From IMG/VR virus record IMGVR_UViG_3300037337_000202, positions 1 to 52,642 of that record: a stretch of 52,642 nt of DNA; one strand, given 5' to 3'. Below are positions 1-52,642 of the stretch, piece by piece (within the stretch, counting starts at the first letter, position 1; every line of letters begins with the position of its first letter). The notes beneath the pieces are model-generated. The model was given only the letters and a program-made list of their open reading frames with translations. It was not told where the DNA came from and ran no database searches. This DNA is from a virus. Both the position numbers and the translations under genes were made by a program.

Positions 1-54
1 GACGGCCCGCTTAGACGGTGGGAGGCTGCAAGTTCGAATCTTGCTACTCAGACA
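1..54 (+). tRNA. tRNA, 3' part (window edge)
   Basis: The visible part holds an anticodon arm (stem 6-10/18-22, loop 11-17), a 5-nt variable region and a T arm (28-44) with a normal TTCGAAT loop, then an acceptor strand at 45-51. The 5' half lies outside the window. The loop would give AGA at 13-15, but position 37 would be C, so I do not assign an isotype. Confidence 0.6.
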
Positions 55-94
55 GAAAACTTTAAACATCAAAACCAACCAATCTCCCAAAATG

Positions 95-124
95 TTTTAC
101 TTTTATTACTAGATGTGTTATAAT
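95..124 (+). promoter_or_regulatory. Promoter P95 ahead of the tRNA array
   Basis: TTTTAC at 95, TATAAT at 119-124 preceded by GTG. It matches the window-wide promoter consensus. The next sizeable features downstream are tRNAs, so it probably transcribes the array. The only ORF near it is a six-codon one at 149. Confidence 0.85.
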
Positions 125-326
125 AAACACATACCAAATAAGGAATTTATGAAAAGTTCAAATAATTGAAACAATATAATCAGTGAAAACAGCAACGAGA
201 GCTGGACGAACACTCTAAAAATCGTGCAATGGGCGTACAGTAGGAAGGAGACTCCTTTTGTGGAGTTGAATAAATCTGGTCAGGGTTCGACCCTGACATA
301 GAATGATCATTGGAAGATATGATCAG
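125..326 (+). other. Leader of tRNA array, no gene seen
   Basis: This stretch lies between promoter P95 and the first hairpin. It contains a T-arm-like hairpin near 280-298 (GTCAGGG facing CCCTGAC) and a short stem near 225-262, but I cannot fold a complete tRNA. It may hold a decayed tRNA. Confidence 0.3.
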
Positions 327-393
327 TCTATTCTAAAATGTACCAGAACCGACATGGGGTGCAGCACCCGCGGCTTGTACATTTTAGAATAGA
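327..393 (+). ncRNA. Long-hairpin RNA H1
   Basis: Arms 327-343 and 377-393 are perfect 17-bp complements. The enclosed loop carries a second hairpin (GGGTGC/GCACCC, 357-369). It ends 4 nt before tRNA-Tyr. There is no U tract, so it is not a standard terminator. It may be a processing signal or a stable small RNA. Confidence 0.6.
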
Positions 394-397
394 ATTT

Positions 398-487
398 GGT
401 TCCCATCCCCGCTAGCAGTCTGTAAAACTGCCGTCTAAAAATAAGTGGGTGGTTGGACAAGAGGATCGTAACCTCGGGGGACCACCA
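398..487 (+). tRNA. tRNA-Tyr(GTA), D arm missing from usual place
   Basis: Acceptor GGTTCCC (398-404) pairs with 477-483, followed by A and an encoded CCA. The anticodon arm is at 415-431 with GTA at 422-424. Only ten nt separate acceptor and anticodon stems, too few for a D arm. A long region (432-460) after the anticodon stem contains GGGTGG, which could pair with the CCCC at 407-410. The T loop is ATCGTAA, with A and T at positions 54 and 58. Confidence 0.75.
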
Positions 488-493
488 AATTAT

Positions 494-568
494 ATCGCGT
501 TCGACTTCGGGTGAGGTCAGCAGCCTTTCACGCTGCGTAGACGGGTTCGAGCCCCGTACGCGATGCCA
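494..568 (+). tRNA. tRNA-Glu(TTC)
   Basis: Seven-bp acceptor (ATCGCGT/ACGCGAT), discriminator G and encoded CCA. Anticodon stem GCAGC/GCTGC holds TTC at 527-529. D and T loops are conventional (GG in the D loop, TTCGAGC in the T loop). Confidence 0.93.
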
Positions 569-573
569 AATAT

Positions 574-651
574 GCCCTCGTAACCCAATTGGTATGAGGT
601 ACTTCGCTTAGAACGAAGGTCGTGCAGGTTCGAATCCAGCCGAGGGTACCA
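574..651 (+). tRNA. tRNA-Leu(TAG)-like, short variable region
   Basis: Acceptor 574-580 pairs with 641-647, followed by A and CCA. Anticodon TAG at 609-611 would read leucine CUN codons. The variable region is about 5 nt, unlike the long arm of bacterial tRNA-Leu. T loop TTCGAAT and a GG D loop are normal, with one T-stem mismatch. The amino acid is inferred from the anticodon only. Confidence 0.8.
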
Positions 652-740
652 ACTAAAAGACAAAGATCCAGTAAGGATCTTATAACTCAGTAACCTGGTA
701 AAGGCGAACAGTACTTGAATCAACAAGGTCCAAAATTTAT

Positions 741-823
741 GCGATTGTGGTGGAATAAGGTATACACACCAGACTCAAAATCTGACGTCTTCGGGCATAT
801 CGGTTCGATCCCGATCAGTCGCA
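741..823 (+). tRNA. tRNA-Leu(CAA)
   Basis: Acceptor GCGATTG/CAGTCGC, anticodon CAA at 776-778 and a class II variable arm. The T loop is TTCGATC. CCA is not encoded, unlike most tRNAs here. Confidence 0.9.
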
Positions 824-859
824 CATCTCATTCGAAGTTCGAACCTTATAAATAAGTAC

Positions 860-1543
860 ATGGAGAAAACTATGTACTGTATAATTTATAAGATTACAAA
901 CAAAATAAATAGCAAGATATATATCGGGGCACATAAGACTAAAAATCTCGATGACGGATATATGGGCTCAGGAAAGTATCTAAAGAGTTCTATTAAAAAA
1001 CATGGCTTAGATAACTTTTATAAGGAAGTTCTCTTTGTTTTTGAGACTGTAGAATCAATGTATGCTAAAGAAGCAGAACTAGTTAATGAAGAGTTCTTGG
1101 CTGAAGCCAATACATACAATCTAAAGCTTGGTGGTCAAGGAGGTTGGGGATATGCAAACCTAAATTACTCTTATGATACTAGAGTTAGAGCCGCAGATGC
1201 CGCTAATTTAGTCATAGGTGAAAAATACCAGTCCGACCCAATATTCAAAGAAAAAATGAGTAAGATGGCGACTGATCGGAATAATAAAAGAGTTAGAAAT
1301 GGTGAAAAACTATTTGGCGATAAGCGCCATACATTCAAAGGAATCAGTCATTCCTCTATATCAAAAAAAATTATTGGAGAAAAGGCCGCGATAAGCCAAC
1401 TTGGCGCAGGTAATTCCCAATTTGGGACAATGTGGATAACCAATGGTATCCATAGCATGAAAATTAAGAATAATTGTGATATTCCAATTGGATATCATAA
1501 GGGTAGAAAAATGAAAATTTTAGCCGCAGAATCCGATCAGTAG
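860..1543 (+). CDS. GIY-YIG homing endonuclease within tRNA array
   Basis: A 227-residue protein. The N-terminal 95 residues have the GIY-YIG pattern (YKITN, then KIYIGAHKT, and a YMGSGKYL segment), typical of Seg-like and intron-type phage endonucleases. The C-terminal end holds one copy of a WITNG...IPIGYHKGR module that recurs in the two antisense endonucleases of this window. A start at the second Met (MYC) is equally possible. It sits between tRNA-Leu and tRNA-Pro. Its last codons (1524-1539) match the 5' part of tRNA-Asn at 1649-1664 in 15 of 16 bases, which looks like an insertion scar. Activity and target are not visible. Confidence 0.85.
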   Translation: MEKTMYCIIYKITNKINSKIYIGAHKTKNLDDGYMGSGKYLKSSIKKHGLDNFYKEVLFVFETVESMYAKEAELVNEEFLAEANTYNLKLGGQGGWGYANLNYSYDTRVRAADAANLVIGEKYQSDPIFKEKMSKMATDRNNKRVRNGEKLFGDKRHTFKGISHSSISKKIIGEKAAISQLGAGNSQFGTMWITNGIHSMKIKNNCDIPIGYHKGRKMKILAAESDQ

Positions 1544-1556
1544 AAACTGATTTAAT

Positions 1557-1630
1557 CAGAGTATGGGATAAAAGTAGTCCTCTAGTTTTGGAAACTAGAA
1601 GCCCAGGGGCGGTACCTGGTACTCTGACCA
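1557..1630 (+). tRNA. tRNA-Pro(TGG), non-canonical elbow
   Basis: Acceptor CAGAGTA/TACTCTG, A and encoded CCA. Anticodon TGG at 1589-1591 in a perfect CTAGT/ACTAG stem. The T loop is GGCGGTA rather than TTCRANT. The D loop (TAAAAGTAG) has AG where GG is expected. Confidence 0.88.
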
Positions 1631-1645
1631 ATTTAAGAATGTTTT

Positions 1646-1725
1646 GCTCCGCAGAATCCGAGCATGGCGCATGGACGTGACTGTTAATCACTGACTAGTC
1701 TGGTTCGATCCCAGAGTGCGGAGCA
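1646..1725 (+). tRNA. tRNA-Asn(GTT)
   Basis: Acceptor GCTCCGC/GCGGAGC, anticodon GTT at 1683-1685. D loop with GG and T loop TTCGATC are canonical. CCA is not encoded. The 5' part is duplicated at the end of the upstream endonuclease gene. Confidence 0.92.
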
Positions 1726-1753
1726 AAACATTCTAAACCTAGAGAACTTAGGT

Positions 1754-1824
1754 GTGACGTTATCATAAAAGTAATGACCTGGACTGTGAATCCGGTTAAA
1801 CGGGAGCGTTACCCGTACGTCACC
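1754..1824 (+). tRNA. tRNA-His(GTG), non-canonical elbow
   Basis: Acceptor GTGACGT/ACGTCAC, anticodon GTG at 1786-1788. The T loop is AGCGTTA, with A and T at 54 and 58. The D loop (AAAAGTA) has AG. The base before the acceptor is T, so the usual G-1 is not encoded, although C73 is present. Confidence 0.85.
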
Positions 1825-1848
1825 CCTAAGTTTTTTATCAATTACAAC

Positions 1849-1916
1849 ATGACCTGAAATGTTTTCGGACTGACTCTAGTGAGTTGGAGTAGGTGGTTCG
1901 ATTCCACCCAGGTGTA
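1849..1916 (+). tRNA. tRNA-like gene, isotype unclear
   Basis: A good T arm (GGTGG, TTCGATT, CCACC) is followed by CAGGTGT, which pairs with only five acceptor bases. The central arm folds best as GACTC/GAGTT around a four-base TAGT loop, so no normal seven-base anticodon loop can be drawn. It is either decayed or unusual. Confidence 0.4.
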
Positions 1917-1923
1917 CTTTTTT

Positions 1924-1998
1924 GCCTTGTAAGTGTTGGTGATTACATTTCTGACTTCCACTCAGACGTATCCGGTTTGATTCCGGAACAAGGCTCCA
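1924..1998 (+). tRNA. tRNA-Gly(TCC)
   Basis: Acceptor GCCTTGT/ACAAGGC, discriminator T and encoded CCA. Antic odon TCC at 1957-1959. The T loop is TTTGATT, with T at position 56. The D loop TGGTGATT contains both GG and GA. Confidence 0.9.
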
Positions 1999-2017
1999 TT
2001 TATACATTATCAACTTC

Positions 2018-2099
2018 GCCGGATTCGCCTATTGAGATGGCAACTGTTTTGTAAGCAGTCGAGAAATCAGAGGGTGTTTGATTCACCCATCCGGCACCA
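2018..2099 (+). tRNA. tRNA-Thr(TGT)
   Basis: Acceptor GCCGGAT/ATCCGGC, A and CCA. Anticodon TGT at 2050-2052. The T loop TTTGATT has T56. The D loop TATTGAGAT has GA rather than GG. The variable region is about 12 nt, long for threonine. Confidence 0.88.
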
Positions 2100-2104
2100 T
2101 TTTT

Positions 2105-2179
2105 AATCCGTTGGCCGAGAAGTTAAGGCATTGGTCTGCAAAACCAATTAGATCGGGGCGGTTCCGATACGGATTTCCA
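2105..2179 (+). tRNA. tRNA-Cys(GCA), non-canonical elbow
   Basis: Acceptor AATCCGT/ACGGATT, T and CCA. Anticodon GCA at 2138-2140 in a perfect stem. T loop GGCGGTT and D loop GAGAAGTTAA (AG in place of GG). Confidence 0.88.
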
Positions 2180-2186
2180 TTAATAA

Positions 2187-2266
2187 GCGAATAGGGACTG
2201 CATGGTGTGGTCGCTTGCCTGTCACGCAAGATATTCAGAGGGGATCGTTACCCCTTATTCGCGCCA
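2187..2266 (+). tRNA. tRNA-Asp(GTC), swapped 54/58
   Basis: Acceptor GCGAATA/TATTCGC, G and CCA. Anticodon GTC at 2221-2223. T loop ATCGTTA has A54 and T58 but keeps T55 and C56. The D loop keeps GG. Confidence 0.9.
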
Positions 2267-2270
2267 ATTT

Positions 2271-2346
2271 GCCGCTTCAGCTAATCAGGTGAAAGCGTCG
2301 GTCTGAAGAACCGAAGAGACTGGTTCGATACCAGTAGGCGGCACCA
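2271..2346 (+). tRNA. tRNA-Phe(GAA)
   Basis: Acceptor GCCGCTT/AGGCGGC, A and CCA. Anticodon GAA at 2305-2307. Canonical D loop with GG and T loop TTCGATA. Confidence 0.93.
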
Positions 2347-2349
2347 ACT

Positions 2350-2407
2350 TTTTATAGATATTCTACATGGCGCCATGGCCAGAATGTTAACATGGTTATC
2401 TATAAAA
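2350..2407 (+). ncRNA. Long-hairpin element H2 between tRNAs
   Basis: Arms 2350-2360 and 2397-2407 are perfect 11-bp complements. The loop holds the palindrome CATGGCGCCATG. It lies between tRNA-Phe and tRNA-Ile and has the same outer-stem plus inner-hairpin plan as H1. Confidence 0.5.
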
Positions 2408-2416
2408 TTCATTTAT

Positions 2417-2491
2417 GCCTGGTAGTCCGAATAGTGAGGGAGCGTTTTGATAAAGCGTTTGAAGTAGGAGCATAACCTACACCAGGTACCA
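2417..2491 (+). tRNA. tRNA-Ile(GAT), non-canonical elbow
   Basis: Acceptor GCCTGGT/ACCAGGT, A and CCA. Anticodon GAT at 2449-2451. T loop AGCATAA has A54, G55 and T58. D loop GAATAGTGA has AG. Confidence 0.87.
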
Positions 2492-2497
2492 ATTTTT

Positions 2498-2571
2498 GGG
2501 ATTGTAACTTAAAGGTAAAGTAACGGACTTTTAATCCGTAGAAGAAGGGTCAGTACCTTCCAGTCCCACCA
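2498..2571 (+). tRNA. tRNA-Lys(TTT), G54/G58
   Basis: Acceptor GGGATTG/CAGTCCC, A and CCA. Anticodon TTT at 2530-2532. T loop GTCAGTA has G at 54 and 58 but keeps T55 and C56. D loop AAAGGTA keeps GG. Confidence 0.9.
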
Positions 2572-2578
2572 AAAACAT

Positions 2579-2655
2579 GTCGTATGTAGCTCAGCGGCCA
2601 AGAGCAGCCCAAGTGTGGGAAGGTCCCCAGGTTCGAATCCTGGCATACGACTCCA
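2579..2655 (+). tRNA. tRNA-like gene, anticodon arm abnormal
   Basis: Acceptor GTCGTAT/ATACGAC, D arm GCTC/GAGC, T arm CCAGG/CCTGG with TTCGAAT, and CCA are all textbook. The middle is 2 nt short and folds as CCCA/TGGG around AGTG, so no U33-type seven-base loop is available. The isotype cannot be assigned. Confidence 0.6.
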
Positions 2656-2662
2656 AATTTAT

Positions 2663-2737
2663 ACATCACGATTGTGAAAGCAGCATGTAGGATTCCAAAT
2701 CCTTACGGACGGGGAGCGTTACCTCGGTGGTGTGCCA
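2663..2737 (+). tRNA. tRNA-Trp(CCA), non-canonical elbow
   Basis: Acceptor ACATCAC/GTGGTGT, G and encoded CCA. Anticodon CCA at 2695-2697. T loop AGCGTTA has A54, G55 and T58. D loop AAAGCAG has AG. Confidence 0.85.
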
Positions 2738-2749
2738 TATATAGATTAT

Positions 2750-2824
2750 TGCGGGAAAATCGATTGGAGCAGATACTACTCTTTGAAAGTAGGTGATTGG
2801 GTTCGATTCCCAAGCCCGCTGCCA
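2750..2824 (+). tRNA. tRNA-Gln(TTG)
   Basis: Anticodon TTG at 2783-2785 in CTACT/AGTAG. Canonical T loop TTCGATT and GG D loop. The acceptor has five strong pairs with mismatches at the ends. CCA is encoded. Confidence 0.88.
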
Positions 2825-2843
2825 TCCTTAACTTAGAACAAAT

Positions 2844-2999
2844 ATGATTGAAGTACTTACAAAATTTAACCCATACGCTTTTATTAATCCTACTACTGAA
2901 GAGGAATATTACAATTTGGTGAATGAAGCCATTCGAATGATCGATGAACTAAATACCGACTTAGATGAGACAACTAACTATCTCGATTCTGGCTTATAA
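2844..2999 (+). CDS. Small hypothetical protein
   Basis: 51 residues, acidic, with no recognised domain. It follows the last tRNA of the first array by 19 nt. Its stop overlaps the start of the next gene (TAATG), so the two are probably translationally coupled. The function is unknown. Confidence 0.6.
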   Translation: MIEVLTKFNPYAFINPTTEEEYYNLVNEAIRMIDELNTDLDETTNYLDSGL

Positions 3000-3580
3000 T
3001 GATGCTTGATAACACTATTAAATCGCAACTAAAAACGTATCTAAAATTGCTTCGCCAACCAATTAAGCTGGTTGCATCCTCAAATGCGACCGTAGAAATG
3101 CTTGAGTTTCTAGACGATATTGCCAGCTTGTCTAATAAGATTACAGTTGAGAATTATTCCCAGGATAAAAGCCTGGCGTCATTTACGATCCAATCAGAGG
3201 CTGTAACATCGGGTGTTCGCTTTGCGGCACTTCCAGTAGGCCAACTTTTAACACCAATGATTTTGGCCATGCTTTGGACTGGTGGCCACCCGCCGGTATA
3301 TTCTGAAAAACTTATTCAGAATATTAAAGACATTAACCTAGACCACGACTTCGATATCTATGTCAGTCAATCCTGCCCAAATGGCCCAAGTGTAATCGAA
3401 GCGCTAGCCTTAATGTGTGTTTTAAATCCCAAGATTACAGTAACTGTAATCGATGGTGCATTATTCACAGAAGATATCGAATTCTTAGGTATCGAAGTTG
3501 TGCCTACAATCCATCATAACAACGACTTTTTTACCCAGGGGCGTATGACTCTAGAAGAAATTTTAGCCAAATTGAACTGA
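2999..3580 (+). CDS. Stand-alone AhpF N-terminal domain protein
   Basis: 193 residues that align along their length with the N-terminal, double-thioredoxin-fold domain of alkyl hydroperoxide reductase subunit F: the opening MLDNTIKSQLKTYL, TGGHPP near 95, the redox-site region near 126, and the closing QGRMTLEEILAKL. In AhpF this domain passes electrons from the flavin domain to AhpC through a CxxC disulfide. Here the flavin part is absent and the motif is CPNG (Cys126, Gly129), so only one redox cysteine remains. A monothiol exchange or glutathionylation role is possible but is inference. It is coupled to the small gene upstream. Confidence 0.85.
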   Translation: MMLDNTIKSQLKTYLKLLRQPIKLVASSNATVEMLEFLDDIASLSNKITVENYSQDKSLASFTIQSEAVTSGVRFAALPVGQLLTPMILAMLWTGGHPPVYSEKLIQNIKDINLDHDFDIYVSQSCPNGPSVIEALALMCVLNPKITVTVIDGALFTEDIEFLGIEVVPTIHHNNDFFTQGRMTLEEILAKLN

Positions 3581-3604
3581 TTGTTGCTTTGGGTAGCGAC
3601 CTGC

Positions 3605-3703
3605 ATTAACTGGTTTTCACCGTTGAGAGTCCTCACAAATGAATTGTAAATAATAAATGAATGATACGGCTCTAGATGAACTTGAATTTCAAGTTCATCT
3701 AGA
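3605..3703 (+). ncRNA. RNA element with 33-nt perfect palindrome (H3)
   Basis: 3671-3686 and 3688-3703 form a 16-bp perfect stem with a one-base centre. Upstream, 3624-3655 is a near copy of the 3' arm of the hairpin ending at 4727, continuing past it. The unit lies between AhpF-like and the next small gene. No ORF fits it. Confidence 0.5.
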
Positions 3704-3770
3704 AATAGGTGATAGTTCGAGTCTACTACTTTCCTCACTTTAAATAAAAATCTAGGCTTAATTTTTAACT

Positions 3771-3950
3771 ATGACCAAATTTAAAGTTTATAATAAGTTG
3801 CATCTTACGGATCAACAATTAGCAAGCGCTTGTTTAACATTTAATCACAGCTTTGGACTCAGGACTGAGGAGCAGCAAAAATCTTTGCCCGCCATGGCGC
3901 GAAGCTGGGAAGATGCCTTCCACAAAGAGCTTGAGAACCCAAGAGACTAA
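3771..3950 (+). CDS. Small hypothetical protein
   Basis: 59 residues with no recognised domain. The ATG at 3771 is the first in a clean frame that ends just before promoter P3952, the usual gene-promoter spacing in this window. No strong Shine-Dalgarno sequence is visible. Confidence 0.6.
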   Translation: MTKFKVYNKLHLTDQQLASACLTFNHSFGLRTEEQQKSLPAMARSWEDAFHKELENPRD

Positions 3951-3951
3951 G

Positions 3952-3981
3952 TTTTACTTTTATTCTGGTCTGTGGTATAAT
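3952..3981 (+). promoter_or_regulatory. Promoter P3952 for hairpin RNA
   Basis: TTTTAC at 3952 and TATAAT at 3976-3981. No ORF follows before the next promoter at 4109. It therefore appears dedicated to the hairpin RNA at 4022-4091. Confidence 0.85.
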
Positions 3982-4016
3982 ATATACATACCAAGAGGAT
4001 TAGAACAGTACCCCAG

Positions 4017-4095
4017 GATTCATTAGATGATACACAGAGACATAGCTCCAGTAAAACGGAGAAGCATGGTGGTTATCGTGTATCATCTAATAAAT
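4017..4095 (+). ncRNA. Promoter-driven long-hairpin RNA H4
   Basis: Arms 4022-4035 and 4078-4091 are perfect 14-bp complements and extend about four more pairs beyond a mismatch. The loop (4036-4077) contains CTCC/GGAG and is nearly repeated at 4500-4546. It lies 40 nt downstream of its own promoter with no ORF. I know no matching RNA family. Confidence 0.65.
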
Positions 4096-4108
4096 CTTGA
4101 AAGCTAAG

Positions 4109-4138
4109 TTTTACTTTTATTCTGGTCTGTGTTATAAT
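4109..4138 (+). promoter_or_regulatory. Promoter P4109 (leaderless type)
   Basis: TTTTAC at 4109, TATAAT at 4133-4138. The ATG of the next gene begins 5 nt after the -10, so the transcript should start at or next to the AUG. Confidence 0.88.
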
Positions 4139-4143
4139 AACTT

Positions 4144-4353
4144 ATGAATACAAAAAACCTCACCCAAGAACAGCGTAAAATTATTTCAACCATGGAACAC
4201 GCAATGTTCAAAATGTCTTCGGCTATCGAATCTCTTGATGAACTCTCCAAAATGGGTGCTCTGAGCTCCCATATGTTCTCGACCAAGAAAATGCTCGAAG
4301 ATGCCGTCGAACAGCTTGAGTTCGACCAGCGTGAAATTTGGAATCAAGTCTGA
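4144..4353 (+). CDS. Small hypothetical protein, leaderless mRNA
   Basis: 69 residues, mostly helical in composition, with an acidic C-terminal half. No family is recognised. The start is fixed by its position 5 nt after the TATAAT of P4109, which leaves no room for a Shine-Dalgarno sequence. Promoter P4354 begins at its stop codon. Confidence 0.72.
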   Translation: MNTKNLTQEQRKIISTMEHAMFKMSSAIESLDELSKMGALSSHMFSTKKMLEDAVEQLEFDQREIWNQV

Positions 4354-4383
4354 TTTTACTTTTATTGTTGGATATGTTATAAT
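4354..4383 (+). promoter_or_regulatory. Promoter P4354 for hairpin RNAs
   Basis: TTTTAC at 4354, TATAAT at 4378-4383, followed by the ACACATACCAA leader. There is no ORF downstream until well past the hairpin RNAs, so it probably transcribes H5, H6 and the following tRNAs. Confidence 0.85.
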
Positions 4384-4418
4384 AAACACATACCAAGGGG
4401 ATTGAAACAGAATTCGTT

Positions 4419-4560
4419 ATTTTTAAGAAGATTCGATCAGCAACCGTTTCGCACTGCTTTCGGTCAATGTTTTAGTGAATTTTCTTAAAAATGGTATATA
4501 GAGACATAGCTCCCGTAAGACGGAGAAGCATGGTGGTTATCATGTATCATCTTATGAATC
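4419..4560 (+). ncRNA. Long-hairpin RNA H5 plus copy of H4 core
   Basis: Arms 4419-4434 and 4477-4492 pair over 16 bp with one G-U. Directly after, 4500-4551 repeats the loop and 3' side of H4 (AGAGACATAGCTCC, then ACGGAGAAGCATGGTGG) but lacks the long 5' arm. No ORF is present. Confidence 0.6.
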
Positions 4561-4594
4561 CCGACAATATGCTCTACAAAGGCACACGATAGGG

Positions 4595-4727
4595 AATTCA
4601 TTTGCGAGGATTCTCAGACGCCAAGGGACCACACCTAAACGTGTTATCCTGCGGCGCTTTGGGGAGGGGAACAGTCAATGCGGTCCCCACCGTCTGGCTT
4701 ATATTTGAGAATCCTCACAAATGAATT
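4595..4727 (+). ncRNA. Long rod-like RNA H6
   Basis: Arms 4595-4616 and 4706-4727 pair over 22 bp with one mismatch. Nested inside are CAGACG/CGTCTG and GGGACC/GGTCCC. This makes a rod of three stacked stems about 130 nt long, ending 13 nt before tRNA-Ser. Part of its 3' arm recurs at 3624-3655. Confidence 0.65.
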
Positions 4728-4740
4728 GTAAATAATATAT

Positions 4741-4834
4741 GGAGGCGCAACCCAACTGGCGATGGGACTGCACTTGAAATGCAACGAGCTGCTAATACCA
4801 GCCTTGGGAGTTCGACTCTACCCCGCCTCCGCCA
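4741..4834 (+). tRNA. tRNA-Ser(TGA)
   Basis: Acceptor GGAGGCG/CGCCTCC, G and CCA. Anticodon TGA at 4775-4777 and a class II variable arm. D loop with GG and T loop TTCGACT, with one T-stem mismatch. Confidence 0.92.
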
Positions 4835-4840
4835 AAATTC

Positions 4841-4926
4841 GGACAAACTGAGAGATTGCCTGTTGCTGGCATGAGAGCACCATAGCATGGCGCAAAATGA
4901 AGGTTTAATTCCTTCATTGTCCACCA
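4841..4926 (+). tRNA. tRNA-like gene, possibly Ala(AGC)
   Basis: GGACAA pairs with TTGTCC before A and CCA. The T arm is GAAGG/CCTTC with loop TTTAATT. A D-like arm GCT/AGC and a possible anticodon loop ATAGCAT (AGC) can be drawn, but about 15 extra bases separate acceptor and D arm. The isotype is tentative. Confidence 0.5.
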
Positions 4927-5222
4927 AAATTAAGGCAATAAGACGCGAACGGCAAGACCGTCGTATGAGCCCTAAGATATAGAACATGACAGAAGGTGCT
5001 TGGCTGAGAAGTTAGACCAAAATTAGTTTCCAAAGCCTGTATCCAGGTCCCGCAACATGGGAAACGTTGCTCTGCGACTCCGGCAATCTGTAAGGGGAGG
5101 GTGCAGTTTCAGCCTGAAGTGAACTCGCAGGATAACCAACCTGCTCATAAAAAAAGGATATGCTGATGGGTAAGCCATAAGTCGTTCGTGTATGGAAAGC
5201 AAGGGCGCAGTAATTTAAAAAG
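4927..5222 (+). other. Non-coding stretch, no gene assigned
   Basis: This stretch holds several short stems, for example ACGG/CCGT near 4950 and GCAAC/GTTGC near 5052-5070, but no convincing ORF or complete tRNA. It lies in the transcript from P4354 and may contain further structured or decayed RNAs. Confidence 0.3.
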
Positions 5223-5224
5223 TT

Positions 5225-5340
5225 TTTGTCTGGTAGCAGTCGCTGGCCAGCCCTGAGATATACGGATCGTCTATCGGTATATCTAACATAGGGTCAGTTC
5301 TCCCAAGAATAAGATGACGTGAGGGGAGAATCCAGACAAA
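5225..5340 (+). ncRNA. Structured RNA H7
   Basis: Outer arms 5225-5233 and 5332-5340 are 9-bp complements. Inside are AGATATAC/GTATATCT (5256-5263/5277-5284) and TTCTCCC/GGGGAGAA. Nested stems without an ORF suggest a stable RNA. The 170 nt after it show no gene before the next tRNA. Confidence 0.5.
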
Positions 5341-5510
5341 TTTATTATGGACAATGACCGGAAATACAATCTGTGCGGCCCGAGTGCGCAATTTATTGCT
5401 GGACAGCATAGGCTTAGAGGTTCTATACCATGAGTATAGAGGTTGACATGGGTATACACTCGACTTCGTTTTATTTGTGATAGAAGATGATAGTACACCC
5501 CACCAAATTT

Positions 5511-5584
5511 GCTCTTATAGTTCAATGATAGAATGCCGCTGTGGTATGGCGGATATCAAGGTTTGATTCCTTGTGGGAGCACCA
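5511..5584 (+). tRNA. tRNA-Thr(GGT)
   Basis: Acceptor GCTCTTA/TGGGAGC, A and CCA. Anticodon GGT at 5543-5545. T loop TTTGATT has T56. D loop AATGATA has GA rather than GG. Confidence 0.9.
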
Positions 5585-5589
5585 TTTTT

Positions 5590-5663
5590 GCGCCTTTACG
5601 ACAACTGGAATAGTCTCATAGTCTTCGAAACTGTGAATGTGGGTTCAAATCCCATGGGGCGCA
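5590..5663 (+). tRNA. tRNA-Arg(TCG)
   Basis: Acceptor GCGCCTT/GGGGCGC, anticodon TCG at 5625-5627, canonical GG D loop and TTCAAAT T loop. CCA is not encoded. Confidence 0.9.
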
Positions 5664-5672
5664 TCATAATAT

Positions 5673-5751
5673 CCGTCGATATGCCGCTTGCCTTCTAAGC
5701 AAGAGAAAGCTAACTGGATTCATGCAGGTTCGACTCCTGCTCGACGGGCCA
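5673..5751 (+). tRNA. tRNA-Arg(TCT) copy 1, no normal D arm
   Basis: Acceptor CCGTCGA/TCGACGG, G and CCA. Anticodon arm CTTGC/GCAAG with TCT at 5694-5696. T arm GCAGG/CCTGC with loop TTCGACT. Only 7 nt separate acceptor and anticodon stems, while 20 nt containing AACTGGATT follow the anticodon stem. The core is shared with the copy at 7722, whose acceptor stem differs but still pairs. Confidence 0.85.
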
Positions 5752-5767
5752 CGCCATTTTTATTTTT

Positions 5768-5846
5768 GCCCAGGTACGCTATTTGGTACCGCGGACTGAT
5801 TCAGAATCAGTTGTTTTTGTGGGTTCGACTCCCATCCTGGGTACCA
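5768..5846 (+). tRNA. tRNA-Leu(CAG)-like, short variable region
   Basis: Acceptor GCCCAGG/CCTGGGT, A and CCA. Anticodon CAG at 5792-5794 in ACTGA/TCAGT. Normal T loop TTCGACT and GG D loop. The variable region is only about 7-9 nt, unusual for leucine. Confidence 0.85.
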
Positions 5847-5852
5847 TTCTTT

Positions 5853-5928
5853 AGTGGCATAGCATAGCGGCTAATGCGGTTTCTTCATATGTAACAGATC
5901 GTGGGTTCGAGTCCCACTGCCACTACCA
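5853..5928 (+). tRNA. tRNA(CAT), Met or Ile2
   Basis: Acceptor AGTGGCA/TGCCACT, A and CCA. Anticodon CAT at 5886-5888. D loop with GG and T loop TTCGAGT. With a TilS-like gene in the phage, one of the two CAT tRNAs may be tRNA-Ile with lysidine at C34. I cannot tell which. Confidence 0.85.
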
Positions 5929-5933
5929 ATTTT

Positions 5934-6024
5934 CACTGTAAGGCTTGGTGCCCGGATCGCGCATCCGAAGATACGTGTTCGATTCCGTACAACTGGACGT
6001 TCTGGGTTCGAGTCCCGGTGCAGT
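5934..6024 (+). tRNA. Class II-like tRNA, isotype unclear
   Basis: Acceptor CACTGTA/TGCAGTG and T arm CTGGG/CCCGG with TTCGAGT are sound. The D arm GGC/GCC is very short. The anticodon stem CGGA/TCCG encloses TCGCGCA, lacking U33. A long variable region holds a second TTCGATT sequence. It may be decayed. Confidence 0.5.
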
Positions 6025-6036
6025 GAAAATTTTTCT

Positions 6037-6124
6037 GGAGAGTAAATCAGTCGGGGACTGAGACTGTCTGCTAAACAGTGCGACCTGGCAACAGGTTTCG
6101 GTTCGAGTCCGATGCTCTCCTCCA
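6037..6124 (+). tRNA. tRNA-Ser(GCT)
   Basis: Acceptor GGAGAGT/GCTCTCC, T and CCA. Anticodon GCT at 6070-6072 in ACTGT/ACAGT, with a class II variable arm. Canonical T loop TTCGAGT. Confidence 0.93.
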
Positions 6125-6126
6125 AA

Positions 6127-6156
6127 CTTTACTTTTATTCCTAGATGTGATATAAT
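6127..6156 (+). promoter_or_regulatory. Promoter P6127
   Basis: CTTTAC -35 region and TATAAT at 6151-6156, followed by the TTATCAAC leader with GGAAATATC before ATG 6179. Confidence 0.87.
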
Positions 6157-6178
6157 AACTTATCAACACGGAAATATC

Positions 6179-6232
6179 ATGACTGAACTTGTTAAGCCGG
6201 TTATTCTCGTTATTATTATTGGTAATCAATGA
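6179..6232 (+). CDS. 17-residue leader peptide ORF
   Basis: A hydrophobic 17-codon ORF placed exactly where genes start after this promoter type (GGAAATATC-ATG). It ends in CAATGA, overlapping the start of the nucleotidyltransferase-like gene by 4 nt. It may serve only for translational coupling. Confidence 0.5.
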   Translation: MTELVKPVILVIIIGNQ

Positions 6233-7008
6233 ACTGGTTAATAATTGGTAGTGTTGCTGTTAAGCATTGGTTTCCAGATGCTCGTGTACCAACTGATATT
6301 GATATTCTTACTCCAGTAAAGATAACTGGTAACGTAAGTAATATCTGTGTGGTAGATTCACAGTGGCATAATGCAGCAGAATACCTAATCAGTATCAATA
6401 AAGACTCTACATTTGCTGACCCTGATGTGTTGTATACCTTAAAAGTATCACATGCTCAATGGAACATCAAATGGGATAAAACCATGTACGACATTGAATT
6501 CTTAAAAAGAAAAGGTTGTACTCTTATTCCTGACTTGCATTCTAAACTGGTTAAGGTTTGGACTGAGACTCATGGCAAAAAGCATGTTAATATGTCAAAG
6601 CCAATGATTGACTTTTTCAGTGACGACGTAAAAAGAGAATATGACCACGAAAAGTTACATGAGTTAGTCGCATTTTATGATCGGCCTATTCATGAACGAT
6701 TGAGGGAAGATCACAATACGGCATGGTGTTCAAAGGAGTTATTCTTTAAAATGACCCTCGAAGATCAATGTCTCTGTGTATTAGAGGAAATGTTAGTAAC
6801 TGCAATTGAACGAAGTAAGCTCACAGTAAATAGTAAGATGAGCGAAAAACTAGGTGCAATGTCGAAGGGTTACTTTCAGCTGGCAACATCGATGACAACC
6901 GGTTGGTTCGCTCTATTCTTAATTGAGCACCGACAAACTTTATTATTTGAAAAGAGAAACACATGGTTAACAAACTTGAATACAGCACTGAAACACTTGT
7001 CCAGCTAG
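6229..7008 (+). CDS. Nucleotidyltransferase-fold phage protein
   Basis: 259 residues. The first 30 carry GSVAVKHW followed by PTDIDIL, the GS...DxD arrangement of the pol-beta-type nucleotidyltransferase fold. The rest is mainly helical, with DFFSDDVKREYDHEKLHELV near 130. The family is common and mostly uncharacterised in phages. Substrate is unknown. It is coupled to the leader ORF upstream and overlaps the next gene. Confidence 0.65.
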   Translation: MNWLIIGSVAVKHWFPDARVPTDIDILTPVKITGNVSNICVVDSQWHNAAEYLISINKDSTFADPDVLYTLKVSHAQWNIKWDKTMYDIEFLKRKGCTLIPDLHSKLVKVWTETHGKKHVNMSKPMIDFFSDDVKREYDHEKLHELVAFYDRPIHERLREDHNTAWCSKELFFKMTLEDQCLCVLEEMLVTAIERSKLTVNSKMSEKLGAMSKGYFQLATSMTTGWFALFLIEHRQTLLFEKRNTWLTNLNTALKHLSS

Positions 7009-7370
7009 CACTTGACGATCCCGGACTTTTTCTTGAAACCTTTGTCAAATTGCTTGATCCAATAGTTTACGCCACCGATCATTACGGGTCAGATAATTAT
7101 CATGGCTACCTGGAACAATTGGAGACCGATCAATCATTTGCTGGAATCTATGTTAAACTAGTTCATTCCGAAGGTGATTGTGAAGGCGGCGGAGATCATT
7201 CTGAGCACATTTGGTCAGTCGGTTTTAATGGAGTACCACCATTTGCTTTTATTAAGATTACTGGCTTTTACAGTTCTCATAATGGAACAGAATGGGATGA
7301 TCTAAGTAGTGCCGTTCTAGTTTATCCACGACAAGTAATGGTCACCCAATATTTTAAAGATAAAGAATGA
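6963..7370 (+). CDS. Hypothetical protein, paralogue of next ORF
   Basis: 135 residues, acidic. It overlaps the previous gene by 46 nt in another frame. Its C-terminal half (GFYSSHNGTEW, then a VLVYPRQV strand) resembles the same region of the ORF at 7360-7710 (GTYSSWGNSTW). They look like tandem paralogues. No function is recognised. Confidence 0.65.
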   Translation: MVNKLEYSTETLVQLALDDPGLFLETFVKLLDPIVYATDHYGSDNYHGYLEQLETDQSFAGIYVKLVHSEGDCEGGGDHSEHIWSVGFNGVPPFAFIKITGFYSSHNGTEWDDLSSAVLVYPRQVMVTQYFKDKE

Positions 7371-7710
7371 CTTTAAAGACGATCTACTAGGTACAGTAAT
7401 TAAACTCATCGCAGAAGATAATGAGCGCGACTTTCCCTTTGGCCCCAGTGTTAATAGAATCGAGGGTCTGAGCCTAAACTGTGTGTATGATGAAAGTGCG
7501 GGTGATGGTAATGAATGCGTTCGAGTAACAGAAATTTGTGTTGATGATGCATTTATTGGACATATCAGAACCATTGGTACTTACAGCTCATGGGGTAATA
7601 GCACCTGGTACCCAGAAGAAACTACATTGGTTAATTTGGTATCAACGATAGTTAACGTCTGGGTAAATGCCGATGGGTCTGAACATCATAAACACAAAAT
7701 GAATTTTTAA
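7360..7710 (+). CDS. Hypothetical paralogue, apparent AUA start
   Basis: The open frame continues 123 nt upstream of the first ATG (7483) and resembles the preceding protein. The natural start in that extension is ATA at 7360, overlapping the end of the preceding gene. With it the product is 116 residues. Alternatives are a short product from ATG 7483, or a one-base frameshift that has separated ATG 7368 from this frame. Confidence 0.5.
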   Translation: MKNDFKDDLLGTVIKLIAEDNERDFPFGPSVNRIEGLSLNCVYDESAGDGNECVRVTEICVDDAFIGHIRTIGTYSSWGNSTWYPEETTLVNLVSTIVNVWVNADGSEHHKHKMNF

Positions 7711-7721
7711 ATAACAAATAT

Positions 7722-7800
7722 GCGCGAGTATGCCGCTTGCCTTCTAAGCAAGAGAAAGCTAACTGGACTCATACAGGTTCGAATCCTGTCTCGCGCGCCA
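7722..7800 (+). tRNA. tRNA-Arg(TCT) copy 2, no normal D arm
   Basis: The core from position 7729 to the end of the variable region is almost identical to copy 1. The acceptor is GCGCGAG/CTCGCGC and the T arm ACAGG/CCTGT, both different from copy 1 yet fully paired. G and CCA follow. Anticodon TCT at 7743-7745. The compensated differences argue that it functions despite lacking a D arm. Confidence 0.85.
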
Positions 7801-7817
7801 TCTATTACGGAGCATAT

Positions 7818-8366
7818 ATGCAAATTCTAGGTCTTGATGTGGCGGGCCATCCACGAAAATGGCTATCAGTAGAAGATGCTATCACATATCATGCTAAGGA
7901 TCAGGTCGCATGGTCATTAGGTGATATTGTTTTCAGGGCTCGAGGTGGATATCAGAGTTCTGGTAGACAGAGTATTATTGAAACCGCATCGATAATATCT
8001 ATTCGCTCTACTAAGTTTGATGTTAGAGATAGAAAAGTTCCGGTGAGTAACCAGACACTATTTTCTCGAGATCGTTGGAATTGTGCTTACTGCGGGCTGA
8101 CATTCAAGGCTAGTCAATTATCTAGGGACCATATTATCCCAAAAAGTAGGGGTGGACTTGATGTATGGCAAAATATTATTTGTTCCTGCAAGTGGTGTAA
8201 TAACAAGAAGGATAATAGGACTCCAGAGGAAGCAGACATGCCATTGCTGTTCCTACCCTATTTGCCGGCATTCGGAGAAAAGATTATTTTAGAGGGTAGG
8301 AATATTCTTGGCGATCAACTAGACTTTCTGAAAAAAACTCTACCGAAAAATTCTCGCTGCCACTAA
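7818..8366 (+). CDS. HNH endonuclease
   Basis: 182 residues from ATG 7818 (GGAG 6 nt upstream), the first start after the tRNA that overlaps the longer open frame. Residues 80-145 hold a classical Cys4 HNH: RDRWNCAYCG, then SRDHIIPKSRGG, then CSCKWCNNKKDNRTPEEA. This form is common in bacteria and cyanobacteria and may act as a mobile or DNA-processing nuclease. The C-terminal tail is unassigned. A clear intrinsic terminator follows at once. Confidence 0.85.
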   Translation: MQILGLDVAGHPRKWLSVEDAITYHAKDQVAWSLGDIVFRARGGYQSSGRQSIIETASIISIRSTKFDVRDRKVPVSNQTLFSRDRWNCAYCGLTFKASQLSRDHIIPKSRGGLDVWQNIICSCKWCNNKKDNRTPEEADMPLLFLPYLPAFGEKIILEGRNILGDQLDFLKKTLPKNSRCH

Positions 8367-8369
8367 CAC

Positions 8370-8392
8370 AAGGTCCCTCCGGGGACCTTTTT
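8370..8392 (+). terminator. Intrinsic terminator after HNH gene
   Basis: AAGGTCC/GGACCTT stem with a short loop, followed by a T run, 3 nt after the stop codon. Confidence 0.9.
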
Positions 8393-8395
8393 AGT

Positions 8396-8425
8396 TTTTA
8401 CTTTTATCCTGGGTCGTGTTATAAT
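8396..8425 (+). promoter_or_regulatory. Promoter P8396
   Basis: TTTTAC at 8396, GTG and TATAAT at 8420-8425. The leader AACAAGGAAACATC follows, but the expected ATG is ATA. Confidence 0.87.
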
Positions 8426-8447
8426 AATTTATCAACAAGGAAACATC

Positions 8448-8678
8448 ATAAACACAGACTTCTACGCCACAACAGACCCCGCTTTCGATCCCGGCGAACG
8501 CTGGATCGATTCTTCAATGAGCCCTGTGTTTATTGTGCGAGTTGAAAAATATCCAGGTAGCCCTAGTGAATACAGTTCAAACTATGGCGTTATCTATCTC
8601 CAAGCAGATGGTTCATACCATGATAAAGACGCCTGGAGCTTCCAGGTCCGATATAACCACACACCAACTCCAAAATGA
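8448..8678 (+). CDS. Hypothetical protein, apparent AUA start
   Basis: 76 residues if read from ATA at 8448, which sits exactly where ATG stands in sister genes (AAGGAAACATC-ATG). The frame is open from there to the stop that overlaps the next ATG. The first ATG (8518) would discard a third of the product. The sequence is rich in Tyr, Ser and Asp with FDPGERWID near the start. No family is recognised. Confidence 0.6.
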   Translation: MNTDFYATTDPAFDPGERWIDSSMSPVFIVRVEKYPGSPSEYSSNYGVIYLQADGSYHDKDAWSFQVRYNHTPTPK

Positions 8679-8983
8679 AACAAGCACTCGTTAACTTTAA
8701 AATTCTGTCTCAGGGTGATGTTAAAATGTCACATGACTTCGGTTACATGGCTGTAGGCAATGATGATTGTGTTTGTTTCTTTATTGATCCGGTAGAGAAA
8801 GCGTATATCGAAGCTAGTTCTTCGGATGAAAATGACTGTCCGATCATTTATCTTTCTACAGAAGACGCCGAGGATTACACGACATTGGTTTTTCCCGACC
8901 ACAAAGGTTGGGGATTCCATGCCGGTGGGTGTGGTAAAAGTATTGCTATTGCCCTTGTTCGACGTGTAGCCGAGTCAGCATGA
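8675..8983 (+). CDS. Hypothetical protein
   Basis: 102 residues. ATG overlaps the upstream stop (ATGA) and its own stop overlaps the next start, so it belongs to the P8396 operon. No recognised domain. Confidence 0.7.
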   Translation: MKQALVNFKILSQGDVKMSHDFGYMAVGNDDCVCFFIDPVEKAYIEASSSDENDCPIIYLSTEDAEDYTTLVFPDHKGWGFHAGGCGKSIAIALVRRVAESA

Positions 8984-9261
8984 GGAATAATCCTAATAAA
9001 GATAGTCGCAGTCTGTATCGGCGTTTGCATGATGCTGGTATTCCTATTGATAATCATCACAGTGATTTATATTTCCCATATAATTCTACGACTATAGCAA
9101 TTGTAAATCAAGCCATCTCAGATGGAGTACTACACAAAAAACCGACATTATTTCAAGATAAAGTTAGTAACTCTATTTGGAGCGATGCGATGTCTCAATA
9201 TGACCCTTTCTGGGAAGTATCCCGTCTATCTGTAACTAATGCCGAAAGCAATCATGACTGA
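8980..9261 (+). CDS. Hypothetical protein
   Basis: 93 residues, third gene of the P8396 operon, ATGA overlap upstream and overlap with the following gene. No recognised domain. Confidence 0.7.
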   Translation: MRNNPNKDSRSLYRRLHDAGIPIDNHHSDLYFPYNSTTIAIVNQAISDGVLHKKPTLFQDKVSNSIWSDAMSQYDPFWEVSRLSVTNAESNHD

Positions 9262-9538
9262 TTATCGAGTAAAAATCTATAAACAAGACAAACGACATAA
9301 CTCTGGTGAGCGTCTTGAAGTAACATATGACTATCTAGCTCAAACTGATGAAATGTTTCAGATGGTATTACTTGATCTTAAAATCAACAAGCTATTCACT
9401 GAGGAATTTGGCTACCGAATCCAGTATTATCCAAGCAGAATCGTAGTGAGAAACCTCATGTCTGGCGAGCCTGTGGAACTTGATGCTGATACTCCCTGGA
9501 GCTGCCGCCCGGATTCCGAAACTTACTGGAGCATGTAA
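9254..9538 (+). CDS. Small protein of a KDxR-SGER paralogue pair
   Basis: 94 residues from ATG 9254, which overlaps the upstream stop. A start at 9239 is possible. The N-terminal YRVKIYKQDKRHNSGERL segment matches the protein at 19681 (FTIRVYVKDRRCKSGERI), so the two are paralogues. The role is unknown. Confidence 0.7.
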   Translation: MTDYRVKIYKQDKRHNSGERLEVTYDYLAQTDEMFQMVLLDLKINKLFTEEFGYRIQYYPSRIVVRNLMSGEPVELDADTPWSCRPDSETYWSM

Positions 9539-9750
9539 TGATCAAATATGTTGATTGGCTTTTCAATGGCGATGGTTGGGAAAATCGTAAAATTGTAATA
9601 TTTTTATTTGTAGTTCTTGCAATTTTTCTTACCATAAACATAATTTTACTAGTCGTAATTTATGTACCACTTGTGGAGACTGCTATTATTACCACGATTG
9701 TAATAGGCACAGTATTCTATCGCAGCTTCAAGGAATATAAAAAATCATGA
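9538..9750 (+). CDS. Small membrane protein
   Basis: 70 residues with two hydrophobic segments (about 22-45 and 48-60) and a basic C-terminus. The start overlaps the previous stop (TAATG). It is probably an inner-membrane protein. The first seven residues MIKYVDW are nearly repeated at the start of the next tiny ORF. Confidence 0.65.
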   Translation: MIKYVDWLFNGDGWENRKIVIFLFVVLAIFLTINIILLVVIYVPLVETAIITTIVIGTVFYRSFKEYKKS

Positions 9751-9794
9751 TCAAATATGCCGATTGGCGCCTGGTGCGCAATGGTCTGGAATAA
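9747..9794 (+). CDS. 15-residue ORF
   Basis: Begins MIKYADW, nearly the same as the start of the upstream membrane protein, and overlaps its stop (ATGA). It is probably a remnant of a duplicated start region. Confidence 0.3.
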   Translation: MIKYADWRLVRNGLE

Positions 9795-9847
9795 CCAACT
9801 AGAACCCACCATGATTCCGCTCTATACTCTACCAAGCCAAAAGTAGT

Positions 9848-9877
9848 TTTTACTTTTATTCTGTGGCGTGATATAAT
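9848..9877 (+). promoter_or_regulatory. Promoter P9848 (leaderless type)
   Basis: TTTTAC at 9848, TATAAT at 9872-9877. ATG begins 5 nt after the -10. Confidence 0.87.
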
Positions 9878-9882
9878 AACTT

Positions 9883-10227
9883 ATGAACCCAGAATACACC
9901 CACATTGAAGAACTTGATATGATCTACAGCGAGATGTACAAAGGCTTACACGGCTTCGAGCATAGATCCATCAAATTCTCTTCGGTAGAAGAAGGTCAGG
10001 CAGCCTTGGCCAAACTCGGTGTTGCTCTCGAAGCTCAAATGAAAAAAGAAGAAGAGGCTGAAAAATCCGCAATCATAAAATTCGAGGCCTTGATCTTGAA
10101 CTTGATTAACTGCGGGGCAAAAACTCGGGAGACCGCAATTTTCTGGTTGAACGACGAGGAGACTGAAAGCGATATGGAATGTCTTGCCTACAAGCATGGT
10201 CTCCCATACGGCTACTTCGGTCGGTAA
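9883..10227 (+). CDS. Hypothetical protein, leaderless mRNA
   Basis: 114 residues. A Lys/Glu-rich helical segment lies at about 58-75, followed by a more compact C-terminal region. No family is recognised. The start is fixed by its place immediately after the -10 of P9848. Confidence 0.72.
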   Translation: MNPEYTHIEELDMIYSEMYKGLHGFEHRSIKFSSVEEGQAALAKLGVALEAQMKKEEEAEKSAIIKFEALILNLINCGAKTRETAIFWLNDEETESDMECLAYKHGLPYGYFGR

Positions 10228-10252
10228 CTTTTATCCAAAGTTGTGATATAAT
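10223..10252 (+). promoter_or_regulatory. Promoter P10223, weaker -35
   Basis: TATAAT at 10247-10252 with GTG before it, but the -35 half reads GGTAAC, not TTTTAC. It overlaps the end of the upstream gene and leads into the AACAAGGAAACATG leader. Confidence 0.75.
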
Positions 10253-10271
10253 AACTTATCAACAAGGAAAC

Positions 10272-10538
10272 ATGATGACAAAAAACGATTCCCAAGATAA
10301 TTTCCCATTCGTTCGCAAGCCGATGAGCCCACGAGTTATGGAAATTGCCAGAGATGCCGGTTTTTTTCTACCAGAAGTTTGGAGCAATGAGGACTCACAC
10401 TGTTTGCAACTGTTTTCCAATATCATTCTCGAGCGCTGCTCCGAAATTGTTCGGGATGTACTCAGAGACGATTTATCCAACCTGTCATATGAGGACGCGT
10501 CCCTTCTACAGGACAGAATCAGAAATTACCTAAAATGA
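10272..10538 (+). CDS. Hypothetical protein
   Basis: 88 residues. Start chosen after AAGGAAAC, with two adjacent ATGs. Helical and acidic, no recognised family. Its stop overlaps the next start (AATGA). Confidence 0.72.
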   Translation: MMTKNDSQDNFPFVRKPMSPRVMEIARDAGFFLPEVWSNEDSHCLQLFSNIILERCSEIVRDVLRDDLSNLSYEDASLLQDRIRNYLK

Positions 10539-10714
10539 CTGAAGCAACATTGACCCAGCTAGAAACTCTTCAAGAGAGCACCGAATATGCTGACTTTCTT
10601 ATGTGTAATTGCGCCGATCGCATTATCTGCAATGGTGCTACCCTTCTAGATGCAATTGAGGATGGTCATATGTTCGATGAATTCCTGACCTCCATTGGGC
10701 TAATTTCTTCTTAA
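10535..10714 (+). CDS. Small hypothetical protein
   Basis: 59 residues, acidic, in the P10223 operon with a 4-nt ATGA overlap. No recognised family. Confidence 0.65.
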   Translation: MTEATLTQLETLQESTEYADFLMCNCADRIICNGATLLDAIEDGHMFDEFLTSIGLISS

Positions 10715-10722
10715 GGATTAAT

Positions 10723-10839
10723 ATGACTGATATGAGTCTCTTTACTTGTGTTCTTGGATCTGTTGCTGGCTGGAATATGCAACAACCACTTTGGCTGGGA
10801 TATATTCGGGGTCTTTTAAAAGAACTACTGAATAAATAA
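10723..10839 (+). CDS. Small membrane-like peptide
   Basis: 38 residues, hydrophobic at positions 5-32, starting 8 nt after the previous stop. AAGGA lies 7 nt upstream of the ATG. Possibly an inner-membrane peptide. Confidence 0.55.
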   Translation: MTDMSLFTCVLGSVAGWNMQQPLWLGYIRGLLKELLNK

Positions 10840-10899
10840 AAAATAATAACTAGTAAATTAAGTAGGCCTATAACCCGAAAACACTAGTAACCAAACATA

Positions 10900-10976
10900 C
10901 CCACGGGCGCAATAGTGGTAGATGCCCCAGCTTCATAAGCTGGTGATAGTCGGTTCGAACCCGACACGTGGGACCA
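10900..10976 (+). tRNA. tRNA(CAT) copy 2, Ile2 or Met
   Basis: Acceptor CCCACGG/ACGTGGG with one mismatch, A and CCA. Anticodon CAT at 10934-10936 in CCAGC/GCTGG. Canonical D and T loops. It lies 88 nt before the TilS-like gene, which makes it the better candidate for a lysidine-modified tRNA-Ile. Confidence 0.88.
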
Positions 10977-10980
10977 ATAT

Positions 10981-11041
10981 AAAAGCATATTCTTACTGTA
11001 ACTGATTAATTATTCCAGACAGTTCATGAATATGCTTTTTG
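10981..11041 (+). terminator. Long-stem hairpin with U tail
   Basis: Arms 10981-10992 and 11028-11039 pair over 12 bp and end in a T run. The loop contains ACTGT/ACAGT. It probably ends the tRNA transcript, and shares the outer-stem plus inner-hairpin plan of the H elements. Confidence 0.7.
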
Positions 11042-11064
11042 TCGATTACTAGAAGTTTTTTATT

Positions 11065-11670
11065 ATGCAAGTGTTTAGAACTCTTCCCAAAAAAGTAGTC
11101 GTCGCTTTATCTGGCGGCTCTGACTCAATGGCATGCCTTCATTATTTCTTAGACAAAGGATATGATGTTTCTGCGGCACATTACATTCATTTCAACAGTT
11201 TGTCAGCAGAGCCTGAACACGAATTTGTTCAAAAAACCTGCTCTAATCTAGGTGTCAAGCTGTTTGTTGAAAAACAAGACTCTAAGAATGTAATGCAGAG
11301 TAATGAAGAATTCTGGCGTAATGGCCGATACAAATTTTTCAGAAAATTGTCCACTCCGGTAATAACAGGTCATACTCTTAATGATGTGGTCGAGTGGTAT
11401 CTTTATTCAGCAATGAATGGAAAGGGTTACCTAATGGACTATTCCCACGGAAATGTTGTCAGACCATTTTTTCTAGAGCGAAAAGAAACCCTGTTAAAAA
11501 TTCTAATCGACAAACAGTTAGCATGGTACGAAGATCCATCAAATACAGATGTTGAGTTTTGTAAACGAAATAAAGTTAGACACGATCTACTACCGGTGGC
11601 ACTATCAGTTAATCCTGGTTTGTTTACCATGATTAAAAGAATGGCGATTGAAAAATATAGGGGACTTTAA
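11065..11670 (+). CDS. tilS: TilS-like tRNA(Ile)-lysidine synthase, catalytic domain only
   Basis: 201 residues. The PP-loop SGGSDS lies at 15-20. The signature EDPSNTDVEFCKRNKVRHDLLP near 155-177 is characteristic of TilS, which converts C34 of tRNA-Ile(CAU) to lysidine so that it reads AUA. Bacterial TilS is usually 320-430 residues. This protein lacks the C-terminal domains, like the shorter forms known in some bacteria. It follows a CAT tRNA and is followed by an intrinsic terminator. Activity on the phage tRNA is inferred from proximity. Confidence 0.85.
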   Translation: MQVFRTLPKKVVVALSGGSDSMACLHYFLDKGYDVSAAHYIHFNSLSAEPEHEFVQKTCSNLGVKLFVEKQDSKNVMQSNEEFWRNGRYKFFRKLSTPVITGHTLNDVVEWYLYSAMNGKGYLMDYSHGNVVRPFFLERKETLLKILIDKQLAWYEDPSNTDVEFCKRNKVRHDLLPVALSVNPGLFTMIKRMAIEKYRGL

Positions 11671-11671
11671 A

Positions 11672-11693
11672 ATGGGCTTAGGCTCATTTTTTT
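11672..11693 (+). terminator. Intrinsic terminator after tilS
   Basis: TGGGC/GCTCA stem with TTAG loop and a run of seven T, beginning right after the stop codon. Confidence 0.8.
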
Positions 11694-11934
11694 GGTCTGA
11701 ATAATGTACAAACTATTACACTTCGGTAACGTTGTTTATTTCAGGGTAAAGTTTTTCTGGATATAATAGATTATGTTCCCCAGTTGTTGGTTGTTCGGAA
11801 GATGTTTATAGTCTAGTCTTGCAAGCTAGCTATGCATTATTAGTGGCCCTGAGACTGACTTAGTCGCTGTCTAAGCGTGTCTGTGAAGAAGACGGTAGAG
11901 TCATATTACTCACGTGAGCCTGTGCTTAGAGTGA
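11694..11934 (+). other. Non-coding stretch with structured sequence
   Basis: No ORF is supported. A TATAAT at 11761 lacks a matching -35. The second half contains CTAAGC/GCTTAG (near 11870 and 11924) enclosing the palindrome CTCACGTGAG, which suggests another structured RNA. Confidence 0.35.
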
Positions 11935-11964
11935 TTTTACTTTTATTAAGGTCTGTGATGTAAT
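11935..11964 (+). promoter_or_regulatory. Promoter P11935
   Basis: TTTTAC at 11935; the -10 is TGTAAT at 11959-11964. Followed by the AACAAGGAAACACG leader. Confidence 0.83.
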
Positions 11965-11986
11965 AACTTATCAACAAGGAAACACG

Positions 11987-12181
11987 ATGCAACTCGAAAA
12001 AATCTCCAAAGCAAATCAGCCACTCATGATCGGTGCTCTCTGGTCTCTCATGCGTGAAGCTGAAGAAGCCGCCCGTGATTCTGGAAATGGTTTTGATAAA
12101 AGTCAGGTCGAGAGTTATTACAGGCTCTGGAATAATGTTACCGGTGATGACAAAGTTCCATTCTGGATGAAAGCAAAATGA
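11987..12181 (+). CDS. Small hypothetical protein
   Basis: 64 residues. ATG follows AAGGAAACACG. Helical and acidic in the first half, WNNV...FWMKAK at the end. No recognised family. Its stop overlaps the next start. Confidence 0.72.
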   Translation: MQLEKISKANQPLMIGALWSLMREAEEAARDSGNGFDKSQVESYYRLWNNVTGDDKVPFWMKAK

Positions 12182-12558
12182 AACACAATATTTACCCCTT
12201 TCACGTAAAATCATCGAATAATTTTCCTTCTCAGCTTGTCCTTGCTATCTGGAAGCGTGTGAGAAAACAGATTAAATCAGAAATATTTTGGTATAGTGTT
12301 GATCTCAGTGTGACTTCAGAAGATTCTGTTATTCTCAGGATCTACGATATGAAAGACATGACTTATGGTGGTACCGGCGACAGCATTCTAAGTCTGGTGG
12401 TAAATGAGTTTACTTTGTGGGAGATGACCGAACTCAAAAAGGAAATTCTAAAGCAACAGTTGGTCTATTCTAAAAATTATGTAGAACAACAAGACCGACT
12501 TGTATTGAAAGCAAGAATTCAAATCACAATGACTGAACTATTCAGTAAAAATGATTAA
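12178..12558 (+). CDS. Hypothetical protein
   Basis: 126 residues, second gene of the P11935 operon with an ATGA overlap. Mixed beta and helical pattern, helical C-terminal third. No recognised family. Confidence 0.7.
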   Translation: MKHNIYPFHVKSSNNFPSQLVLAIWKRVRKQIKSEIFWYSVDLSVTSEDSVILRIYDMKDMTYGGTGDSILSLVVNEFTLWEMTELKKEILKQQLVYSKNYVEQQDRLVLKARIQITMTELFSKND

Positions 12559-12754
12559 AGATACCATGAGCAAACTAGATAATGTTAAGCCTCTCAATTA
12601 GTCATTTCACTGGGGTACAGCAAATAACTCTAAGTATCTGAGGCTTAGGAATAGAACGGAGGCAGAAGCCTTTAGGGTTGCTGGTGAAGCTGGGTGGGTA
12701 AAGCCACGTTGGTATCGCCCGAGTACTTGGTCAAGCGCAGTGTTCAGGAGTTAA
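12551..12754 (+). CDS. Small ORF interrupted by in-frame UAG
   Basis: From ATG 12551 the frame runs 16 codons to TAG (12599-12601), then stays open for 50 more codons to TAA at 12752. The downstream part (NRTEAEAFRVAGEAGW, then RWYRPSTW) looks like genuine protein, with no start codon of its own. Either the UAG is read through or the gene is inactivated. It lies third in the P11935 operon. Confidence 0.45.
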
Positions 12755-12764
12755 TCGGTCTGAG

Positions 12765-12794
12765 TTTTACTTTTATTCTGGTCTGTGTTATGAT
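12765..12794 (+). promoter_or_regulatory. Promoter P12765 (leaderless type)
   Basis: TTTTAC at 12765, -10 TATGAT at 12789-12794, ATG 5 nt later. Confidence 0.83.
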
Positions 12795-12799
12795 GACTT

Positions 12800-13030
12800 A
12801 TGAACAAAAAATCTGATGGTGTGCAAGAAATAGTTCGGTGGATGAACGAACAGATCAAGCTCCAAAAAGAGCGTGTTGTCAAGGCAGAAAATGCCCCCTC
12901 CTTTTCATACGATCAAGGTGAGTTTCTTTATAGACACCGAGAGGAAGAAACCACCCGACTTAGAACTATGGTCGAATGGAAAATTAGTACTGAAAAGTAT
13001 ATGAAGAAACTGCGCCACCAAGCCGAGTAA
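12800..13030 (+). CDS. Small hypothetical protein, leaderless mRNA
   Basis: 76 residues, strongly charged and probably helical throughout (KKSDGVQEIVRWMNEQI, RHREEETTRLRTM). No recognised family. The start is fixed by the promoter. Confidence 0.72.
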   Translation: MNKKSDGVQEIVRWMNEQIKLQKERVVKAENAPSFSYDQGEFLYRHREEETTRLRTMVEWKISTEKYMKKLRHQAE

Positions 13031-13039
13031 GAGATAAAA

Positions 13040-13069
13040 TTTTACTTTTATTCTAGCTTGTGTTATAAT
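13040..13069 (+). promoter_or_regulatory. Promoter P13040
   Basis: TTTTAC at 13040, TATAAT at 13064-13069. ATG 13093 follows a short leader with no strong Shine-Dalgarno. Confidence 0.85.
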
Positions 13070-13092
13070 AGTCCTTTAACACAAGCCTCTTT

Positions 13093-13329
13093 ATGAAATA
13101 TCTGACTCTGAACAACTCACTTGCAGTTTTTTCCCTGGCATGCAACGTGGTAGGTTCTGTTCTACTCGCGGCTAATACCGGTCATATGGCATTAGGCTAT
13201 ATGTTTTTTATCACGGGTGTGATACCGGGAACCTATCTGTTGCTAATTTCTAGTGTTAACAAAATTCTAGTCATAACAAACGTTTACTTTTTCGCAATCA
13301 ATATCTTCGGTCTATATCGTCATTGGTGA
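13093..13329 (+). CDS. Small membrane protein
   Basis: 78 residues with about three hydrophobic segments (10-28, 32-52, 55-72). Probably an inner-membrane protein. The last 50 nt of the gene are repeated at 13882-13935. Confidence 0.65.
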   Translation: MKYLTLNNSLAVFSLACNVVGSVLLAANTGHMALGYMFFITGVIPGTYLLLISSVNKILVITNVYFFAINIFGLYRHW

Positions 13330-13333
13330 AATT

Positions 13334-13810
13334 ATGCTAACATATCTAATCATCGGTAGAGTATACAATTGGAAATATCAGAAAGACTATATAATCTATC
13401 TTGGTAAAAAGGGGTTCTGGCACCAATTCAAAAAGATCAGTGATCCGCGACCTGTCTGGTGTGAAATTCTGGATGAAGATATCCCTAAATTAGAAGAATC
13501 AGACTCACACATTCGCCATGAGATATTTAGAGAAGAGTTACGTACAGAAATAAGTAAAATATACGTGGACTTTATAGCAGAGAATGCGGGTGAGCCTTTA
13601 GACAAGCCTACAATAGATAAACTTTTTATTGTAATGAATAGCTGTGTAAAGGACGTACTTTCACGCACAGTTGAGGACTTTACATATAAAGTGATCTGTG
13701 ACCACACAAACAATACTCCTGAAACTCTCAACCGCTCAGAACTTCATGTGTCAATTGATCTTATTACAGAACCGCACGGTCCAAACATGTTAGATCTGCT
13801 AGTATTCTAA
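13334..13810 (+). CDS. Hypothetical protein
   Basis: 158 residues. The first 50 residues are basic and aromatic, the rest acidic. The C-terminal YKVICDHTNNTPETLNRSEL segment recalls, from memory, the C-terminal region of some phage tail or neck proteins, but the context is not structural and I do not assign it. It starts 5 nt after the membrane gene. Confidence 0.6.
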   Translation: MLTYLIIGRVYNWKYQKDYIIYLGKKGFWHQFKKISDPRPVWCEILDEDIPKLEESDSHIRHEIFREELRTEISKIYVDFIAENAGEPLDKPTIDKLFIVMNSCVKDVLSRTVEDFTYKVICDHTNNTPETLNRSELHVSIDLITEPHGPNMLDLLVF

Positions 13811-13830
13811 ACTTTACGGAAGAGTAAATA

Positions 13831-13953
13831 ATGAACATTTTATATCTTGATTCTGACCACGTACTCAATTCTTCCTATCACAATAACAAACGTTTACTTT
13901 TTCGCAATACATATCTTCGGTCTACATCGTCATTGGTAATATATCATGAGTAA
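13831..13953 (+). pseudogene. Chimeric 40-residue ORF over a duplicated gene end
   Basis: The first third is unique. From 13882 the DNA repeats the 3' end of the membrane gene (13277-13328) with few differences, but it is read in another frame. This looks like a recombination remnant. Confidence 0.45.
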
Positions 13954-14362
13954 TTTTACACTTATCTGTCTGAGGGCCAGCGACAATTACAATAATTGGG
14001 GTGAGCTTATCGCCGGCAACTCTGTGGAGATACAGTTTTTTAGGCAAGATCAAATGCATAATGCTGTACTAATCTGGGCTGAGGCCGAATTCCATGGGCG
14101 CTTTAGTAGCATTGATTTCCTGATCGATGGAATACCCGAAGAAAAAATGAATCCCGATGAATTAGTAAAATGGGATTTTCTTTTTAATCAGCAACAAAAA
14201 CTTTTTGTCTTAATGACCAGACAAAAAGAGGCCGAGGATCTGATGGAAGCAGCAAAAGCCGAAGACGAACTTATTGCAGAAGAGCTACTGTTGGCTGAAA
14301 ATAATTATAAAACTGCTCTGCTAAATTATCATAAGTTGCAAATCAAACTTGGTTTGATGTAA
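13946..14362 (+). CDS. Hypothetical protein with C-terminal coiled coil
   Basis: 138 residues. The N-terminal 60 are beta-like (FTLICLRASDNYNNW). Residues 75-138 are Lys/Glu/Ala-rich and likely coiled coil. No recognised family. The start overlaps the previous ORF. Confidence 0.7.
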   Translation: MSNFTLICLRASDNYNNWGELIAGNSVEIQFFRQDQMHNAVLIWAEAEFHGRFSSIDFLIDGIPEEKMNPDELVKWDFLFNQQQKLFVLMTRQKEAEDLMEAAKAEDELIAEELLLAENNYKTALLNYHKLQIKLGLM

Positions 14363-14374
14363 ATAACTAATATG

Positions 14375-14428
14375 TGGAGGTAGTTCAGTAGTGTTGACTT
14401 AAATAGTGCAGAGACCCGCATCAAATTT
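14375..14428 (+). other. Possible tRNA remnant
   Basis: ATGTGG pairs with CCGCAT at the two ends and D-like and anticodon-like arms can be drawn, but no T arm is present. Probably a deleted tRNA. Confidence 0.25.
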
Positions 14429-14432
14429 TTAA

Positions 14433-14509
14433 CTCGCGTTAGCTCAGCTAGATAGAGCAAAATTCTCCTAAAGTTTAGGTCACTGGTGCAAATCCAGTAC
14501 GCGAGACCA
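14433..14509 (+). tRNA. tRNA-Arg(CCT), G55 with AG D loop
   Basis: Acceptor CTCGCGT/ACGCGAG, A and CCA. Anticodon CCT at 14467-14469. T loop TGCAAAT has G55 while 54 and 58 are normal. D loop AGCTAGATA has AG rather than GG. Confidence 0.88.
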
Positions 14510-14632
14510 TATTGAGATCATGCAGTTGGATTAGATACTATCCTGGCAAAGGCGAAGCGACCCACGGGTGTTAAATATCGAAGCGCTTCTTAATGATAAT
14601 TTGTGCAGCCTACTGCTTTTATATACTTTATT

Positions 14633-14791
14633 ATGAACAAAATGTGGAAAATCTGGGCCAAAAGTCTAGGTGAAAAATCCGGTGCGACAGATGCAGAGTC
14701 TGATCGCATCGCTTTAGTTAGAACTGCTATTCTTTCAATATATATTATTACAAACCTGTTTATTGTAGCAGGAGTGATACGACAATGGTAA
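14633..14791 (+). CDS. Small single-pass membrane protein
   Basis: 52 residues. A basic N-terminal half (MNKMWKIWAKSLGEKSG) precedes one hydrophobic segment at about 29-49. It lies directly before glyA and may be the first gene of the metabolic block. The 120 nt upstream, after tRNA-Arg, contain no gene. Confidence 0.6.
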   Translation: MNKMWKIWAKSLGEKSGATDAESDRIALVRTAILSIYIITNLFIVAGVIRQW

Positions 14792-14798
14792 CCTAATT

Positions 14799-15944
14799 AT
14801 GCTAGACAACAAACTTAAACTTATTTTAGAAAAAGAAAAAATCAGGCAAGATACTACGGTTGAACTAATCGCAAGTGAAAACTTTACCAGTCAGGCCGTA
14901 ATGGATCTTTGTGGTAGCATTTTTACCAACAAGTACGCCGAAGGCCTGCCTGGCAAACGTTACTATAATGGCTGTGAATATGTAGATGATATCGAGACAC
15001 TGGCTATTGATTATGCCACTGAGCTTTTCAATTGTGGCTATGCTAATGTCCAACCACATTCTGGCGCCAATGCAAACCTGGCTGTATTTAAAGCATTCCT
15101 TACTCCTGGTGATGTTATCGTTGGTATGGACCTATCAAGTGGTGGTCATTTAAGTCACGGTTCCAGTGTCAATGTTAGTGGTGCTTGGTTTACTCAGGTT
15201 AGCTATGGTGTTGATTCTAGGGGCTTTATTGATTACGATGCAGTAGCAGAATTGGTTTCTTTTACCAAACCTAAAATGGTAATTGCCGGTGCTAGTGCAT
15301 ATAGTCAAGTAATCGACTGGGCTAAATTCCGGGAAATTGCAGATAGTGTCGGGGCTGTATTTCTGGCTGATATTGCTCATTATTCTGGACTAATTGCCGG
15401 GCGTCAATATCCAAGTCCCTTTCCATATGCCGATGTGGTGACTTCTACAACGCATAAAGGGCTTCGTGGCCCACGCGGCGGAATTATCCTGTGGAATGAT
15501 CCCGAGTTCAGTAGGCAATTAAATTCTGCTGTATTTCCCGGCACCCAAGGTGGCCCATTGATGCATATTATTGCTGCTAAGGCACAATGTTTTTATGAGG
15601 CCTTACAACCAGAGTTTGAACTGTACGCCCGCCGTATTCGTATTAATGCTCATGCAATGGCACAAACATTTCTAGATGCTGGGGTTAATATCATTAGCGG
15701 CAGTACGCAATGTCATATGATGACCATTGATCTAACTAAGGAAAAATACAGTGGTAAAGAGTTTGCTGATCTACTTGAACTAAATGGTATCACGGTAAAT
15801 AAGAATGGTGTACCAGGTGACAAACGCGGTTTCGTGCAGACCAGTGGAATTAGGCTTGGGGTAGCGGCAGAAACTACTCGCGGCCATGGTGAGGCCTGGT
15901 TCAAGGAATTAGCCAATAAAATTATTGTTTTACTAAGAATGTGA
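14799..15944 (+). CDS. glyA: Serine hydroxymethyltransferase
   Basis: 381 residues, about 35 shorter than E. coli GlyA but complete in its core. It converts serine and tetrahydrofolate to glycine and 5,10-methylene-tetrahydrofolate, using pyridoxal phosphate. Visible signatures are ELIASENF at 22-29, YAEGLPGKRYYNG at 46-58, the HSGANAN segment near 87, DIAHYSGLIAG near 191, and the PLP-lysine motif TSTTHKGLRGPRGG with Lys220. The methylene-folate it makes is the cofactor of ThyA (35032), so it probably supports dTMP synthesis. It starts 7 nt after the membrane ORF and overlaps the next gene. Confidence 0.95.
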   Translation: MLDNKLKLILEKEKIRQDTTVELIASENFTSQAVMDLCGSIFTNKYAEGLPGKRYYNGCEYVDDIETLAIDYATELFNCGYANVQPHSGANANLAVFKAFLTPGDVIVGMDLSSGGHLSHGSSVNVSGAWFTQVSYGVDSRGFIDYDAVAELVSFTKPKMVIAGASAYSQVIDWAKFREIADSVGAVFLADIAHYSGLIAGRQYPSPFPYADVVTSTTHKGLRGPRGGIILWNDPEFSRQLNSAVFPGTQGGPLMHIIAAKAQCFYEALQPEFELYARRIRINAHAMAQTFLDAGVNIISGSTQCHMMTIDLTKEKYSGKEFADLLELNGITVNKNGVPGDKRGFVQTSGIRLGVAAETTRGHGEAWFKELANKIIVLLRM

Positions 15945-15955
15945 ACAAGTTAACT

Positions 15956-16561
15956 ATGACAGACGATGAACTTACCTATTCAACCCACGTTAATCTTAGG
16001 CATTGGTATGATAAATTATGGTTATCAAAAGAGTTAGGATATTTTGCTGGAAACACTCCGATACCTAAAAATAGTGTCTATATAATTCGCCCAAGGATAA
16101 ATTTACATGGCTGCGGTTTAAATGCTAAAATAGGATTCTGCAATAAAGATAAGCAAATTCCACTTCATTGTTTTTGGTCTGAGGTATTCCATGGCGATCA
16201 TATGACCATAGATTATACATTAGTTAATGAACAATGGGTGCAAGGTAGCACATTTATAGGTTTCAACACTTGGAGTGATTTAGTACACTTTAGTAGTTGG
16301 AATAGACATAATATGAAATTCAATCTGCCGCCTATATTTGATGAACTAAAACAATCATCTAATAAACTCGAATATATCAACATAGAACTTATAGGCAAAA
16401 AAATCATCGAGGTACATTTACGGAGCAATTCGGACCCGGTAATGTATGATAACTTTATTCCTATTTGGGACGAAGGTCAAGTGTGCCCGAACGACTATAT
16501 TAGAATAGATGACCGGCAATCTCATATTGATAGACTAGGGTTTTTTGCAAAAAATAACTAA
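15956..16561 (+). CDS. Hypothetical protein in metabolic block
   Basis: About 201 residues from ATG 15956. The frame is open from ATG 15941, which overlaps the glyA stop. Rich in Trp, His and Asn with no known motif. It lies between glyA and sdhB with tight spacing, so it is co-transcribed with them. Function not recognised. Confidence 0.7.
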   Translation: MTDDELTYSTHVNLRHWYDKLWLSKELGYFAGNTPIPKNSVYIIRPRINLHGCGLNAKIGFCNKDKQIPLHCFWSEVFHGDHMTIDYTLVNEQWVQGSTFIGFNTWSDLVHFSSWNRHNMKFNLPPIFDELKQSSNKLEYINIELIGKKIIEVHLRSNSDPVMYDNFIPIWDEGQVCPNDYIRIDDRQSHIDRLGFFAKNN

Positions 16562-16564
16562 CAC

Positions 16565-17371
16565 ATGAAAAAAATATCCAGCCCAATTCTTTTAACAAAA
16601 GTTAAAAAGAAACTTGACACCTTACTATCAGTACCTAAAACAGAGTCTGAGTCAGTTGACGAAACTGCATTTCTTAGAACATTTAAAATCTATCGGTATG
16701 ACCCAGAAAAGGATGCTAAACCTTACATGCAGACAATTCAGGTAGAGTTAGACGGCTCCGAAAGAATGCTACTTGATGTTCTAATGAAATTAAAAAGGGT
16801 TGATCCATCCATTTCGTTTCGACGTTCCTGCCGAGAGGGTGTATGTGGTTCTGATGCCATGAATATCAACGGTAAGAATGGTCTAGCCTGCATTACAAAC
16901 ATGAATACCCTAAAAGGAGTAATTACCCTTAAGCCACTTCCTGGTTTACCAGTCATTAGAGATATTATTGTCGACATGACGCAATTCTTTAAGCAATATA
17001 ACAGTATTAGACCTTATCTAATTAATAACAGCATTCCTCCAGAGAAGGAGCGCCTGCAAAGCCCAGAAGAACGCGATGAATTAAACGGTCTGTATGAGTG
17101 TATTCTATGTGCCAGTTGTTCAACTGCCTGTCCAAGTTTTTGGTGGAATCCTGATAAATTTGTCGGACCAGCCGGATTGCTGCAAGCATATCGATTTATT
17201 GCAGACAGTCGCGACGAAGCGACTGCCGAACGATTAGATAATCTAGAAGATCCATATCGACTGTTTCGTTGTCACTCAATTATGAATTGTGTAGATGTTT
17301 GCCCTAAAGGGTTGAATCCCACCAAAGCGATTGGCAAAATCAAGGAAATGTTAGTAATTAGATCGATTTAA
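16565..17371 (+). CDS. sdhB: Succinate dehydrogenase iron-sulfur subunit
   Basis: 268 residues, full length. SdhB carries electrons from the SdhA flavin to quinone at the inner membrane. All cluster ligands are present: [2Fe-2S] SCREGVCGSDAMN...AC (Cys89, Cys94, Asp97, Cys109); [4Fe-4S] and [3Fe-4S] ECILCASCSTACP (Cys179, 182, 185, 189) and CHSIMNCVDVCPKG (Cys236, 242, 246). The wording of the motifs resembles betaproteobacterial SdhB, suggesting the host. There is no SdhA, C or D here, so it would have to join host subunits. It lies directly upstream of an alternative oxidase. Confidence 0.95.
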   Translation: MKKISSPILLTKVKKKLDTLLSVPKTESESVDETAFLRTFKIYRYDPEKDAKPYMQTIQVELDGSERMLLDVLMKLKRVDPSISFRRSCREGVCGSDAMNINGKNGLACITNMNTLKGVITLKPLPGLPVIRDIIVDMTQFFKQYNSIRPYLINNSIPPEKERLQSPEERDELNGLYECILCASCSTACPSFWWNPDKFVGPAGLLQAYRFIADSRDEATAERLDNLEDPYRLFRCHSIMNCVDVCPKGLNPTKAIGKIKEMLVIRSI

Positions 17372-17377
17372 AAAACT

Positions 17378-17617
17378 ATGACTGAACATTACAAACATCT
17401 ACCTAAAACATTTAGTGATAAATTAGCCAAAAAGGTTACTATGATTTTGCGATGGATCGCAGATACATTTTTTATGAAACAATACGGCCATAGAGCAGTT
17501 GTACTTGAAACAATTGCTGCTGTCCCTGGAATGGCTGGAGGTATGTGGATTCATTTAAAAAGTCTACGGCAAATGAAAACCGGCTATGGTCCTAAAATTC
17601 GTATGTTATTGGCTTAG
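17378..17617 (+). pseudogene. aox: Truncated alternative oxidase, 5' part
   Basis: 79 residues matching the first third of AOX: RAVVLETIAAVPGM, GMWIHLKSLR and GYGPKIR, ending in TAG just before the SAENERMH ligand motif would begin. The endonuclease gene on the other strand starts its stop codon at the next base. A complete but diverged AOX follows at 18686. One of the six di-iron ligands is present, so it cannot work as an oxidase. It begins 6 nt after sdhB. Confidence 0.9.
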
Positions 17618-18562
17618 TTATTTGAATCTGGTCATTCCTAGGTAATAACCATCTGGGGCAGTGCCTCCATTTTTTACTGTTACATTGTTCAATCCATTGG
17701 TATATCTTTTATATGGGTTTTTCTTGCTGATAATACGACCCTTATGGTACCCGATTGGTATTTCATCCGCTGTATCTAACATTATAGATTCTACTCCGTT
17801 GGTATACCATATCTTATTTTTTGTAGCACTCTCCTTTAGCAATCCTAATTTGAACCCAGATGGAATTTCCTGATGTGATGGAATAGATGTAAGATTAACA
17901 CCATCATTTATAAAAATATAACCCGTAGTTCTTGGTGTACTTGTTCCTTTTCGATATCCAGATGGTGTCGGTGATTCCTTCAATATTCTAGTGGATATAT
18001 CACCATTAGTTATCCATATGTGTGTGTTTTTTAAAACTAGTTTGCCTAACACACATCCAGCAGGAATACTGCAACTAATATCAATTCGTCTATTGTCAAT
18101 CCCATCATTACACCATCTGAATTGTATATTACTTCCCATATTAAATCCGTTTGGAACTACATCCTCATTAGATAAAAAAATGTTTTTATTCCCGTTGGTA
18201 TATTTTAGTTTTCCATAATTTGCTGAGTTTTCTCCAGAATAATATTTACTATAGTTTTTAGATGCTTCGATTTTTAGCTTTTCATAAAATCTTGAGTTAA
18301 CATACTTTAATCCTGGTGTTCTAAACATATTAAACGCAAAATACATCTTATACCAATTTTTACTATCCAGTCTTTGCATTTTAAGCAAACAATAATGACA
18401 TAAAAAATGCTCTCTAGCTGTTAACTTTACCATATTAGAATCTACATCTGTACCGCCCAAAGACCTGGGTAATATATGATGATTTTCACCATACTGTGTC
18501 TTGGTAAGAGGAAAGCATTTTCTATTATCAATAATTTGATTATAAAGTTTTTCGTAGTTCAT
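17618..18562 (-). CDS. HNH homing endonuclease with C-terminal NG-repeat modules
   Basis: 314 residues. The N-terminal 75 hold an HNH nuclease (ENHHILPRSLGG, then NMVKLTAREHFLCHYCLL). From about residue 120 there are several copies of a unit of the form (W/Y)ITNG...IPxGYxKGR, the same module as at the ends of the endonucleases at 860 and 41771. It is probably a DNA-binding repeat. The gene is antisense to its neighbours and sits exactly at the end of a truncated AOX, next to a full AOX copy, so it is the likely agent of that rearrangement. Confidence 0.88.
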   Translation of the reverse strand: MNYEKLYNQIIDNRKCFPLTKTQYGENHHILPRSLGGTDVDSNMVKLTAREHFLCHYCLLKMQRLDSKNWYKMYFAFNMFRTPGLKYVNSRFYEKLKIEASKNYSKYYSGENSANYGKLKYTNGNKNIFLSNEDVVPNGFNMGSNIQFRWCNDGIDNRRIDISCSIPAGCVLGKLVLKNTHIWITNGDISTRILKESPTPSGYRKGTSTPRTTGYIFINDGVNLTSIPSHQEIPSGFKLGLLKESATKNKIWYTNGVESIMLDTADEIPIGYHKGRIISKKNPYKRYTNGLNNVTVKNGGTAPDGYYLGMTRFK

Positions 18563-18685
18563 TTTTAGTCCATGTATTAATTATCATATTATATTTATGA
18601 TTATAGGATAATGAAAGAAAGCATCTAATTATATAATTAAGAATTTTTATAAATAGAATGTGTAAATTAAAATTTAGGAAACAGA

Positions 18686-19270
18686 ATGTTGAATGTTAGA
18701 GATAGATTTGCTAAAAGATTGACTAAATGTTTGAGCTTTGTGGCTCATGCGTTTTTTGCAAAAAGATATGGGCCTAGAGCGGTTGTACTTGAAACGATTG
18801 CCGCAGTTCCAGGTATGGTTGCGGGTATGTGGTTACACCTTAAAAGCCTTAGAAAAATGAAGCCTGGGTATGGTCCTAAAATAAGGATTATGATGGCTTC
18901 AGCAGAAAATGAAAGAATGCATTTAATGACTTTCATGGAAATAGTTAGACCAAATTGGTTTGAGCGTATTTTGGTATTAATTGCACAAGGAATTTTTTGG
19001 CATGTATATCTTGTTGTTTTCATATTCTTTCCTAGAACTGCCCACAGAATTGTTGGATATTTCGAGGAAGAAGCAGTCATTAGTTACACTGATTATCTAG
19101 CACAGGTAGATGCTAATCCAGAACTAAATGTCATAGCTCCTAAATTGGCTATTGATTACTGGAAGCTGCCCGCTGATGCCAGGCTTCGTGATGTCATCAT
19201 TGCAGTTAGAAATGATGAAATGGAACATAGTAAGGTAAATCATGCCTATGCCGACGAAAAGGATCATTAA
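18686..19270 (+). CDS. aox: Alternative oxidase (ubiquinol oxidase)
   Basis: 194 residues, near the core length of bacterial AOX. AOX is a di-iron, membrane-attached enzyme that oxidises ubiquinol and reduces oxygen to water without pumping protons. Ligand motifs are complete: LET (Glu36), NERMH (Glu76, His79), FEEEA (about Glu128) and RNDEMEH (Glu178, His181). RIVGYFEEEA, DYWKLPADARLRDV and the monotopic membrane helix near 93-116 fit the family. It has AGGAAACAG before its ATG. It shares about the first 70 residues with the truncated copy at 17378. With SdhB it forms a short electron route around the quinone pool. Confidence 0.95.
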   Translation: MLNVRDRFAKRLTKCLSFVAHAFFAKRYGPRAVVLETIAAVPGMVAGMWLHLKSLRKMKPGYGPKIRIMMASAENERMHLMTFMEIVRPNWFERILVLIAQGIFWHVYLVVFIFFPRTAHRIVGYFEEEAVISYTDYLAQVDANPELNVIAPKLAIDYWKLPADARLRDVIIAVRNDEMEHSKVNHAYADEKDH

Positions 19271-19276
19271 CATAAT

Positions 19277-19450
19277 ATGCTTTATATTCTAAAATCTGCT
19301 TGGGCTAAACATAAACTTTTTGTTGCAAAAGGTCAACCTGGAATTTATCCGAAAATGCGAGATCCTAATCTATTACCTAAATGTTATGAAATGACGGAAA
19401 CAGAAAAACTTCATGCCATGAAAACGTTCGTACAAAAATATCCATTTTAA
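19277..19450 (+). CDS. Small hypothetical protein after AOX
   Basis: 57 residues, basic, starting 6 nt after the AOX stop and probably co-transcribed. No recognised family. Confidence 0.6.
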   Translation: MLYILKSAWAKHKLFVAKGQPGIYPKMRDPNLLPKCYEMTETEKLHAMKTFVQKYPF

Positions 19451-19620
19451 TGAATAAAATTGCAATTATAGGTACCGCAGGAAGGGATAAAAACCCCATA
19501 TTTTTAGTCGAATTGCAAATCTAGGTAGACACTATGCCGAAATAAAGCGAGTACTCGCTTTGGAAAATCGCTGCAAGGAGCAGGCTGCCCTGATTGTCCT
19601 GCTACAGAAGCAACTCCCAT
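19450..19620 (+). pseudogene. Broken gene, possibly Rossmann-like
   Basis: ATG 19450 (overlapping the previous stop) gives MNKIAIIGTAGRDKNP, a nucleotide-binding-like start, but stops after 24 residues. A second frame is open from about 19495 to TAG at 19618 and encodes a helical segment (YAEIKRVLALENRCKEQ). One frameshift would join them. Confidence 0.4.
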
Positions 19621-19623
19621 AGA

Positions 19624-19653
19624 TTTTACTTTTATTGTTGTCTGTGTTATAAT
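19624..19653 (+). promoter_or_regulatory. Promoter P19624
   Basis: TTTTAC at 19624, TATAAT at 19648-19653, followed by the ACACATATCAACC leader. Confidence 0.87.
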
Positions 19654-19680
19654 AAACACATATCAACCGAGACCTACAAA

Positions 19681-19878
19681 ATGTTTGAACTTACTCTTCT
19701 CAACTTTACTATACGGGTCTATGTCAAAGACCGCCGCTGTAAATCTGGTGAGCGTATCTTGAATACTTATTTTTACCGTTCGAAGAATTACCAATGGATG
19801 CTTGAAGAAGTCCGGCACCTGCAATCTGGTCTGTATCCTGTTGAAAAGTCCCGTATTGAGGTAGATCAAGTAGCATGA
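19681..19878 (+). CDS. Small protein of the KDxR-SGER paralogue pair
   Basis: 65 residues from ATG 19681, the first start after the promoter leader. FTIRVYVKDRRCKSGERI matches the protein at 9254. Its stop overlaps the next start. Function unknown. Confidence 0.7.
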   Translation: MFELTLLNFTIRVYVKDRRCKSGERILNTYFYRSKNYQWMLEEVRHLQSGLYPVEKSRIEVDQVA

Positions 19879-20381
19879 CTCCTGTTTTGATTACCTTTAA
19901 AAATGCCATGGCATCTGGTCAATATCTCCGAACTATGATAACAGGAGATATGTCAGATTATCCTGAGTTTAAACCTTTCTATAATCCACAACAGATGCTT
20001 GAAATGGGTGTATTCGAGGGTAAGTACCTAAACTCATGTGCTTCTGAATACCCTGAAAGTTGGTTTCGATATGCTATTTTATCCAATACACCCGATGAAA
20101 AGGTTAATTTCTTCAAGCTAAAATCTAGGCTGCCAACATCTTGGTGGAACGAAAAAGGTCTTATTAACAAACAAGATCCACGCGGATGGTTTGAATGGTA
20201 CTGCCGGTTTTACATGGGTCGCCGTACCGATGATGATCTCCGTCAGGTCAAACGATGGAAGCAGATAGCCAGACATTCTGCGCAGGTCAAGAAAAACGGT
20301 TTGGGTGATCCTAGCATTCGCCCGCGCCAGCGCCAGACCCTGCTCCAGTGGGCTTGGAATGCTTTCCCTGACGCAGTGTAG
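19875..20381 (+). CDS. Conserved protein with DPRGWFEWYCRFYMGRR motif
   Basis: 168 residues. The segment DPRGWFEWYCRFYMGRR, followed by RQVKRWKQIARHSAQV and RPRQRQTLLQWA, is one I recall as highly conserved in uncharacterised proteins of phages and some eukaryotes. The function is not known to me. The motif is rich in Trp, Arg and Tyr, so nucleic-acid contact is plausible but is inference. Start overlaps the previous stop. Confidence 0.75.
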   Translation: MTPVLITFKNAMASGQYLRTMITGDMSDYPEFKPFYNPQQMLEMGVFEGKYLNSCASEYPESWFRYAILSNTPDEKVNFFKLKSRLPTSWWNEKGLINKQDPRGWFEWYCRFYMGRRTDDDLRQVKRWKQIARHSAQVKKNGLGDPSIRPRQRQTLLQWAWNAFPDAV

Positions 20382-20382
20382 A

Positions 20383-20412
20383 TTTTACTTTTATCCTCTC
20401 TTGTGGTATGAT
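20383..20412 (+). promoter_or_regulatory. Promoter P20383 (leaderless type)
   Basis: TTTTAC at 20383, -10 TATGAT at 20407-20412, ATG 5 nt later. Confidence 0.83.
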
Positions 20413-20417
20413 TACCT

Positions 20418-20618
20418 ATGAACAAAAAATACACTCTCCTTCAAAATCGGCTCGGCTATACTGCTGGTGTCACCGTCTACGAGTACATGCGCCACGACTA
20501 TGGCTGCAGCCGGGATGACGAGGATGCAACCGGTGAGCGCCACCTCTCGGTGACTGTCAGCCCGGACGGCGGTGCACCCTTCTTTACCGCCCCTGTTTCA
20601 ATCCTTAAAGCTCAATGA
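20418..20618 (+). CDS. Small hypothetical protein, leaderless mRNA
   Basis: 66 residues, with YEYMRHDYGCSRDDEDATGERHL in the middle. No recognised family. The start is fixed by the promoter. Confidence 0.68.
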   Translation: MNKKYTLLQNRLGYTAGVTVYEYMRHDYGCSRDDEDATGERHLSVTVSPDGGAPFFTAPVSILKAQ

Positions 20619-20708
20619 TGACTGAAAAATTCCGACGACTTCAGGGCGAACTGTAATTTTTATTTTATCAGTATTATTTTCGTAATTATAAGTCAAGAAC
20701 TCAAGCAA

Positions 20709-21695
20709 ATGATCAAAATCGGCGCAGCATGTAAATGGTTGGATATAAACGGTCAGTCAGTAGCCAATGCAAATCTTCGAACCACTACCATCAAAAAGCT
20801 TTCCTCGCTGACATCAGCGGCACGTCACGAATACCTATTGGAAATTCTGACCCACAACATGAGTGCATTGGCCCAGCAGCTCAAAAATGTTGCTGCCCTA
20901 CCTACGGCTCTAAAGATGTGGCGTCTAACCAGCGATATTCTTCCAGTTCCGACTCATAAGGTTTCTGAAGAGTTCTACTCTAATAAGGATGTTGCGTCCT
21001 TTATTGACAAAGAACTATTGAAAAATGGTGAGTTCGCTAGGGCTCATGGTATTCGATTGTCCTTTCACCCAGGGCAGTTTGTGGTTCTTGGTTCACAAAA
21101 TCCAGGTATACGAAGTGCCAGCGTCATTGAACTTCAACATCATTGCGATTGCTTCACACGAATGGGTTATAAAGGCTGGCACCCTGAAGGTTTGGTTATT
21201 AATATCCATGTTGGTCTCAAGGACCCAAATATTCCAGCCATGCGTGCGCTATTAAAATCCTCTACTGAAATAGCAAACTTTACTACCCTTGAAAATGATG
21301 AATTCAGTTGGGGCGCAGAAAGAATTGTAAGTGTTTTTGGTGATCTTGTGCCATTGGTTCTCGATGTACACCACTATTGGATTCACGAGCTAAAAAGGTT
21401 AGACCCAAATAGTAAAACCACTCAAGACATTCGTGATACTTGGCGTGGTATTGTACCAGAAATGCATTTGGCCATGAGCGATCCTGACTTGTGCAATGGA
21501 TTGCCTGGTGAGGAGCTAGACATTAATCAAATGCTTAAAACCACCAATAGGGCAAAACTGCGCGCCCATAGTCAAACAGCGTGGCATACACAGAGCATGG
21601 ATTATGCTGCACAATTTGGCTTTGATATCACATGGGAAGGGAAGGACAAAAACCTCGGCGCGCTGGCAATCGCTAAGCACCTAGGCCTTGTCTGA
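20709..21695 (+). CDS. uvsE: UV damage endonuclease (UvdE/UvsE)
   Basis: 328 residues of the TIM-barrel UvdE family, which nicks DNA 5' of UV photoproducts and other lesions. Typical features are the N-terminal IGAACKWL, RLSFHPGQFVVLGSQNP near 117-133, INIHVG near 164 with metal-binding His, LENDEFSW near 194, LDVHHYW near 222 and HSQTAWH near 290. Length is normal. It probably repairs phage genomes after light damage, which suits a phage of sunlit water. The start follows AACTCAAGCAA with only a weak ribosome site. Confidence 0.92.
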   Translation: MIKIGAACKWLDINGQSVANANLRTTTIKKLSSLTSAARHEYLLEILTHNMSALAQQLKNVAALPTALKMWRLTSDILPVPTHKVSEEFYSNKDVASFIDKELLKNGEFARAHGIRLSFHPGQFVVLGSQNPGIRSASVIELQHHCDCFTRMGYKGWHPEGLVINIHVGLKDPNIPAMRALLKSSTEIANFTTLENDEFSWGAERIVSVFGDLVPLVLDVHHYWIHELKRLDPNSKTTQDIRDTWRGIVPEMHLAMSDPDLCNGLPGEELDINQMLKTTNRAKLRAHSQTAWHTQSMDYAAQFGFDITWEGKDKNLGALAIAKHLGLV

Positions 21696-21725
21696 TTTTG
21701 TAATAAACCCAAATAATCAGACAAG
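21687..21725 (+). terminator. Long-stem hairpin at end of uvsE
   Basis: Arms 21687-21697 and 21715-21725 are perfect 11-bp complements around a 17-nt loop, overlapping the stop codon. There is no U tract after it. It may protect the 3' end of the mRNA rather than terminate. The 100 nt after it show no gene. Confidence 0.5.
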
Positions 21726-21826
21726 TCGATATCAGGATGCTTTTAAGCGAAGGCTTGAGGATAAATATTCATGCTGGCAGGTGCTTTCTGTTAGAGTCCA
21801 TGGGTAGTTGCATACCGCGATGGACA

Positions 21827-21856
21827 TTTTACTTTTATAACAAAGTGTGTTATAAT
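21827..21856 (+). promoter_or_regulatory. Promoter P21827 for topoisomerase
   Basis: TTTTAC at 21827, GTG and TATAAT at 21851-21856. The ATG at 21885 follows AAGGATTTTAATATT. Confidence 0.88.
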
Positions 21857-21884
21857 CCATTTATACATTAAGGATTTTAATATT

Positions 21885-23417
21885 ATGAGTGAAGATTTCA
21901 AGGTACTAGATGATCGTCAGCACGTTTTGCTCAGAAGTGGCGTATATATTGGATCCACTAGTTCAGAAGCAGTAACTGGTATCATCAACTTTAAAACTTC
22001 TACCAAAACTATTGTACCTGGTCTGGTGAAAATTATTGAGGAAATTTTTCAGAACTCTATCGATGAGTTCATTCGCACCGACGGCAAATTTGCAGATCAT
22101 ATTTCTATCTCTTTTAATAATTCTATTAAAGGTACTGAAATTACCGTGACTGATAATGGTCGCGGTATTCCAGTTAAAAAGATTGGCGACACATATCAGC
22201 CTGTTCTTGCCTGGACTCAACTGAAAGCCGGCTCAAACTTTGATGATTCAAAGCGAATTGGTGTTGGTATGAATGGCATGGGTTCTGCCCTAACTGCTAT
22301 CTTTTCATCTTCTTTTGTCGGCGAAACCTGTGATGGTACTGACAAAATTCGGGTGACCTGTACAGATAACATGTCCCATGTGTCATTCAAACTATCCAAG
22401 TCTTTCAAGCAAGGCACGACTGTAAAGTTTATCCCAGATCTTTCCCGTTTTGGCTTGTCTGAACTAGATCAAGATCATATCGACATCATTCGGGATCGGT
22501 TTAGTAACCTAGCAATTGTATTTCCTGGCATTAAGTTTGTCTTTAATGGCGAGACTATTAAGTTTAAAAACCTGAAGGCAATCGGTAAACTGTTCTCAGA
22601 GCATTCAGTTACAGCAGAGACAGACAACATTGGCTTAGTATTTGCTCCATCCGGCTCGGCTGAGGAATTTATCTCACACAGTTATGTCAACGGTATTTTT
22701 GTTCGTAACGGTGGTTCGCATATTGATTTTGCAATGAGCAAGGTTATTGAGACCTTACGTGCGCATATTAAAAAGAAGTTAAAAATCGATGTGATGCCTA
22801 ATGCGATTCGACAGCACATTTTGTTCGCATCCTGGATTTCAAAGTTTCCTAATCTAAAGTTTGATAGTCAAGCAAAAGAACGTGTAACTAACTCAGCTTC
22901 TGATGTAGCCAATCATTTTCATGGGATTGACTTCGATAAAATCTCTAAACAGATTCTGAATACGCCTGAGATTCTAGATCCGATGGTGGCAGCAATTCTA
23001 TACAAACAAGAATTGGCTGATCGTGCTGCGCTTAACAAAAAGCAGAAAGCTAACACTAAACTTCGTGTGATTAATCACATCGCGGCAACTCATCCTGACC
23101 CTTCAAAACGAACCTTATTTATTGTTGAGGGGTTGTCTGCTCTTGGTAGTTTAATTTCTGTTCGTGACTCTAAGACCATTGGCGGTCTTCCATTACGCGG
23201 TAAGGTCCTAAATGTTCGTGGAATGAAACCTGTGGATATTCTGAAAAATAAGGAAATTTCAGAGCTGTTAAGTGTGTTGGGTCTAGAATTTGGTAAACCT
23301 GCTATTGCCGTTGATGAACTGTTTGAGATCACATTAGATGGAACTAAGTATGTTGTTAGTACAGATGATGAAATTAATCACAATGGAAAACTAATAAAGG
23401 TTTCCTCATTGTTATAA
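21885..23417 (+). CDS. 39: DNA topoisomerase II large subunit, ATPase part (T4 gp39-like)
   Basis: 510 residues, close to T4 gp39 (516). The N-terminal GHKL ATPase shows EIFQNSIDEF near 50, VTDNGRGIPV near 86 and GVGMNGMGSALTAIFSS near 127. The transducer domain follows. From about residue 405 the TOPRIM domain starts (FIVEGLSA, catalytic Glu), then breaks off after LGLEFGK and a tail ending KLIKVSSLL. The rest of TOPRIM is encoded after the endonuclease, as in T4 genes 39 and 60. The overlapping +1 frame at the end reads IMSDLDEDG, a TOPRIM-like DxDxDG relic (23414-23443). Confidence 0.93.
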   Translation: MSEDFKVLDDRQHVLLRSGVYIGSTSSEAVTGIINFKTSTKTIVPGLVKIIEEIFQNSIDEFIRTDGKFADHISISFNNSIKGTEITVTDNGRGIPVKKIGDTYQPVLAWTQLKAGSNFDDSKRIGVGMNGMGSALTAIFSSSFVGETCDGTDKIRVTCTDNMSHVSFKLSKSFKQGTTVKFIPDLSRFGLSELDQDHIDIIRDRFSNLAIVFPGIKFVFNGETIKFKNLKAIGKLFSEHSVTAETDNIGLVFAPSGSAEEFISHSYVNGIFVRNGGSHIDFAMSKVIETLRAHIKKKLKIDVMPNAIRQHILFASWISKFPNLKFDSQAKERVTNSASDVANHFHGIDFDKISKQILNTPEILDPMVAAILYKQELADRAALNKKQKANTKLRVINHIAATHPDPSKRTLFIVEGLSALGSLISVRDSKTIGGLPLRGKVLNVRGMKPVDILKNKEISELLSVLGLEFGKPAIAVDELFEITLDGTKYVVSTDDEINHNGKLIKVSSLL

Positions 23418-23489
23418 TGTCTGATCTAGACGAGGATGGTTGAAATTGGGAACTTATAAATAATATACCTAAACCAACCTGGATAAAAG

Positions 23490-24746
23490 ATGTTAAGTAC
23501 AATATTTGACAATATTATATTTGAAGCAAAAGGAAAAGTTAAACTAAAATCAAAAATTAAGACACATATATTGGAAAAATATGAGTCTTATGAAAATTAT
23601 TTTGATGGTAATAAGTGCTATTATTCTAATCGATATAGTAAAATCACCATGGATCTGTCTGATGATCTTTTAGTCAAGTTCGACTATTATAGAAATATTC
23701 CCTACCGATGTGGTGATAAATCGTGTCATTGTAGCACACTGAATTCAGTATCTAAAGAATATCTAAAGAATTGCCGGGGTATGACTGAAACTGAAGCAAC
23801 AGAGATGTTAAATGCCAAAGGTCGTAAATCTTATGAAACTGCCTTGCTCGATACAAATAGCAAAAATCCACACGCAATGTCTGCTCGTGGTATTAATATA
23901 CTTTCAAAGGATTATCTTGGACTCACAAGGACGCCACAAGAGGTTGACAAATATCTTACTGAAAAAGCAATCAGAGGTAGAAAAACACTGAAAGCCACCG
24001 GATGGTTTGATGACCCGACCAACAACCCATTTTCTAAAGGCTTTTGGATGAAAAAAGGTATGACTGACGATGAAGCTCTTTTAAAAATAAATTCAAGGAA
24101 CTTTTGGTGTACTGAATTTTATGACTTGAATCCAAATTCCACATTAACTAATCCTGGAAATATACAGTATTGGGTTTCATTATATGGTGAAGAGCTCGGT
24201 AGAAAAATGTATGCTGATTTAAAGTCAAGAATTAAGCACAGTAATACATTAGAAGGTAGACAAGAAAAATATGGAATGGAGATCGGATTAGAAAAACATG
24301 CTCAGTTCTTAAAGGGAATATTCGGTAACAGCTCGGGCTCTCATTCAAATGAAGCAACAAAATTCTTCGTCTCACTATATAAGCAACTTCGGAGACTGGG
24401 ATATAGCAGGAAAGATATGGTATTCGGTATAAAAGGCTCTAAGGAGATGTCTTTGTTTGACCCGAACATCCACAAGCGCTACAGTTACGATTTTACTTTT
24501 ATCCCAAAGAGTGTTATAATTGAGTATAACGGAAATATGTGGCATCCAAGAAAATCTATGATGTCGGAAGCAGATTATGATTCGTGGTCAATGCCATGGC
24601 ATGAAGGTCTTACAGCTATAGAAAAAGAATCCAAAGATCTAGTTAAAAATAAATTTGCAGAGACCTCAGGTTATACTGTAGTTGAAATATGGAGTTCTCA
24701 ATCATTCTCCGAAAAAATGAATATTTGTTTGAAAGCCTTATCATGA
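23490..24746 (+). CDS. Vsr-like (EDxHD-type) homing endonuclease splitting the topoisomerase
   Basis: 418 residues. The middle has repeated helix motifs (CRGMTETEATEMLN, KKGMTDDEALLKINS) like DNA-binding modules of phage endonucleases. The C-terminal 120 residues hold the nuclease: YSYDFTFIPKSVIIEYNG, MWHPR and GYTVVEIWSS, matching the Vsr-like fold with Asp, Glu and His. It lies in the same place as mobA between T4 genes 39 and 60, but is a different nuclease type. Its stop overlaps the next start. A promoter sequence lies within its catalytic codons (24491-24520). Confidence 0.85.
   Translation: MLSTIFDNIIFEAKGKVKLKSKIKTHILEKYESYENYFDGNKCYYSNRYSKITMDLSDDLLVKFDYYRNIPYRCGDKSCHCSTLNSVSKEYLKNCRGMTETEATEMLNAKGRKSYETALLDTNSKNPHAMSARGINILSKDYLGLTRTPQEVDKYLTEKAIRGRKTLKATGWFDDPTNNPFSKGFWMKKGMTDDEALLKINSRNFWCTEFYDLNPNSTLTNPGNIQYWVSLYGEELGRKMYADLKSRIKHSNTLEGRQEKYGMEIGLEKHAQFLKGIFGNSSGSHSNEATKFFVSLYKQLRRLGYSRKDMVFGIKGSKEMSLFDPNIHKRYSYDFTFIPKSVIIEYNGNMWHPRKSMMSEADYDSWSMPWHEGLTAIEKESKDLVKNKFAETSGYTVVEIWSSQSFSEKMNICLKALS
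24491..24520 (+). promoter_or_regulatory. Promoter-like sequence inside endonuclease gene
   Basis: TTTTACTTTTATCCC, then GTG and TATAAT at 24515-24520, a full match to the consensus. It encodes the DFTFIPKSVII segment of the nuclease. If active it would transcribe the second topoisomerase gene at 24743. Confidence 0.65.
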
Positions 24747-25240
24747 AAATCGACATCAAAAAAATTCCTGTTACTCAAGAATCAATGTCTAACTATTTTA
24801 GTGGAGCCTCTGTAAAGCGGCGAACTGTTTTTAATTCGACATTAAACTACGGTCGTATTGCCATTATGACTGACGCGGATGTAGATTAGGTAAGCTTTGA
24901 TGGTTCTTCGATCCTATGTCTATTGTTGAATCTTTTTAGCAATTGGCCAGAATTGTTTGACAGCGGTATTGTATGTCGTACCCTGACCCCTCTGTATGTA
25001 TGTGAAAAAGGAAAGGACACACAGTTATTCTATAACAAGACTGAGTTCGAAAAATTCAACAGCAAGGGTTACGCGGTTTCTTATATTAAGGGTCTAGGTA
25101 GCCTGAGCAAGTCGGCCTACAAGGAATCTATCATGCAACCCCACTTTGTGCGCTTGAACAGCTCACACGGCGGTCTGAACAGCCTTGAGATGGCATTTGG
25201 TGACTCTGCTGAGCGTAGAAAAGCTTGGATGCTTGCATGA
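24743..25240 (+). CDS. 60: Topoisomerase II large subunit, C-terminal part (T4 gp60-like), interrupted by UAG
   Basis: ATG 24743 overlaps the endonuclease stop. The first 48 codons end NYGRIAIMTDADVD, the metal-binding half of TOPRIM, then TAG (24887-24889). The same frame continues VSF-DGSSIL...NLFSNWPELFDSG to TGA at 25238, ending GDSAERRKAWMLA, as in T4 gp60. The Asp codon GAT just before the TAG recurs at 24899-24901, where DG-S resumes the family sequence. Skipping 15 nt from GAT to GAT would restore an uninterrupted motif. T4 gene 60 has a 50-nt translational bypass at nearly the same residue. Readthrough would insert five residues; a split protein is also possible. Confidence 0.8.
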
Positions 25241-25267
25241 ACGCGTCTTGAATACGTCAGCAAATAA

Positions 25268-25297
25268 TTTTACTTTTATCCATGGGTGTAATATAAT
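25268..25297 (+). promoter_or_regulatory. Promoter P25268 for gp52-like gene
   Basis: TTTTAC at 25268, GTG upstream of TATAAT at 25292-25297. About 100 nt of leader follow, with a coding-like but startless Lys/Glu-rich segment that ends just before ATG 25396. Confidence 0.85.
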
Positions 25298-25395
25298 AAC
25301 TTATCAAAAACTTCTAGGAATGCAAAAGCCGAAAAAGAAAAGCGTGATCGAGATTACGCCGAGGCGAAACTTAAAAAATTGATGCAGGATTAAAT

Positions 25396-26706
25396 ATGAA
25401 TATCGTAGATCAATCAATTACAGATATTATCAATGCTGACTACATGGAATATTCCCTGTACACAGTACAAAACCGTGCAATTCCATCTGCAGTTGATGGA
25501 CTTAAGCCAGTTCACCGAAAACTTGTTTATGCGATGTTGAATACTCATGGTGGAAAAAAGACCAAGGTGGTTGATCTGTCTGGCATTTCCTCTCTGAATT
25601 ATCATCATGGTGAAGCAAGCGCCGCCGAGGCAGTTAATACTTTAACCGCGCCATGGAACAACAACTGTCCTGTATTTACTGGACATGGCAATTTTGGATC
25701 ACGTTTGGTTCAAGAAGCTTCGGCTGCTCGATATGTCTTTGCTTCTATCTCACCTGAGTTCAAAAAGTATTTTATTGATAATGAAGTAGCCCCAAAATCA
25801 TCTGACCCAGACAGTCCGGAGCCGGCACATTACTTGCCTTCTATTCCATGGGTACTGGTGAATGGTATCTCTGGAATCGCAGTTGGTTTCGCCACCAATA
25901 TTCTACCACGTTCAATCGACACGCTTTTGAATGAGGTAAAAACATGTCTAAAAAATCCAGAAAAGTATCTTCTGGCCAACAAGGATGTGCCTCCAACATA
26001 CCCCGAATTTCGCGGTAAAGTAATTAAAGGCGAGACCAATCAATGGATCACCACTGGTATCATTGACTATACCAGTAAAAATACTTACAAAATATCTGAA
26101 GTTCCTGTTGGATATGACCGAGAGACCTATATCGGTGTATTACATGATCTAATCGATAGCGATAAAATTCGTGATTTTGAGGATGATTGCTCAGAAGAAG
26201 GTTTCGGCTTTACTGTAAAAGTAACTCCTGCACAAAAAGATAAAATCGATACTGACCCCCTAAAATATTTCAAGCTGATCAAGCCAAAGACTGAGAATCT
26301 AACCACTCTTGGCGTGGATGGTAGGCTGAAAATCTTCGAGACCATTTCCGAACTCGTTGCCTACTTTGTTGAATATCGTCTCTCAAAGTTCGGTGATAAA
26401 TTAGAGTATGAAAAAGAAACTCTTATCGGTGACATTCAGGAAATGAAGGATCGTATTGCATTTATTCGAGCTGTTATCACTCGCAAGATCGACTTCCGGA
26501 CCATGTCAAAGGTACAGTTGCTAGAATATATCTCCGAAAATATTACCACTCACGAGTGGGGCAAGACCTTTGTCAACATTCAAATGTGGGCTTGTACTAA
26601 TGATTCAGTCGAAACACTTGCCAAAAAAATCGAAACTGCCGAATCTCACTACAAGGTTTTGCTAACAGAAACCTCAATGTCCCGCTATCTATCTGTTTTA
26701 AAATAA
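25396..26706 (+). CDS. 52: DNA topoisomerase II medium subunit (T4 gp52-like)
   Basis: 436 residues, close to T4 gp52 (442). It is the DNA cleavage and rejoining subunit. Visible features are SVDGLKPVHRKLVYAM near 35, HHGEASAAEAV near 72, GNFGSR near 95, QEASAARY with the catalytic Tyr near 111, and PDYLPSIPWVLVNG-type sequence (AHYLPSIPWVLVNGISGIAVGFATNI) near 140. A coiled-coil segment lies near 340-380. It works with the products at 21885 and 24743. Catalytic motifs appear intact, which argues the whole enzyme is under selection. Confidence 0.94.
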   Translation: MNIVDQSITDIINADYMEYSLYTVQNRAIPSAVDGLKPVHRKLVYAMLNTHGGKKTKVVDLSGISSLNYHHGEASAAEAVNTLTAPWNNNCPVFTGHGNFGSRLVQEASAARYVFASISPEFKKYFIDNEVAPKSSDPDSPEPAHYLPSIPWVLVNGISGIAVGFATNILPRSIDTLLNEVKTCLKNPEKYLLANKDVPPTYPEFRGKVIKGETNQWITTGIIDYTSKNTYKISEVPVGYDRETYIGVLHDLIDSDKIRDFEDDCSEEGFGFTVKVTPAQKDKIDTDPLKYFKLIKPKTENLTTLGVDGRLKIFETISELVAYFVEYRLSKFGDKLEYEKETLIGDIQEMKDRIAFIRAVITRKIDFRTMSKVQLLEYISENITTHEWGKTFVNIQMWACTNDSVETLAKKIETAESHYKVLLTETSMSRYLSVLK

Positions 26707-26708
26707 CT

Positions 26709-26933
26709 ATGAACACACGACTTAATGAACTAATTACTGCATCTGGAATTGGTAGATCAAACGAAGATCTACAGGAGTTCGCTAAACTAATTATCATAGA
26801 ATGTTCAACTGTATGTTACGAGCATTCTAGGGTTCTACTCCGATTTAGTCAGTTTGGTAGTAATGCAGCCGAAGATTGTTCAAAAATGATTCTACAGCAT
26901 TTTGAAAACACAGATAAAAATGAGTCCTTATAA
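26709..26933 (+). CDS. Conserved small phage protein
   Basis: 74 residues. The pattern LxExxxASGI...NEDLQEFAKLIIIECSTVCYEHS is familiar from many uncharacterised phage proteins. It follows the gp52 gene by 2 nt. Function unknown. Confidence 0.68.
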   Translation: MNTRLNELITASGIGRSNEDLQEFAKLIIIECSTVCYEHSRVLLRFSQFGSNAAEDCSKMILQHFENTDKNESL

Positions 26934-27036
26934 AATAGGTTTCGAGTTAGGTGTAGCAATTTCGCTACTTGTTGGTAAACAGGCAATATCACTTTGGTTA
27001 ATCCTGTTAATTTTTTATACAATGAAAGATATTTGA
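26920..27036 (+). CDS. Small membrane peptide
   Basis: 38 residues with one hydrophobic segment. The start overlaps the previous gene and the stop overlaps the next ATG (TGATG). Confidence 0.55.
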   Translation: MSPYKIGFELGVAISLLVGKQAISLWLILLIFYTMKDI

Positions 27037-27353
27037 TGGCATACACTACAATTTACATGACAAACGGCTTTGAAGTTAAAAAAGCGCCAGTTGGTTTTTC
27101 TTGGACCACTGCACTTTTTGGTGGGTTTCCTGCACTATTTCGTCAACATTGGATTTGGGGCATCGCTATTATTCTAGCCAATATCGTCACCTATGGTATT
27201 GCCGGCATTATAATGGGCTTTTTCTACAATAAAATTTATATTAAGGATCTTTTCAAGAATGGATATCGAGTAGATAATCTAGGTGGGATGTCTGAAAATG
27301 CGCTTAAGATGTATTTGGGATATCTTGAATTCCCGAACGAGCAAAAGCTTTAA
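27036..27353 (+). CDS. Membrane protein, DUF2628-like
   Basis: 105 residues from ATG 27036. The segment KAPVGFSWTTALFGGFPALFRQHW followed by one or two hydrophobic helices is typical of DUF2628-type small membrane proteins of bacteria and phages. Function unknown. Coupled to the peptide upstream. Confidence 0.7.
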   Translation: MAYTTIYMTNGFEVKKAPVGFSWTTALFGGFPALFRQHWIWGIAIILANIVTYGIAGIIMGFFYNKIYIKDLFKNGYRVDNLGGMSENALKMYLGYLEFPNEQKL

Positions 27354-27354
27354 T

Positions 27355-27765
27355 ATGAAAAACTTGTTTTTTTCTTTTCTGATCTTTCTTGCTTTGTCGG
27401 CTAATGCGTCCGACAAATGGTATACAGTAACCAAGAGTTCGGATGGTGAAACGGTACTTGTTGTTAAACCAAGTTCCTTTTCTGCTCATCGTGATAAAGA
27501 TTCTGGTAGTTCAATAGGTGCTATTTTTCGAACTATTGAGTCTGATAAAATCTCAGAATACTTTATTATTGTTAACTCACGGAGTTGCACGGAGAGTGGT
27601 GGTAATATTCTATTGCGCAGTAAGATTGGAGATAGTTGGGAGAATGTGGCTGAATCTTCTTGGGCTGCAACTGGCACTACGCTTTATGATGCTTCCGGGC
27701 AGACTCTTTGCGCAATGCTAGAGATGAAGCTCGAGGCGGAGCGAAAGTCTTTACCAAGTATCTAA
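27355..27765 (+). CDS. Secreted or periplasmic protein
   Basis: 136 residues from ATG 27355. A clear signal peptide (MKNLFFSFLIFLALSANA-SD) suggests export. The mature part has two cysteines (SRSCTES near 80, TLCAML near 121) that could form a disulfide. Pattern like small periplasmic beta proteins. Function unknown. Confidence 0.7.
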   Translation: MKNLFFSFLIFLALSANASDKWYTVTKSSDGETVLVVKPSSFSAHRDKDSGSSIGAIFRTIESDKISEYFIIVNSRSCTESGGNILLRSKIGDSWENVAESSWAATGTTLYDASGQTLCAMLEMKLEAERKSLPSI

Positions 27766-27766
27766 A

Positions 27767-27796
27767 TTTTACTTTTATTCTGAGACGTGGTATAAT
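27767..27796 (+). promoter_or_regulatory. Promoter P27767
   Basis: TTTTAC at 27767, TATAAT at 27791-27796, then the AACAAGGAAACATG leader. Confidence 0.88.
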
Positions 27797-27815
27797 AACT
27801 TATTAACAAGGAAAC

Positions 27816-28193
27816 ATGATGAATAAAATTACCGAATACACAGTACAAGTCGATGAAGAAAAAACTCAATGGTTCTTGAATGGAGTACTCCATCGGCACG
27901 ATGGCCCAGCAGTTGAGTATAACAATGGCCACAAGATTTGGTACTTGAATGGGAAATACCATCGTGCCGATGGACCAGCCCATGAGTATTCTAATGGCCA
28001 CAAGATTTGGTACTTGAATGGGAAAGCCCATCGTGCCGATGGACCAGCTATTGAGTATTCCGATGGCCATAAGTCATGGTACTTAGAAGGTGTAAAAGTA
28101 ACCGAACAGGCTGTGATGAAACCGGTCAAAGAAATGACGATTGTCGAAATCGAAGCCTTGCTTGGACACCCCATCCAGATCATTGCTGGCTAA
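27816..28193 (+). CDS. HR-DGPA repeat protein 1
   Basis: 125 residues. Three full 23-residue repeats of the form W(Y/F)LNGxxHRxDGPAxEYxNGHK plus a partial one, between a conserved N-terminus (ITEYTVQVDEEKTQW) and a shared C-terminal domain (MKPVKEMTIVEIEALLG). The repeats resemble MORN-like short beta repeats found in phage and bacterial proteins. Their ligand is unknown. One of six paralogues in this window, each with its own promoter; they differ in repeat number. Confidence 0.8.
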   Translation: MMNKITEYTVQVDEEKTQWFLNGVLHRHDGPAVEYNNGHKIWYLNGKYHRADGPAHEYSNGHKIWYLNGKAHRADGPAIEYSDGHKSWYLEGVKVTEQAVMKPVKEMTIVEIEALLGHPIQIIAG

Positions 28194-28194
28194 G

Positions 28195-28224
28195 ATTAAC
28201 TTTTATTCTGTGGTGTGGTATAAT
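28195..28224 (+). promoter_or_regulatory. Promoter P28195
   Basis: -35 region ATTAACTTTTATT (one base from consensus), TATAAT at 28219-28224, then the AACAAGGAAACATG leader. Confidence 0.82.
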
Positions 28225-28245
28225 AACTTATTAACAAGGAAACAT

Positions 28246-28541
28246 GATGCTCACTATTACAGAAGCCCGCGCAAAAACTAACTCGAGTTCTGCGGCACTG
28301 GCTGTTCTCATAGAAAGGTGCATTTGAACTAGACGGGAATGAAATTTTTATTTCTCGCCTGTTCAAGGCAGGTTACATGATCAAAAAAGATGACACTGAT
28401 ACCGAAATTGTAGATCGGTGGTTTCAGAATGTGTGCAGGCATGTGGACATGGGAACATGGGAACAAGAAGAAGCAATAAAGAAGAGTGGTATATGGGTTA
28501 GAACCACAGACATTGGCAACGGGCGTAGTGAAGTATCATGA
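28246..28541 (+). pseudogene. Small gene with a one-base frameshift
   Basis: ATG after AAGGAAACATG starts LTITEARAKTNSSSAALAV... and stops at TGA near 28326. Skipping one A in the GAAAGG at about 28314-28319 joins it to an open frame (GAFELDGNEIFISRLFKAG...) ending at 28541. The combined product would be about 98 residues. It is either decayed, a read error or a +1 shift site. Confidence 0.5.
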
Positions 28542-29011
28542 TTTTTAATCATATCAAGCAGCTCAAGGCAGATTGTCAAAAGATTGGAATTGTTTTTTCG
28601 TCATTTGATATGTTTCACGCCGGACACATTGCTATGTTGAGTGAAGCCAAGAATCATTGCGATTATCTTATTGCTGGACTACAAACTGATCCCACAATAG
28701 ATAGGCCCGACACCAAAAACAAGCCAGTACAAACTGTGGTAGAGCGTCAGATACAATTAGCAGCATGTCGGTACGTGGACGAAGTTGTGGTATACCAAAC
28801 TGAACAAGATCTTGCAGACCTATTGCTTATTTTACCAATTGATGTACGCATCCTGGGTGTTGAGTACGAAGGTAAAGACTTCAGCGGCAAACTAGAATGC
28901 GACATGCGAGGAATCAGACTTGTGTTTAATTCTCGTAATCATAGTTTCTCCAGCAGCAGCCTGCGCAAACGTGTAGTAAGTGCCGAAACTGTAAAGACTC
29001 TTAAAGAATGA
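28538..29011 (+). CDS. Cytidylyltransferase-like nucleotidyltransferase
   Basis: 157 residues with the HxGH fold: GIVFSSFDMFHAGHIAML at about 16-33, GLQTDP near 47 and a terminal SSSLRKRV in place of the usual ISTTxxR motif. Members such as TagD and RfaE-C transfer CMP or AMP to phosphorylated alcohols or sugars. Substrate here is unknown. It overlaps the next gene (ATGA), as often seen with the GDSH-type partner in other phages, from memory. Confidence 0.82.
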   Translation: MIFNHIKQLKADCQKIGIVFSSFDMFHAGHIAMLSEAKNHCDYLIAGLQTDPTIDRPDTKNKPVQTVVERQIQLAACRYVDEVVVYQTEQDLADLLLILPIDVRILGVEYEGKDFSGKLECDMRGIRLVFNSRNHSFSSSSLRKRVVSAETVKTLKE

Positions 29012-29270
29012 TCTTGTATGTAAATGGCGATAGTCATGCTGCTGGTGCCGAAGCAGTTGTTCCTTACGGCTGGGCCCAGCGGGTAAAGATTGCGCTGGGG
29101 CATGGGCAAACAGTCACACCCGGACAACTTGAAAGCCAGCTTTGGCCGCGAACTTGCTAATCACCTGTATGCTATACTAGAATGTGATGCACAGTCAGGT
29201 GGTGGATTCAAAAGCATGGGCAAAAAATCCAAGGAAGAAGTCTGGCAGCACTACGTGATCAGGTGGTAAG
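29008..29270 (+). pseudogene. GDSH-type phage protein, frameshifted
   Basis: ATG 29008 starts ILYVNGDSHAAGAEAVVPYGW, a conserved opening of an SGNH-hydrolase-like phage family. After about 40 codons it leaves frame, and the expected HPDNLKASFGRELANHL sequence continues in another frame from about 29112, ending at 29270. The C-terminal part is also short. Probably inactive, unless the shift is a read error. Confidence 0.65.
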
Positions 29271-29300
29271 TTTTACTTTTATTCTGAGACGTGTTATAAT
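29271..29300 (+). promoter_or_regulatory. Promoter P29271
   Basis: TTTTAC at 29271, GTG and TATAAT at 29295-29300, then ACCAACAAGGAAATATG. Confidence 0.88.
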
Positions 29301-29319
29301 AACTTACCAACAAGGAAAT

Positions 29320-29697
29320 ATGATGAATAAAATTACCGAATACATAGTACAAGCCGATAAAGAAAAAACCCAGTGGTTCCTGAATGGTAAACTCCATCGT
29401 GCTGGCGGCCCAGCCGTTGAGTATTATAATGGCCACAAGGAGTGGTACCGAAATGGTAAACTCCACCGCGTCAACGGACCAGCTATTGAGTATTCCGATG
29501 GACAAAGGGAGTGGTTCTTGAATGGAAACCCACACCGTGCCGACGGCCCAGCCGTTAAGTTGTCCAATGGTCACAAGGAATGGTTCTTGAATGGTGAGAA
29601 AGTAACCGAACAGGCTGTGATGAAACCGGTCAAGAAAATAACGGTTGTCGAAATCGAAGCCTTGCTTGGTTATTCCATCAAGATCATTGCTGGTTAA
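29320..29697 (+). CDS. HR-DGPA repeat protein 2
   Basis: 125 residues from ATG 29320. Three full repeats plus a partial one, with more diverged units (HRAGGPAVEYYNG, HRVNGPAIEYSDG). The C-terminal VEIEALLGYSIKIIAG domain is shared with copies 1, 3 and 4. Confidence 0.8.
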   Translation: MMNKITEYIVQADKEKTQWFLNGKLHRAGGPAVEYYNGHKEWYRNGKLHRVNGPAIEYSDGQREWFLNGNPHRADGPAVKLSNGHKEWFLNGEKVTEQAVMKPVKKITVVEIEALLGYSIKIIAG

Positions 29698-29699
29698 GG

Positions 29700-29729
29700 T
29701 TTTACTTTTATTCTGTGGTGTGGTATAAT
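29700..29729 (+). promoter_or_regulatory. Promoter P29700
   Basis: TTTTAC at 29700, TATAAT at 29724-29729, overlapping the stop of the previous repeat gene's trailer. Confidence 0.88.
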
Positions 29730-29748
29730 AACTTATCAACACGGAAAC

Positions 29749-30195
29749 ATGATGAATAAAATTATCGAATACACAGTACAAGTCGATGCACACAAAACCC
29801 AGTGGTTCCTAAATGGTAGACTCCACCGTACTGATGGGCCAGCCGTTGAGTATAATAATGGCACTAAGTCGTGGTACTTGAATGGTGAACTCCACCGGTC
29901 CAATGGACCAGCCGCTGAGTATAACAATGGCGACAAGATTTGGTTCTTGAATGGTAAACTCCATCGTACTGATGGACCAGCCGTTAAGTGGTCCGATGGC
30001 ACCAAGTCATGGTACTTGAATGGTAAACTCCATCGTACTGATGGCCCAGCTATTGAGTATTCAAACGGCGGCGGGTCGTGGTACTTAAATGATGTGAGAG
30101 TAACTGAAGAGGCTGTGATGAAACCGGTCAAGAAAATAACGGTTGTCGAAATCGAAGCCTTGCTTGGTTATTCCATCAAGATCATTGCTGGTTAA
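29749..30195 (+). CDS. HR-DGPA repeat protein 3
   Basis: 148 residues. Four full repeats plus a partial one, same N-terminal and C-terminal caps as copy 2. The two genes lie head to tail and are separated only by a promoter, as expected from tandem duplication followed by repeat gain. Confidence 0.8.
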   Translation: MMNKIIEYTVQVDAHKTQWFLNGRLHRTDGPAVEYNNGTKSWYLNGELHRSNGPAAEYNNGDKIWFLNGKLHRTDGPAVKWSDGTKSWYLNGKLHRTDGPAIEYSNGGGSWYLNDVRVTEEAVMKPVKKITVVEIEALLGYSIKIIAG

Positions 30196-30197
30196 GG

Positions 30198-30227
30198 TTT
30201 TACTTTTATTCTGTGGTGTGGTATAAT
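30198..30227 (+). promoter_or_regulatory. Promoter P30198 (leaderless type)
   Basis: TTTTAC at 30198, TATAAT at 30222-30227, ATG 5 nt later. Confidence 0.88.
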
Positions 30228-30232
30228 AACTT

Positions 30233-30517
30233 ATGAAAACAAAATCCAAACTTTCTCAGATCCGCAAACTTTTCAACGATGGTATGCTTGGTAGTGTAGA
30301 CATGGTATCCGTCAAGAAAACCGGCGAGATCGTGTTTCGTCGCGAGTATTACTACCGGCTCAATAATTCTGCACAAAAATTCTCGGATAATGTTTCCGAG
30401 CGTCTCAAGGCAGCGGGTATTGAGTTCACTGTGGTACAAATTGGCGATCACTGGGCGCCCTTTCGCGCTGGCGCATCTACGGCCAAATCTTCCCACTTTT
30501 ATATGATAATCAAGTGA
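30233..30517 (+). CDS. Hypothetical protein, leaderless mRNA
   Basis: 94 residues, basic at the N-terminus. No recognised family. Its stop overlaps the GTG of the next gene. Confidence 0.7.
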   Translation: MKTKSKLSQIRKLFNDGMLGSVDMVSVKKTGEIVFRREYYYRLNNSAQKFSDNVSERLKAAGIEFTVVQIGDHWAPFRAGASTAKSSHFYMIIK

Positions 30518-30828
30518 AGCCTAAAAAACTTGCCCCAAGCCAGTATACTAAGAAACCTGTATCCAATTCAATTCAAAAATTTGCGCTTCCTGGAACCATG
30601 CTAAAAAGTAAAAGTAATCCCTTGGTAGATACTGTAACCGTACGTGACGGCGGTCTAACATTCAAAACCTACCCCTCTCGGGTAACTTCAGGTAGCTCGA
30701 CTGCCTTCAAAGAAAGCCCAGTCTATACGGGAACAGAGGTAAAGGGAATTTCCCTTGTACATAAGTCTGGTTTTATGCCTGTCTTTACTGATGAGCAAGC
30801 AGTAGATTTTGCTAACATGCGCCGTTGA
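30514..30828 (+). CDS. Hypothetical protein, GTG start
   Basis: 104 residues. GTG at 30514 overlaps the upstream stop (GTGA) and gives MKPKKLAPSQYTKKPV. The last codons and trailer (30800-30845) are duplicated at 31073-31118. No recognised family. Confidence 0.65.
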   Translation: MKPKKLAPSQYTKKPVSNSIQKFALPGTMLKSKSNPLVDTVTVRDGGLTFKTYPSRVTSGSSTAFKESPVYTGTEVKGISLVHKSGFMPVFTDEQAVDFANMRR

Positions 30829-30829
30829 G

Positions 30830-30859
30830 TTTTACTTTTATTCCTGGGTCTGATATAAT
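30830..30859 (+). promoter_or_regulatory. Promoter P30830
   Basis: TTTTAC at 30830, TATAAT at 30854-30859, leader ATCAACTCGGAAATATC before ATG. Confidence 0.88.
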
Positions 30860-30881
30860 AACTTATCAACTCGGAAATATC

Positions 30882-31079
30882 ATGAAAACCATCACGCAAA
30901 TCAAAGCAGAACTCACCAGCCTCCGGGCCGAACACGAAGAAGCCTTGCTTAAACTCCAAGCTGAATTGAAGGACGCCCGGGCTAGAAGTGTTTACAGACC
31001 GGTTGAGCTGAGCCTAGATATGAGACTTATTTTGAAAAAAGCCGCTGCAGCAAACCTGCCCACGGACGACAAGCAGTAG
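30882..31079 (+). CDS. Small coiled-coil protein, paralogue 1
   Basis: 65 residues. MKTITQIKAELTSLRAEHEEALLKLQAEL is a likely coiled coil. The same pattern opens the next gene. Its last codons and stop fall in a segment copied from the end of the gene at 30514, so the true C-terminus may have been replaced. Confidence 0.68.
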   Translation: MKTITQIKAELTSLRAEHEEALLKLQAELKDARARSVYRPVELSLDMRLILKKAAAANLPTDDKQ

Positions 31080-31103
31080 ATTTTGCTAACACGCGCCGTT
31101 GAG

Positions 31104-31133
31104 TTTTACTTTTATTCCTTTGTGTGATATAAT
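31104..31133 (+). promoter_or_regulatory. Promoter P31104
   Basis: TTTTAC at 31104, TATAAT at 31128-31133, then AACAAGGAAACATC. It lies in a duplicated segment shared with P30830. Confidence 0.88.
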
Positions 31134-31155
31134 AACTTATCAACAAGGAAACATC

Positions 31156-31338
31156 ATGAAAACCATAACTCAGCTTAAAGCAGAATGCAAGGCACTCCGT
31201 GCCGAATACGAACGGTCCCTGGGCAAACTAGAAATTGAATTGAAGGCCGCCCGAGCCAGGAGTGGTTACAAACCAGTTGTGCCTAAGTACGAGCCTTACT
31301 TTGAGCAAGGACGTTGCAGTGAACCTACCCACGGTTGA
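31156..31338 (+). CDS. Small coiled-coil protein, paralogue 2
   Basis: 60 residues. MKTITQLKAECKALRAEYERSLGKLEIEL parallels the gene at 30882. No recognised family. Start after AAGGAAACATC. Confidence 0.7.
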   Translation: MKTITQLKAECKALRAEYERSLGKLEIELKAARARSGYKPVVPKYEPYFEQGRCSEPTHG

Positions 31339-31381
31339 GAAAGCAGGCGTTGTTTAATATACACACCACGGAAAGTTATCA

Positions 31382-31546
31382 ATGACCAAACCCAAACCGC
31401 AAGAAAAGAACTGCCAATCTTGTCTCCATCAAGCCTCTGGCCTCTCACATAATTACCTTTGGCAAGAATGCACCAAAGGGTGGGGCAAGCCAATGATGAT
31501 TGGTGTAGTTAAAAATATGTGCGGCATGTACCAACCCAAAAAATAA
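31382..31546 (+). CDS. Small cysteine-rich protein
   Basis: 54 residues with four cysteines (CQSC near 11-14, then Cys near 30 and 46), a possible zinc-binding arrangement. GGAAAG lies 8 nt before the ATG. Function unknown. Confidence 0.6.
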   Translation: MTKPKPQEKNCQSCLHQASGLSHNYLWQECTKGWGKPMMIGVVKNMCGMYQPKK

Positions 31547-31548
31547 TT

Positions 31549-32106
31549 ATGAACCACTCTATTCAACCAATCGATGTCCGCAATTCTTGGCACTGGAATT
31601 TACTAAAATTTGCCGGTCGAACAAAGTATCTTCTCCCACGGCATCGTCAATTAGACAATCCCGTTACCAGCTGCAATTATGTACGTGCCGTTCTATTTGC
31701 CATGGCCAAGGTTGTGCTTTGTCTGTTCTTGACACTTTTTCTATCCTACTTCGTGACCCTCACGATTATCTTAAATGTTATCTACCAGTGGAATATCACT
31801 GGTGATTTTCATCATGTGATGGAGATTATGCTATTGGATTTATCAGAACCTTATGGGACCATAGTTGTTCTAATAACTACGGCTCTCTTTGTTGGCGTTT
31901 CCTTGTGCGTCTCCCTCGGACTCATCTTTTCTGCAATAGCTACCAGTAACTTCATCTCGGTGAGAAACCGGCAGCGCCGCCACTCAATTTGGAAGGCCGA
32001 GGGGCGCACCGGCCTTCCAGCAGAACCAGCATACAAAAATTCCTCAACCTACAAGTTATACAAATCTTTTTCAGACAAGTACTGCGTGCCTATCCGAACC
32101 GAGTAA
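31549..32106 (+). CDS. Membrane protein with two helices
   Basis: 185 residues from ATG 31549. Hydrophobic segments at about 48-75 and 103-130 separated by a polar loop, with a basic cytoplasmic-type tail (RNRQRRHSIWK). The pattern of two helices with polar ends is common among phage inner-membrane proteins. No recognised family. Confidence 0.7.
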   Translation: MNHSIQPIDVRNSWHWNLLKFAGRTKYLLPRHRQLDNPVTSCNYVRAVLFAMAKVVLCLFLTLFLSYFVTLTIILNVIYQWNITGDFHHVMEIMLLDLSEPYGTIVVLITTALFVGVSLCVSLGLIFSAIATSNFISVRNRQRRHSIWKAEGRTGLPAEPAYKNSSTYKLYKSFSDKYCVPIRTE

Positions 32107-32110
32107 GTCT

Positions 32111-32191
32111 ATGTTCGAGATTCTAATGACTGGTTCTATAGTAAAGGGGAGATCATGCAACCCTTTCTCTGGCAAGCAAACAAGAATCTAG
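32111..32191 (+). CDS. 26-residue ORF
   Basis: MFEILMTGSIVKGRS followed by NPFSGKQTRI and a TAG stop. It ends just before promoter P32203. It may be the N-terminal remnant of a longer gene. Confidence 0.35.
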   Translation: MFEILMTGSIVKGRSCNPFSGKQTRI

Positions 32192-32202
32192 TCCTTGTGT
32201 AG

Positions 32203-32232
32203 TTTTACTTTTATTCTGAGACATGGTATAAC
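32203..32232 (+). promoter_or_regulatory. Promoter P32203
   Basis: TTTTAC at 32203; the -10 is TATAAC at 32227-32232. AACAAGGAAACATC leader follows. Confidence 0.85.
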
Positions 32233-32254
32233 AACTTATCAACAAGGAAACATC

Positions 32255-32698
32255 ATGAACAACACCACCGAATACACAGTACAAGTCGATGAAGAAAAAA
32301 CCCAATGGTTCTTTAATGGTAAACTCCATCGTACTGATGGCCCAGCAGTTGAGTATAATAATGGCGACAAGGCGTGGTTCCTGAATGGTAGGCGCCACCG
32401 TACCGATGGACCAGCTATTGAGTATAATAATGGCGACAAGTCGTGGTACTTGCATGGCGTACTCCATCGGACCGATGGACCAGCCGTTGAGTGGTCCGAT
32501 GGCCACAAGATTTGGTACTTGAATGGTAAACCCCATCGTGCCGATGGACCAGCCGTTGAGTATTCTAATGGCCACAAGATTTGGTACTTGAATGGTGAGA
32601 AAGTAACCGAACGGGCTGTAATGAAACCGGTCAAAGAAATGACGGTTGTCGAAATCGAAGCCTTGCTTGGTTATTCCATCAAGATCATTGTTGGTTAA
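32255..32698 (+). CDS. HR-DGPA repeat protein 4
   Basis: 147 residues. Four full repeats plus a partial one; caps as in copies 1-3 (VEIEALLGYSIKIIVG at the end). The antisense frame is also open because of the repeat composition, but it lacks any support as a gene. Confidence 0.8.
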   Translation: MNNTTEYTVQVDEEKTQWFFNGKLHRTDGPAVEYNNGDKAWFLNGRRHRTDGPAIEYNNGDKSWYLHGVLHRTDGPAVEWSDGHKIWYLNGKPHRADGPAVEYSNGHKIWYLNGEKVTERAVMKPVKEMTVVEIEALLGYSIKIIVG

Positions 32699-32719
32699 AG
32701 TTTCTCCCACACATCTAGA

Positions 32720-32749
32720 TTTTACTTTTACTCTTACCTGTGGTATAAT
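32720..32749 (+). promoter_or_regulatory. Promoter P32720 (leaderless type)
   Basis: TTTTAC at 32720, TATAAT at 32744-32749, ATG 5 nt later. Confidence 0.85.
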
Positions 32750-32754
32750 ACCTC

Positions 32755-33021
32755 ATGACACAAAATCTACTCTCAGACTACTCCAAGGAACTAAAGCAAG
32801 ACTCTGAAATGAGTCTTGAAAGTCTTATCGACAGCCATCGATATCTCAGAGAACGGTATAAAAATGCCCGCGCTGAGGGTCTAGAGCAGCTACTTCGGTT
32901 TCGAGAGCTTGGGACCGAGCAAGGATATGCAACTGTTACAAATGGTGAATACATTGCCATCTCAAAGCTTAAGAGTATGACCCTTGCCGAAATTGTTGAC
33001 TTCATTGGTACGAAAGATTAA
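32755..33021 (+). CDS. Hypothetical protein, leaderless mRNA
   Basis: 88 residues, helical and highly charged (RYLRERYKNARAEGLEQLLRF). No recognised family. Start fixed by the promoter. Confidence 0.7.
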   Translation: MTQNLLSDYSKELKQDSEMSLESLIDSHRYLRERYKNARAEGLEQLLRFRELGTEQGYATVTNGEYIAISKLKSMTLAEIVDFIGTKD

Positions 33022-33022
33022 A

Positions 33023-33295
33023 ATGAGATTGCTAATCAATGAACCTATTCTACTGACATTAAATCTTCAGGGTGAAGAATGGTATGAGTTTTCTTGCATT
33101 CTTACCTTCTTTAGCATTCGTACAGCAGTCGAAGGTAGATTTTTTATTCTCCTAGCTCAAAAAATCAACTTGGACGAGATTAAGATTAATGAATTTCTTA
33201 GCTTCCTAGACAGTAGTGAATATGTCCTTTCATATGGCAATCTAGGTGGCGCTGGCTGTGAACTGTCACTGAATATGAGTAAACCACAACTATGA
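33023..33295 (+). CDS. Hypothetical protein
   Basis: 90 residues from ATG 33023, 1 nt after the previous stop. No recognised family. Its stop overlaps the next start. Confidence 0.65.
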   Translation: MRLLINEPILLTLNLQGEEWYEFSCILTFFSIRTAVEGRFFILLAQKINLDEIKINEFLSFLDSSEYVLSYGNLGGAGCELSLNMSKPQL

Positions 33296-33387
33296 TTGAC
33301 TATTTACTACTATTACTGTTTTTAGCCCTATTAGCCCTATTGATATGTGGTTTTCTATTGGTAATGTACAATTTAGACAATGAGTAA
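33292..33387 (+). CDS. 31-residue membrane peptide, duplicated
   Basis: A single hydrophobic segment (MIDYLLLLLLFLALLALL then ICGFLLVM). The start region and first 20 codons recur almost exactly at 33397, together with the preceding GAGTAAACCACAAC. This looks like a recent tandem duplication. Confidence 0.55.
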   Translation: MIDYLLLLLFLALLALLICGFLLVMYNLDNE

Positions 33388-33396
33388 ACCACAACC

Positions 33397-33576
33397 ATGA
33401 TTGACTATTTACTACTATTACTGTTTTTAGCCCTAATGATATGTGGTTTTCTATTGGTAATGGATTCAGTTCTAGAGTCAGTAGATAAAAAAGCCAGGGT
33501 CATTGATTCAGCCATCGGTGGCTTTGTTATGGGCTCATTTTTCTCACTGTGTTTTGCCATTATTAATAGACTATGA
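33397..33576 (+). CDS. Small membrane protein, longer copy of the duplication
   Basis: 59 residues. The N-terminal hydrophobic segment equals the upstream peptide minus four residues, followed by VLESVDKKARVIDSAIGG and a second hydrophobic segment. Probably the intact parent gene. The stop overlaps the next ATG. Confidence 0.65.
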   Translation: MIDYLLLLLFLALMICGFLLVMDSVLESVDKKARVIDSAIGGFVMGSFFSLCFAIINRL

Positions 33577-34229
33577 ATAAAGAAGATTATAAAAAATATC
33601 CTAATCATTTTGTGGCTAGCGATATTCACTTCAATCACAAAAACATTCTAAAGTATAATGCTGCTAGTCGCGGTGATGGCCGCGACTATGATACTCTGAC
33701 TGAAGACGAGATTACAGACCTCGTCCACAAAATGAATGAGAAAATCATCGCCAACTGGAATTCTATGATTGGTCCAGATGATAACACATTTATCTTGGGT
33801 GATCTGTTCATGGGCCAAATGAAGTTTGCCGTAGATATCTTGAACCGAATGAATGGCTTCAAGTCGATTATTCTCGGTAACCATGATCGGGGACTAATGA
33901 AGTTGCCTGAGTTTCAAACCCGGGAAAGCAAACTGGCTATTAAAGTGTTGAGTACTCGGGACTATCTTTGCTTCTCACCCCGTAAGGGTGTTGGTATGGT
34001 ATTCAGCCACTTTCCGATGGCGAGTTGGGACGGCATGAGTAAAGCTGCCATACATTGTCACGGACATCTTCATGGGGCTCCAGTTCAAGTAATTGATGCT
34101 AAAAATAAACGTATTATGGATGTTGGCATTGATACTAATAATCTATTCCCATACCATATTGAAGAAGTTATCTCAAAAATGCAGAAGATCGAACTACCAA
34201 AACACGATCACCACATGAAGGAGCTCTGA
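33573..34229 (+). CDS. Calcineurin-like metallophosphoesterase
   Basis: 218 residues. The binuclear metal motifs are visible: ASDIHFNHKNI near 15, ILGDLF near 70, ILGNHDRG near 97, FSHFP near 145 and HCHGHLHG near 163. The family includes phosphodiesterases and nucleases; the substrate here is unknown. It is a different subfamily from the protein at 40885. Start overlaps the upstream stop (ATGA). Confidence 0.88.
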   Translation: MNKEDYKKYPNHFVASDIHFNHKNILKYNAASRGDGRDYDTLTEDEITDLVHKMNEKIIANWNSMIGPDDNTFILGDLFMGQMKFAVDILNRMNGFKSIILGNHDRGLMKLPEFQTRESKLAIKVLSTRDYLCFSPRKGVGMVFSHFPMASWDGMSKAAIHCHGHLHGAPVQVIDAKNKRIMDVGIDTNNLFPYHIEEVISKMQKIELPKHDHHMKEL

Positions 34230-34231
34230 GA

Positions 34232-34393
34232 ATGACTATCATACCACGCCCTACTTATGAAAATAATAAAACTTATCCTATTCTTGTTCGGTGTGGTGGA
34301 TATAACAAAATTGTAGAGATGCTCGGGATTCATGTCAATGCCTATAATCTAGCCTTAGCCACACAGTTAAGTATAAAAAATTCTAAACCATAG
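34232..34393 (+). CDS. Small hypothetical protein
   Basis: 53 residues, starting 2 nt after the phosphoesterase stop with GGAG upstream. No recognised family. Confidence 0.6.
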   Translation: MTIIPRPTYENNKTYPILVRCGGYNKIVEMLGIHVNAYNLALATQLSIKNSKP

Positions 34394-34406
34394 AAAGACC
34401 ATATTA

Positions 34407-34608
34407 TGATAGTAGAACTTGAAACAGATAAAAGCGGCTCTTGTATTTTGCCGCATCTGCAAAACATGGTAAAAATTTTACTGTGATCATAGAAGAAACA
34501 CTCAAAATTTTAACAACTGTCGAAATATTAGAAGAATACTTAATAGGAAACATAAAATGGACAGAAAAATATGACTCAAAATACAAAGCAAAATATCTTA
34601 ACCCATAA
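34407..34608 (+). pseudogene. Small gene with frameshift
   Basis: ATG 34407 starts IVELETDKSGSC and stops at about 34486. A second frame (YFAASAKHGKNFTVIIEETLKI...) is open from about 34436 to TAA at 34606. One indel near 34440 would join them into a protein of about 66 residues. Confidence 0.45.
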
Positions 34609-34611
34609 CAA

Positions 34612-35027
34612 TCAGCTCATCCTGATAAGGGGGTTACCCAGGCAGTGGTAAATCCACATTAGCTCGTGATATAATGGGCTCACGAGAGCCTGGTACGGTA
34701 GCCTGGTTTGAGGCAGATCATTATTTTTATGATAAAGCCGGAAACTATAACTGGGATGGAATGAAGATTGGAAATGCACACTCCTGGTGTCAGAATTCAA
34801 CCTATGAAGCCTTTGAACAGGGTAAAACGGTTATCGTATCAAATACATTTACATTGAAACGAGAACTGAAACCATATTTTGGTATGATTCAGGATTATAA
34901 AAAGGATCCAACAGTTATCTGCCTACAATCTAATTGGGGCTCTATTCATGGTGTGCCCGATAATGTCCTAGCCAATATGAGCAAAAGATTTGAATTTGAC
35001 ATTGAAGATCTATTTTTAAAAAATTAA
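34612..35027 (+). pseudogene. P-loop kinase-like gene, frameshifted in Walker A
   Basis: The frame from 34674 (ATG) encodes 117 residues: WFEADHYFYDKAGNYNWDG, AHSWCQ and VIVSNTFTLKRELKPY, typical of phage and eukaryotic P-loop nucleotide or polynucleotide kinase-like proteins. The missing Walker A is upstream: LILIRGLP in one frame and GSGKSTLARDI in the other, separated by one extra C in the ACCC at about 34637. As written the gene has lost ATP binding. A read error is possible. Confidence 0.65.
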
Positions 35028-35031
35028 TATA

Positions 35032-35886
35032 ATGAAACAATATCACGACGCCCTAAACCATATTCTAGAAACCGGTAAGAAAAAAGATGATCGTACCGGA
35101 GTAGGTACTCAGTCTGTTTTTGGTTATCAAATGCGCTTTGATTTACAAGAGGGATTTCCAGCAATTACAACCAAAAAACTTGCTTGGAAAAGTGTGGTTA
35201 GCGAACTATTGTGGTTTTTAGAGGGTAGTGGAGATGAACGCCGTCTTGCGAAAATCCTACATGGTACACGAGATTCTAGTAAATCAACTATTTGGACTGC
35301 TAATGCCGATGCCGAATATTGGAAACCAAAGGCCAAATTCGATGGTGATTTAGGTCGGGTTTACGGGGTTCAATGGAGGCATTGGCGCGCAACGGGTCAA
35401 TTAGACTCATTAAGGGAAATCGATCAATTATCTATTCTGATCGATGGGTTAAAAAATGATCCCAATAGCCGTAGGCATATTCTTAGTGCCTGGAATCCAG
35501 GTGAACTAGACCAAATGGCTTTACCCCCATGTCATATTCTAAGCCAATTTGATGTGACCGATGGCAAACTAAGTTGTCAATTATATCAGCGTAGCGCAGA
35601 TATGTTCCTAGGTGTCCCGTTCAACATTGCCAGTTATAGTTTACTGACACATATCATCGCCAAGGAATGTAATCTAGAGGTTGGTGAGTTTATCTGGGTC
35701 GGTGGTGATTGCCATATCTATAACAATCATATCGATGCAGTAAAGGAACAACTCGGCCGTGACTATCGAGCGCTACCTACATTAGGTATTACTGATAAGT
35801 TGTCATGGGATCAATACAGCTTGAATGATTTTACATTAGTAGGATATGATCCACACCCAGCCATCAAAGCACCAATGGCAGTATAA
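35032..35886 (+). CDS. thyA: Thymidylate synthase
   Basis: 284 residues (E. coli 264). It methylates dUMP to dTMP with methylene-tetrahydrofolate. Motifs: [19 protein letters not shown] at 20-38, WFLEGS near 61, [12 protein letters not shown] near 107, the catalytic LPPCH (Cys167), [18 protein letters not shown] near 190 and [12 protein letters not shown] near 221. Nothing key is missing. It would use cofactor made by the phage GlyA and dUMP made by the dCMP deaminase at 49682. Confidence 0.96.
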
Positions 35887-35889
35887 CTT

Positions 35890-36105
35890 ATGAAAACTTT
35901 ACTTTCCACCCGCCCATTGACTCCAGAAACTAAGGCGACCCAGCGTGGCTGGGTCTGCATATCCACCGGAGAACTACTGGTGGCTGTAAAAAATCTAGCA
36001 GAAAAGTTAGGTGTCGAGGTTGCTCCGGAGGCGCCAGAGGACGCTAAGCCCGTGTTAGAGCGCGTTAAGCGTGGTCCAGGTAGACCACGGAAGGTTCCCG
36101 CTTAA
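35890..36105 (+). CDS. Small protein with C-terminal AT-hook
   Basis: 71 residues. The C-terminal KRGPGRPRKVP is a classical AT-hook, a minor-groove DNA-binding motif. The rest is acidic in the middle (VAPEAPEDAKP). It starts 3 nt after thyA. Confidence 0.72.
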   Translation: MKTLLSTRPLTPETKATQRGWVCISTGELLVAVKNLAEKLGVEVAPEAPEDAKPVLERVKRGPGRPRKVPA

Positions 36106-36130
36106 GAACGACTAGAGCGCGTCTCAGGTA

Positions 36131-36160
36131 TTTTACTTTTATTCTAAGTCGTGATATAAA
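36131..36160 (+). promoter_or_regulatory. Promoter P36131
   Basis: TTTTAC at 36131, -10 TATAAA at 36155-36160. The gene starts at ATG 36192 with no clear AAGGA leader. Confidence 0.78.
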
Positions 36161-36191
36161 ACTCATTAACATCAAACTCCTAGGCAATATT

Positions 36192-36554
36192 GTGAATACC
36201 CGAACCAAACAAGAATCGTTCCAACATATTCTGGCAGAATTTGACGCCAACCGCTTAGGAGCGATGGATGATCGCGGATGTCTCTATGAAGCTCCCGACG
36301 GCAAACACTGTGGGGTTGGGTGTTTGTTTACTCCGGAACAACATGCATGGATTCAAGAACGGTACCTGAACAGCGACAGCATCGAGGAGTTAGCTGTATC
36401 AATGGGAAAAGAGAGTTTATTCCTCACGACCGGTATGTCAATTGACGAACTAAATGAACTTCAATATTATCACGATGATGAGCACTTTGGCGAATTTAAT
36501 TCATCATTCACACGCGATAATTTTAGAAATTATCTTGTTACAAATGCATCATAA
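36192..36554 (+). CDS. CGVGCL-motif protein, paralogue 1
   Basis: 120 residues. GCLYEAPDGKHCGVGCLFT at about 29-47 is a cysteine motif that also occurs in the paralogue at 37534. Similar YxxPDGxxCxVGC motifs occur in uncharacterised bacterial proteins, from memory. A metal or redox role is possible. Opening residues MNTRTKQ match MNIRTKK of the paralogue. Confidence 0.7.
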   Translation: MNTRTKQESFQHILAEFDANRLGAMDDRGCLYEAPDGKHCGVGCLFTPEQHAWIQERYLNSDSIEELAVSMGKESLFLTTGMSIDELNELQYYHDDEHFGEFNSSFTRDNFRNYLVTNAS

Positions 36555-36571
36555 GAACTTGAGAATATATT

Positions 36572-37537
36572 ATGGGCGGAAACGTATTTAAGCAAGATCA
36601 AACCAGGCGCTATGAGTCTGGTGAGTACTTAGAGCTTGTCGAAAAAATCAAGCCACGCCTAGAATCTCTATCCAATAGATTCAAAGTTATCCCTGCCTAC
36701 AAAGGCAAGGAAAGTTTCGGAGACATGGATATCCTGATTATTCCTAGCAAAGAGTGGAATAAATCTCTGCTCGATCTAACCTTCAACTCTGGGGGAGATG
36801 TTATCCATAATGGAGGAGTTTGGTCACTAGTTTTTGAGCAGATTCAGGTCGATCTTATTATGACTTCAGAACAAGAGTTTAATGCCGCTCTTGACTACTT
36901 TGGTTATAATGATTTTGGAAATCTTAGGGGAAAGGTAATCCATAAATTCGGTTTAAAATATGGCCACGACGGATTATCACTTCCGGTTCGGTCGGCCGAT
37001 AACACAATCGGAACCATCATCTTATCTCAAGATCCTGTGGTAATTAATGAGATGTTTGGCTTCAAGCTTGAAGCCTTCGAGACTCTAGAGGAAATGTTTG
37101 AGTCAGTCATTGACTCTTATTTCTTCAACCCAACGGTATTTGCCTGGGAACAAATGAATGCGCCATCCAGAATTCGTGATAAAAAGCGAACGACATATCA
37201 TGCATTTCTAGAGTATATAAACGGAAAAGATTATCCCTTTCCGTATGAGTTTAATCCCGACAAATCTGGTTACCTAACTTGGATCTTTGAAAACTTTCCC
37301 CTAAAGAAACCAGAGTATGATGCTCTATGGGCTAGGAAAAAATTGCTTGAATCTGCTGCAGAGAAATTCAATGGTAATTTAGTCCGTGCCTGGTCGGGGT
37401 TAGAGGGTGTAGAGCTAGGCAATCTAATGAGAAATCTTAGGCCCATTATGAACGCCGAGCGTGTTCTTGATCTCTCTGAGACCGAACTCAGGAATATCGT
37501 GCATGAAATGTATATCAACTTAAAAGAAAGCAAATGA
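36572..37537 (+). CDS. Nucleotidyltransferase-like phage protein
   Basis: 321 residues. GKESFGDMDILIIPSKEW at about 46-63 and VWSLVFEQIQVDLIM near 90-104 provide the three acidic residues of a pol-beta-type nucleotidyltransferase core. The helical C-terminal two thirds are unassigned. I recall similar proteins in other large phages. Substrate is unknown. It lies between the two CGVGCL paralogues. Confidence 0.75.
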   Translation: MGGNVFKQDQTRRYESGEYLELVEKIKPRLESLSNRFKVIPAYKGKESFGDMDILIIPSKEWNKSLLDLTFNSGGDVIHNGGVWSLVFEQIQVDLIMTSEQEFNAALDYFGYNDFGNLRGKVIHKFGLKYGHDGLSLPVRSADNTIGTIILSQDPVVINEMFGFKLEAFETLEEMFESVIDSYFFNPTVFAWEQMNAPSRIRDKKRTTYHAFLEYINGKDYPFPYEFNPDKSGYLTWIFENFPLKKPEYDALWARKKLLESAAEKFNGNLVRAWSGLEGVELGNLMRNLRPIMNAERVLDLSETELRNIVHEMYINLKESK

Positions 37538-37923
37538 ATATTCGAACTAAAAAACAAGCATACCAACATGTTCTTTCTGAATTAATTAAAGGGAATTTAG
37601 GCGCAGTCGAAAAAAAGCCAGGAAAGATCTGTTGTGTTTATGAAACTTTAGATGGTAAAAATTGTGGAGTCGGATGTCTATTAACCAAACAATTTCTGCA
37701 ATTTCTTAAAGAAAAGAAAAATAATCATTGTTCAGTAAGTATCTTAATAGAAAGAGGTATAACTGATGAAGGCCAACTAGAAAGTATGACCGGATTATCA
37801 TTATTTGAGTTAAAAGAACTTCAGACAAACCATGATACGTGGATAAGTTTGGACCAAAAATCTTCTCGCACAACTAGTTACTTTCAAACCTTTTTAGAAC
37901 TAGAATTGTCAAATGTTGAATAA
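37534..37923 (+). CDS. CGVGCL-motif protein, paralogue 2
   Basis: 129 residues. CCVYETLDGKNCGVGCLLT matches the motif of the protein at 36192, and the helical C-terminal TGLSLFELKELQTNHD matches its TGMSIDELNELQYYHD. The start overlaps the nucleotidyltransferase stop (ATGA). Confidence 0.7.
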   Translation: MNIRTKKQAYQHVLSELIKGNLGAVEKKPGKICCVYETLDGKNCGVGCLLTKQFLQFLKEKKNNHCSVSILIERGITDEGQLESMTGLSLFELKELQTNHDTWISLDQKSSRTTSYFQTFLELELSNVE

Positions 37924-38092
37924 TACGTTAGACCTTGTATACAGACTGCGAACTCGTGCAGCAATCAGGCGTCAGATTACATCGCGAAAATCTGTCCAAG
38001 AAAATAAACCCGACAGGATTGCTGATCTATTAGAAGAAGCCGCCGATGAACTTGAACTTTTAAGAAAGACCTATGGAAATAACACTAAATGA
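37913..38092 (+). CDS. Conserved small helical phage protein
   Basis: 59 residues: YRLRTRAAIRRQITSRKSVQENKPDRIADLLEEAADELE is a pattern I recall from many T4-like and cyanophages. Basic first half, acidic second half, probably helical. Overlaps both neighbours. Function unknown. Confidence 0.7.
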   Translation: MLNNTLDLVYRLRTRAAIRRQITSRKSVQENKPDRIADLLEEAADELELLRKTYGNNTK

Positions 38093-39308
38093 TGATCAAG
38101 TAGAATTGCTAAAGCGACTAGTTGATTTCTACAAAGGCGACGATCAGTTCTTTGTAATTTCTGGAGCCGCTGGGGTTGGAAAAACTACCATGATGCGAAT
38201 GCTAACCCGGGTTCTTAAAAAGAAAAAGCCAGGCATTAAAATCTGTATGTCTGCTCCTACAAACAAGGCAGTTTCTGTTCTTCGAACTTCAGTCAATGAC
38301 TTTTCTATTGACTTCAAAACCATCTATAGCCTATTAGGGCTTCGCATGGAGGCAACTGGAGCAATCAAAGAACTAAAAGATAAAGGGCAGACAACAATTG
38401 AAAACTATGACCTAGTTGTTCTCGACGAGGGTAGTATGGTCTCGGAAGAACTGCTAGAATATATTGAATCAAAGACCGCAATCTCTGGTACCAAAATGGT
38501 AATCATTGGTGACCGCGCTCAACTGCCACCAGTCAAGGAAAAAGATTCTCCTATCTGGAAAAAGTTTCCAGTTGACTTTGAATTGACCAAAATTATGCGG
38601 CACCAGAACAGTATTCTGGCTTTCGTTACATCAATTCGGGATAACCCAAAGCCGGTGTTTGTTTCTACCGGTGAAGATGTAATGATCGAAAGTGACACCG
38701 AATTTATGGACGGAATCGAGCAAGCGGCTAAGAAAGGCTTATTCCATTCTGGTGAGGCAAAAGCGATTGCCTTCAGAAATGTAACTGTAGACTTCTTGAA
38801 TCGTCTTATTCGAGAAGCCCATTGCCCGGGGATTGACTCAGACTTCGTGGTTGGTGATCGAGTTGTATTCAAGGAGCCGGTGTATCAGGAAGTTGGAAAA
38901 AATAAGATTCCCTTGGCCCACACAGATCAGGAAGGAATTGTTACAAAAGTAGATGTTACAACTCATAATAAATATCCACTTAAGGCTTGGAAATTACAGA
39001 TTAAACTCGATGGTGGTTCAACGATTACATCATATGTAATTCATGAAGCAGGCAAGGCACTTTATCAGGATATGTTAGACAAATACTCATCCACCAAATC
39101 CTGGTTTCCTTTTTGGAAACTTAAAGAATCTTTTCATTCTATTTCTCACAGTTATGCAATGACTACTCACCGAAGCCAAGGGTCCTCTATTCCAGAAATC
39201 TTCGTGGAAGTGGGTGACATTTTTCTAAATAGAAATATCGAAGATCGAACTAAAATGCTATACGTTGCTTGTAGCCGAGCATCAAAAAAACTCCATATAT
39301 TTGTCTAG
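38073..39308 (+). CDS. dda: DNA helicase (T4 Dda-like, SF1B)
   Basis: 411 residues (T4 Dda 439). Dda is a 5'-3' helicase that removes proteins from DNA and helps origin and recombination-dependent replication. Walker A GAAGVGKTT at 31-39, SAPTNKAV near 68, Walker B VVLDEGSM near 113, GDRAQLPPV near 150, motif IV-type MRHQNS near 180, and the C-terminal MTTHRSQG and LYVACSRA segments are all present. It overlaps the previous gene by 20 nt. Confidence 0.93.
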   Translation: MEITLNDDQVELLKRLVDFYKGDDQFFVISGAAGVGKTTMMRMLTRVLKKKKPGIKICMSAPTNKAVSVLRTSVNDFSIDFKTIYSLLGLRMEATGAIKELKDKGQTTIENYDLVVLDEGSMVSEELLEYIESKTAISGTKMVIIGDRAQLPPVKEKDSPIWKKFPVDFELTKIMRHQNSILAFVTSIRDNPKPVFVSTGEDVMIESDTEFMDGIEQAAKKGLFHSGEAKAIAFRNVTVDFLNRLIREAHCPGIDSDFVVGDRVVFKEPVYQEVGKNKIPLAHTDQEGIVTKVDVTTHNKYPLKAWKLQIKLDGGSTITSYVIHEAGKALYQDMLDKYSSTKSWFPFWKLKESFHSISHSYAMTTHRSQGSSIPEIFVEVGDIFLNRNIEDRTKMLYVACSRASKKLHIFV

Positions 39309-39315
39309 GAATAAT

Positions 39316-39720
39316 ATGAATCCAATTTACGGTACTCAGCCTCAGGGTGACTTTGTTAACTATCTTACCCATGTTAATGCACGCTCATCAAACTCATTGG
39401 GCTTATCATCATTTAACATGGTTAGGGCTCATGTTAATAATATGTCTTGGTTTTCTACCCTTGAGGAGCTCTTAGAAAATCGCGGTCTTTTACCGGATAA
39501 CATCAAAAATTATTCTGTATCTGAATTGATGAAGCATATTATGCAGGATGGCAACCGAAACATGGGCGTTCTATATCCCGACCTTGGAGTTGTTGCCTAC
39601 TCTGGTAATAATAACTATGATCGGCCTGTGGTTGAAATGACTTACAACCTGGGTGCACCAAACGAGTTTAAACGGTATTATGCTACCCCCGACTTTAACA
39701 AGTTGGTGGTTCGGGTATGA
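39316..39720 (+). CDS. Hypothetical protein
   Basis: 134 residues from ATG 39316. Asn- and Tyr-rich, with a predicted beta-type C-terminal half (GVLYPDLGVVAYSGNN). No recognised family. Its stop overlaps the next start (ATGA). Confidence 0.68.
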   Translation: MNPIYGTQPQGDFVNYLTHVNARSSNSLGLSSFNMVRAHVNNMSWFSTLEELLENRGLLPDNIKNYSVSELMKHIMQDGNRNMGVLYPDLGVVAYSGNNNYDRPVVEMTYNLGAPNEFKRYYATPDFNKLVVRV

Positions 39721-39818
39721 GCGGCGAAGCTGGTAAGGGATCTGCACAGCGACCCACCGACAAAAAAGCTTATGACCAGGCTTGGGAGAAAATCTTCGGC
39801 AAAAAGTCCGGAGCCTAA
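39717..39818 (+). CDS. Conserved small phage protein
   Basis: 33 residues: GKGSAQRPTDKKAYDQAWEKIFGKK. The GKGS-RP-Y-WE-IFG pattern occurs in many phages, from memory. Function unknown. Confidence 0.7.
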   Translation: MSGEAGKGSAQRPTDKKAYDQAWEKIFGKKSGA

Positions 39819-39826
39819 AAAGTAGA

Positions 39827-39856
39827 TTTTACTTTTATTCTGTAGCGTGTTATAAT
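39827..39856 (+). promoter_or_regulatory. Promoter P39827
   Basis: TTTTAC at 39827, GTG and TATAAT at 39851-39856, longer leader ending AAGGAAACATC. Confidence 0.88.
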
Positions 39857-39889
39857 AACTTATCAACCCAGAAACCTCAAGGAAACATC

Positions 39890-40069
39890 ATGACCGTTAG
39901 TGAACTCATCGCCATTCTCCAGACCATGCCTCAGGATATGACTGTAGAGGTCAATGATAATCGAAATGGCGATGTTCACTTCATAGATAGCATCGATTGC
40001 TTTACTGCCGAGGATTTTGGGCCAGATGATGATAATCAACCCTGTGTTGTTATCCAAGTCAACTGCTGA
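39890..40069 (+). CDS. Small acidic protein, paralogue of 51460
   Basis: 59 residues. TVSELIAILQTMPQDMTVEV resembles the opening of the protein at 51460 (TVRELVEILCYMDPDSNVAF). The fold is common among small phage proteins with an L-x-x-M-P-x-D-x-x-V motif. Function unknown. Confidence 0.7.
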   Translation: MTVSELIAILQTMPQDMTVEVNDNRNGDVHFIDSIDCFTAEDFGPDDDNQPCVVIQVNC

Positions 40070-40075
40070 AGTATC

Positions 40076-40171
40076 ATGTCTCAAGAACAGTTGAATGAAG
40101 CGATTAAAGTGCTAACTAATTTGGCCGAAAGTGCCTGTAAGCTACTTACCAATTCAGACCCGAAGATTTAG
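40076..40171 (+). CDS. 31-residue ORF
   Basis: Helical peptide (QEQLNEAIKVLTNLAESACKLL) 6 nt after the previous stop. Possibly a real small gene; ends in TAG. Confidence 0.45.
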   Translation: MSQEQLNEAIKVLTNLAESACKLLTNSDPKI

Positions 40172-40189
40172 ATAGAACTGAGCACTATA

Positions 40190-40384
40190 ATGCTAACATA
40201 CCCTGAAATGGCAAAGCTAGGTCTTTGCCCCTCTACCAAGTACGGATATAACAAGTCTCTACCAGAGGGATTCCCCAAGCCGGATCAGATTACCGATGAG
40301 ATCTACCGCGGTATGCCGCTTCAATTACAAATTTTTTACTCTATGACTTCAGTAAATGGCATGCGCCAGAAAATTACCAAATGA
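40190..40384 (+). CDS. Small hypothetical protein
   Basis: 64 residues, overlapping the next gene by 4 nt (ATGA). No recognised family. Confidence 0.65.
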   Translation: MLTYPEMAKLGLCPSTKYGYNKSLPEGFPKPDQITDEIYRGMPLQLQIFYSMTSVNGMRQKITK

Positions 40385-40881
40385 CAATGATTTACTGGGA
40401 CCTTGACAACGTTGCCGCTGATTTAGCCGGGGCTATTACTCGACTCACGGGTAAGCCACATAGCATCGGTGATGCTATTTCTCTCTCCGATTGGGGAAGA
40501 GCTTGCAGAAGTGCCCCTAGATTTTTTCGCGATCTTGACGTCGTGGACGAAGTGCAAAATATTATTGTCGCTCTTGAGGAAGACAGCTGTAAACAAGCCT
40601 TCCTAACTGCCCTCCCGTATGATGTTAGATATATCTGGAAATATGCGGGTATGGATAAAGTGAATTGGGTAAATAAAAACTTTCCGTTCGTGGATATTTT
40701 CTTCGGACCATATGCTCACCAAAAACTCTTGTATGCAAGACCAGGAGATATACTCATTGATGACAAACAAACAAATATAACCGAATGGGAATCCGCGGGT
40801 GGTATCGGCCATCTTTACCGAGACCCAATTTCCTGTAAAAACTTTCTTCATGATAACATTCCCTGGATACACCTTAAGTAA
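40381..40881 (+). CDS. HAD-family 5' nucleotidase-like protein
   Basis: 166 residues. IYWDLDNVAADL at 4-15 is the DxD motif I of HAD phosphatases, and GDILIDDKQTNITEWESAGG near 118-137 is motif IV, as in 5'(3')-deoxyribonucleotidases. Such enzymes remove phosphate from (deoxy)nucleoside monophosphates. It could adjust the nucleotide pool, but the substrate is inferred. Confidence 0.78.
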   Translation: MTMIYWDLDNVAADLAGAITRLTGKPHSIGDAISLSDWGRACRSAPRFFRDLDVVDEVQNIIVALEEDSCKQAFLTALPYDVRYIWKYAGMDKVNWVNKNFPFVDIFFGPYAHQKLLYARPGDILIDDKQTNITEWESAGGIGHLYRDPISCKNFLHDNIPWIHLK

Positions 40882-40884
40882 TTT

Positions 40885-41781
40885 ATGAAAATCCAAGTAG
40901 TTTCTGACCTTCATCTCGAATTCGGGGCTATCGTTATCGAAAACGCCGGCGCTGATGTTCTGATTCTTTCAGGCGATGTCTGTGTGGCAGATGATCTGGA
41001 TAGAAATATTCCCGGCTATGATCCATTGGATACCGAGATCATTTCTAAGTTTGGAGCCAGGCAGAAAGCAGCAATTCGATATCTTGAGTTCTTCAAGCAG
41101 GTATCAGAAGCATTTCCTCATGTGATCTATATTGCTGGTAACCATGAGTTTTACCAAGGAAAATGGGTAAAAAGTCTAGAAATTCTTCGTGAAACGGTGG
41201 CAAAGTTTCCTAATATTCACTTTCTTGAGAATGACATTTTCAAACTTGATGATGTAACATTTATCGGTGGCACACTATGGACTGATATGAATAATTACGA
41301 CCCACTAACTTTGCATGCTACTAAAGATCTGATGCAGGATTATAATCTCATTAGAAATGATGAGCTTGGTTTTACTAAGCTTAAGCCGGCTACTACTGTC
41401 CTACGACATAAAAAAACATTGGAATATATCTCCCTAATTGTAGAGGGTAAGCACAATGAAAAGTTTGTAGTAGTTGGTCATCATGCACCAAGTAGAATGA
41501 GTATACACGAGCATTATAAAGATCAATATCTAATGAATGGCGCTTATGCTTCAGATTTGAGTGAGTTTATTCTAGACCGCCCACAGATTAAACTTTGGAC
41601 TGCGGGTCATATGCACCATTCTTATAGATACTATATCGGTGATACCCTAATTGCAGCTAATCCAAGAGGTTATGTGGGTGAGGTTAGAACTGGTTTGTTC
41701 AATTCTAGCAAAATTATTGATCTAGATAACATGCCTAATCCAGAGAATGTTAAAACCGACTACGATTGGCTTAAATCTTAG
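40885..41781 (+). CDS. Calcineurin-like metallophosphoesterase
   Basis: 298 residues. VVSDLHLEF near 5, ILSGDV near 30, [10 protein letters not shown] near 83, VVGHHAPS near 195 and [10 protein letters not shown] near 239 give a full metal-binding set. The C-terminal [15 protein letters not shown] is repeated in diverged form in a fragment at 42526, beyond the antisense endonuclease. The last 11 nt overlap the endonuclease 3' end. Substrate unknown. Confidence 0.88.
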
Positions 41782-42457
41782 GCAATCTACCTGGGCGATA
41801 ATCAACTCCCGGTGAACAGTGGCACATATTTTCTTTTACACCATTATTAAACCATCTAGATCCGATAGAGTGCTTATTGCCACCGCCCCATACATTTGAG
41901 AGTAATCTCCCCATTATAAAATTCTGGGGAATAAGTTCACCAATGCGTATCATAGTTTCCGAAGTACCATCGTTTACCCAAAAACTATTTTTGGAAATTT
42001 CTGTTCCCTGTTTTTGTCCAACGTTGTTAAAGGGAGCTCTCCCTCTAATAAACGATGAGTTTGGTGCTTCTGAAGCAAATCTGGATATAGTCCCGTCATT
42101 CCACCACTTGTGATCAGAATTTTTCTTTGACAGGTCAGCCTTTACTTTTTCTGTATGGATATATCCACTGGAGCCATCGCCTCCTGGTTGAAAATTTACC
42201 AAGATACCATCCCCTTTAGATTTTCGACCATACCAAGAAATATATCTCCTCTCAAGAGCAAAAGCACCAAGTTCAGTTAGATTAGCTTCCATTATTACAA
42301 TGTTGGATTTGTCCTTCGGTACAGGTGTTTGACCGTGTTTATCATAGGCCCGTTTGCCTTTACCCTTACCAACGTAGTATGGTGTGCCGGCTTTAGCCGT
42401 ATTGCTATCTTCTGAACGAAGATAGGCGTAGATATAATAAATAAGTTTGTTGCTCAT
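41771..42457 (-). CDS. GIY-YIG homing endonuclease with NG-repeat modules
   Basis: 228 residues from ATG at 42455-42457. An upstream in-frame start at 42514 is less likely because the family begins with YYIYAYLR. The GIY-YIG domain (YYIYAYLR then [14 protein letters not shown]) is followed by repeats of (W/F)(V/F)N(D/N)G...GR, also present at 860 and 17618. It is antisense, its 3' end overlaps a full phosphoesterase gene, and a diverged 3' fragment of such a gene lies on its other side. Confidence 0.85.
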
Positions 42458-42525
42458 AAAGGCCTTAGTACGGTTGAGTAAAGGTACTGGAACCGCCAAG
42501 TTCGCGAGTACCATCTATTTATACA

Positions 42526-42678
42526 ATGGAAATTTTAGATAATGAACCAGGAAATGGTCACGTACATAATTGCTTTGATTACATGATCGGTGATACCCGA
42601 GTAGTTTGTAATCCCCGTGGGTATGTTGGTGAGCAAACCTGCGGAAATTTTGACCCTAACTTTATTATGCAACTTTAA
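42526..42678 (+). pseudogene. 3' fragment of a second phosphoesterase allele
   Basis: 50 codons. [26 protein letters not shown] matches the C-terminal [26 protein letters not shown] of the phosphoesterase at 40885. The nuclease core is missing. It lies just beyond the antisense endonuclease and is probably the leftover of the displaced allele. Confidence 0.8.
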
Positions 42679-42845
42679 TGAATCAAGAAAAACTACAAGC
42701 CTGGTTTGACGGTGAGGTTTTTGATAGTGATCTAACTGAATCAGAAGTAGACTGGTTATCCAACCGAGTGTCATCAATTGTGTCGAAAATTATTCTAGGG
42801 CGACCCGGCGTCCATACTTTTTCCGAACATAGGACTATTCAATGA
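42678..42845 (+). CDS. Small hypothetical protein
   Basis: 55 residues, acidic. Start overlaps the stop of the phosphoesterase fragment (TAATG). This arrangement suggests it originally followed the complete phosphoesterase gene. Stop overlaps the next start. Confidence 0.6.
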   Translation: MNQEKLQAWFDGEVFDSDLTESEVDWLSNRVSSIVSKIILGRPGVHTFSEHRTIQ

Positions 42846-43120
42846 ATAAAGACAATCAACTTTCTCCAGGTGACCTAGCTGAAATTATCAAGAGTGTCGA
42901 TGGTATCTCTGTCGGTAAAATAGTTCAATGTGTTCGAGTTGATGGGGTACACAGTAAGCATGGTACTATGTGGCTTGTATCAGCAAGAGACGAGCTGGTG
43001 ACTGAGTATGGCGCAGTCGGAAATCGAGCCCATGTTCCCCAGGCGTGGTTGAAAAAAATTCTGCCACCTGGTGCCCCTGAGAAAATCCTTGAGAAAGAGC
43101 TAGAGCGCGTAGAGAAGTAA
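42842..43120 (+). CDS. Conserved phage protein (GDLAEIIKSVDG family)
   Basis: 92 residues. SPGDLAEIIKSVDGISVGKIVQCV and TEYGAVGNRAHVPQAWLKKI form a pattern I recall from many uncharacterised phage proteins with an SH3-like beta core. Function unknown. Confidence 0.72.
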   Translation: MNKDNQLSPGDLAEIIKSVDGISVGKIVQCVRVDGVHSKHGTMWLVSARDELVTEYGAVGNRAHVPQAWLKKILPPGAPEKILEKELERVEK

Positions 43121-43121
43121 G

Positions 43122-43151
43122 TTTTACTTTTATTTCCGGACGTGTTATAAT
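43122..43151 (+). promoter_or_regulatory. Promoter P43122
   Basis: TTTTAC at 43122, TATAAT at 43146-43151, leader TTATCAACCCCAAACAAGG. Confidence 0.88.
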
Positions 43152-43183
43152 AACTTATCAACCCCAAACAAGGATAAAATATC

Positions 43184-43549
43184 ATGCCCCGTCTAACCAA
43201 AGAAGAAATTGCCCGTGCTGCAGCTGTAGCATGGGCATCTATGATCGAAGAGCGTAAAGCGGAATACCCTGTACAACTGATGTCCGTTCTGCAAGAAGCG
43301 ACTCAGCCATTCAACAACTACGAACTTCGTGTTATCGCCGGCAATTTCACCCTGCGTGAACGTAATAAGAATGAAGTGATAGTTCTTGCCCCCGTTTATA
43401 GCTATGAAAATTTTGAATATCTACAAGATTTAGAGTACGCCCTAGCCTTGGCCAAGGAGTCTCGTTCACGAAAGGCTATTGCCGAAAAATTTCTCAAAAA
43501 CGCCTTGGCCAAGCTTACAGTAGAAGAACGCAAGGCCCTCGGTTTGTAA
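43184..43549 (+). CDS. Hypothetical protein
   Basis: 121 residues. Ala/Glu-rich helices at both ends, KEEIARAAAVAWASMIEER and SRKAIAEKFLKNALAKL. No recognised family. It has its own promoter. Confidence 0.72.
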   Translation: MPRLTKEEIARAAAVAWASMIEERKAEYPVQLMSVLQEATQPFNNYELRVIAGNFTLRERNKNEVIVLAPVYSYENFEYLQDLEYALALAKESRSRKAIAEKFLKNALAKLTVEERKALGL

Positions 43550-43550
43550 G

Positions 43551-43580
43551 TTTTACTTTTATTCCTGGGTGTAATATAAT
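43551..43580 (+). promoter_or_regulatory. Promoter P43551
   Basis: TTTTAC at 43551, TATAAT at 43575-43580, ACACATACCAACC leader ending AGGAAACATC. Confidence 0.88.
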
Positions 43581-43615
43581 AAACACATACCAACCAAACA
43601 TCACTAGGAAACATC

Positions 43616-43870
43616 ATGGACTTCAACTCTTATACCAACAATCTCCCATATTCTAATAGCAAGGGTGATCGTGAGGCTAATCTGGCATATCGGGCCGAGG
43701 ATCGCCGCCTGACCGAAAAATTCAAGAACGATCTCTTCGAAGACCTTGGTGTAGAAAATCACCCAAAGCGCGAAAAGCTCTATGGACTGGCTCGCGATAC
43801 TGCCTCCGGTGAAGGCCTGGAACGTCTCTATGAAGTTGCATGTGATTTTGTGGAACTCATGGATCTTTGA
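43616..43870 (+). CDS. Hypothetical protein
   Basis: 84 residues, acidic, helical C-terminal half. No recognised family. Confidence 0.7.
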   Translation: MDFNSYTNNLPYSNSKGDREANLAYRAEDRRLTEKFKNDLFEDLGVENHPKREKLYGLARDTASGEGLERLYEVACDFVELMDL

Positions 43871-43900
43871 TTTTACTTTTATCTCCGGGCGTGTTATAAT
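43871..43900 (+). promoter_or_regulatory. Promoter P43871
   Basis: TTTTAC at 43871, right after the upstream stop; TATAAT at 43895-43900; AACAAGGAAACACC leader. Confidence 0.88.
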
Positions 43901-43922
43901 AACTTATCAACAAGGAAACACC

Positions 43923-44087
43923 ATGAACAACACCGAATACACCACCCAAATCGAAGAAGAAAAAACCCAGTGGTTCCTGAATGGAGTACTGCAGCGTGCC
44001 GATGGACCAGCTGTTGAGTGTGCTGCCGGCACCAAGATGTGGTACAACGGTGTGGAAGTAACCGAACAGCAACTTCCTGTGGTTTAA
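43923..44087 (+). CDS. HR-DGPA repeat protein 5, minimal
   Basis: 54 residues with one full repeat (LQRADGPAVECAAGTK) and a short cap GVEVTEQQLPVV. It lacks the VEIEALLG domain of copies 1-4. Probably a contraction of a longer relative such as the next gene. Confidence 0.78.
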   Translation: MNNTEYTTQIEEEKTQWFLNGVLQRADGPAVECAAGTKMWYNGVEVTEQQLPVV

Positions 44088-44088
44088 G

Positions 44089-44118
44089 TTTTACTTTTAT
44101 TCTAGGGTATGGTATAAT
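44089..44118 (+). promoter_or_regulatory. Promoter P44089
   Basis: TTTTAC at 44089, TATAAT at 44113-44118, AACAAGGAAACATC leader. Confidence 0.88.
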
Positions 44119-44140
44119 AACTTATCAACAAGGAAACATC

Positions 44141-44515
44141 ATGAACACTACCGAATACACCGTAAAAATCTCCGGAGGCAAAACCCAGTGGTTTCTGAAT
44201 GGAGTACTCCATCGGATCGATGGACCTGCTGTAGAGTATTCCATTGGTGGCAATGAGTGGTACTTGCATGGCGTACTCCATCGAATCGATGGACCAGCCT
44301 TTGAGTGTTCCAATGGTTACCCGTCATGGTACTTGAATGGTAAACTCCACCGAGAGGGTGGCCCAGCCGTTGAGCAGGACGATGGTACAAAGCAGTGGTT
44401 CTTGAATGATAAACTCCACCGTACCGATGGACCTGCTGTAGAGTATTCCGATGGTGGCAAGGAATGGTGGTTGAACGGTGTGGAAGTAACCGAACAGCAA
44501 CTTCCTGTGGTTTAA
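44141..44515 (+). CDS. HR-DGPA repeat protein 6
   Basis: 124 residues. Four full repeats plus a partial one, ending in the same GVEVTEQQLPVV cap as copy 5. The two genes and their promoters are tandem copies. Confidence 0.8.
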   Translation: MNTTEYTVKISGGKTQWFLNGVLHRIDGPAVEYSIGGNEWYLHGVLHRIDGPAFECSNGYPSWYLNGKLHREGGPAVEQDDGTKQWFLNDKLHRTDGPAVEYSDGGKEWWLNGVEVTEQQLPVV

Positions 44516-44516
44516 G

Positions 44517-44546
44517 TTTTACTTTTATTCTAGGGTATGGTATAAT
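44517..44546 (+). promoter_or_regulatory. Promoter P44517
   Basis: TTTTAC at 44517, TATAAT at 44541-44546. The core is nearly identical to P44089 (TCTAGGGTATGG), but the leader is the ACACATACCA type. Confidence 0.88.
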
Positions 44547-44576
44547 AAACACATACCATCCCACTAGGAAAAAATT

Positions 44577-44786
44577 ATGAAAACAATTAAAACGATTTCA
44601 ATGCAAGCTTGGTTTGAAAACCGTATGACCTACGGTCAGACCCTAACTATCTCCCAGCTAAAGCAAATGGGCTTCTCCAACCCTTATGACGCAGCATATG
44701 CTGCCCGACAGAAAGGTATTTCTGTCAAACGCTTTATCAAAGATACCCAAGATGGTCCCGTATCTGTTTACAGTCTAGATGTCTGA
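44577..44786 (+). CDS. Small hypothetical protein
   Basis: 69 residues, basic. TLTISQLKQMGFSNPYDAAYAARQKG suggests a small helical DNA-binding-like fold, but this is only compositional. Own promoter. Confidence 0.68.
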   Translation: MKTIKTISMQAWFENRMTYGQTLTISQLKQMGFSNPYDAAYAARQKGISVKRFIKDTQDGPVSVYSLDV

Positions 44787-44820
44787 TAAGCAAACTTTTG
44801 CCCTCGTCAGGAAATAATTC

Positions 44821-44994
44821 ATGATCTCATCTTATGAGCGAATCGCAAACCGACTTATTTTTGGTCAGAAGCGACCTAAGCCATTCTGTTATTTTGATGA
44901 TGTTAAGCTTAGCTGTGGCACTAAAAGCCTCCATCGTACCCAAGCATCCAGAATGTGGCGGACTTTCTGGCGAATCAAGAGCGTAGGTCGATAA
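44821..44994 (+). CDS. Small basic protein
   Basis: 57 residues with net positive charge (KSLHRTQASRMWRTFWRIKSVGR). AGGAAATAATTC lies before the ATG. No recognised family. Confidence 0.55.
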   Translation: MISSYERIANRLIFGQKRPKPFCYFDDVKLSCGTKSLHRTQASRMWRTFWRIKSVGR

Positions 44995-45024
44995 AGTTTA
45001 CTTATCAACAATTTAGGAAATATT

Positions 45025-45453
45025 ATGAATCAAGTAATGATGCCAGCAGGTGAGTACTATATTGGCGATCTTTGTTATGTTCTTTCTGCTGAGTGGGATG
45101 AATGTTGTGAGTTGTTCTTTGCCGGTGGCTCTAACCAAAGCAATAAAGGCGAATTTACTCTAAAGGGCGTCCGCAGATTTATTAGTTATGATACTATGTA
45201 TGGAGATGGATCCTATCAAACGAATACTGGTGGAAACATTGATGTCGATTCTGGCTCCATTGGTTGTATTCTGGTAAGTGATATTCGAGATATGCAAATT
45301 TCTGATATCCGTAGTAGCGGCGTGATTCACGTTTTTGACAAACCCTTTTTTAGCTTTACACATAAAGGAACTTTGTATTTTGGAGATCTAAGTGTCAATA
45401 CCGGTATTAATAATGACGACACAGACGAAGATATGGATTATTACCCTAAATAA
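45025..45453 (+). CDS. Conserved phage protein (PAGEYYIGDLCYVL)
   Basis: 142 residues. MPAGEYYIGDLCYVLSAEWDE and the Asp-rich C-terminus fit a family I recall in many phages, with a short beta-rich fold. Function unknown. AGGAAATATT precedes the ATG. Confidence 0.72.
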   Translation: MNQVMMPAGEYYIGDLCYVLSAEWDECCELFFAGGSNQSNKGEFTLKGVRRFISYDTMYGDGSYQTNTGGNIDVDSGSIGCILVSDIRDMQISDIRSSGVIHVFDKPFFSFTHKGTLYFGDLSVNTGINNDDTDEDMDYYPK

Positions 45454-45465
45454 TAAGTTAAAACT

Positions 45466-45891
45466 ATGAAAAACCAATTAGAAATAACCAAAGAGTGGTT
45501 CGCAAGAGCAGTCCCAGCACCCAATAAAAAACATGCCTGTGTTCAGCTTGGAGTACACTTTGAAGAAATCTCCGAGATGTTACAATCATTATCGATTGTA
45601 AAAACTGCGGAAGTTATGAGTGGGTTAGGCGACTTCTACAAAACTCAGGTGTTAGACCTAGAGGGTCTAACCATTGATCGAAAAGAACTGCTTGATTCCT
45701 TGTGCGATCAAATTGTTACCGCGGTTGGTGTTGCACACATGTTTGGTTTGGATATTACATCTGCCGTCGCTGAAGTGAACCGGTCCAATTATTCCAAATT
45801 CGACTCTGAGGGAAAGCCCATTTTTAATGCGAATGGAAAAATCACAAAGGGTCCCAACTACAGCAAGCCTGATCTAACTGGAATGTTTTAA
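45466..45891 (+). CDS. MazG-like nucleotide pyrophosphohydrolase
   Basis: 141 residues. VHFEEISEMLQSL near 28 and ELLDSLCDQIVTAVGVAHMFG near 75 give the EExxE...ExxD pattern of all-alpha NTP pyrophosphohydrolases. The terminal NRSNYSKFD and ANGKITKGPNY segments are typical of the phage group. It may remove unwanted dNTPs or lower alarmones; substrate is not visible. Its stop overlaps the start of the macro-domain gene. Confidence 0.78.
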   Translation: MKNQLEITKEWFARAVPAPNKKHACVQLGVHFEEISEMLQSLSIVKTAEVMSGLGDFYKTQVLDLEGLTIDRKELLDSLCDQIVTAVGVAHMFGLDITSAVAEVNRSNYSKFDSEGKPIFNANGKITKGPNYSKPDLTGMF

Positions 45892-46376
45892 TGAGCAAAT
45901 TAAAGCAGATCGACGGTGATCTGCTTACCTTGGCATATCATGGGAACTTCGATATTATTGTACATGGGTGCAATTGTTTTAATGTATTCGGCTCAGGTAT
46001 CGCAAAGCAGATCAAGGAACGATACCCCGAGGCATATGCAGCCGACCAAGAAACCGATATGGATAGTATCCACAAACTCGGAAACTTTAGTATGGCAAAA
46101 GCCAATGGGGATATTGATTTTTTGATTGTGAATGCCTATACGCAATTTGGTTACAACTCTGCTGGGAGACCAGTTTTAGATCGGTTTGAGTATGAGTCTT
46201 TTCGTCTTATTCTCCGTAAGCTTTCATACACGTATGGAAAAAGCCGATTCGGGTTTCCCATGATCGGAATGGGTTTGGTAGGTGGTCGGCCCCAGAAAAT
46301 CATCAACACCCTTCAGGAATTTGCACTGGATGTCGAGAAGCAGGGTGGTACGGTAACCATGGTGCGGTACGTGTGA
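45891..46376 (+). CDS. Macro-domain protein
   Basis: 161 residues. GDLLTLA near 9, IVHGCNCFNVFGSGIAKQIKERYPEAY at 23-49 and FGFPMIGMGLVGG near 121-133 mark a macro domain, which binds or hydrolyses ADP-ribose derivatives. Related phage proteins can act on ADP-ribosylated targets, so an anti-defence role is conceivable, but a simple metabolite phosphatase is equally possible. Confidence 0.85.
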   Translation: MSKLKQIDGDLLTLAYHGNFDIIVHGCNCFNVFGSGIAKQIKERYPEAYAADQETDMDSIHKLGNFSMAKANGDIDFLIVNAYTQFGYNSAGRPVLDRFEYESFRLILRKLSYTYGKSRFGFPMIGMGLVGGRPQKIINTLQEFALDVEKQGGTVTMVRYV

Positions 46377-46382
46377 TTTAAG

Positions 46383-46412
46383 TTTTACTTTTATTCCTGC
46401 CTGTGTTATAAT
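46383..46412 (+). promoter_or_regulatory. Promoter P46383
   Basis: TTTTAC at 46383, TATAAT at 46407-46412, leader ACACATACCAACCAAGG. Confidence 0.88.
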
Positions 46413-46439
46413 AAACACATACCAACCAAGGATCATAAA

Positions 46440-46736
46440 ATGAACACTGCTCAAATTATTCTTTCCCAGCTCGGCGGCAACCTCTTCGTCGCAATGACCG
46501 GGGCAAAAAATCTGGCATCTAGCCCAAATGCACTTCACTTCAAATTGCCGAGTAATTTCGCCCGAGGCGGCATCAATTCGGTAAAGGTGACTTTGACTCC
46601 AGATGATACCTATACAGTTGACTATTTTAAAATCCGAGGAGTGACAGTCAAAAACATCGCGAAAAGTGTCGGTATCTTTTCTGATATGCTTCAAAAAGAT
46701 TTTACCAACATCACTGGTTTGAATACTTCTTTTTAA
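46440..46736 (+). CDS. Hypothetical protein
   Basis: 98 residues; mixed fold. I recall similar proteins (LGGNxFxxMTGAKNxxxxxxxLxFKLP) in phages and bacteria as uncharacterised. Start after AAGGATCATAAA. Confidence 0.7.
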   Translation: MNTAQIILSQLGGNLFVAMTGAKNLASSPNALHFKLPSNFARGGINSVKVTLTPDDTYTVDYFKIRGVTVKNIAKSVGIFSDMLQKDFTNITGLNTSF

Positions 46737-46760
46737 TCTTCTTAACTTCTGGGAAAACTC

Positions 46761-46910
46761 ATGGCTGCATCTGTATTCTTCTCCATCAATTTGACACCAA
46801 AATCCAAGGAAGCTAAAAAGCTGACACGGGTAGCAAACCGAACATTGAAATCGGTTCGTGACTCTAAAAAATCTGGCAAGTGTATTACAATCTACTCCAA
46901 GGAAGCCTAA
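46761..46910 (+). CDS. Small basic protein
   Basis: 49 residues, Lys- and Ser-rich. It ends directly at the next start (TAA-ATG). No recognised family. Confidence 0.6.
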   Translation: MAASVFFSINLTPKSKEAKKLTRVANRTLKSVRDSKKSGKCITIYSKEA

Positions 46911-47087
46911 ATGCAACAGTTTGACAAAATGCGCTATTCACAAGAACACATTGACTTGATGGAACGAAATCAAGTACGAATGGAAGAAGCTAAGAAAAAA
47001 ATGGGCACTTCCTGGCTACTGCACCCCCAGAACAAGGTGGCACCAAATACAAATGTAACTAAACCTGTTCTTGCCAGTAATTTTTAA
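46911..47087 (+). CDS. Small helical protein
   Basis: 58 residues. YSQEHIDLMERNQVRMEEAKKKMG is a likely helix. Starts at the base after the upstream stop. No recognised family. Confidence 0.62.
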   Translation: MQQFDKMRYSQEHIDLMERNQVRMEEAKKKMGTSWLLHPQNKVAPNTNVTKPVLASNF

Positions 47088-47097
47088 TAGAAAAACA

Positions 47098-47403
47098 ATG
47101 ATTACAAAAAATCTCCAGACCGCTTTTAACGACGGACAAGTAATTGTTACTTTTACCAAAAAAGATGGCACCACTCGCATTATGAGATGTACCACTAACG
47201 TGGCTCTAGTCGGCCATCTTTTTGTAGCCCAACCCGCGAACGATCAGGTAGTTCCTGCTAAACCTGGGCTGTTTCGGGTGGTTGATCTTGATGCTGATGC
47301 CTTCCGTAGTTTCAATGAGAGCCAAGTCCTCAGTTATGACTATTTGAGCAGTGAAGGTTTGGTCACCGTTGATTGTTCACAAGAGATTATGATTACTGCG
47401 TAG
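47098..47403 (+). CDS. Conserved phage SH3-like protein
   Basis: 101 residues from ATG 47098. VTFTKKDGTTRIMRCTTN followed by FRVVDLDADAFRSFN matches a common phage family with a small beta barrel, from memory. Function unknown. Confidence 0.72.
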   Translation: MITKNLQTAFNDGQVIVTFTKKDGTTRIMRCTTNVALVGHLFVAQPANDQVVPAKPGLFRVVDLDADAFRSFNESQVLSYDYLSSEGLVTVDCSQEIMITA

Positions 47404-47460
47404 GCTCTTAATTTCAAACATTCTAAATTGTATAAATAGTAGACACAACCTGGAGTTTTT

Positions 47461-47877
47461 ATGCAATCATTTAGAGATTTTCTCGAACTAAACGAGAAAA
47501 ATGGCCTTTGGGATAACATTCACAAAAAACGTGAGCGAATTAAAAGGGGCTCTGGTGAAAAAATGCGAAAGCCTGGTTCGGAGGGCGCGCCGACCGCAGC
47601 CGATCTAAAAAATTCTCAGACCAACGAGGATGCAAACGGCTTCAAAAGCCCAACTGGTGGTCTAACCCAAAAAGGTCGAGACCATTATAATAGTAAAACT
47701 GGAAGTAATCTAAAGGCACCCGTAACTACACCACCTTCAGAACTAGAGCCCGGTAGTAAGGCTGCAAACCGAAGAAAAAGTTTCTGCGCTAGAATGTCTG
47801 GTGTAGAAGGTCCAATGAAAACCCCCGACGGTGAACCTACCAGGAAAAAATTAGCCCTGGATAAGTGGAACTGTTAA
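47461..47877 (+). CDS. DUF6321-like phage protein
   Basis: 138 residues. The segments GLWDNIHKKRERIKRGSGE, KMRKPGSEGAPTAADLKN and RRKSFCARMSGVEGPMKT are hallmarks of DUF6321, widespread in T4-like and marine phages. Strongly basic; a DNA or virion role has been suggested for none that I know. GGAG precedes the ATG. Confidence 0.85.
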   Translation: MQSFRDFLELNEKNGLWDNIHKKRERIKRGSGEKMRKPGSEGAPTAADLKNSQTNEDANGFKSPTGGLTQKGRDHYNSKTGSNLKAPVTTPPSELEPGSKAANRRKSFCARMSGVEGPMKTPDGEPTRKKLALDKWNC

Positions 47878-47893
47878 ACAAGAAAGCTTTATT

Positions 47894-48178
47894 ATGAACG
47901 ACAACCAAGATCTACAATCAGACCCGGTTACCTACTCGGAACTTCAGATTACGGCAATTAAAGGTCTCATTAATGAACTTAGTGGCTCAATGACTCGAGT
48001 TGAAGGTGAACGGGACTTCCAAAAAGAGGCAATTGCCGCTATCGCAACTGAACATTCCTTAGAAAAACCTCTACTGAAAAAGTTAGCTCGCGTATTTCAC
48101 AAAAGTCGCTTTTCTACAGTTCAAGAGGAAAATGCAGAACTTGAGGCTACATACAAAAAAGTATTCGGCGAGCAATAA
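47894..48178 (+). CDS. Helical hypothetical protein
   Basis: 94 residues, mostly helical. SMTRVEGERDFQKEAIAAIA followed by LLKKLARVFHKSRF is a pattern seen in phage proteins near late-function genes, from memory. Its stop is TAATA, one base from the usual TAATG junction. Confidence 0.68.
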   Translation: MNDNQDLQSDPVTYSELQITAIKGLINELSGSMTRVEGERDFQKEAIAAIATEHSLEKPLLKKLARVFHKSRFSTVQEENAELEATYKKVFGEQ

Positions 48179-48309
48179 TATTACAGCTGAAAAAGTTTAG
48201 ACCAACCAAGCCAAGTAGGTTAGAAGAGCTAGGCTTTAAATTACTACTTGGTGCCTGCCTCTATATCCCCGGCTTCTGGCTGGTACTTTATTTTTCCCAC
48301 CATATCTAA
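48178..48309 (+). CDS. Small membrane peptide, apparent AUA start
   Basis: 43 residues if read from ATA 48178, which overlaps the upstream stop exactly as ATG does at other junctions. LEELGFKLLLGACLYIPGFW then LVLYF is hydrophobic and coding-like. No ATG, GTG or TTG fits upstream of it. An intrinsic terminator follows. Confidence 0.5.
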   Translation: MLQLKKFRPTKPSRLEELGFKLLLGACLYIPGFWLVLYFSHHI

Positions 48310-48312
48310 AAC

Positions 48313-48343
48313 ATGGGGCGCTTTTTACAAGGCGCCCCATTTT
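48313..48343 (+). terminator. Intrinsic terminator
   Basis: ATGGGGCGC/GCGCCCCAT, a 9-bp GC-rich stem with a 10-nt loop, running into TTTTA, which is also the start of promoter P48340. Confidence 0.85.
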
Positions 48344-48369
48344 ACTTTTATTCGTTGTTGTGTTATAAT
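48340..48369 (+). promoter_or_regulatory. Promoter P48340 for RNase H
   Basis: TTTTAC at 48340, GTG and TATAAT at 48364-48369. AAGGAG lies before ATG 48390. Confidence 0.88.
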
Positions 48370-48389
48370 AACATTTTAAGGAGAATATT

Positions 48390-49283
48390 ATGCCCATCAC
48401 CGTAGATATGTCCAATGTGTACATCGCATCCGTGACTGCCTTCCCTCAGGATTTCAAAAAAGGCGAGCCCATGGAAAAAATGGAGCAAATTGCCCGACAT
48501 GTTTTTCTGACTACAACCCTAGGCTATAAACGACAATGGGCAGAAAAGTGTGGTAATCTCATTATTGCATGTGACGGCCGAAAGAACTGGCGCCGAGAGG
48601 TATTCCCTCCTTATAAAGGTCAGCGAAAAGCCAACCGAGAAGAGTCTGATACGGATTGGTCATCAATTTTCAGTATTATGCACGACCTTAAATTTGAATT
48701 AGCTAGTCTATTTCCTTACAAGGTCTTACAGGACGATGCTGCAGAAGGCGATGATATCATCTTTATCTTGTCTGACTATTTTGCTGAGAATGAATTTGTT
48801 CAGGAGGGTCTAGAAGAATCCCCCCAGCGTGTTATGAACATTTCATCGGACCATGATTTTCTTCAACAGTATAAGCATAAAAATTATGCACAATGGAGTC
48901 CACGGGTCAAAAAAATCGTCCCTAAACCAGAAAAAACATTTCTGGTCGAAAAAATCATCAATGGCGACTCGGGTGATGGTGTACCTTCTGTTCTCATGGA
49001 AGATGATTTCTTTATGGACAAGGAAAAATATGGTCGAGCTAAACCAGTAACTAAGGCAATTATTAAAAAATATTCAAATCTTGCATCCTTAACTCCGTTC
49101 GAACTCGCCAGATACAAACGCAATGAACGATTAATCAGTTCAGAATGTGTACCAACCGATCTTAGGGATCGAGTTATTTCTCAGTACAAAATGGCTCCAG
49201 ATAAAGCTGATCGACAGGGTATTATGGATTTGTGTATTAAATATAAGCTGAAGCAGATTCTACCCCGTATCATGGACTTTTAA
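48390..49283 (+). CDS. rnh: RNase H / 5'-3' exonuclease (T4 Rnh-like)
   Basis: 297 residues (T4 RNase H 305). This FEN-type nuclease removes RNA primers and flaps during lagging-strand synthesis. Asp residues expected at the metal site are visible: VDMSN near 6, CDGRKNWRREVFPPYKGQRK near 64, AEGDDIIF near 124, SSDHDFLQQ near 150 and NGDSGDGVPS near 198. It starts the replication block with its own promoter. Confidence 0.92.
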   Translation: MPITVDMSNVYIASVTAFPQDFKKGEPMEKMEQIARHVFLTTTLGYKRQWAEKCGNLIIACDGRKNWRREVFPPYKGQRKANREESDTDWSSIFSIMHDLKFELASLFPYKVLQDDAAEGDDIIFILSDYFAENEFVQEGLEESPQRVMNISSDHDFLQQYKHKNYAQWSPRVKKIVPKPEKTFLVEKIINGDSGDGVPSVLMEDDFFMDKEKYGRAKPVTKAIIKKYSNLASLTPFELARYKRNERLISSECVPTDLRDRVISQYKMAPDKADRQGIMDLCIKYKLKQILPRIMDF

Positions 49284-49292
49284 AGGATTATT

Positions 49293-49685
49293 ATGGAACT
49301 AATTAAAGATATTTTAAGTGATGCAAATAAGGATATCACCTCTCTTAAAAAATATTCTAGCAATAGTGTAGTACGGCCTGTGTTTGAACACGCATTCTTG
49401 ACAGAAAAAAAGTTCATTCTTCCCGATGGTATCCCTTCATATAAAGCCCAATTGGGATCCTCAGAGCAATTGACCGGCTCATTCTATATGGAAACAAGGC
49501 GCTTTTATGTCTATTGTAGAAGTGATCTAAAACCACTCAAGCGTGAAACCATGTTTATTTCATGCTTAGAATCCCTATCAAATGAGGAAGCAAAAATTCT
49601 AATTGCTATTAAAGAGCAGAAACTAGATTCTTTGTTTCCTAATATTACTCTAGAAAAACTTAGGGGTATTGGCTTTCTAAAGTGA
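49293..49685 (+). CDS. Conserved phage protein (DUF6433-like)
   Basis: 130 residues. VRPVFEHAFLTEKKFILPDGIPSYKA is a pattern I associate with DUF6433 of T4-like and cyanophages. Function unknown, but it sits between RNase H and dCMP deaminase. It overlaps the GTG start of the next gene. Confidence 0.7.
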   Translation: MELIKDILSDANKDITSLKKYSSNSVVRPVFEHAFLTEKKFILPDGIPSYKAQLGSSEQLTGSFYMETRRFYVYCRSDLKPLKRETMFISCLESLSNEEAKILIAIKEQKLDSLFPNITLEKLRGIGFLK

Positions 49686-50119
49686 CAGAAAAAGAAGATC
49701 GCTATAATCAACTCTATATGGATATAGCTGAACGATTTGCACAAATGAGTCATGCTGTTCGTGCAAAAGTTGGGGCTGTATTAATTAGAGATGGTAATGT
49801 AATTTCATTTGGGTGGAATGGTACTCCAAAAGGAACCACAAATAGATGTGAGCTAGATATTATCGAAAATGGTGTTCTAACTACTGTAACCGCATCCAAT
49901 GTTCAACACGCGGAAGAAAATCTGCTGATGAAGTTGCTTCAATCTGGAATATCTTCTAAGGATTCCACTCTATATGTAACCTTACTCCCCTGCCATCAGT
50001 GTTCTAAACTAATATATGGAGCTGGTATTAAAAATGTTTACTACCGAGATTCATATAGAGATAGTTCTGGGGCCCGGTTTTTGGAGTCTCTAGATATTAA
50101 AATTGAAAGACTAACATGA
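49682..50119 (+). CDS. cd: dCMP deaminase
   Basis: 145 residues from GTG 49682, which overlaps the previous stop (GTGA). The zinc and catalytic motifs are HAEE (His76, Glu78) and LLPCHQC (Cys104, Cys107). KVGAVLIRDGNVISFGWNGTP is typical. It converts dCMP to dUMP, the ThyA substrate. Slightly shorter than T4 Cd (193 residues), lacking an insertion. Confidence 0.92.
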   Translation: MTEKEDRYNQLYMDIAERFAQMSHAVRAKVGAVLIRDGNVISFGWNGTPKGTTNRCELDIIENGVLTTVTASNVQHAEENLLMKLLQSGISSKDSTLYVTLLPCHQCSKLIYGAGIKNVYYRDSYRDSSGARFLESLDIKIERLT

Positions 50120-51189
50120 AAATAAAAAGATGGTTAGGCCCTGGAGCTAAAGGTTCGATCAATAAAATATTAAAGGATAATATGAGTAAAGATAATATCA
50201 GCTATTGTGAGACCGAAATTACAGAATATATCAAATCTCAGTTTCTAATGGCAAACATTAATGCCAAACGATCTGTGGTGGGTAGATTTGTAAATCTTTC
50301 CCGTGGAACGCTTCAAGCAGAAAACATCGTAAATTTTATCTCTAGTCTTATAAAAGATAAAATTATAGCTACCGCAGTCAGCACGAGAATAACCCAGATA
50401 GTTAATGAGGACAATAGCCTAATGGTAAGTGTCAAATCATCCTCTACGTCAATTGATATTTTTCTGTCTGGTGATAATAAATTGGTTAATAAGTTAGAAC
50501 TAGCCATTTGTGAAAATTATGAAACCATCCCATGTTCAATTGAATGGATAACCACCATAGATATGAACTCGGTTCTTATTCCACTGGTTCGGCCAATCGG
50601 TATTACAGAAGAGTCATACCCGTTTATTGAGGGTGGGCTTGATAATCTAGTTCATAATTATTTGAATGGGCCAGAAAACATCCTACTGTTAATTGGCCCT
50701 CCTGGAACTGGAAAGACGAATCTTATTAAACATATCATTTCAGAATCTAAGCGCGGAGCTATGGTAACTTATGATCCATTAATCATGAGTAAGGATAGTA
50801 TCTTTGCGACCTTTGCTGAATCTGATGCCGGGACATTAGTATTTGAGGATGCTGATAATCTATTAGGTACTCGAGCATCTGGAAATGAAATAATGGTAAA
50901 GTTTCTTAATTCCTCAGATGGATTGGTTTCTGCCGCCAATAAGAAAATGATTTTTAGTACTAACCTAGAAAACTTGGATGATGTGGATCCTGCTCTTACT
51001 AGACCTGGTCGATGCGCGGGTGTAATTCGCTTTCGCGCCCTTGACCACGTAGAGATCCTAAAATTTCTGGCCGTACATAAAAATATTGCCTGGCGCCCGA
51101 CTGATCAGGTACCAAAAACCTTAGCAGAAATCTACAACCACTCAGAGAAAAACCGAGACACGGGAAAGCGTAAGGCTGGCTTCTACTGA
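50116..51189 (+). CDS. AAA ATPase
   Basis: 357 residues. The first 170 are unassigned. Walker A GPPGTGKTN near 194, Walker B TLVFEDADNLLG near 238, sensor 1 MIFSTNLENL near 270 and the arginine-finger region DPALTRPGRCAG near 284 identify an AAA domain of the FtsH/BCS1-like group. Similar proteins occur in T4-like phages, but the substrate is unknown. Start overlaps dCMP deaminase (ATGA). Confidence 0.85.
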   Translation: MKIKRWLGPGAKGSINKILKDNMSKDNISYCETEITEYIKSQFLMANINAKRSVVGRFVNLSRGTLQAENIVNFISSLIKDKIIATAVSTRITQIVNEDNSLMVSVKSSSTSIDIFLSGDNKLVNKLELAICENYETIPCSIEWITTIDMNSVLIPLVRPIGITEESYPFIEGGLDNLVHNYLNGPENILLLIGPPGTGKTNLIKHIISESKRGAMVTYDPLIMSKDSIFATFAESDAGTLVFEDADNLLGTRASGNEIMVKFLNSSDGLVSAANKKMIFSTNLENLDDVDPALTRPGRCAGVIRFRALDHVEILKFLAVHKNIAWRPTDQVPKTLAEIYNHSEKNRDTGKRKAGFY

Positions 51190-51194
51190 CAGCA

Positions 51195-51224
51195 TTTTAC
51201 TTTTATTCTGCGATGTGTTATAAT
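51195..51224 (+). promoter_or_regulatory. Promoter P51195
   Basis: TTTTAC at 51195, TATAAT at 51219-51224, ACACATACCCC leader. Confidence 0.87.
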
Positions 51225-51248
51225 AAACACATACCCCGAAAGATAAAG

Positions 51249-51422
51249 ATGAAATTTTTTGTTATAGAATTTGTGATGGCCCAATATGATGACTATGAGG
51301 GCTGGAATGAGCCGAATCAACAGACTTTCCTGGAAGCGGTAGATCAAGCTTCTGCTGTTCGGCAGTTCATGGAAGAAACGCCGGAAGCCAGAATACTGCG
51401 GGTAAATCTGCGGACTTGGTAA
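51249..51422 (+). CDS. Small hypothetical protein
   Basis: 57 residues from ATG 51249, acidic. FLEAVDQASAVRQFMEETPEARILRV resembles small phage proteins that have one beta-alpha-beta unit. Function unknown. Confidence 0.65.
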   Translation: MKFFVIEFVMAQYDDYEGWNEPNQQTFLEAVDQASAVRQFMEETPEARILRVNLRTW

Positions 51423-51459
51423 ATTCTGGTTCTCTGGCTTGAACCAACTTAAAGATCAA

Positions 51460-51708
51460 ATGAACAAATACCTAACTGTGCGAGAATTGGTAGAAATCCT
51501 TTGCTACATGGATCCCGATAGCAACGTGGCTTTTCTAGATACCAACGAAGAAAGCGGAGTTCAAACGGCTATTCCTGTAACTAAAGCCATAAGAACTTTG
51601 GTAGAACGTAGCCAGTATATCGACCCTGATGGGACTTACTACATCATTAATATGAACAAGGATGCTGCCCTTGCCCGCGGCGCCGAAAATATCACCCTTC
51701 TGAGCTGA
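51460..51708 (+). CDS. Small protein, paralogue of 39890
   Basis: 82 residues from ATG 51460; an in-frame TTG 21 nt upstream is possible. TVRELVEILCYMDPDSNVAF matches the opening of the protein at 39890. The C-terminal part differs. Function unknown. Confidence 0.7.
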   Translation: MNKYLTVRELVEILCYMDPDSNVAFLDTNEESGVQTAIPVTKAIRTLVERSQYIDPDGTYYIINMNKDAALARGAENITLLS

Positions 51709-51709
51709 A

Positions 51710-51739
51710 TTTTACTTTTATTCTGGTGTGTGTTATAAT
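51710..51739 (+). promoter_or_regulatory. Promoter P51710
   Basis: TTTTAC at 51710, GTG and TATAAT at 51734-51739, then the ACACATACCAACC leader. Confidence 0.88.
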
Positions 51740-51758
51740 AAACACATACCAACCAAAA

Positions 51759-51851
51759 GTGAAAAATCTTGAACTAATCTATGTAAGTGACGAGACCTAT
51801 TAGGTCATCAACGAATCCGGCAATGTTCTGTTGCAGGGCGAAATTATCTGA
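51759..51851 (+). CDS. Small ORF interrupted by in-frame UAG
   Basis: GTG 51759, at the usual distance from P51710, starts KNLELIYVSDETY, then TAG (51801-51803), then VINESGNVLLQGEII and TGA in the same frame. Both halves look like one small beta protein of 30 residues. UAG readthrough or inactivation are the alternatives. Confidence 0.45.
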
Positions 51852-51884
51852 GTGCCTCCTCTTTATTGAATCCAACTAATTATT

Positions 51885-52061
51885 ATGATTAAAGCTAAAA
51901 ATCCAGCAGACCAGCACTTCTTTGACTTTCTCTATCAAGTCAGAAAAAGCGGGCAAATTAACATGTTCGCAGCGCCTTCAGTTATGGTAGACAAGTTTGG
52001 TATTACCCTGAAGGAATCTCGGGAAGCATTTATTCGTTGGACCGAAGAATTTAAGGAATAA
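51885..52061 (+). CDS. Small hypothetical protein
   Basis: 58 residues, helical (DQHFFDFLYQVRKSGQINMF, ESREAFIRWTEEF). The pattern is common to small phage proteins of unknown role. It ends 1 nt before the RNA ligase start. Confidence 0.65.
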   Translation: MIKAKNPADQHFFDFLYQVRKSGQINMFAAPSVMVDKFGITLKESREAFIRWTEEFKE

Positions 52062-52062
52062 A

Positions 52063-52642
52063 ATGTTTAATCTATCAGAAGCGCTAGACGCAATCAAGAA
52101 CAAATCCGAGTTCAAGCATAATATTCGGAATGGCTATAGTGTTATTGATTATTTTCTGACTCTACCTGGCACCTTCTTGGGTAAGAATGACCGCGAAACT
52201 CTTATTTTGAAAAATCTTCGCGGAACTTGCTTCGATCAAGATGGCTTGATCTGTAGTCTTGCCCTCGACAAATTCCACAATTTAGGAGAATGTGATGGTT
52301 GGCGTGTAGAGGATATTGACTTTACCCAGAAATTTTCTGTCTTAGAGAAAAAAGATGGAAGCATGATTCGCATGATCCCTATCGGCGAAGGTTATCGTCT
52401 TGGAACTCGTGCTGGTATTACTGAATATTCAGATATGGCCGAACGGTTCGTAAAAAACTCATCCCTAAAAGATTCATACGAAGCATTTTTTCTGAAGTGC
52501 CTAAAGGACAATACCACGCCAATCTTTGAGTATACCTCACGAGAAAATCAGGTTGTCATTGATTACCCTGTTGCTGCTCTAACTCTACTTGCGGTTCGTA
52601 ATAACATCTCTGGGTCTTATTGTAACTATAATGAACGGTCCT
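52063..52642 (+). CDS. rnlA: RNA ligase 1 (T4 RnlA-like), 5' part
   Basis: 193 codons to the window edge; the 3' part is outside. VLEKKDGSMI near residue 94 is the KxDG nucleotidyl-lysine motif. NLRGTCFDQDG near 48, KFHNLGE near 70 and PIFEYTSRENQVVIDY near 148 match T4 RNA ligase 1, which repairs tRNAs cut in the anticodon loop by host defence nucleases. Its presence fits the large phage tRNA set. Confidence 0.85.
   Translation, partial: MFNLSEALDAIKNKSEFKHNIRNGYSVIDYFLTLPGTFLGKNDRETLILKNLRGTCFDQDGLICSLALDKFHNLGECDGWRVEDIDFTQKFSVLEKKDGSMIRMIPIGEGYRLGTRAGITEYSDMAERFVKNSSLKDSYEAFFLKCLKDNTTPIFEYTSRENQVVIDYPVAALTLLAVRNNISGSYCNYNERS

Follow-up and report, generated by a model that had tools for sequence, protein, structure and literature searches.

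The window, by which we mean the whole 52,642-nucleotide stretch that was analysed (IMG/VR record IMGVR_UViG_3300037337_000202), comes from a viral record. Judged from the ORFs, its genes resemble those of T4-like phages, with topoisomerase subunits, an AAA ATPase and SHMT. A dense tRNA array occupies positions 1-6124. A structure scan of the window that did not require a D arm identified two tRNA-Arg(UCU) genes at the sites given in an earlier note, and a tRNA-Tyr(GUA) gene of the same topology. The elements assigned to them are as follows.

5673-5751, + strand: rewired tRNA-Arg(UCU), copy 1; CCA encoded at 5749-5751; R1 model, 68.3 bits
5680-5682, + strand: copy 1, U8 A9 U linker; TAT is near-invariant among relatives
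5683-5684, + strand: copy 1, canonical 3' D strand (GC), directly 5' of the anticodon arm; pairs with 5709-5710; homologous pairs covary
5687-5703, + strand: copy 1, anticodon arm; anticodon UCU at 5694-5696
5709-5710, + strand: copy 1, canonical 5' D strand (GC), 3' of the AGAAA linker; homologous pairs covary
5711-5723, + strand: copy 1, relocated D loop, from the base-20 rule and Levitt covariation; A14 A15 at 5712-5713, G18 G19 at 5716-5717, A20 (Arg determinant) at 5718, U48 at 5723
5724-5740, + strand: copy 1, T arm, from the structure scan and the Rfam alignment
7722-7800, + strand: rewired tRNA-Arg(UCU), copy 2; CCA encoded at 7798-7800; R1 model, 68.9 bits
7732-7733, + strand: copy 2, 3' D strand (GC), as in copy 1
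7758-7759, + strand: copy 2, 5' D strand (GC), as in copy 1
7760-7772, + strand: copy 2, relocated D loop, as in copy 1; GG at 7765-7766, A20 at 7767, U48 at 7772
398-487, + strand: tRNA-Tyr(GUA), same topology; D3' strand CCCGC at 408-412 pairs with GTGGG at 445-449

Copy 1 reads CCGTCGA - TATGCCG - CTTGC CTTCTAA GCAAG - AGAAAGCTAACTGGATTCAT, followed by GCAGG TTCGACT CCTGC - TCGACGG - G - CCA. Copy 2 reads GCGCGAG - TATGCCG - CTTGC CTTCTAA GCAAG - AGAAAGCTAACTGGACTCAT, followed by ACAGG TTCGAAT CCTGT - CTCGCGC - G - CCA. In both copies the structure scan showed a D region of 7 nt in place of the D stem-loop that a canonical cloverleaf carries between the acceptor and anticodon stems, and a V region of 20 nt containing a GG, as the earlier note had described. 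The acceptor, anticodon and T stems were perfect, the T loop was conserved and the CCA was encoded. The acceptor stems of the two copies differ in sequence and each is fully paired, and the T stems differ by one compensating change from G-C to A-T, which agrees with the earlier suggestion that compensatory changes point to functional genes. Rfam RF00005 matched both copies above its cut-off (42.4 and 38.1 bits), only by deleting the D arm, and ARAGORN called neither copy in the window. The total length is normal, at 76 nt for these genes and 75-77 nt for the family, which suggests that parts were moved rather than lost. No canonical copy of tRNA-Tyr or tRNA-Arg(UCU) was called by ARAGORN in the window, and AGA accounted for 21% of the Arg codons in 19 window ORFs.

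Relatives were collected from public viral contigs. A first scan with a loose pattern of the core found 55 viral loci, carrying Arg anticodons UCU, UCG or ACG and one UAU; every locus had this architecture, which argues against chance. An exact-core scan of viral contigs, a set from which near relatives of the window may be absent, gave no match. Three later scans with fewer constraints brought the totals to at least 378 rewired loci and at least about 290 distinct sequences, and structural filtering of the listed matches left 283 distinct sequences. The Ile-type anticodons among these were UAU (123), GAU (57) and CAU (29), and the Arg anticodons were ACG (28), UCG (20), UCU (20) and CCU (6). 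A scan of viral contigs for anticodons with a middle G or U had 0 matches, and the middle-A scan had at least 116. Because GAAA, TAR, GG and much the greater part of the T loop were fixed in the patterns, the conservation of these motifs is partly circular. Matches were filtered on pairing of the acceptor, T and anticodon stems; D helix pairing played no part in the selection, apart from a single G that was fixed in some of the patterns.

In the long class of the family, the D region reads TAT-NNN-C and the V region W-GAAA-N'N'N'-TAR-..., and the two triplets are complementary (GCC/GGC, CTC/GAG, ACC/GGT and others), forming a D helix that encloses the anticodon arm. RNAalifold recovered this helix unaided from 38 diverse members, together with the acceptor, anticodon and T stems. 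It was paired in 100% of these members, each of its three pairs showed changes on both sides, and its first pair was CG in 18, AU in 11, GC in 7 and UA in 2. Among the 283 listed sequences, which are related and whose counts are not independent events, the helix was fully complementary in 282 and occurred in 19 sequence variants, found in both acceptor types. The window copies belong to a short class with a 2-bp helix (GC/GC in 33 and CC/GG in 6 listed sequences). In this class the anticodon stem gains one pair at its base, at the site of a U.U in the long class. The long-class covariance model matched both copies at the scores given above, and the 2-bp GC/GC helix was absent from their single-sequence MFE folds.

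This helix is not the one in the earlier note, which had paired the ATG before the anticodon stem with a CAT at the end of the V segment. The third ATG/CAT pair was broken in 30 of the 38 diverse relatives and the other two were invariant, so this pairing was rejected in favour of nt 4-6 of the D region with the triplet after GAAA. The invariance of AT...AU is better explained by U8-A14 and a Levitt pair A15-U48, which is G15-C48 in relatives. The possibility that homologues are conventional and the window copies decayed also failed, as the homologues have the same unconventional architecture.

On the 3' side of the D helix, the sequence U-A-R-YU-GG-N-..-Y corresponds to canonical positions 13-21 and 48. 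Position 48 was left unconstrained in the scans used for 15-48 covariation. Among the listed matches, A15 occurred with U48 in 86 of 89 and G15 with C48 or G48 in 77 of 80 (p=2.6e-40, a value overstated because the sequences are related); C48 was the usual partner of G15, and G48 was rare. In canonical tRNA the 15-48 contact is known as the Levitt pair, which has a rare G15-G48 form in E. coli tRNA-Cys (PMC5372741). The D helix pairing and the 15-48 pair of the canonical fold are thus both present, and this covariation suggests that the backbone takes a different path to a D5' strand and D loop in their usual spatial position. In their native order, 0 of 129 relatives were called by ARAGORN. 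When the moved segment was put back, all 129 were called, 128 with the right anticodon; when the segment was shuffled before the same move, 80 of 129 were called.

The canonical order of a tRNA is acceptor - 8,9 - D5' - D loop - D3' - 26 - anticodon arm - variable loop - T arm. In the rewired genes it is acceptor - U8 A9 U - D3' strand - anticodon arm - (N)GAAA linker - D5' strand - D loop (AAYUGG...) - Y48 - T arm, so that the D5' strand and D loop now follow the anticodon arm. Three new links would be required, from 9 to 22, from 44/45 to 10 and from 21 to 48. Judged from known tertiary contacts, these links would join neighbours in the normal L, so that the D stem, U8-A14, 15-48 and the contact of G18/G19 with the T loop could form. 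The RNA is predicted to be made, to fold into an L, to be charged by the host ArgRS, IleRS or TyrRS and to decode on the ribosome.

The base after GG (position 20) was A in 74 of 74 Arg sequences and U in 206 of 209 Ile-type sequences among those listed, and the discriminator was A in 209 of 209 Ile-type sequences and G, A or U in Arg. Bacterial determinants listed in PMC9976931 are A20 for Arg (the main one) and U20 with A73 for Ile, so both groups match the determinants of the bacterial synthetases. The CAU members carry the Ile pattern at the determinant positions and are probably AUA-reading minor tRNA-Ile, with Met as the other possibility. Replacement was examined at listed loci that carry 8 or more canonical tRNAs, with CAU left out and CCU not tabulated. 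A canonical gene with the same anticodon was present in 4 of 72 cases with a rewired gene vs 98 of 303 without (CMH p of about 1e-6, again overstated by relatedness), which indicates that a rewired gene takes the place of the canonical one with that anticodon. The window also carries a CAU-anticodon tRNA at 10900-10976, just upstream of a PP-loop ORF at 11065-11670. This ORF matched Pfam ATP_bind_3 (E=1e-29) and looks like tRNA-Ile lysidine synthetase (TilS), and the phage may encode an AUA-reading tRNA together with its modifying enzyme.

The gap in tRNA-Tyr remarked on earlier was confirmed as a 10-nt D region and a 28-nt V region. The partner strand GTGGG lies within the variable region, and the 5-bp helix was present in the MFE fold. 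Corresponding helices in relatives were CCCCAC/GTGGGG (contigs L072 and L198), CATCA/TGATG (phage 'tikkala' and L081) and CGGCA/TGTCG (L426). The moved strand lies within a variable-arm-like stem CTCC/GGAG in 'tikkala', with the counterpart CCGC/GCGG in L426. The annotated stretch of the 'tikkala' array has no tRNA-Tyr, and an unannotated rewired one was found at L199:3058. A broad Tyr scan returned mostly chance matches and one new true lineage, that of L426. The Tyr(GUA) form is rarer and looser than the Arg and Ile forms, with about five lineages and atypical T loops. By comparison of these sequences it shares the rewired topology, with support that is good but thinner than for Arg and Ile.

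Rewired tRNAs were found in the Streptomyces phages Jay2Jay, StarPlatinum, Braelyn, Mildred21 and TunaTartare, with many further BLAST matches, in the Microbacterium phages A3Wally and Zooman, and in the crAss-like Kehishuvirus 'tikkala' of Bacteroides cellulosilyticus. They are unannotated in all of these named phages except Mildred21, in which the rewired tRNA-Arg(UCG) at 91367-91442 (L205 1495-1570) is called tRNA-Phe(GAA) in GenBank; mis-called rewired tRNAs thus exist in current phage annotations. The rewired pattern had no match in E. coli genomes and plasmids, occurred in 1 of 395 Bacteroidota genomes, which was the genome used as the query, and had only six structural matches in 84,980 cellular species, some on viral-looking contigs. 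Two rewired tRNAs among these lie within large tRNA arrays, on MAG contigs of bacterial appearance, one from Saprospiraceae (L182 4943-5019, beside mfd) and one from Pseudonocardiales (L181, around 4060-4150); these arrays are possibly phage-derived and kept by cells.

A GIY-YIG (SegH/SegE-like) ORF at 860-1543 and an HNH endonuclease ORF at 7818-8366 lie within or beside the tRNA array, the latter starting 18 bp past rewired copy 2. A link to homing endonucleases, prompted by A3Wally, Braelyn, Mildred21, TunaTartare and window copy 2, was rejected, as no enrichment was found; in a motif-based test, an endonuclease lay within 400 bp of 2 of 135 rewired and 22 of 742 canonical genes (p=0.56).

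Other elements of the array are also unusual. The usual T loop is TTCRANY; non-canonical T loops occur in tRNA-His (1754-1824, AGCGTTA), tRNA-Asp (2187-2263, ATCGTTA), tRNA-Ile(GAU) (2417-2488, AGCATAA), tRNA-Trp (2663-2734, AGCGTTA) and tRNA-Tyr (398-484, ATCGTAA), and the D loops of tRNA-His and tRNA-Ile(GAU) are without GG. With these atypical T loops and GG-less D loops, the array holds another type of elbow alteration besides the rewired one. A highly structured RNA at 5215-5342 is closed by TTTGTCTGG/CCAGACAAA (MFE -43.1 kcal/mol; z = -4.5 vs shuffles) and had no match in Rfam. Related stretches of tRNA-like size at 4019-4092 and 4484-4562 have GAGACATAGCTCC-GTAA-ACGGAGAAGCATGGTGGTTATC in common, and the former has a long perfect closing stem (z = -4.8). 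A tRNA-like unit at 5937-6024, with acceptor strands TTCACTG/CAGTGAA, apparently has two serial T arms (TGTTCGATTC and GGTTCGAGTCC), and a tRNA-like gene with CCA at 4841-4923 has about 29 nt between acceptor and anticodon.

The deletion of the D arm in the Rfam alignment and the missing 2-bp helix in the MFE folds of the window copies would fit tRNAs that truly lack a D arm, as animal mitochondrial tRNA-Ser does, and whose long variable region is unstructured, with or without the ATG/CAT pairing. A D helix and D loop are present here, 3' of the anticodon arm; the helix and the 15-48 pair covary, the AAYUGG D loop and GGUUC T loop are conserved in the family, and the broken third ATG/CAT pair also speaks against this explanation, which we regard as improbable. 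Slightly less improbable, and still unlikely, is a tRNA-like fold without a role in translation, such as a mimic or bait for host tRNA-cleaving defences. Phage tRNAs have been tied to evasion of tRNA-targeting defences (PMC10264068), and altered topology could shift recognition, but a decoy would need neither synthetase determinants that track the anticodon nor replacement of canonical genes with the same anticodon.

Permuted and split tRNA genes are known from archaea and red algae (PMC3218864), and precursors could likewise be cut and religated into canonical order. In circular permutation the 3' half lies upstream and the acceptor ends are internal; here the acceptor strands are already at the gene ends, and several internal cut-and-join events would be needed. 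The linker lengths are near-constant, as expected if linkers are structural, and such processing is very improbable. The unusual shape and the lack of an ARAGORN call might suggest that canonical tRNA genes had decayed or recombined into pseudogenes, but at least about 290 distinct sequences retain all stems with compensatory changes, and all stems and the CCA are intact in both window copies, leaving this explanation scarcely any probability.

We therefore consider it very likely, on comparative sequence grounds, that these genes encode working tRNAs with a rewired backbone in which the canonical core contacts are kept. They likely represent an undescribed class of phage tRNA that would be mature and charged, with a chain order other than acceptor-D-anticodon-V-T and a rebuilt L core; as part of the same reading, the class would span Arg, Ile and Tyr acceptors and be mostly missed by common annotation. 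Our best guess at the reason for the rewiring, a tentative and rather doubtful one, is escape from an enzyme targeting tRNA or tRNA genes. No phage tRNA with a relocated D arm was found in the literature searched, with preprints and most subscription journals outside the search, and the terms 'phage', 'virus' and 'permut' were all absent from the text of a 2020 review of non-canonical tRNAs.

To our knowledge, the order of tRNA elements has been treated as universal. A natural family in which the tertiary core is kept and the connectivity changed would show that fold is separable from topology in the best-known RNA. Rewired tRNAs would provide a test of the features read by RNase P, synthetases, modification enzymes, EF-Tu and the ribosome, and a possible scaffold for orthogonal tRNAs. 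Furthermore, missed tRNA genes are revealed in well-studied cultured phages, and the selective cause, such as escape from tRNA-targeting defences, becomes a testable question.

The rewired tRNAs share with canonical bacterial tRNA-Arg and tRNA-Ile (RF00005) the 7-bp acceptor, the T arm with a TTCRA loop, the 7-nt anticodon loop, U8-A14, 15-48, G18 G19 and A20 (Arg) or U20/A73 (Ile). They differ in the placement of the D5' strand and D loop, which come after the anticodon arm, in having a three-way instead of a four-way junction and in a D helix of 2-3 bp. Like the type III mt-tRNA-Ser of metazoans, they have no D arm between the acceptor and anticodon stems, but the D helix and D loop are placed elsewhere and the length is normal (75-77 nt). 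A non-standard order of segments in the gene is shared with the circularly permuted and split tRNA genes of archaea and red algae; those are processed to a standard molecule, whereas the rewired permutation is internal and presumably kept in the mature RNA. The phage tRNA arrays described in PMC10264068 carry anticodon-loop variants that evade host tRNases. Phage-encoded tRNA clusters and possible defence evasion are common to those arrays and the present one, but the anticodon loop is altered there and the backbone topology here.

Follow-up and report, generated by a model that had tools for sequence, protein, structure and literature searches.

An additional 15 nt, beginning with a stop codon, interrupt a gp60-like topoisomerase gene of a T4-like phage, and to judge from the sequence this feature probably represents a new, very short, in-frame variant of the gene 60-type translational bypass. 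The insert itself is confirmed as a real feature of the gene, whereas bypass is the favoured but unproven explanation of how it is tolerated; we consider it probable that the insert is crossed by an Asp-to-Asp ribosome hop of 15 nt, which would give a 160-aa product. The stretch of DNA analysed (the window) is a viral contig of 52,642 nt, IMG/VR record IMGVR_UViG_3300037337_000202, with the gene content of a T4-like phage, and this phage is known from the single metagenomic contig. The relevant features are collected in Table 1.

Table 1. Features of the window that bear on the interrupted gp60-like gene.
Feature	Positions	Strand	Basis or remark
Phage tRNA-Asp (GUC)	2187..2266	+	ARAGORN
gp39-like N-terminal part, topoisomerase II large subunit, 510 aa	21885..23417	+	Pfam DNA_gyraseB 3.9e-11, HATPase_c 9.4e-9
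Extra C-terminal tail of gp39, IAVDELFEITLDGTKYVVSTDDEINHNGKLIKVSSLL	23304..23414	+	common to split gp39 of T4 and others
Putative homing endonuclease splitting the topoisomerase, 418 aa	23490..24746	+	phrog_22677 1.9e-12
gp60-like first segment, 48 codons, ending DADVD	24743..24886	+	sequence; aligns with gp60 heads of split relatives
Proposed take-off codon GAT (Asp48)	24884..24886	+	sequence; Aeromonas (GAC) and one Acinetobacter group (GAT) likewise take off from Asp
Proposed skipped 12 nt, TAG GTA AGC TTT	24887..24898	+	missing from 68 distinct uninterrupted relatives; homologous site of T4 gap
AGGT, Shine-Dalgarno-like, 7 nt before landing codon	24888..24891	+	duplex -3.7 kcal/mol with anti-SD
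Proposed landing codon GAT, same as take-off	24899..24901	+	family sequence resumes right after
gp60-like second segment, 112 codons + TGA	24902..25240	+	53-60% identity to nearest relatives
gp52-like small topoisomerase subunit, intact	25396..26706	+	Pfam DNA_topoisoIV 1.1e-69

The gp60-like gene, whose ATG (24743-24745) overlaps the stop codon of the endonuclease gene, reads ...IMTDADVD, ending ...NYGRIAIMTDADVD, and then meets TAG (24887-24889), so that GAT TAG at 24884-24889 places an in-frame stop at the very start of an insert in the DADxD(G) site. After the second GAT the codons GGT TCT ... encode GSSILCLLLNLFSNWPELF... in the same frame, which remains open to the TGA at 25238-25240. 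Both observations, the stop directly after DADVD and the in-frame resumption of the family sequence at a second GAT 15 nt downstream, had been made in a preliminary description of this DNA and are confirmed. The comparison with relatives lacking the insert, which that description had suggested, shows G directly after DxDxD in all 68 distinct uninterrupted relatives, and the 15 nt of the window gene are therefore extra; without them, DADVD would adjoin GSSILCLLLNLFSNWPELF, as in these relatives.

The same comparison bears on the alternative that a near-cognate or suppressor tRNA simply decodes the UAG (readthrough), which would yield a 165-aa protein with five additional residues (X-V-S-F-D) after DADVD. 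The insert is in frame, contains a single stop and is followed by a recreated DG, all of which would suit readthrough, yet in 0 of the 68 uninterrupted relatives are DxDxD and G of the TOPRIM domain separated by residues, the phage uses TAG as an ordinary stop, and the homologous out-of-frame gaps described below could not be solved by this route; we regard readthrough as unlikely. Among the tRNAs read by ARAGORN there is no amber suppressor, the tRNA gene at 2579 having no anticodon that the program could call. This gene belongs to a set of 18 predicted tRNA genes between 494 and 14509, another of which has the anticodon AAT (Ile). Reassignment of TAG was rejected, as TAG terminates 11 of the 72 ORFs of at least 80 aa in the window.

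Downstream of the insert, the second segment keeps 26 of the 26 columns that are conserved at ≥90% in the relatives, and gp52 has a Pfam DNA_topoisoIV match, which bears out the earlier view that the rest of the gp60 gene and gp52 are intact. A recently broken gene, in which the stop after DADVD leaves no full gp60 and the phage is defective or dependent on host enzymes, would fit the lack of the signals that drive bypass in T4, and the phage is known from one contig only. However, ORF2 and gp52 show no decay (though a recent break would look identical), and the gap falls on a site where conserved gaps with matched codons recur; we hold this explanation to be unlikely. An assembly or sequencing error is still harder to credit: the insert is seen in a single contig, and no sibling of the window gene was found in viral_contigs or phages (including a blastn search of phages with the gene), but a 15-nt in-frame insert placed exactly at a known gap site, with a matched codon, would be an atypical error.

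The interrupted gene lies in a region arranged in the order gp39-like, endonuclease, gp60-like and gp52-like, all on the plus strand, and the large subunit is thus split upstream of the insert by an endonuclease gene (21885-25240). The gp39-like protein shares 41-62% identity with phage homologues, and its last 37 residues fall outside the topoisomerase core. This stretch is homologous to an additional tail present in the split gp39 of T4, HY01, Salmonella S16, and the Aeromonas, Shewanella, Acinetobacter and Proteus phages, with pairwise scores of 38-62 against a shuffle mean of about 21 (scores reached by 0-3 of 1000 shuffles). Likewise, the gp60 head aligns with the heads of the T4, Proteus, Salmonella, Aeromonas, Shewanella and Acinetobacter phages at 36-52% identity. 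Since tail and head are both homologous to the split-gene versions, the window carries the same kind of split cassette, and the earlier claim that an endonuclease gene splits the topoisomerase upstream, as in T4, is upheld by the gene order and the gp39-tail homology. At 23402-23443 (+), the -1 frame across the gp39 stop reads FLIVIMSDLDEDG followed by a stop, which looks like a further copy of the TOPRIM strand (IAIMTDADVDG); insertion of the cassette perhaps left this stretch behind as a scar of the recipient gene.

The endonuclease has no Pfam or NCBIfam match and no relatives in viral_contigs, with weak relatives found in Caulobacter phage Cr30, Vibrio phage VmeM-32 and Desulfovibrio phages. 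It contains the motif YDF..IIEYNG..WH..D..K..GYTVVEIW, of which the pattern YD...IIE..G..H..D..K..G is common to Cr30 and VmeM-32. We take its putative catalytic pattern (D...E-x-N-G...H...D..K), a motif shared with two weak relatives, to be possibly VSR/EDxHD-like; there is no family match, and the single-sequence model (pLDDT 40) was too poor for use. The protein also shows no HNH match and falls in phrog_22677 rather than phrog_655, which the AC4 and HY01 nucleases match; T4-type nucleases are HNH.

When the junction of each split gp60 is read as take-off codon, skipped nucleotides and landing codon (the gap length being the skipped nucleotides plus the 3 nt of the landing codon), a series of gaps at one TOPRIM site is obtained: T4 gene 60 (GGA, 47 nt skipped, GGA), Proteus Pm5461 (GGG, 48, GGA; in frame), Salmonella S16 (GGT, 45, GGC; in frame), Shewanella Thanatos-1 (GGT, 49, GGT), the Acinetobacter AC4 group (GAT, 40, GAC), the Acinetobacter Stupor group (GGT, 39, GGC; in frame, with no stop directly after take-off), Aeromonas (GAC, 14, GAC; out of frame) and the window (GAT, 12, GAT; in frame). 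In 8/8 gap types the take-off and landing codons encode the same amino acid, either Gly or Asp, and the exact GAT/GAT match flanking the window insert has a chance of about 1 in 64 for a random insert. The window is best read from these junctions as the shortest, and an in-frame, member of the series. In GenBank, the T4 and HY01 gaps are labelled as bypass and that of Aeromonas as a predicted bypass of 17 nt, while most of the remaining records show gp60 as two separate pieces. For several isolate genomes annotated in this manner, or with hypothetical proteins, the gap junctions with matched codons suggest one bypassed product. Pattern scans of viral_contigs for DADVD-TAG and DADxD-N-TAG returned, in the right register, only the known Aeromonas and Proteus cases. 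No paper describing the Aeromonas gap or the gap series was found in the literature searched, although subscription papers could hold one. A split gp60 without a gap occurs in Pseudoalteromonas phage XG4, where a stand-alone gp60 (locus 4001-4471) has an altered TOPRIM motif, VDQDPDG, and no gp39 was detected in the 4 kb upstream.

Evidence that such gaps are crossed comes from the substitutions that follow them. Between related phages, the ratio of synonymous to nonsynonymous changes after the gap is 11:1 for Aeromonas Aes516 versus AS-gz, 17:1 for Proteus, and 13:2, 13:1 and 18:4 for Acinetobacter pairs, and in the relatives whose gap is out of frame, translation evidently continues beyond it. 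The downstream frame of five Aeromonas phages has no ATG, GTG or TTG until 68 codons past the landing codon, and the variable codons within those 68 comprise 10 synonymous and 1 nonsynonymous, which indicates that this start-less stretch is translated. Readthrough and reinitiation both fail to explain this selection, as the Aeromonas gap is out of frame, whereas hopping accounts for it; by analogy, this pattern lends hopping in the window its strongest support. For the window itself, reinitiation after the UAG would produce the C-terminal part as a separate third subunit and could draw on in-frame TTG codons 8 and 9 codons past the landing codon. However, the TOPRIM domain would be cut inside its catalytic loop, the TTG TTG pair lacks a clear ribosome site, and in Aeromonas the stretch ahead of the first possible start is under selection, which together make reinitiation very improbable.

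By sequence comparison, the Aeromonas gap is the nearest analogue of the window gap. Phages Aes012, Aes516, AS-gz, 50AhydR13PP and 60AhydR15PP share with the window the endonuclease split, a gap after DADxD, Asp at both ends, UAG as the first codon and Gly after the landing codon (GAC TAGCGGGGTTAATC GAC GGT, compared with GAT TAGGTAAGCTTT GAT GGT in the window), and the Aeromonas gap, with 14 nt skipped, is likewise short and free of a T4-like hairpin (fold z -0.76). It differs in being 17 nt long and out of frame, in its unrelated gap sequence, in an HNH-type or relic nuclease and in a distant host lineage. The gap is annotated in JN377895 and JN377905 as a 'predicted 17 nt non-coding translational bypass region'. 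Of the initial proposal of a new, much shorter bypass element, the length of 15 nt and the in-frame position hold, but a 17-nt gap at the same site was already predicted in GenBank to be a bypass.

Compared with T4 gene 60 (a 50-nt bypass, with the nuclease MobA), the window shows the same split, the same TOPRIM site, matched flanking codons, UAG after take-off, a homologous gp39 tail and gp60 head, and a predicted 160-aa product. The window gap is nevertheless 15 nt and in frame rather than 50 nt and out of frame, is flanked by GAT rather than GGA, lacks both the tetraloop hairpin and KKYK, and accompanies a nuclease outside the HNH family. The 'same design' initially drawn between the two is thus correct as to site, matched codons and UAG, and incorrect as to hairpin, KKYK, nuclease and frame; similarly, the 'identical' take-off and landing codons are matched within each pair, but the T4 pair is GGA/GGA, one codon further on, and not GAT. 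Since hairpin and KKYK were looked for in the window and are absent, its gap does not count as a T4 element in the strict sense.

Other members of the series share further features with the window. In Acinetobacter AC4, KARL-1, DLP2 and phi1_092060 (43-nt gap), take-off is at the identical codon (DADVD, GAT), followed by TAG, and landing is also on Asp (GAC), but the AC4-type gap skips 40 nt, is out of frame and has a strong TAGCCTTCGGGCTA hairpin. The gaps of Proteus Pm5461 (51 nt), Salmonella S16 (48 nt) and Acinetobacter Stupor/LemonAid (42 nt) also keep the frame at this site and are bounded by codons for one amino acid; unlike that of the window, these gaps are long, use Gly codons and contain hairpins. 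Stupor (locus 3130-3210) and LemonAid have a GGT take-off codon and a TAGGCGCAAGCCTA hairpin but, in contrast to T4, lack a stop next to the take-off codon. Synthetic 'stop hops' in E. coli reporters (reviewed in PMC5009743) are also short, in-frame hops over a stop between matched codons, although these are artificial constructs with shorter gaps.

No take-off hairpin with a stop-containing tetraloop was found, short local folds being weaker than those of shuffled sequences (z = +1.6 and +2.0). The pairing of UAGG with CCUA around the gap (24887-24890 with 24913-24916), initially put forward as a structural element, does occur, but is confined to a weak long-range fold (z = -1.7; equalled in stability by 8 of 200 shuffles), and the short region is less structured than expected by chance. 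In the same way, the AGGT reported before the landing codon is present, but the strength of its match is reached by 11%-22% of random 12-mers and is not significant, and it was rejected as proof of bypass. The nascent-peptide signal KKYK about 30 residues before take-off is also absent, the aligned residues being SNYF, although a Tyr is conserved 30 residues before take-off (Tyr18 to Asp48 in the window, Tyr16 to Gly46 in T4). In T4, changing KKYK lowers bypass to <10% (PMC11194080). Other gap phages depart from this signal as well (ARYM, AKYN, AKYS, KSYK, TKYK), and it is therefore not fixed. With the T4 hairpin and KKYK absent, the mechanism in the window must differ in part from that of T4. 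Sliding across short gaps is highly processive in T4 constructs (P ~0.99 per nt, i.e. about 1% loss per nucleotide; PMC11194080), and a ribosome that has taken off should cross a short gap more easily. The phage tRNA-Asp (GUC) would read both GAT codons and may thereby take part in hopping.

The sequence of events that we propose begins with a mobile cassette (gp39 tail, endonuclease and gp60 head) that would have split the topoisomerase gene, the same type of cassette carrying a small insert in the downstream TOPRIM, here the 15 nt between DADVD and G. With GAT in the P site and UAG in the A site, the ribosome would lose codon pairing, slide 15 nt with peptidyl-tRNA-Asp and re-pair at the second GAT, and translation would continue at GGT to an uninterrupted 160-aa gp60. 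We infer that such hopping operates in the window phage from the location of the insert at the T4 gap site, the homologous split, the exactly matched codons and the relatives that are evidently translated past an out-of-frame gap; its efficiency is likewise an inference. Our confidence goes no further than probable because the phage is represented by one contig, an in-frame gap permits readthrough, which would equally give a full-length product, and the insertion event itself could have generated the 3-nt GAT/GAT match as a repeat; also against hopping are the missing take-off hairpin and SNYF in place of KKYK. As to the role of the insert, it would most likely spoil the nuclease's own cutting site, by analogy with T4, for which the original work on gap protection is reportedly that of Bonocora and colleagues. 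The 50-nt T4 gap has been suggested to shield the gene against its own nuclease (as summarised in PMC5009743), and a role in immunity is likely in the window too, albeit with a different nuclease.

T4 gene 60 has long been treated as near-unique, and yet several phage lineages have gaps at this one topoisomerase site, ranging from 15 to 52 nt. Across this series stops, frames and hairpins vary while the matched flanking codons persist, so that the series amounts to a natural mutational test of the bypass signals, and its shortest gaps (Aeromonas, 17 nt; window, 15 nt) would show the minimum that a ribosome needs for hopping. If true, the window would present a natural in-frame stop hop, a kind not known at the time of a 2016 review (PMC5009743). 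The evidence is about evenly balanced for the fuller proposition that a natural in-frame 15-nt Asp-to-Asp stop hop, devoid of the T4 hairpin and KKYK and set in a cassette with an unrelated nuclease, constitutes a minimal bypass element and evidence of recurring gap inserts at one TOPRIM site. Elsewhere in the window, 3' of gp52 (within 27816-30195), similar ORFs at 27816-28193, 29263-29697 and 29749-30195 contain repeated units of the type WYLNGxxHRxDGPAxEY.
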